From a virus: DNA of 20,420 nt. The notes below the pieces were generated by a model, which worked only from the letters and a program-made list of their open reading frames with translations, did not search any database and was not told the DNA's origin. The first letter of the stretch is position 1, and every line of letters starts with the position of its first letter. The translations under genes and the position numbers were made by a program. Positions 1-20,420 of this stretch are shown one piece after another. Location: positions 1 to 20,420 of IMG/VR virus record IMGVR_UViG_3300010150_000247; one strand, 5' to 3'.

Positions 1-453
1 ACTACCAAAACTAATAGATGTACCGCTTACCGTTCCTACAATAGCCCTTCCATAACTTCCAGTTCCAGAGTCCGATGTTACAATTACCATTTTACCTGCG
101 TTTGTATCAAAATTAATTGAGTGGTTAGCATGATAATTAGATGTAACAACCACTGGAGTACCAAAACTGATGCTTGTTCCAGAAACAGTACCAACAACAG
201 CCGTGTGATATTGAGAGTTTGCACTGTCTCTATATGCAATTACTATTTTATCATTACTTGTATCATATGCAGTAGCGTTATCTGCTGTACTAGCATTTTC
301 AAATGTAACAGCACTTCCTATAGATGCAGCCCCTATTCCTACAACACTCACAGTCCCATCAGCGTTCACAATAACAGCAGTGCCATCAGTCAAGGCACCA
401 GAAGCTACTGACCTGACCTGACCATCTTTTTTTACGTTGCCAATATTTCTCAA
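1..453 (-). CDS. Repeat-containing tail fibre-like protein, 3' end cut by window edge
   Basis: The reading frame stays open from a TTG start at 453 to the window edge, giving 151 residues with no stop. I chose TTG because AAGGAG lies 7 bases upstream (466-461) and no ATG precedes the conserved-looking N-terminus (RNIGNVKKDGQVRSVASG). After a short beta-type head (DGTAVIVNADGTVSVV) come two units of 52-53 residues. Each has a pattern of the type FDTNAGKMVIV..D and ends in an identical GTVSGTSISFG. Such repeats are typical of beta-propeller or beta-solenoid fibre proteins, and similar ones occur in marine phages. It is the last visible gene of the tail operon, so a fibre or receptor-binding role is inferred from position and repeats. 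The full length and number of repeats cannot be seen. Confidence 0.8.
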   Translation of the reverse strand, partial: MRNIGNVKKDGQVRSVASGALTDGTAVIVNADGTVSVVGIGAASIGSAVTFENASTADNATAYDTSNDKIVIAYRDSANSQYHTAVVGTVSGTSISFGTPVVVTSNYHANHSINFDTNAGKMVIVTSDSGTGSYGRAIVGTVSGTSISFGS

Positions 454-464
454 GACAACTCTCC

Positions 465-839
465 TTATGAGATTTCTTCGTAACTCACAATTACTTCAAG
501 ATCACTTGCTGTTCCTGCAGTAGCGGAAATAGACTTATCCTCCTCTAGATAGATTGCTGTATTCTTATCTACAACAACTAAGGAACTATCAGCAGCTACA
601 GAGGCAGTGGAAATTAGTGAGTAAGCTGTACCACCAATATCATCCTGACTGTGTAGATCTACTGTAACGTCACAAGCATTTGTGCCATCTACGTTAGCTA
701 TCTGAATCATGTTAATCTTAAATACCTTACCACTTGAGGCGGCATTACTTACTAGCTCTGTTGCAGCGGTTGACGATAAAGCAACATAAGCTGTTTTGCC
801 AGTAATTGTACTGACGTTTACTATGTTTGGTGCGGTCAT
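465..839 (-). CDS. Small beta-rich tail-associated structural protein
   Basis: This 124-residue protein starts MTAPNIVNVSTITGK and ends DLEVIVSYEEIS. It is rich in Thr, Ser, Ala and Val, has no signal peptide or membrane segment, and looks like a compact beta-sandwich. The core segment reads GKVFKINMIQIANVDG, followed by DVTVDLHSQDD. I recall close relatives of this kind in many marine phage tail operons, always of unassigned function. The start has a good ribosome site (AGGAG, AACAGGAGTAAATAAATG context). It lies 13 bases after the preceding tail gene. A role as a minor virion protein near the tail tip or a fibre adaptor is inferred from position only. Confidence 0.8.
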   Translation of the reverse strand: MTAPNIVNVSTITGKTAYVALSSTAATELVSNAASSGKVFKINMIQIANVDGTNACDVTVDLHSQDDIGGTAYSLISTASVAADSSLVVVDKNTAIYLEEDKSISATAGTASDLEVIVSYEEIS

Positions 840-852
840 TTATTTACTCCTG

Positions 853-1353
853 TTATCCAAACACGATAGACATTGCTATCGACTTACCTGTTGAGATCCC
901 ACCCATTGCTATCCAATTTGTAGTGTCGGATGAGGGATCAATTGTTTCACCAGAGTGTGTAGTTATTGCTCTGTATGTTTGATAATCTACTGTAGAGTAG
1001 ACTAGGGTTCCGACTGAATATGAAGATCCTGAAGACCAAGCTGAAGCAACACTGTTAGCAGAGTTAGCAGCAGCAGTGGCTGAGTTAGCTGCGTTAGTGG
1101 CTTGAGTATTTGCTAGTGCTACTTGTGCTTCCGCTAATGTTACTTGTGCTGCAGCATCCACGACACTGGCAGCAGCCGCTGTAGCATCAGTATCTGCAGC
1201 AGTTCCTACTCCGTCTATATAAGAACCAGAGGTATTAACCTCTGTTACGAATGTTGCTAGTGCGGCAAGAAAGGCATCCCCTTCAGCAGCAAATGTTGAT
1301 GGTCTTGCCCGACTAGGGGCAGTCGGTAAAGCGGTAATATTTACATATGCCAT
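853..1353 (-). CDS. Tail fibre-like protein with CBM-like module and C-terminal GKSIAMSIVFG tag
   Basis: The 166-residue protein has four visible parts. Residues 5-40 (ITALPTAPSRARPSTFAAEG, then DAFLAAL) are a motif seen at the start of many phage fibre or tail-spike proteins. Residues 52-105 are alanine-rich and heptad-like (VTLAEAQVALANTQATNAAN), probably a trimeric coiled coil. Residues 104-149 resemble a CBM5/12 carbohydrate-binding module: aromatic W105, Y112, Y127 and W147 with the spacing W-x-S-G-x-x-Y-x-x-G. The last residues, STGKSIAMSIVFG, match the end of a second gene 14 kb away. The gene begins one base after the stop of its upstream neighbour. Binding to host surface glycans is inferred; the module assignment rests on pattern only. 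Confidence 0.8.
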   Translation of the reverse strand: MAYVNITALPTAPSRARPSTFAAEGDAFLAALATFVTEVNTSGSYIDGVGTAADTDATAAAASVVDAAAQVTLAEAQVALANTQATNAANSATAAANSANSVASAWSSGSSYSVGTLVYSTVDYQTYRAITTHSGETIDPSSDTTNWIAMGGISTGKSIAMSIVFG

Positions 1354-1354
1354 G

Positions 1355-2602
1355 TTAAGTTAATCCTTCTACTTCGATAGCAGCAAATGAATAGGCAGGG
1401 CCTTCTAAGTTAATATCAAATCTACGATAAAACCCATATACAATAGTAGCGAGAGCTTCATCTTCAGAACCTATATAAACAAGAGGAGTAGACCTAAAAT
1501 TTGCAAGTGTGTTTTGAACAGTTCTAGCTTTTCCTGTTTCAAGCCTCACATCGTAGTCTACTAACTTAGCGAAGGCTCTTTGTGTGATAATAAAGTTACC
1601 AAAGGCATCGGTCTCTTTACGTGAGTAATCTTCAATACCCACTGAGGTTCCATAAGTTGTTAAGCCAAAGTTAGCTAGGAACCCAAATACTATTTGACCT
1701 ACTTTGGCGTTCTCTCCACTGTCTGCAGTAATAGTAGCTTCTACGGAGGAGTTAGGATACGGTGGAAAACCAGTAAATAAAGCTTCTGTCTTAACGCCTT
1801 GTTCAGCGAAGAAGTAAGTAAATAAATCTACAATCTCACTGTTATCCAACAAAGAGAAGTCCTGACTATATACTTCCCCATCCCCCTGTACAGTGATGTC
1901 GTTACCCATGTTAATCCCATGAGAAGTACAATGGTATTGTAAACCATCGGGGGCATCATTAGGAACTACAAAAGTAGTTACACTATCTGTACCTAATGTG
2001 CCTGTTGTAGTTACACCCGATGTCCAAGCTGTGCCGTCTGTCTCTCTTATAGCAAGCTGATGTCCTACGTTAGATCCATCACTTTGATTGAAGATGTAAG
2101 TGTTACCTCTACGGAATGTTACTGCAGGTCTAGAGTCAGAACCAAAGACAAATACATTTCCTGTACTTCCGTCATACCGTGTACCACTGGCAACAGTCAC
2201 AGTGTAAGTAGTATCAACTAAATCAGCGTCAGTAACGGTCACATTACAGGTTGTTCCGCTAAGACCAAACATAGACAAAGCTGTTATGTTAGAGTTAGCA
2301 TCATTAAACTGATATTGAATATTATCTAGTTTACTAACCTGCGCTGCAATCTTCTGATCAAAAGCTTTCCACCTGTTAGTAGCACTAAGCTCTAACCAGT
2401 TAGTACCATCATCTGTAGTCGGATCATTGCCTACATTACTTCCTACAAGGCTTTCATAGACTTTGTGTGTAGTCCCAATGACAATAACATTATCACCGTC
2501 TGCATAAGTAGTACCAGAAGCCCACTCACTATAGTCATTCTCAGCAACATTAGAGCTTGTAAGGATACTGTTGGTAACTGTAACTGGCTTGATAATATCC
2601 AT
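1355..2602 (-). CDS. Distal tail protein with CBM5/12-like and cupredoxin-like modules
   Basis: This 415-residue protein follows the tape measure gene with a one-base TAATG overlap, the place where distal tail or baseplate proteins sit. Residues 24-71 resemble a CBM5/12 module (YSEWASGTTYADGD, ending NWLEL). Residues about 118-240 look like a cupredoxin: RRGNTYIFNQSDGSNVGHQL, later TFVVPNDAPDGLQYHC, then SHGINM. The four usual type 1 copper ligands are in place: His181, Cys225, His228, Met232 (C-x2-H-x3-M). The remaining sequence (residues 1-20, 75-100 and 245-415), with aromatic segments such as LFTYFFAEQGV and GFYRRFDINLEG, appears to be the host protein into which the domains are set. I do not recognise a classical Dit or Tal fold. 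Virion location is inferred from neighbours. Confidence 0.82.
   Translation of the reverse strand: MDIIKPVTVTNSILTSSNVAENDYSEWASGTTYADGDNVIVIGTTHKVYESLVGSNVGNDPTTDDGTNWLELSATNRWKAFDQKIAAQVSKLDNIQYQFNDANSNITALSMFGLSGTTCNVTVTDADLVDTTYTVTVASGTRYDGSTGNVFVFGSDSRPAVTFRRGNTYIFNQSDGSNVGHQLAIRETDGTAWTSGVTTTGTLGTDSVTTFVVPNDAPDGLQYHCTSHGINMGNDITVQGDGEVYSQDFSLLDNSEIVDLFTYFFAEQGVKTEALFTGFPPYPNSSVEATITADSGENAKVGQIVFGFLANFGLTTYGTSVGIEDYSRKETDAFGNFIITQRAFAKLVDYDVRLETGKARTVQNTLANFRSTPLVYIGSEDEALATIVYGFYRRFDINLEGPAYSFAAIEVEGLT
1883..2251 (-). other. Cupredoxin-like domain inside the distal tail protein
   Basis: Residues about 118-240 of the 415-residue tail protein. The domain reads as Greek-key beta strands, with the pattern RPAVTFRRGNTYIF, GHQLAI, a GVTTTGTLGT loop, a TTFVVP strand and Y-H-C-x2-H-x3-M at the end. 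His181, Cys225, His228 and Met232 are the residues that bind type 1 copper in plastocyanin and amicyanin. I know related domains in structural proteins of marine phages, often with these ligands. Whether copper is really bound cannot be told from sequence. Confidence 0.7.
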
Positions 2603-5600
2603 TATGTTCTCTCTGCAGGTAGCCCTTCAGTATCCCACTGACGGTACAGGTCGTATGTACGTTTGGTATACTTATTATTGTTTATACCTAGTTGTCTCTG
2701 TTCGTTACGAAGTTCAGAAATCTCTTGCTTCATAGACTTAACTGCCTCTACAAGATCAGGGTTCTGTAGCATCTTACGAGTATCGTTATTACTCATAATA
2801 CGTGAAGCCCCTGTCATCTCAAGTTCTGGGCCACGCTCACCAACCATACGAACACCACCAGAGTGATATCCACCAAGCGCAAACTGTGCTGCTCTAGTAG
2901 AATTATCTAAGCTAACAGCTAGATTACCTACATTGGAAATGGCTTGCTGAATTTCTGCTCCAGTTTGCCCCGAAGTTTGTATGCCCAATTGACTAGCTGC
3001 ATCTAGAAGCTGACTAGCTCCACTTAGGTTAATATGGTCGTAGGTCTGTCCGTTTTTTGTATAATCTGATCCAACATCGTATTGCTCAAGTAACCCAACA
3101 CCACCAGTGTTTGCACTAGCTGCACCTGCTGCTGCACCACCTAACCCTGATTTAACGGATGCAGCGGCCTGTTTAAGCTCTAGGGTATTTATAGCATTTT
3201 CTACAGCTTTTATAGCCTCAACCATAGTGAGGTTGATTTCCTTGATACCTGCTAGTTCGTTATATTGTTTATCAAGTGCAAGTAGTTCAGACTGCAGATT
3301 ATCATCTAATTTAGTAAGCGACTCTTCATGTCTAATTTGAGCAGCATCTTTTTCTTCCTGCAGTAAAAGAAGTGCTTTTTCATCAGTCGTTAACTGAAGC
3401 TTTGCTTTTGTCTCAAGGTCGCGGATTACGTTTGTCTGTTTCTGGAAATCACGTTGATAATTTACAAAGTCTTCGTATAGATCTTGAGAAGGTTCAGCAA
3501 CAATCCTAAGAGCATCTTCAAGGGCTTGCTCATCCTCTATTCTGCCTGTACCACGGAGCTCTCTTAGATAAGATGTGGCAGTTTCCCTAGCCATAGAAAA
3601 TTGGTTCTGACTAGTGAAGCCCCGACCCCTCAAGGCACTTTCTAGGGCAGAGTATACACCTTGGCTCAAGGAAGCGACACGTTGAGCAGACTCTAGCTTT
3701 ACTTCAATGCCCTCTATAAGGCTATCAAAATTTGACTTTAATGATTCAACAGAATCAGCGTAGCCTTGTTGTAATGTGCGTTTCTCTCGCTCAATAACAG
3801 AAGCAAGGTTTGAGAATGCAATGTTTACAGCCCTCTGAGCATCTTCTACAGCATGAATAGCCTCTAGTAACCCACGATTGAGTTTATCTACAGAAGCCAG
3901 TTCTGACTCTCTTCTCATAGATAGAGCTTGTTCTTGATCACCGATAGTCTCAAGAAGTCTGATTTGTAGATTATATCTCTCGTTAGCAGCAGCCAACAGG
4001 GAGTTCACATCACTAAAGTGACCAGATAAGGAAGCAAACTCATCTCCCATCTTAGCAAGCTCTTGATTGATAGCTTGCATCTTTTCGTCATCGGTTAAAC
4101 CCTTGAGTGATAGTTCAAACTGGTAAGTGAAGTTCTCGAATAAACCTGCACCAATACCTAAAACTTTTGCCGCGTCAACAACGCTAGTCTGTATGGTGTT
4201 GATAGCTTCGATGATAGGATCAGAAATCTCTGCGCTTGCAGCTTCGTAAGCTGTAACTTTTGGTCCCTTAAGTATTCCAAATAGTCTACTACTTTGAGTG
4301 ACTTTAAATGTCTCTATAGCCGCATCAAAACCCTCAACAGTACCTCTTAGGCCAACATCTAATAACTTAGTTTTCTTAGTGAGTAGCCCTACAACAACAG
4401 CTACAGCAGCAATGGCAGGTATAGCAGCACCAAGTGTAAAACCACCGCCAAGACCACCGCCACCAAGCATACTGCCAAGCGCACTGAATGACCCACCCAT
4501 GCCAATACCACCTGCACCAAATACTGAACCAAAACCCCCCATAAGCCCAGTACCTGCCACACCTGCTGCACCTGTAGTACCTAAGAAAGCTCCTGCACCT
4601 CCTGCAAAAGCAGCACTTGTACCTGCTACAGTTCCTGCTCCACCCATACCCAGACCAATCATAATACGATTGTTGACCGCCGTAGCAATCATCTGTGCAA
4701 TCATGTTCGAGAAAGACCTAAGTATGTCTTTTACGAAGCCTTTGAAGTCTTTTAGGCCACGACCGATAAAGTCACCAAACGCATCTGATACACTTCCAAT
4801 AGCAGATACAAGTGGGTCTTCTAGTTCTTCCCTAAGTTTTTCTGCGGATTTCTTTGCTTCATCTTGCGCCCTATCAACTTCTTTTAGGCGATCTTGATAC
4901 ATTTTAGCTGCTTCTCCTATGGAATCCATATTCATAAAGATAGGAGATTCATTTAATATCATTTGACGTTCAGATTCACGAGCAAAAAACTTCCTTCGCT
5001 CTTTGGCAAAGAGGAGTCTCTGCCTCTCCTTTTCGACTATATCAGCTAACTCTTTTTTCTCCCTCTGCAAGACATCATATATCTTCATCTCTGCTTTTAA
5101 GAGATTCCCTTTGATACCTGCAGAAAGACGAGATTGCTGATAGGCGTCTCTAGCAAACTCAGCCGTTTCTTCTTGGAGTGCCGCGCTATCCTTGCCATGT
5201 TCAGCTTCTATACGGACTAAAGCAATCTTCTCTTTTAAATCCCGTACTTCGTCAGCGTGAGTATCTTTGATTTTTTGAGCAGCCTCTTGAATAGCTTTAT
5301 TCTCATCAACCATTTTTTCATAAATTGTTAGGCCACTCTTCAGGCTATTTATTATAGCCTCTTGTCTACCCTTTGCCGCTACATCTAATTTATCCTGTTC
5401 AACTTTGGCGTCAATAATATCATATTCGGTTTTAAGTCTATCTCTCAACCTCTCTGCAAGTGCCTCAGAAATACCTGCTGCCCTGATTTCAGTTTCTAAT
5501 TCTATTTCAGCTTGTCTACGAGCCTCATTTCTATATTTTATATGGTCTTGCCCAAACTTGTTTTCTATAGAAGCAAGAATATTAGAGCGTTCCATAGACT

Positions 5601-6465
5601 TGAGACGTTTAACGTATTCATTATTTATTAGTACTTGTAGGTCTTTTTGCTGACCTGTTGTTTTAAGAAGAAGATCATTCAGTACCAGTATGGTAGATTC
5701 AGCTTCTGCTCTATTTTTACCTGACCTATCACCTCCACCTGTATCTCTTAAAACCTCTAAGTACTCTTGCTGAAGCTCTTTAATAGCTTCTATTCTGTCT
5801 ATTAACGCTAATTGATCAGTGGTTACACTTTGAGCAAGCGCACGTTGTTCTTGCCTAAAGTCTTTAAGGGTTTTGGATAACCCAGTTACTTTATCTTTAG
5901 CCTCATCTGCCGCTTTTGCAGTTCTCATAAATGCAGCCGCTATAGCTGTTATAACAGGAAGCACAACACCAAGACCAGAAAACAAAGCAATTAGTGCAGT
6001 GCTTCTAGCAAGCATGGCAAAAGTACCAACAAGCTGTGTGGCCTGTTGACCAAGAGCGACCATAACATTTGTACCAGATTGAACCTGAACCGCAAAGTCA
6101 CCAATTTGATATCCAGACTGCTGCATTAGAACACCAAGTTGATTTGTCTTTCTGGCAGTCTGTTGTGCAGCTACGCCACTTGCGCCCACTGCTCCGCTTA
6201 AACCCCTCTGGGTGGCAATAAACTGTTGTGTAGCTTGGTTAGCCTTGTGTATGGACATAATCTGCTTACCATTTTCGTTGGTCAAAGCAGCCATTTGTCT
6301 TTTTGTGTTAAGAAGGGACTTTCTATAACGATCCTGAGTGATCTGACCTCTTTCGTAAGCCTTAACGGTCTTCAAAATCTCACGTTCAAACTTTGCAGTT
6401 TGAGTCAGGGCTTTATCTAACCCAATCTCTTTAACAACAAAATCTAACTGTAAAAGGTCAGCCAT
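2602..6465 (-). CDS. Tape measure protein
   Basis: At 1287 residues this is the longest gene, and it directly follows the tail chaperone pair. It fixes tail length and is threaded inside the tail tube. Residues 1-90 are charged and helical. Residues 110-150 hold a conserved tape-measure segment (LMQQSGYQIGDFAVQVQSG). A hydrophobic stretch lies at about 145-180, then long coiled-coil helices at 185-560 rich in Glu, Lys and Gln. A glycine/alanine-rich hydrophobic region spans about 590-695, probably the membrane-interacting part, followed by further coiled coil. Near 1200-1230 is GGVRMVGERGPELEMTG, a motif common near the C-terminus of tape measures. At about 0.15 nm per residue the tail would be near 190 nm long, which is an estimate. 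The start overlaps the end of the frameshifted chaperone by 8 bases. Confidence 0.95.
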   Translation of the reverse strand: MADLLQLDFVVKEIGLDKALTQTAKFEREILKTVKAYERGQITQDRYRKSLLNTKRQMAALTNENGKQIMSIHKANQATQQFIATQRGLSGAVGASGVAAQQTARKTNQLGVLMQQSGYQIGDFAVQVQSGTNVMVALGQQATQLVGTFAMLARSTALIALFSGLGVVLPVITAIAAAFMRTAKAADEAKDKVTGLSKTLKDFRQEQRALAQSVTTDQLALIDRIEAIKELQQEYLEVLRDTGGGDRSGKNRAEAESTILVLNDLLLKTTGQQKDLQVLINNEYVKRLKSMERSNILASIENKFGQDHIKYRNEARRQAEIELETEIRAAGISEALAERLRDRLKTEYDIIDAKVEQDKLDVAAKGRQEAIINSLKSGLTIYEKMVDENKAIQEAAQKIKDTHADEVRDLKEKIALVRIEAEHGKDSAALQEETAEFARDAYQQSRLSAGIKGNLLKAEMKIYDVLQREKKELADIVEKERQRLLFAKERRKFFARESERQMILNESPIFMNMDSIGEAAKMYQDRLKEVDRAQDEAKKSAEKLREELEDPLVSAIGSVSDAFGDFIGRGLKDFKGFVKDILRSFSNMIAQMIATAVNNRIMIGLGMGGAGTVAGTSAAFAGGAGAFLGTTGAAGVAGTGLMGGFGSVFGAGGIGMGGSFSALGSMLGGGGLGGGFTLGAAIPAIAAVAVVVGLLTKKTKLLDVGLRGTVEGFDAAIETFKVTQSSRLFGILKGPKVTAYEAASAEISDPIIEAINTIQTSVVDAAKVLGIGAGLFENFTYQFELSLKGLTDDEKMQAINQELAKMGDEFASLSGHFSDVNSLLAAANERYNLQIRLLETIGDQEQALSMRRESELASVDKLNRGLLEAIHAVEDAQRAVNIAFSNLASVIEREKRTLQQGYADSVESLKSNFDSLIEGIEVKLESAQRVASLSQGVYSALESALRGRGFTSQNQFSMARETATSYLRELRGTGRIEDEQALEDALRIVAEPSQDLYEDFVNYQRDFQKQTNVIRDLETKAKLQLTTDEKALLLLQEEKDAAQIRHEESLTKLDDNLQSELLALDKQYNELAGIKEINLTMVEAIKAVENAINTLELKQAAASVKSGLGGAAAGAASANTGGVGLLEQYDVGSDYTKNGQTYDHINLSGASQLLDAASQLGIQTSGQTGAEIQQAISNVGNLAVSLDNSTRAAQFALGGYHSGGVRMVGERGPELEMTGASRIMSNNDTRKMLQNPDLVEAVKSMKQEISELRNEQRQLGINNNKYTKRTYDLYRQWDTEGLPAERT

Positions 6466-7221
6466 TCTCTTCGCCTGTAACTTTTATCCATAGGTTGTCT
6501 AAAGACTTCACTACAGAAATTTCCCAAGGGGTAAGTTTTATATCGTTCAGATAACACCATCCCATAATAATATCGTATGAGATAGGATTAGGGCCACTCA
6601 TTCCGTAAGTTCTACCATCGTGTAACTCAAGGAAGGTGGCCCAAATATGTGTAGCAAGATCAGGGAATACAGCATCAACGAATTTTGTATCAAGTTCTTC
6701 AACCGTTTTGCCTAACTGCTTTGCTACTTGTTCTAAATGTTCTCTTTCGGTGGCATTGGAGCCTTTTACCTTACGACTAAGTCTGAACGATTGTTCAGCA
6801 AAAGTCTCTAGTTCTGATTGGACCTGTCCAAAAAAGCTTGGGTGTCTCCTAGAGCACTGTCTACCTGCTCACGTACCCAAGGCAATTGCTCGAACACTTC
6901 ACGTATCATTTTTTCGGTACACTCAGGTTTCTCACCACCTAAAGTAATGTCCCAATCCGCAACGCACTTAACCAGTAGGTCAAATGCAGATGCTTCTATC
7001 TCTTCAGCACTCAGGTTTAATTTACCGCCAGTACGTTGAGCTTTCATCAACCTACGGTTTTGCTGATTGTGGGAGATTGACTTATACTTAGAGGAATACG
7101 GTCCATATACTGTTATGGACATTTCGCTTCCATCTTCATTCATAAGTATTTCTGAGTTAACTGGGTTATACAAGATAACCTCAGAGGTCTCTTTCATCTT
7201 ACCAATGTTCATTAAATCCAT
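6458..7221 (-). CDS. Tail assembly chaperone, -1 frameshift fusion product (gpGT-like)
   Basis: The upstream chaperone frame ends with a stop at 6808. A -1 slip on T TTT TTG at 6835-6829 instead opens a second frame that runs 123 further codons (beginning GQVQSELETFAEQSFRLSRK) to a TGA at 6460-6458. I translated this region by hand and found no stop. The fused protein would be 254 residues. The extension has no good start codon or ribosome site of its own in front of it and overlaps the tape measure start by 8 bases. This is the classic arrangement of lambda gpG/gpGT: the short form coats tail tube protein, and the T part bridges to it and the tape measure. Frameshift efficiency cannot be seen from sequence. 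Confidence 0.88.
6808..7221 (-). CDS. Tail assembly chaperone, short form (gpG-like)
   Basis: This is the unshifted product, 137 residues. It sits between the tail tube gene and the tape measure, the standard place for tail assembly chaperones. The protein begins MDLMNIGKMKETSEVILYNP and has a mixed alpha/beta start, followed by helices (LNLSAEEIEASAFDLLVKCVADW) and an acidic C-terminal helix. The Trp-rich, acidic character fits this family, although overall similarity to any named member is weak and the call rests mainly on position and the frameshift site. The start is well supported: GAAAGGAAC lies 7 bases before the ATG. An unusual structured leader precedes it (see the regulatory entry). 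Confidence 0.88.
   Translation of the reverse strand: MDLMNIGKMKETSEVILYNPVNSEILMNEDGSEMSITVYGPYSSKYKSISHNQQNRRLMKAQRTGGKLNLSAEEIEASAFDLLVKCVADWDITLGGEKPECTEKMIREVFEQLPWVREQVDSALGDTQAFLDRSNQN
6829..6835 (-). promoter_or_regulatory. Programmed -1 ribosomal frameshift site T TTT TTG
   Basis: On the minus strand the codons read GCT TTT TTG, so the heptamer T TTT TTG is in the right phase (X XXY YYZ) for a tandem -1 slip. The zero frame stops 7 codons later (6810-6808), while the -1 frame is open for 123 codons. A short inverted repeat (TTGGA-CAGG-TCCAA, 6831-6818) overlaps the site but is too close to be a normal stimulator. Confidence 0.87.
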
Positions 7222-7222
7222 T

Positions 7223-7305
7223 TCGGGTTCCTTTCGAGTTAACAGTCGGGTTATTTAAATGAGGGAAGCAGCACCCGACAACCACTTCCCTCGCCCTAGC
7301 TAGGG
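7223..7305 (-). promoter_or_regulatory. Structured leader before the tail chaperone gene: potential pseudoknot or RNA switch
   Basis: The 89-base gap between the tail tube stop and the chaperone ATG is rich in inverted repeats (minus strand). First comes a perfect 12-base palindrome, CCCTAGCTAGGG (7305-7294). Next is an 8-bp stem, GAGGGAAG/CTTCCCTC (7292-7285 with 7268-7261), with a 16-base loop. The loop carries GTCGGGT (7279-7273), which matches ACCCGAC (7251-7245) downstream over 7 bp, so an H-type pseudoknot can form. The same loop can instead pair over 6 bp with ACCCGA (7228-7223), which lies between the ribosome site and the ATG. There is no uridine tract, so this is not a standard terminator. 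Pairings are seen directly; regulation is inferred. Confidence 0.6.
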
Positions 7306-7310
7306 ATTAC

Positions 7311-8288
7311 TTACGCACCTGATTTCTTAATCTTCAGGATTGTGTTTGTGTCTGTTGCAGAGGACGATAAGTCTGAAGTGTCACGAAGACCGACAAAAGA
7401 CATATTCACAATACGTGAAGTTGGTCCGTCTACACCCACATCAGCAGAGTTAACTTTGATACGTGGGAATAAGAATGTTAGTGTATTTGTACCGTCACCA
7501 ACTGACACCTCTAGTGAAGACTCAGTCTCGTTCAAGAATCGGTTAAGCAGTGTATCATCTTCGAAGTACGCAGATACTGTCCCTTCTACGTTGATCATAC
7601 CAAACTCTAGTGCTGACGCTGTACTTTCACCGATAACCAATGTTGGAGCAAAGTTGTTAGTGATAGTAAAGTCAACAGCAGTGATCAATGTCAAAGCTGA
7701 ACCTAGAGAACCTACGTTACCTAACTTGATGTCACCTGAGTAAGCATCAAAAGGGGATTCTCCTGCAGAGGCATCTTGTGTCTTCTGTGTAGCAGATACT
7801 GACATGTCCTTACCCACAATACCGAAGGTTGTTGAAACCATTTGGTTTGGAGCCATAGAGACTGACATTGTGTTAACAGTACAACCACTGAACAAACGAG
7901 CTTGGTCGATGTCTGCAGCATAATCTTCTAGTGAGAAGAACTGTGGTGTTGTACCTGCGATAGCTGCGTGAGTAACTGTTGTAGAACCGTCACCTGCTGT
8001 AAAGCCTGTAGCGAAATCATTGTCTGACATTAGTGCAGCTTGTGTAAGTAAGTCGAACTCAGCGTGGCGAAGGTCAGCTACGATGTCTCCACCTACAACT
8101 CTGTTACCGTGACGGTCAACTCTTGGCTGACGGTCTGATTGAATGTCTGTACCTGCAACACGATCCTTCGATAAGTTCAAAGAGTGAGTGGTGAAAGGTA
8201 AGTTTTGAAAGTTTCCTGCAGGTGTTGTACCGAAAGTACTCTCTGCTAAGAAAGATAGTGTGGAACGTGAACCCTGTGCGAAGGCCAT
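7311..8288 (-). CDS. Major tail tube protein
   Basis: This 325-residue, Ser/Thr-rich beta protein has the start typical of a siphovirus tube protein family (Phage_TTP_12-like): MAFAQGSRSTLSFLAESTFGTTP. This is followed by LPFTTHSLNLSKDR and a QSDRQPRVDRHGNRVVGGDI segment. It polymerises into the tail tube around the tape measure. The gene lies after the tail terminator and before the chaperone pair, exactly where the tube gene is expected. The ribosome site is strong (TAGGAGAAAATAAATG). The protein is longer than the roughly 150-250 residues common for tube proteins, so an extra surface domain in the C-terminal half is likely. Expression should be high relative to the next gene, which fits the structured spacer after it. 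Confidence 0.9.
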   Translation of the reverse strand: MAFAQGSRSTLSFLAESTFGTTPAGNFQNLPFTTHSLNLSKDRVAGTDIQSDRQPRVDRHGNRVVGGDIVADLRHAEFDLLTQAALMSDNDFATGFTAGDGSTTVTHAAIAGTTPQFFSLEDYAADIDQARLFSGCTVNTMSVSMAPNQMVSTTFGIVGKDMSVSATQKTQDASAGESPFDAYSGDIKLGNVGSLGSALTLITAVDFTITNNFAPTLVIGESTASALEFGMINVEGTVSAYFEDDTLLNRFLNETESSLEVSVGDGTNTLTFLFPRIKVNSADVGVDGPTSRIVNMSFVGLRDTSDLSSSATDTNTILKIKKSGA

Positions 8289-8298
8289 TTATTTTCTC

Positions 8299-8706
8299 CT
8301 AATCATAAATATACCAACCAATGTTGATTGGAATGAAATACCAAGGGGAGTCTATTCTTCCTTCCCCCCTCTCAGCATAGTCTATAGAAACTGTTTTACC
8401 ATTGAATGTAATATCCGTTGTGGCCTCAAAGTCTTCTATTATGCTGTTGGCTAAGTTGTCACCATACAAAGGGCCATTGCCCTCTGCAACGAAACAATCA
8501 ACTCTGAATAAACCTAGATAGAGTTGTTGTGGATTACTACCTCTTACTGCAGGTCTGCGTGATGTTGGCGTAAAGGTTGGCCTAACCCAAGAGGTTCCTG
8601 TTGTCGGATCGTAATTTATATTCTCATAGGCAATATCTGGGATACCTGATACCTGAGAGAGCTTGTATTCTAATCCCCTCCTAATATCCTTGTATATGCT
8701 GCTCAT
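8299..8706 (-). CDS. Tail terminator (DUF4128-like)
   Basis: The 135-residue protein starts MSSIYKDIRRGLEYKLSQVSG and has a central beta region (YLGLFRVDCFVAEGNGPLYG, then NLANSIIEDFEA). This helix-beta-helix order is that of tail terminator proteins such as lambda gpU and DUF4128 members, which cap the tube end and join it to the head. It overlaps the preceding gp10-like gene by 4 bases (ATGA) and lies just before the tail tube gene, the conserved position for this function. No membrane segment or catalytic motif is visible. The family call rests on sequence pattern plus position. Confidence 0.8.
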   Translation of the reverse strand: MSSIYKDIRRGLEYKLSQVSGIPDIAYENINYDPTTGTSWVRPTFTPTSRRPAVRGSNPQQLYLGLFRVDCFVAEGNGPLYGDNLANSIIEDFEATTDITFNGKTVSIDYAERGEGRIDSPWYFIPINIGWYIYD

Positions 8707-9113
8707 CCAAATTGCCTTCTAGTTTTCGTATACACAAGATACCCACGAGAACTTCCGTTACCATCTTCTACAAATCTTGCGTGAGGACTGTCGTTTCTCA
8801 AGGTAATTCTTGTTACTATATCCATATCAATAGCGTTTATATCTGATAATAGATTAGAGAAACCACTTTGTTGCAGAGCTTCTCTGTTTTGTTTGCGAGG
8901 TTTTCCTTTGGAGGTTTTACCCCTAGCACGAGAGTTTGAGTTGTTAGCAAGCATACTATGTGAGGTAACATACGCACCAGTATCTACAGGGGAAACTGAA
9001 GTAACAAACTGTGCAATATCTGTTAGTCTATCTCGTATTGCATCTTCTTTAGCTTCTTTAATCTTGAATGTAACCTGTCTAAATACTTCTGCGTTCTTTA
9101 GATTGTTTGCCAT
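8703..9113 (-). CDS. HK97 gp10-like neck/tail component
   Basis: The 136-residue basic protein shows the marks of the HK97 gp10 family: an N-terminal helix (VTFKIKEAKEDAIRDRLTDI), then SPVDTGAYVTSHS, and near the end NDSPHARFVEDG. Members act in head-tail joining and are always encoded between the head-closure protein and the tail terminator, as here. It begins at the stop of the upstream gene (TAATG) and overlaps the next start by 4 bases, so translation is probably coupled. A Lys/Arg-rich loop (ARGKTSKGKPRKQNRE) sits in the middle. Confidence 0.88.
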   Translation of the reverse strand: MANNLKNAEVFRQVTFKIKEAKEDAIRDRLTDIAQFVTSVSPVDTGAYVTSHSMLANNSNSRARGKTSKGKPRKQNREALQQSGFSNLLSDINAIDMDIVTRITLRNDSPHARFVEDGNGSSRGYLVYTKTRRQFG

Positions 9114-9466
9114 TATTCACTCACATCACAGATATAGCAAAGAGCCTGACCACCAGAATAAAGCGTTAGAACATTTGTTATATTCACTTTATTTCCGTTG
9201 CCAGTAATCTCATCGTCAGTGTCTGGACTAACAGCTAAACCTAAAGCTGCTATAACACACTTGCGACCGCCTCTTACAAAGTTCTCAGGGTCAATAACAC
9301 CTAGATTATATGTATAGAAATACCCTGTAATGGAATGTGTATCTACTGAACTAGAAGATGATGAACTGGTCTGAGGATTATAGCTTCCGTATGTAATTTT
9401 ACGGAGCGTAAGATCTTCTCCATGTTCCTCTACAAGTTTAAGGACATCGTAAGCTCTGAAGGCCAT
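9113..9466 (-). CDS. Head closure (stopper) protein
   Basis: This 117-residue beta-rich protein lies between the connector (9466-9930) and the gp10-like gene. Visible segments are DVLKLVEEHGEDLTLRKITYG, a polyserine linker (SSSSSSS near residue 37), TGYFYTYNLGVIDPENFVRGG, and a final strand pair (VLTLYSGGQALCYICDVSE). The pattern fits head-closure proteins of the gp16/SPP1 or FII type, which stop DNA leakage after packaging and form the tail docking surface. The start is coupled to the upstream stop by TAATG. The assignment relies on gene order as much as on sequence. Confidence 0.75.
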   Translation of the reverse strand: MAFRAYDVLKLVEEHGEDLTLRKITYGSYNPQTSSSSSSSVDTHSITGYFYTYNLGVIDPENFVRGGRKCVIAALGLAVSPDTDDEITGNGNKVNITNVLTLYSGGQALCYICDVSE

Positions 9467-9930
9467 TAGTCAAAATCCGAAATGTATTGCTCATCTGAGG
9501 GTGGGTTGTCAAACTGACCTTTATGAAAAGCAGGATCAGGACGGTCTGTAAGTTGTCTGTTGGCTTTGATTGCAGCATTAGAAATGCCACCTGCACGAAT
9601 ACTAGCAGATGTCATAGAGTATTTTTGACCTTGTTCTCTAAGGTCTGCAGAAAGGGCCTTATACTGTTTAGCTAAATCGCTATAGTTAGCTGATAAGGCC
9701 CCATCTAATGAGGTAGTAACTTTACGAGCAAATTGTGCAGCAATTGTTCCTGCTGACCAAGCTGCAGAGAAATAGACGTTATCATTAGCTTCTGACAATG
9801 CGAAAGTTATTTCTTCATTCTTGATTAACTGATCGTTTGTATCAGTATCTCCTATCAGAAGTCTTACAACATTTAACCGACCTGCAGCCGTAGTAGTTGT
9901 AAGAACGCTTTCGTCATATGTCCAAGCCAT
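9466..9930 (-). CDS. Head-tail connector (adaptor) protein
   Basis: The 154-residue helical protein contains LNVVRLLIGDTDTNDQLIKN followed by EEITFALSEANDNVYFSAAW and AAQFARKVTT. This is a pattern I know well from connector or adaptor proteins of phages of Alphaproteobacteria and related prophages (helix-turn with LIGDTD, then a four-helix core). It would form the ring below the portal. The C-terminal part (DRPDPAFHKGQFDNP) is probably an extended arm. It begins inside a TAATG at the stop of the previous gene. Confidence 0.82.
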   Translation of the reverse strand: MAWTYDESVLTTTTAAGRLNVVRLLIGDTDTNDQLIKNEEITFALSEANDNVYFSAAWSAGTIAAQFARKVTTSLDGALSANYSDLAKQYKALSADLREQGQKYSMTSASIRAGGISNAAIKANRQLTDRPDPAFHKGQFDNPPSDEQYISDFD

Positions 9931-10328
9931 TAGTCAGCCTCTATCTCACCGTAGTTGGCTCTCCAAGAACGGATAAGCCCACATTGTTTTGCATGAATAG
10001 TTGACCGCTTACATTTCTTGCGATCAAATGCTTCTTTCGTTAAAGTCTTCTCTTTAACCTTGTCATTGATTGTATCTACTAGGATGTGTAGTTCTTCTAC
10101 AGACATCTCCTCTAGTCCATCACCAACTTTAGGTTTTACTGAGATTTCCAGATCTTCATTGTGATGTAAGTGGTGCTCGTTATACATACGTTCAATGTTC
10201 GCTTTAGGCAAACCTCGCTCCACCCAAGGAACGAGATCACCTTTTGCATAACGCTTACCATTCATAAGTAATCCTTGTGGATTTCTAACGAAGATTGGCT
10301 TGTCGTATTGAAATGGTGGTCGGGTCAT
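9930..10328 (-). CDS. Unknown protein between capsid and connector genes
   Basis: I do not recognise this 132-residue basic protein. It starts MTRPPFQYDKPIFVRNPQGL and has a small beta part (LLMNGKRYAKGDLVPW), an HHLHHN cluster near residue 55, then acidic helices (EEMSVEELHILVDTINDKVKEK). The end carries two cysteines in a basic context (KKCKRSTIHAKQCGLIRSW). The ribosome site is good (AAGGAG, 8 bases before ATG). Its position after the major capsid gene, followed by the connector, suggests a minor head or head-completion protein. Metal binding by the His/Cys residues is possible but not shown. Confidence 0.75.
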   Translation of the reverse strand: MTRPPFQYDKPIFVRNPQGLLMNGKRYAKGDLVPWVERGLPKANIERMYNEHHLHHNEDLEISVKPKVGDGLEEMSVEELHILVDTINDKVKEKTLTKEAFDRKKCKRSTIHAKQCGLIRSWRANYGEIEAD

Positions 10329-10339
10329 TCACCTACTCC

Positions 10340-11350
10340 TTATGACAAGATTGTGTTGAAGAATACACCTAGATCAGCACCTACAACCTTTTGGTCGTAA
10401 GCCATGTTTGCTTCTAGGAGTTCTGCAACACCTTCTACACGTAGGAAATCGCCAGTATATGAACGGATGTCAATACCATAACCAGATGCGTTATCTAGTT
10501 CATTCCATGTGAAGTTGTAACCTGCTGATGGAACCATCAATCCTGAAGATGCAGGAGCGTAGTACAATGCAGCTTTCTTAGTTGCTACAAAGTCTAATGA
10601 TTCTGTTAAGCCTTCTGCAGCAGAGTTTTCGATTGCGTCTACAATGTAGTACTCAGCAACCTCAAAGATTTCTGCTAGTTTAGCTTGTGTTACCAAAGCA
10701 GTGTTGGTTACAGTTGCGCCGCCGTTGATACGTGCAAGTACGTCTGGGTGGTTGACTAGTGTATCGTGAACGTCACGAGTAACAACCATTTTATTTGGCT
10801 TGAAACCACCAGATGCTTTTTGCATTGCTCTTCGAGCAGCAGTTACGTCAACGATTGGAGTTGAGTTTGTGTAGTCATCCCACTGTGTAACCTCTGTAGC
10901 AAGGTTATTGTCAGCATTAGCAACACCATCATACTCTGTTGTCCAGAGGTTTGTGGCAAAGAATGTTGACATCCAACGGCTTTCACGGTCAATCAATAGA
11001 TTGTGTGTTAGCATTTCTGATGCACCTCTTCGGATGTCCAAAGCTGTGTCAGCGTTAGCTAGTGTTTCGAAGTCAAAGTCTGTTGACAATGAACGGACTT
11101 CTGCAGTGTATGTCTGTGTTGAGAGTGACATACCGACACGTTGTGAGCGTGTGCGTGGAGCACGAGCTTTTACATCGTTGCGGAAGAAGTCTGCACGATT
11201 ATATTCGTAGAACTTGTTGGTCTTCTTATCAACAGCTACATTTGGGAAAACCTTATCAGCGATAAAGTTATTCTGGTCTTGTAGGTACGCAATAGTCAGA
11301 TTTGTTAATGGCTGATCTATATGTACCTGTGATGCGGTTAGCATAGGCAT
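10340..11350 (-). CDS. Major capsid protein (HK97-fold type)
   Basis: The 336-residue protein has the features of a phage major capsid protein: an N-terminal arm (MLTASQVHIDQPLTNLTIAY), then FIADKVFPNVAVDKKTNKFY, RADFFRNDVKARAPRTRSQR, and a helix typical of the P-domain (DIRRGASEMLTHNLLIDRE). Further on come NKMVVTRDVHDTLVNHPDV and DFLRVEGVAELLEANMAY. It follows scaffold and decoration genes, the usual order. Ribosome site AAGGAAC is well placed. There is no sign of an N-terminal delta domain, which fits the presence of a separate scaffold gene. The HK97 fold is inferred from family resemblance. Confidence 0.9.
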   Translation of the reverse strand: MPMLTASQVHIDQPLTNLTIAYLQDQNNFIADKVFPNVAVDKKTNKFYEYNRADFFRNDVKARAPRTRSQRVGMSLSTQTYTAEVRSLSTDFDFETLANADTALDIRRGASEMLTHNLLIDRESRWMSTFFATNLWTTEYDGVANADNNLATEVTQWDDYTNSTPIVDVTAARRAMQKASGGFKPNKMVVTRDVHDTLVNHPDVLARINGGATVTNTALVTQAKLAEIFEVAEYYIVDAIENSAAEGLTESLDFVATKKAALYYAPASSGLMVPSAGYNFTWNELDNASGYGIDIRSYTGDFLRVEGVAELLEANMAYDQKVVGADLGVFFNTILS

Positions 11351-11376
11351 TATATATGTTCCTTCTTATCTATGGA

Positions 11377-11766
11377 TTATGATTGATCAGAAGAGTTGCC
11401 GCCTTGGATCAATTCGATACCGAATACTTGACCATTTGCAGCGTCTTCTAGTGCATAACCCATTGTGATTGCTGATGCTGATGATGATGTAGAAAGCTCT
11501 ATTGCATCACCGGATGCATCTGTGCAAACTTCATCTCCTGCGGTAACAGTGCCACCTGCAGTAACCATCGTTTTGCCAGAAATAACAACAGTTGCTTCTG
11601 AGCCTGAAGCAGGGTCATTAGAAAGAACACCAATGCAACGCTCTGCGTCACCATCAGCTAGATCTATTTGACCGTCAGCTTCAAGGGTTACAAATTTAAA
11701 TTGAGAAGAAGATAGATCCTCTCCTGCAATGAATGTACGTGTCTCACGAGATTCTTGTACAGCCAT
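11377..11766 (-). CDS. Capsid decoration protein (DUF2190-like)
   Basis: This 129-residue beta-rich protein contains the pattern of DUF2190/decoration proteins: FIAGEDLSSSQFKFVTLEAD, RCIGVLSNDPASGSEATVVI, then a GTVTAGDEVCTDASG turn and GYALEDAANGQ. Such proteins form beta-barrel trimers or spikes on the capsid surface and stabilise it. It lies between scaffold and major capsid genes, the standard place. The start follows the scaffold stop within a few bases, with AAGGATGAG as the ribosome site. Confidence 0.87.
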   Translation of the reverse strand: MAVQESRETRTFIAGEDLSSSQFKFVTLEADGQIDLADGDAERCIGVLSNDPASGSEATVVISGKTMVTAGGTVTAGDEVCTDASGDAIELSTSSSASAITMGYALEDAANGQVFGIELIQGGNSSDQS

Positions 11767-11768
11767 GA

Positions 11769-12545
11769 TTACTCATCCTTTTCATAAGTTTTAGCAATAA
11801 GGGATTTACCCTCTGCTGTTTTACTGATGGCATCAAAAGCAGCGTATTTGTTGACACTATGCTCTTTAGCATGTGCCTCTACCATCTTATCTAATTTAGT
11901 TTGTGGGTCATGCATGTCACCATCGACAACCTTTTCCCCAGTTTCATCCATAGCAGCGGAAAAAGCAGCGTCTGCTCCTTTAAGTGCTTCTAAGACTTTT
12001 TCATCACCTTTGATAACATCAAGGAGTTGCATAGCAACCTCAACATTAAAGTGCGGTAATTCAGCTTCAGCAGACTTTCGTAACTCAGCTTGATGCTTTT
12101 GTACTTCTGCTTCTTCAAGAGCTTTCAAAACAGGAGCAGGGATATCTGATTTAACAACCATCTCACCACTTACTTCAATTGTTTCTACTTCTTCTTTCTT
12201 TGTGATTTCGTCAGCTTTGATTACAAAGCCATTCTCAATAAGAGCTTTACGGAGATTTTGATTATCAGCTTTTAGTGCCTCAACTTCAACCTCTAGGCTC
12301 AGATCAACTTCTTCATCGGACTTTTTCATGTCCATATTATAGGCTTTCATAGCCTCTTCTTCATTCATTCCTTTGTCCATGTAGGGCTTTAGTTTTGCCT
12401 TCATGTCATCGGACATTTTTTCGACTTCATTAGTCATATCAGATTCCTCTGTGTCTCGCTTAAATAAAGCAACCTTGGCAGACGCATTAGCAGGGCGATC
12501 CACCAGAGATAACTCATCAAGCTCTAGTTGTTTAAGAAGGTTCAT
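11769..12545 (-). CDS. Capsid scaffold protein carrying an XkdF-like tail at its N-terminus
   Basis: The 258-residue acidic protein is mostly helical and coiled (VEVEALKADNQNLRKALIEN; VQKHQAELRKSAEAEL), with a C-terminal helix block (TKLDKMVEAHAKEHSVNKYA) typical of scaffold/capsid-assembly proteins. Unusually, it begins LELDELSLVDRPANASAK, a motif normally found just after the catalytic serine in XkdF-type proteases. It overlaps the upstream protease gene by 14 bases. The ATG has its own strong ribosome site (AAGGAGAG, 7 bases before). It is expected to be cleaved by the protease during maturation. Scaffold function is inferred from composition and position before the capsid gene. Confidence 0.83.
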   Translation of the reverse strand: MNLLKQLELDELSLVDRPANASAKVALFKRDTEESDMTNEVEKMSDDMKAKLKPYMDKGMNEEEAMKAYNMDMKKSDEEVDLSLEVEVEALKADNQNLRKALIENGFVIKADEITKKEEVETIEVSGEMVVKSDIPAPVLKALEEAEVQKHQAELRKSAEAELPHFNVEVAMQLLDVIKGDEKVLEALKGADAAFSAAMDETGEKVVDGDMHDPQTKLDKMVEAHAKEHSVNKYAAFDAISKTAEGKSLIAKTYEKDE

Positions 12546-13923
12546 CTAATCTCTCCTTAATTGCTCGACCGCCAATGCTGAAGGCCGCAAGTTCACCAGA
12601 TTTGACCATGTTCCAGACTTTATCATCGTAGACTTTATAAGCTACAATCCACCCTTCACGATCACTCTGTATGCCAAGGCTATCACCAATCTCTTTGGTA
12701 ATTGGTAAGGAATGAATAACCATCCCTGTTTGTTCGCCTTTGTGCATTGTTTTACCGACACGTACATTCTCCATGAAATCATTCACGGCTTTAACCAACG
12801 TGTCTGGCTCGATTATGTCACCCTGACGGTCAACTACTCGTTCACCTTTCTCAGTAATGACTGAGGCCCATCCGTAGACTATACGCTGTTCATCGTCAGT
12901 CTTTAGGATCTGGCCTTCGATATCTTTTGTTAAATCAGTCACTGATCTACCCTTCTCCCACATACGGCAAGACCAATAACGAGCAGAAGTCTTATCTGAT
13001 GCGGTATCGCAAGAATGTCTGCTACGGAAGTTAGATCTAGCCTTGGGGTCATCTCTACGTATTTCCATATTAGGATCACCAAAAGTAACTTTCTTGGTTT
13101 TGTCTCCGTCCTTTACATAAACTCCAAACTTCTTACTTGAGCCTTTAGGGAGTCTGAAGGGCTTGTTTAGTGGCTTATCTGCCTTATCAACTTGCTCCTG
13201 CGTTGGTAAATCGCCTCCATCCCATACTTGTGACTTCCTTGTACTAAGAGGATGTTTAGAAGGTAGGAGATCAGTATCATGCTTACCACTACGGAAGCGA
13301 CCTGTACGAATGGTGCGTAAGAAATTGTTGACACGAGCCATAGCCCATTGTTCGGGAGATGAGACGTTAGGACGAACCGATGATGGGTTTGTCTTATATG
13401 CACCTACACCTCTATTATAAACCTGACGCAGCATAGAGGTAGTTACCTTACCTTTGCCACCATTTTTTTCATTGTGCTCTTTTACTTTAGATGCAAGAGT
13501 ACTAGTTTCTACTTTAGTTACTTCTTGAATAACTACAGATAAGATACGAGCCAAGAGATCATCTTCACTCTCTTCTTGCTCCTGTGGCATGTGTTTAATA
13601 CCTGCAAGCTCTTTGTGGTAGTTGAGGTATTCTTCATGCGTTCTTGATGGCATGTAATAGATATTAGCACCAACTTCATGAGTATGGATTTCACCATCAA
13701 AACCTAACATAAAAGATCTGCTACGAGCTTCTGAGGGGCTAGTGAAAATATCGTCATCCATTTGACGTTTCTTCACTGCAGCCCAAGCTGACTGAAAGGC
13801 TCTCTGTTCGTTTTTACTATCTTCTAACACTGAATTAAACACTCTTCTAAATTGTGTATGCTTGTCTTCTGGTACAGTTTGTCTTACTGCTTTAGGAAGC
13901 TCTGCGTTACTAGAATATGGCAT
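12532..13923 (-). CDS. ChaB domain / XkdF-like prohead protease fusion
   Basis: The 463-residue protein combines several modules. Residues 1-52 are a ChaB-like domain (PYSSNAELPKAVRQTVPED, then FNSVL and AFQSAWAAVKKR). Residues about 150-220 form a conserved phage block (DUF5824-like; LRQVYNRGVGAYKTNP, QWAMARVNNFLR). Residues about 255-315 form a basic block ending in RYWSCRMW with conserved cysteines. Residues about 335-455 are XkdF-like (IVYGWASVITEKGERVVDRQ). The likely catalytic residues are His394 (MHKG) and Ser449 (FSIGG), as in HK97-type prohead proteases. It would process scaffold and possibly capsid proteins. It starts in a TAATG overlap and ends inside the scaffold gene, soon after the catalytic serine. 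Confidence 0.85.
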   Translation of the reverse strand: MPYSSNAELPKAVRQTVPEDKHTQFRRVFNSVLEDSKNEQRAFQSAWAAVKKRQMDDDIFTSPSEARSRSFMLGFDGEIHTHEVGANIYYMPSRTHEEYLNYHKELAGIKHMPQEQEESEDDLLARILSVVIQEVTKVETSTLASKVKEHNEKNGGKGKVTTSMLRQVYNRGVGAYKTNPSSVRPNVSSPEQWAMARVNNFLRTIRTGRFRSGKHDTDLLPSKHPLSTRKSQVWDGGDLPTQEQVDKADKPLNKPFRLPKGSSKKFGVYVKDGDKTKKVTFGDPNMEIRRDDPKARSNFRSRHSCDTASDKTSARYWSCRMWEKGRSVTDLTKDIEGQILKTDDEQRIVYGWASVITEKGERVVDRQGDIIEPDTLVKAVNDFMENVRVGKTMHKGEQTGMVIHSLPITKEIGDSLGIQSDREGWIVAYKVYDDKVWNMVKSGELAAFSIGGRAIKERLDEPS

Positions 13924-15302
13924 TATAAAACCTTGGCTATATAACCTTTAAAAATACCGAATACGACTAGGTTATTAGTTTCTGTCTCACATCGAATACG
14001 GATATCAGAATTTTTGGGTACAATCATAGGTGGATCTAGAGGTATTTCTGTTGCTCCTCCATTTGTAGATGCTGTAAAGCAACCTACTTGTCTAAATACT
14101 TTACCTACCTGTTTAATCTCAGGATAAAAGTCTACAGAACCTGATTGTTTTGCGCTAACCGCCCCATAGAAACTTGTCATAATAAAGTAATCATTTTTAC
14201 TGAAGGTAGTTGCAGCTTTGAAGGACTGTTGAAATCCTTGCGGAATATCAATGTGTATCTTGGTTGCGTCTGTAGGAACCCCACCTGATAAGGCAGTATT
14301 TTCGTATGCTACAACACGGCCAACGAGTTCTGTGCTATCGCTGTTGTAGATACGAGATACACGAGCTAGGTCTGTATTGAGAGCAACCGTGTTCTGACCA
14401 TTTAGTGTCGCAGTCTGACTAACGAAAGTAAACTCACTGTTACTTAGTGTGTGACCTTCAATCGTAACCTCTTGGGTGTCAGATGCAGAGGAGGAGGATA
14501 CGTGGGAAATAGAGTTTGTAGAAAGGTAAGTCTCATTTCCACCAACACTCCAAACCGTTTCTAAACTACCTGTGCCTAACTGTGCTGAACGACCAAACTT
14601 AACAAGAGACTTTGCCTTACGGTCAATAGAGACTTTGTCCCCATAAGTCTGTTGTATTTCACGCTCACCTTGGACAAGCCTTCCGTCAGGAACTTCATAA
14701 GCTCTGCGTGTCCAACCACCAATCATTTGTTGTATTTCCTGTGTTTCTTGGGCGAGGATTGCATCTGGGTCAGAAGCGGCATCTATGTCAGGCGTTAGAG
14801 TGACAATGGAATTTGGTGTTAAGTCGTGGACTTGTGTTAAGCTTGTGTTATCTAAGCTTGGAGTGCCACTTAGTAAATTATCTGCAGTTAACGGAGTAAT
14901 CTCAGTAAGTGTAGTATTAGCTACTAGAGATGTTCCTGCAGTAAATCCATCGGGTGTCAGGCTATGGATTTGGGTAATAGCTAAAGTAGCTAAAACAGGA
15001 TTGCCAGATTCAAAGCTGACTGTTCCTAGATCGTGATTTTGTACTAGTGTGACACTAGGAACTGAGGGGGGATCTGTTTCTAGGGCGGTAGTCGAGAAGG
15101 TTTCTGCTTCTGACATTGCCAAGTCAGATACAACAGAATTACCTGTAAGAATATCTGACGGTGTTAAGTCGTGGACTTGGGTAAGTGAAGCGTTAGCTAC
15201 TGAGGGAGCTTGAGCAGCAATGTTACTTGCCGTTAGCTCTATGTTGACTATGCCCCCATCATCGCCTAAAGGACTAGAGGCTAATGGGGAGAAGCCTACC
15301 AT
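13923..15302 (-). CDS. Repeat-containing virion surface protein (decoration or fibre)
   Basis: The 459-residue protein has two parts. Residues 20 to about 180 are some seven imperfect repeats of exactly 23 residues with the consensus (D)LTPxxIxxGxPxVxNTxLTQVH. The rest is a beta-rich C-terminal domain (RRAYEVPDGRLVQGEREIQQ at 205-225, ending LVVFGIFKGYIAKVL). I know both elements separately from marine phage virion proteins of unassigned function. The position between portal and protease suggests a head-associated appendage rather than a tail fibre, but this is inference. Its start is preceded by the same sequence that precedes the gene at 839, as part of a duplicated segment. The ribosome site is AGGTAAATAAATG, moderate. 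Confidence 0.82.
   Translation of the reverse strand: MVGFSPLASSPLGDDGGIVNIELTASNIAAQAPSVANASLTQVHDLTPSDILTGNSVVSDLAMSEAETFSTTALETDPPSVPSVTLVQNHDLGTVSFESGNPVLATLAITQIHSLTPDGFTAGTSLVANTTLTEITPLTADNLLSGTPSLDNTSLTQVHDLTPNSIVTLTPDIDAASDPDAILAQETQEIQQMIGGWTRRAYEVPDGRLVQGEREIQQTYGDKVSIDRKAKSLVKFGRSAQLGTGSLETVWSVGGNETYLSTNSISHVSSSSASDTQEVTIEGHTLSNSEFTFVSQTATLNGQNTVALNTDLARVSRIYNSDSTELVGRVVAYENTALSGGVPTDATKIHIDIPQGFQQSFKAATTFSKNDYFIMTSFYGAVSAKQSGSVDFYPEIKQVGKVFRQVGCFTASTNGGATEIPLDPPMIVPKNSDIRIRCETETNNLVVFGIFKGYIAKVL
14765..15245 (-). repeat. Seven tandem 69-base (23-residue) repeats
   Basis: The coding repeats keep a strict 23-residue register. A 20-base stretch, ggtgttaagtcgtggacttg on the plus strand, is identical at 14815-14834 and 15160-15179. 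These copies are 345 bases apart, exactly five units of 69. Most other units have diverged at DNA level but keep Leu-Thr-Pro and the Leu-Thr-Gln-x-His ends. Confidence 0.8.
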
Positions 15303-15313
15303 TTATTTACCTG

Positions 15314-15559
15314 CTATCCAAATACTATGGACATAGCTATTGATTTACCTGTGGATGCCTTTGTATCCAACTGAGTTTGAATTGGGCTTGTTACATTAGT
15401 AACGTAGTTCAACTCAGTCGATGTAGCTGTAATACTTAAATCTGATAGGCTAGATACAGTACCAATACCGCCCCTTGGTAAAGTTACATCAGCATTACCT
15501 GATCCGTCTTCAGCGGTTATTGTGATCGAACCTGACGCAGTATTTAATTTCAATCCCAT
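15314..15559 (-). CDS. Short fibre-like protein with C-terminal GKSIAMSIVFG tag
   Basis: The 81-residue protein has three parts. The first is a beta opening, GLKLNTASGSITITAEDGSG, followed by ADVTLPRGG, as in the heads of many cyanophage and marine phage fibre proteins. The second is LSDLSITATSTELNYVTNV, with SPIQTQLDTKA, a fibre helix motif found before trimeric shafts. The third is STGKSIAMSIVFG, identical in its last 13 residues to the end of the tail protein at 853-1353. It looks like a fibre with the shaft missing, a minimal head-plus-tag. Ribosome site CTAAGGTACACAATG. Function unknown; perhaps an adaptor or minor virion protein. Confidence 0.78.
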   Translation of the reverse strand: MGLKLNTASGSITITAEDGSGNADVTLPRGGIGTVSSLSDLSITATSTELNYVTNVTSPIQTQLDTKASTGKSIAMSIVFG

Positions 15560-15567
15560 TGTGTACC

Positions 15568-16023
15568 TTAGAGTGGACGTTTTTCTGAGTAGGTGTTAAC
15601 TACTAACTGTGCATTAACTGGTATCGTCAGGGTAGCTGCAGAATCTATAGTAGTTCCACTACCTGTTTCATATTCTACACTAGCATCTAGAGTCTGATCT
15701 ACATTTATTGTAGTTGTAGTGTACGAGTAAACTTCATTAACAGTGGCAGATACAAAAACTTTTGCATCGCCTGAGAGAGTTATAGCTGATCCACTATTAT
15801 TGGATTCTAGTGCTCCTCTGGTCAGTGTTGTCCCACTGGCAGTATAGATACCCCTGCCAATCTCAAAGTTGTCTCCGTCCTCTATGACGTAAGAAAGAAC
15901 ATCACCATCTGTCACACCTGCATCAGCGAAACTTTGGTATCCTGTCTCAGCAGAACCTAGAGTTATAGTACCTGTCCCAGTTGTGCTAGTGGACATCTTG
16001 GCCCTGTTAACGAGTTTGACCAT
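15568..16023 (-). CDS. Beta-rich virion protein, marine-phage family of unknown function
   Basis: The 151-residue protein begins MVKLVNRAKMSTSTTGTGTI, followed by TLGSAETGYQSFADAGVTDG, then YVIEDGDNFEIGRGIYT and TLTRGALESNNSGSAI. I know this pattern from many tailed-phage virion proteins, where the N-terminal 100 residues are strongly conserved and the C-terminal part varies. Here the C-terminal part (TLTIPVNAQLVVNTYSEKRP) resembles a small beta-strand cap. Ribosome site AAGGTGG is strong. Virion location is inferred from the operon and resemblance. Confidence 0.8.
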   Translation of the reverse strand: MVKLVNRAKMSTSTTGTGTITLGSAETGYQSFADAGVTDGDVLSYVIEDGDNFEIGRGIYTASGTTLTRGALESNNSGSAITLSGDAKVFVSATVNEVYSYTTTTINVDQTLDASVEYETGSGTTIDSAATLTIPVNAQLVVNTYSEKRPL

Positions 16024-16031
16024 AAGCCACC

Positions 16032-16403
16032 TTATGCAGGATCAGGAATACCGATTGTGAATGAAGCTAGAGAGAATGTATTACCCGATGTTACGCTCTG
16101 AGAGGCGCTGAGAGAGCCTGTGGCAAGCAAACGAGAGTTTGAGGTGTCAACTATCGCATAATGCGTTGCAGTGCCTGTGCCGCTTACAGAGCCGTCTGAG
16201 ATAGCAGCAACAACAACTTCCCTTCCTCCACCGCTACGATCAGTAGGGCTAGCAATGGAAAGTGACGTAGAATTACCTAAAGTATGGGCGCTAGTCGCTT
16301 CAGCGTAGGTTGTAGACTCTTGTGACGTAATATCTATGCGGTTTGCCTCAGTATCTAGTACTGTAAGGCCATTATCAAACACTCTATCTGCTAAACTAGC
16401 CAT
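16032..16403 (-). CDS. Beta-rich virion protein next to portal, unknown function
   Basis: The 123-residue protein reads MASLADRVFDNGLTVLDTEA and then NRIDITSQESTTYAEATSAH, with a Ser/Thr-rich strand region and GTGTATHYAIVDTSNSRLLA near residue 80. Closely similar proteins appear beside other fibre-like genes in many marine phages; none that I know has an assigned function. It overlaps the portal gene end by 8 bases, so translation is likely coupled to it. No signal peptide, membrane segment or catalytic motif is visible. Being the first of four such genes here, it may belong to one appendage or decoration complex. Confidence 0.8.
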   Translation of the reverse strand: MASLADRVFDNGLTVLDTEANRIDITSQESTTYAEATSAHTLGNSTSLSIASPTDRSGGGREVVVAAISDGSVSGTGTATHYAIVDTSNSRLLATGSLSASQSVTSGNTFSLASFTIGIPDPA

Positions 16404-17712
16404 TTTCAGCTACTTTCTTTGGTGGAAGCTCTGCGTTAGCCAACAAAGCGTTAACTATGTCTTCTTGGTCGCTCAAATCTATGTTTGCACCGTTTAGGTT
16501 GCGTAAATAGCTACCAAGTTCACGTAAATCGTGTGGAGCAACGTCTCCTGCACAAATTTTAGGCATTAAATCGAAGTTTAGGCCGTTCATTTGCCATAAA
16601 CGCTCAACAAGTTGCTTATTTAGCACATCAAAGATAGAATTTATGTAAGATTCCATAGATCGGAGGAATAAATCTGTCTTTGACTTGCTAAGAGCGTAAG
16701 AACCGTTGGCTCCTGCCCCCAACATAAGAAATTCAGCCATAACACTACGTGCAATATCGTGTTGATAGCGACTTATGATGGGATTTATGTCAATATTTCG
16801 AGATCCGTTGGAAGCAATAAGCTCAACGTCAACAATACGCTGATTTGTAGGCTTACCTTCGGCATCACGATAGACATCTGACGGCAACAAGGCGTAACCC
16901 TGCTCATTAAACTTAAGATCACGTAGAATCTTCTCCATTTGCGATCTAACAGAGGCTTGATCTGCTGTTGCGTCAGGACTTAGGTATTCTGCAGCAATTC
17001 TACCAATCGGTACACCATGTAACTCACGTTCAACTGCTATCGCTTCGATGTTCTGGAGGTTTTTAAGATATTGGTAAGCAGAGTATGCATTACGCAGGAT
17101 AGAACGTCCAGATGGGTCGTTGTTCGTGTTTGTTGTCTTGTAGTGTAGTATTTTTGTAGACGGTATGAAAAGAGTTTTAATTCCGTAGTTTTGTTCTTGG
17201 TGGACACCTAGGACATCTCCTGTTGTCTTATCCACCTCGAACCGTTCTATTGTCCATTGCGCTCTAGACGCTAACTTACGGACACCAATTCTTCCATCAG
17301 AGTGCTTACTGTATTTCTTCGCACTTCTATTATCTGGTCCAAGGCGTCTTTTATATACAACCTCAAATAATGAGAAACCAAATGTCAAGTGCGATAGAGC
17401 CTCTGAGATGTGATCATCAACAGAATGTTCCATGTCTTCTAGTACAGATTTTACGAAGTCAGCTTCACGCTGTGCTTCATCTGTGTCGTTTGCAGGTTCA
17501 ACATAGAAATCAACATCTCTAAGAACCTGTTCTGTGGCGTACATGATTGCGCCAATTGTGCTATCGTTGTCTCGCATCTCACGAAACTTACGAATAGCTC
17601 TTTTACCTTTTAGGTCTTGTAAAAACTCATCAGCACGGATTGTTCCTTGGCGAGTGTGCGTACCTGCCTGTCCAAGTTCAATCTTGCCTAGTCCTTCACT
17701 TAAATTCTTCAT
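16396..17712 (-). CDS. Portal protein (DUF935/gp29-like)
   Basis: The 438-residue protein lies 3 bases after the large terminase stop. It shows the DUF935/Mu gp29-like portal pattern: FREMRDNDSTIGAIMYATEQ, then VDFYVEPANDTDEAQREADF, LTFGFSLFEVVYKRR, and ILHYKTTNTNNDPSGRSILR, with YQHDIARSVMAEFLMLGAGA near residue 335. Portals form the dodecameric ring through which DNA enters and leaves. Its length fits the smaller portal subfamily (about 400-520 residues). The ribosome site is the TAGGATAAACGATG context overlapping the terminase end. The family assignment is from recognition; the exact subfamily is less certain. Confidence 0.92.
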   Translation of the reverse strand: MKNLSEGLGKIELGQAGTHTRQGTIRADEFLQDLKGKRAIRKFREMRDNDSTIGAIMYATEQVLRDVDFYVEPANDTDEAQREADFVKSVLEDMEHSVDDHISEALSHLTFGFSLFEVVYKRRLGPDNRSAKKYSKHSDGRIGVRKLASRAQWTIERFEVDKTTGDVLGVHQEQNYGIKTLFIPSTKILHYKTTNTNNDPSGRSILRNAYSAYQYLKNLQNIEAIAVERELHGVPIGRIAAEYLSPDATADQASVRSQMEKILRDLKFNEQGYALLPSDVYRDAEGKPTNQRIVDVELIASNGSRNIDINPIISRYQHDIARSVMAEFLMLGAGANGSYALSKSKTDLFLRSMESYINSIFDVLNKQLVERLWQMNGLNFDLMPKICAGDVAPHDLRELGSYLRNLNGANIDLSDQEDIVNALLANAELPPKKVAENG

Positions 17713-17715
17713 CGT

Positions 17716-19086
17716 TTATCCTAAGTGTATCTGGCTAAGACCTTTAGCATTTGAATAGGAAAGGCGAAGTGTGGGGTTCGTAACGCCATTCAACATAAGG
17801 TCAGTTAAGGCCCAAACACAAGCGTCTAGTCGATCTGGGGAACCCATAGAGCCTAATGGCTCCCAAGTTCTCATTTGCGTTTCCAGTTCGTCCAACCCTT
17901 TAGCATGTTTAACTTTGCCTCTTTCATAGAGCGCAGATATAGGTTCAGCCCTAGCCATTTTTCCTCTAGAGGCGTGTACAAGCCTGATAGGAACTGCTTC
18001 ATCCTCTGCTTCAAGAGTTCTGCGAACCATATCACCGCCTTGATTGCGTTCTGCAACAATACGATCAGCACTATGTGCTTTATACAGTGATATAGCTTTT
18101 GCAGCCCACTCAGCAGGGCTATACCGATCTGTTGCATCTTCAAGAACATAGCCAATTCCATTTACATCTATACCTGCAACAATAAGTCCTGTCATATCAG
18201 ATTCCGTCTTAGACGTAACAGCAGGATCTATTGAAACAACAATTCTATTTAGTTCGGGAATGTCTTTTTGTTCGATTGTACATTTGTCGAGGACTTCGGT
18301 TGTCCATAAAGCTCCATCAGCCTCCTCCAACATCTCTGCATAGAGTTCCTGATTACCAAGTCTTGTTCCTTCGTATTCTTTTTTAATTGTTTCAAGGAAA
18401 GGTTTGGCAAGGTTGTCTATGTTATCGAATGTAGAACCACGAGTAATGTGGCTCTGAGGTGAAGCTATCAAAGCCCTCATTAATTTAGTGGGCTTCGGTG
18501 TGGTAGTTACCATCACTCTTGGTTTGCGTCCAAGTCGTAAGGTAAACTGTAGCATGTCCCATACATCTTGTTGGTTACGCCATGCTGCAACTTCGTCTGC
18601 CCATGCTGCGTGAAACTGAGGTCCACGTAATCTCTCTGGGTCTTCCGCTGAGTAGAACTCGACTTTCGCTCCGTTCTCCCATGTGAGTGTCCTGTTTGTT
18701 GGTGACCAGTTTGGGTATCCCAATTTACCGCCACGATAGGTCTTATCGCTCTTCCAACAAACATTCAGAAACCCTGATTCACCTTCAACCATAACCCTAC
18801 GAATATCAGAGTTAGTAGGAGCAACTGCAGCAATGCGCTTCTTTCCACTTTTGACTTGGTGTCTTACCCATTCAACACCTGCTCTAGTCTTTCCCCAACC
18901 TCGACCTGCAAGAGCAATCCAGATATTCCAATCACCATTTGGTTCTAGTTGCTCTGGTCTAGCCCAAAACTCCCAAGTGTGTTGGAGCTCTTCTGTTTTC
19001 TTTGGGCCTAGTTGGTCTAAAACTTCCTTGAGTTTCTCAGGGGGTATTTCTCTAAGGTCAGTCGCTGTTATTTTCATCGGGATCAT
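17716..19086 (-). CDS. terL: Terminase large subunit
   Basis: The 456-residue packaging motor has both domains. ATPase: Walker A GRGWGKTR at 61-68, Walker B AAWADE with Asp164-Glu165, and a coupling motif VMVTTTP at 191-197. Nuclease: acidic residues Asp287 (VVSIDPAV), Glu346 (IVAERNQGGD) and Asp421 (DRLDACVWAL), the expected metal-binding triad. All key residues are intact. It overlaps the small subunit gene by 29 bases if the first ATG (19086) is used, or by 20 if the ATG at 19077 is; neither has a strong ribosome site, so coupled translation is likely. Confidence 0.97.
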   Translation of the reverse strand: MIPMKITATDLREIPPEKLKEVLDQLGPKKTEELQHTWEFWARPEQLEPNGDWNIWIALAGRGWGKTRAGVEWVRHQVKSGKKRIAAVAPTNSDIRRVMVEGESGFLNVCWKSDKTYRGGKLGYPNWSPTNRTLTWENGAKVEFYSAEDPERLRGPQFHAAWADEVAAWRNQQDVWDMLQFTLRLGRKPRVMVTTTPKPTKLMRALIASPQSHITRGSTFDNIDNLAKPFLETIKKEYEGTRLGNQELYAEMLEEADGALWTTEVLDKCTIEQKDIPELNRIVVSIDPAVTSKTESDMTGLIVAGIDVNGIGYVLEDATDRYSPAEWAAKAISLYKAHSADRIVAERNQGGDMVRRTLEAEDEAVPIRLVHASRGKMARAEPISALYERGKVKHAKGLDELETQMRTWEPLGSMGSPDRLDACVWALTDLMLNGVTNPTLRLSYSNAKGLSQIHLG

Positions 19087-19456
19087 TCTTGCCTAACAAC
19101 ATCATCAAAGTGTCGATAGCACCTTCATCAGTATCGGGGTCTTCTGATTGCTCAACTTCATTGATTGTCTGTGTAGGTGACCAACCACCTTTAGAACGTA
19201 GGTAAAACTCTGCAGCTTTGAAATCACCATCTAGAGCTTGCTGCACAATAACAGAGCCGACTTGTCCAACAACATCAGCACGAGTTTCGGCAATCAACTC
19301 TCCATAGATCTTATACAACGTAGCAGTAGAACTGGGAGCATATTGATATTTCTGAATAGATCCCATGATGTCTTTTACAGACACACCATTACGGATTCCA
19401 TCCTTTATCTTCTTAGCAACAAGTTCACTGTAAGGGAGTGGTGGTTTCTTGTCCAT
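19058..19456 (-). CDS. terS: Terminase small subunit
   Basis: The 132-residue protein lies directly before the large terminase gene and overlaps it. Residues 8-50 look like a helix-turn-helix for recognising the packaging site (YSELVAKKIKDGIRNGVSVK, then IMGSIQKYQYAPSSTATLYK). Residues 55-95 (ADVVGQVGSVIVQQALDGDF, AAEFYLRSKGGW) form the oligomerisation helices. The acidic end (EDPDTDEGAIDTLMMLLGKN) would contact the large subunit. This order is usual for small terminases. The ribosome site is weak (AAGTAAAGAATATG). Its DNA target may lie in the repeat-rich region just upstream. Confidence 0.88.
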   Translation of the reverse strand: MDKKPPLPYSELVAKKIKDGIRNGVSVKDIMGSIQKYQYAPSSTATLYKIYGELIAETRADVVGQVGSVIVQQALDGDFKAAEFYLRSKGGWSPTQTINEVEQSEDPDTDEGAIDTLMMLLGKNDPDENNSD

Positions 19457-19574
19457 ATTCTTTACTTAGTTTAATTGGTTGATCCCACTCATCGGCAGAA
19501 CTTTACTCTGTCAAGTGAGCTATTGGTACAGTTTGTTCTGGTTGAATGAGATCAACAAAGAAAACTTTCTGTAT

Positions 19575-19595
19575 ACTTAAGTATTATACTTACGA
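19575..19595. repeat. Imperfect palindrome, partner of the site at 19648
   Basis: It shares its first 18 bases (acttaagtattatactta) exactly with the perfect palindrome at 19648-19668; the right end then diverges (cga instead of agt). The two centres lie 73 bases apart. On the minus strand it contains TATAAT. Confidence 0.65.
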
Positions 19596-19647
19596 ATTAT
19601 TATTTATAAGTTTATAATCTATATGTATATATATTTATAAGTTTAAA

Positions 19648-19668
19648 ACTTAAGTATTATACTTAAGT
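19648..19668. repeat. Perfect 21-base palindrome, operator-like
   Basis: Two 10-base arms, ACTTAAGTAT and ATACTTAAGT, flank one central T. The palindrome contains a minus-strand TATAAT (19661-19656) facing the terminase genes, but no good -35 box lies upstream of it. It resembles the binding site of a dimeric repressor or activator. Confidence 0.7.
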
Positions 19669-19752
19669 ATGTCTCTCTACTTATATATATGTACTTTTTT
19701 TGTTGCTTTAGACACACAAATTTTATTTTTTTTATAAACCACTGTTTTCTAA

Positions 19753-20031
19753 CGAATCTTTCTTGTTGACACACAGGTACGAATCGTTACCAAATTTTTT
19801 ATTTTGGACATATGGGTGGTTACACCCCCACCGAATCACTTTGCGTATTATACGGAGGGTCCCACCTAATGTCAAACATTATTTTAGATTCGGGGCAGAT
19901 TTATTCCAAACTGTTGCAAAAATGTCACAAGGTTAACCATGTTGCACAATTACAACACATAAGATTAAAATTAGGTATTGACAAAGGTTTTTACTTGACA
20001 CAGCGAGCGAATCGGCAGCCCCATACGAATC
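19753..20031. repeat. Cluster of six CGAATC (GANTC) elements
   Basis: CGAATC occurs at 19753, 19780, 19832, 20008 and 20026 on the plus strand and once reversed (gattcg, 19887-19892). Two are preceded by TTGACACA at a distance of 5-6 bases (19766 and 19995). Each contains GANTC, the CcrM methylation site of Alphaproteobacteria. About one GANTC would be expected by chance in this length. Confidence 0.65.
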
Positions 20032-20066
20032 ATTTCGTGATCACAAAAGAATAATCAAAAGTAAAA

Positions 20067-20081
20067 TGTTATATTATAACA
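20067..20081. repeat. 15-base palindrome with central TATAAT
   Basis: TGTTATA, a central T, then TATAACA: arms of 7 bases, perfect. The minus strand contains TATAAT (20078-20073), so this could be a -10 box under operator control for transcription toward the terminase genes. The best -35 match is only 3 of 6. Confidence 0.5.
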
Positions 20082-20104
20082 CTCGATAAAGTATTGAATA
20101 GGCA

Positions 20105-20133
20105 ACAAAAAAAGACGGCCCCGAAAGGCCGCC
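20105..20133 (-). terminator. Rho-independent terminator after the cysteine-rich gene
   Basis: On the minus strand GGCGGCC and GGCCGTC (20133-20127 and 20120-20114) form a 7-bp GC-rich stem (one G-T pair) with a 6-base loop, followed by a run of seven or more T. It lies 34 bases after the stop at 20167 and separates that gene from the structural operon. Confidence 0.88.
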
Positions 20134-20166
20134 AGTTGAGGGAGTCATTCTATAAAAGTATATGTG

Positions 20167-20420
20167 CTATTCTACTAATTCTTTAGCTTTACGTTTGGAC
20201 GTGCCATGCGCCACGATAGCAACCGATTTACCTTTTACACTGTTACCACCGCATAACTTGCATTGAGCGCATTGGACTCGCTCTCCTGCTTCCTTAGATG
20301 CAGGACATAAGATTTCTTTACCTTTCACCAGTTTATCAATTGAGCTAATGACTCTGAATGTTCTCTCATTACGACTCCATGCAGACTCTGCTTGTTCTAG
20401 ATTATCGGCACTTGTCATAA
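20167..20420 (-). CDS. Cysteine-cluster protein of unknown function (DUF7227-like), 5' end cut off
   Basis: At least 83 residues are visible. The frame is open to the window edge, and the first visible ATG (20418) is probably internal, because relatives I recall have a longer N-terminal part before a similar M-x-SAD motif. Key features: SAWSRNERTFRVISS, then ILCPASKEAGERVQCAQCKLCGG with Cys38, Cys50, Cys53 and Cys56 (C-x11-C-x2-C-x2-C, numbering from the visible Met), then KSVAIVAHG. This is a widespread phage and plasmid family with no assigned role; the four cysteines suggest zinc or iron-sulfur binding. A terminator follows it, so it belongs to an operon upstream of the structural genes. 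Confidence 0.78.
   Translation of the reverse strand, partial: MTSADNLEQAESAWSRNERTFRVISSIDKLVKGKEILCPASKEAGERVQCAQCKLCGGNSVKGKSVAIVAHGTSKRKAKELVE

Follow-up and report, generated by a model that had tools for sequence, protein, structure and literature searches.

Why a phage tail protein should carry a domain resembling a small copper protein is the question raised by this locus, which lies in a virus record of 20,420 bases that was analysed whole and is here called the window. We confirmed a 415-residue open reading frame at 1355-2602 on the minus strand, directly after the tape measure gene, and located His181, Cys225, His228 and Met232 exactly where the original prediction had placed them, in the order and spacing of type 1 copper ligands. 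The window's remaining genes have matches to families of terminase, portal, capsid, tail tube and tape measure proteins. Roseobacter phage CRP-6 has a terminase 69% identical to the one encoded here, which makes a marine alphaproteobacterial host plausible for this phage. The features that concern us are as follows.

2602-6465, minus strand: tape measure protein, immediately upstream (Tape_meas_lam_C, 25.9 bits, cut-off 23)
1355-2602, minus strand: whole gene, 415 residues, overlapping the end of the tape measure gene; candidate gpM-like distal tail protein (Dit) with a cupredoxin insert, the core model resembling lambda and T1 tail tip chains
2222-2602, minus strand: N-terminal part, residues 1-127, with residues just past the insert probably a galactose-binding-like (F5/8-C / CBM32-like) module, from Foldseek, at a presumed boundary
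1883-2221, minus strand: predicted cupredoxin insert, residues 128-240 (113 residues), missing from 50 relatives; model pLDDT 94; dN/dS 0.03-0.10
1358-1882, minus strand: C-terminal part, residues 241-415, presumably with the gpM-like ring domain, from phrog_6278 and the gpM match of the core model
2060-2062, minus strand: His181, putative first ligand, just before a strand (sequence, model, covariation)
1928-1930, minus strand: Cys225, putative ligand, at a strand end (sequence, model, covariation)
1919-1921, minus strand: His228, putative ligand, C-x2-H (sequence, model, covariation)
1907-1909, minus strand: Met232, putative axial ligand, H-x3-M (sequence, model, covariation)

We set the borders of the insert (residues 128-240, nucleotides 2221-1883) by alignment with insert-free relatives. 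The span first proposed for it, 1883-2251, was right at the 3' edge, and its 5' edge lay 10 residues too early. In the model of one insert-free relative, L006, the insertion point is the loop of a beta-hairpin formed by core strands 118-125 and 129-137. We found the insert only in the window protein and in L001-L003; it is missing from all 50 other near-full-length relatives found, the insert-free proteins being about 288-329 residues long. L004, L005 and L006 share 87-91% identity with the window protein, yet run directly from 'VTVTDAT/ST' into 'DGEVY' at the insertion site. Since the insert is absent from all 50 of these relatives, some of them about 90% identical elsewhere, it is an accessory module that is unnecessary for core tail function. 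This argues against a metal-dependent stability of the tail tip, which had been suggested, as a general role, and for an accessory one; an essential tail-tip part is rejected on the same grounds. Within the window's own lineage the dN/dS of the insert is 0.03-0.10, the same as in the rest of the gene, indicating that it is under purifying selection and is not a decaying relic. A disulphide role for Cys225 was likewise rejected, as the sole other cysteine (119) is replaced by Val in L003.

On the evidence of its model, the most fitting interpretation of the protein core is a distal tail protein of the gpM type that carries an additional galactose-binding-like part. In lambda, the tape measure gene H is followed by M, and in the isolates DMCA, Yong-M4-211 and CGphi29 a relative of 300-305 residues, insert-free by its length, stands directly after the tape measure gene. 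The family phrog_6278 matches residues 240-414 of the tail protein (E 1.9e-63). The modelled L006 protein (pLDDT 86.7, pTM 0.81) matches the lambda tail tip chain 8iyk_E (109 residues, by that length presumably gpM; TM-score by target 0.71), the T1 tail tip chain 9l9p_H (TM-score by target 0.61), and small tail-tip or tube-like domains of the diffocin and Mu baseplates, and in a second class of Foldseek matches F5/8 type C, CBM32 and chitosan-binding modules (TM-score by target about 0.5), the E-values of these structure matches being only near 1e-3. With E-values of this order, it is fold, size and gene order taken together that lead us to the gpM-type reading. In lambda, gpM is a 109-residue distal tail protein that forms a hexameric ring between tube and tip (PMC10721106).

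Some separate observations concern the surrounding genes. The gene after the Dit-like gene has, at 862-1095 on the minus strand, a W..GT.Y..GD.V...VY module in common with residues 8-86 of the Dit-like protein (E 7e-5). Two small window proteins, encoded at 853-1353 and at 15314-15559 (both minus strand), share the 12-residue C-terminus TGKSIAMSIVFG, possibly a fibre trimerisation or attachment tag; they are otherwise different and far apart in gene order, and similar C-ends are present in L002, L025 and L170. Several fibre-like or low-similarity genes lie at 13923-16403 (minus strand) between the portal and capsid genes, and CRP-6 likewise has putative tail fibre genes between its portal and capsid genes.

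The insert itself was modelled with AlphaFold2 from a 43-sequence alignment at high confidence (pLDDT 94, pTM 0.84), and is predicted to adopt the Greek-key beta-sandwich fold of cupredoxins, in which the first His precedes one strand and the Cys closes the next-to-last strand. Copper nitrite reductases and multicopper oxidases come first among its PDB matches (probability 1.00), with a TM-score by query of about 0.5 and an rmsd of about 5 A to solved copper proteins; among predicted viral structures, cyanophage tail-fibre and virion proteins match at a TM-score of about 0.8. A profile of the family retrieves a copper nitrite reductase first from the PDB (E 0.0014), and more weakly plastocyanins, a laccase and a pseudoazurin, alongside antibody chains. 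The Pfam family PF00127 (Copper-bind) is matched by six of the 43 domain relatives at E <= 1, with a best value of 5.6e-5; the window copy gave no match to PF00127, and a direct search of the window protein against Pfam and PDB sequences found no copper protein.

The connection to cellular proteins runs through a relative. L154, a copy from a phage giant protein, is 41% identical over 112 residues to L248, an exported Prochlorococcus protein formed by a cupredoxin alone, which scores above the PF00127 cut-off at 33.1 bits, and the ligands of the two are aligned. This bridge, with the PF00127 matches among relatives, makes homology of the phage family to cellular cupredoxins well supported, and by extension probably that of the window copy. 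Because the model is confident, its PDB matches are copper proteins, relatives match PF00127 and the ligands covary, we do not regard the cupredoxin resemblance first noticed here as a product of chance. Capture of a host plastocyanin gene is not supported, the nearest sequences to the window copy being other phage domains and host plastocyanin being remote. The resemblance of L248 to a phage copy may separately mark gene exchange between phages and hosts.

We investigated the metal site in 163 distinct domain copies from viral loci. The His-Cys-His set is complete in 115 of these and the site is lost in 48 (29%); 19 copies keep one of the three residues (Cys alone in nine, the first His alone in ten) and 29 keep none. 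Not one keeps exactly two, against about 69 copies expected under independent loss at the same frequencies (not corrected for relatedness). Met accompanies the complete set in 113 of 115 copies, all four ligands thus being retained in 113/163 despite high overall divergence, and the two exceptions have Gln (L136) and Leu (L132), which are known axial residues of type 1 copper proteins. In a background-corrected covariation analysis of 98 non-redundant copies, the ligand pairs ranked 1 (Cys-His2), 3 (His2-Met), 4 (His1-His2), 6 (His1-Cys), 12 (Cys-Met) and 251 (His1-Met) among 5253 column pairs. With the ligand columns left out of tree building, we counted only six to nine changes per ligand; every or almost every independent starred pair showed Cys and the second His changing in the same direction, events too few for significance.

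The replacement of all four ligands can be seen between close relatives. Over the 103 other positions of the domain, L146 and L143 share 92% identity with L109, from which they differ at each ligand (H to N, C to S, H to T and M to F).

L146, 2962-4080, and L143, 467-1591: site-less twins; the intact counterpart is L109, 4989-6098 (92% identical domains)

Homologues routinely lacking one or more of the four residues were to have refuted the original prediction; the outcome is mostly in its favour, given the missing two-of-three class and the top-ranked pairs, but 48 copies have kept the scaffold and lost the site. To judge from the alignments, the four residues behave as one unit under selection, as expected of a metal site, which leaves the identity of the metal unspecified. 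Taking sequence and model together, a real metal site in the domain is probable, with copper as the likeliest metal and zinc as a possible one.

Among cultured phages the family was retrieved in 195 and 234 records with two different queries (overlapping sets), and these matches are nearly all marine, from phages of Synechococcus, Prochlorococcus, Pelagibacter and Methylophilales. The carriers include gp9-like baseplate connectors, baseplate wedge proteins, tail fibres and a tail sheath stabilizer fusion, and the occurrence of related domains in marine phage structural proteins, as claimed at the outset, is therefore confirmed for baseplate, fibre and virion proteins. Giant proteins of about 3000 residues in large marine phages (L124, L130, L136-L138, L141, L142, L147, L154 and L155) have fixed positions for six or seven cupredoxin-like copies, and certain of these positions always hold the metal site while others never do. 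Contigs catalogued as marine Bacteroidetes and Prochlorococcus likewise encode giant proteins with the domain, one of these proteins starting with an apparent signal peptide (by eye), and two bacterial-filed contigs, L240 and L241, each have one intact and one site-less copy. Some of these contigs may be viral; a phage-only family is rejected in view of the marine bacterial giant proteins. The common denominator of the family is a mobile module in surface-exposed or virion proteins.

Compared with plastocyanin and azurin (PF00127), amicyanin and other type 1 cupredoxins, the phage domain has the same predicted fold and the same ligand order, His...Cys-x2-His-x(2,3)-Met, with an aromatic residue before the Cys in both groups and the ligands superposed in the profile alignment. 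The Cys-x2-His-x3-Met loop of the window copy is intermediate between those of amicyanin (x2) and plastocyanin (x4). In contrast to these cellular proteins, the phage domain has no signal peptide, lies inside a virion protein and has a copper site that is putative. Members of the same family are found in the virion proteins of cyanophages, such as the gp9-like baseplate connector of ACG-2014d, a virion protein of S-TIM5, the tail fibre-like Q58M60 of P-SSM2 and a tail fibre of Melnitz-3, reaching 42% identity with the window copy and with ligands intact in five of six named isolates and in one of two copies in the sixth (P-RSM4). These modules sit in T4-like baseplate and fibre proteins, whereas that of the window is an insert in a probable siphophage distal tail protein, and their carriers are annotated as hypothetical or structural, never as metal proteins.

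Two further systems invite comparison. The evolved Dit of skunaviruses has carbohydrate-binding inserts that promote adsorption (PMC10688798), and like the window protein has an internal domain insert that is present or absent among close relatives. The insert here is instead a predicted cupredoxin with an intact type 1 site, in a different phage group, and the window protein would resemble an evolved Dit in layout and fall outside that class as defined by insert type. Exposed metal sites at the tail tip or fibre are likewise known from the HxH iron sites of T4 gp37 and R22Y (PMC11705849) and the iron-sulphur cluster of lambda gpL (PMC10721106), but in other folds, with other ligands and with iron, where the present site is type 1 copper-like. 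Each component is of a known kind, and their combination appears, provisionally, to be new. The statement that a copper function in virions is undescribed agrees with the open-access literature searched, in which we found no paper that describes such a function or a cupredoxin domain in a phage virion (subscription journals and preprints were outside its scope).

Starting from the gene, its predicted fold, the ligands, the insertion, the selection and the coordinated loss documented above, we give a probability of about 55% to a marine siphophage Dit of the lambda gpM type onto which a cupredoxin has been grafted as an outward accessory host-contact module stabilised by metal. As in lambda, six copies of the core would form a hexameric ring in the virion, joining the tail tube and the tip, and the grafts, set in a surface hairpin, would project outward from it; contact with the host is proposed by analogy with the evolved Dit. 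The domain would fold in the cytoplasm without a signal peptide, and since this is missing, copper (or zinc) may be acquired either there or, more likely, in sea water after lysis. Cytoplasmic zinc would be a serious alternative metal, a possibility familiar from azurin expressed in E. coli. Once bound, the metal would link the Cys-His-Met loop to the strand of the first His, and so rigidify the exposed end of the domain. A more sweeping proposal is possible, although tentative: marine phage virions may represent a large unrecognised class of type 1 copper metalloparticles, sharing a mobile cupredoxin module with marine bacterial surface proteins, which would be loaded with copper after lysis and whose site would aid host attachment.

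Counting against a metal-stabilised module, the 48 copies without a site persist, and in the giant proteins they do so at fixed positions alongside intact ones, as would be expected if the insert were a stable beta-sandwich for display only, its ligands kept by descent or packing and no metal bound in the virion. Phages do employ Ig-like and carbohydrate-binding domains as metal-free display modules. Set against this, the ligands are retained in most of the divergent copies and change together, and packing alone is insufficient to explain how four residues, about 50 alignment columns apart, came to be replaced together in a pair otherwise 92% identical; we therefore consider a pure scaffold rather unlikely.

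The remaining alternatives accept the metal site and give it another use. In cellular proteins the same set of ligands makes type 1 copper redox-active, and one might imagine electron transfer or a redox sensor that sets off the opening of the tail; this is very improbable, as the close family can do without the insert, ejection works in relatives that lack it, and no partner redox centre is seen in the window. Alternatively, the bound copper or the apo site could dock on a host metal-uptake or copper protein, as a copper counterpart of the Trojan or Ferrojan Horse proposed for iron and phage tail fibres. The mainly marine distribution of the family would suit such a lure, as would the HxH iron-binding motifs of T4 and marine phage tail fibres (PMC11705849) and the placement of the gpL cluster of lambda on the outer surface (PMC10721106). 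It has no known host receptor, however, and the domains also occur in proteins with other main functions, leaving it a doubtful reading.

So far iron is the only metal to have been considered in phage tails. With a conserved type 1 copper-like site in hundreds of records of marine phages, copper (or zinc) would become part of phage attachment and trace-metal chemistry. The family offers a natural experiment, with near-identical domains that have or lack the site and near-identical tail proteins that have or lack the domain, and the use of copper by virions is directly testable on cultured cyanophages.
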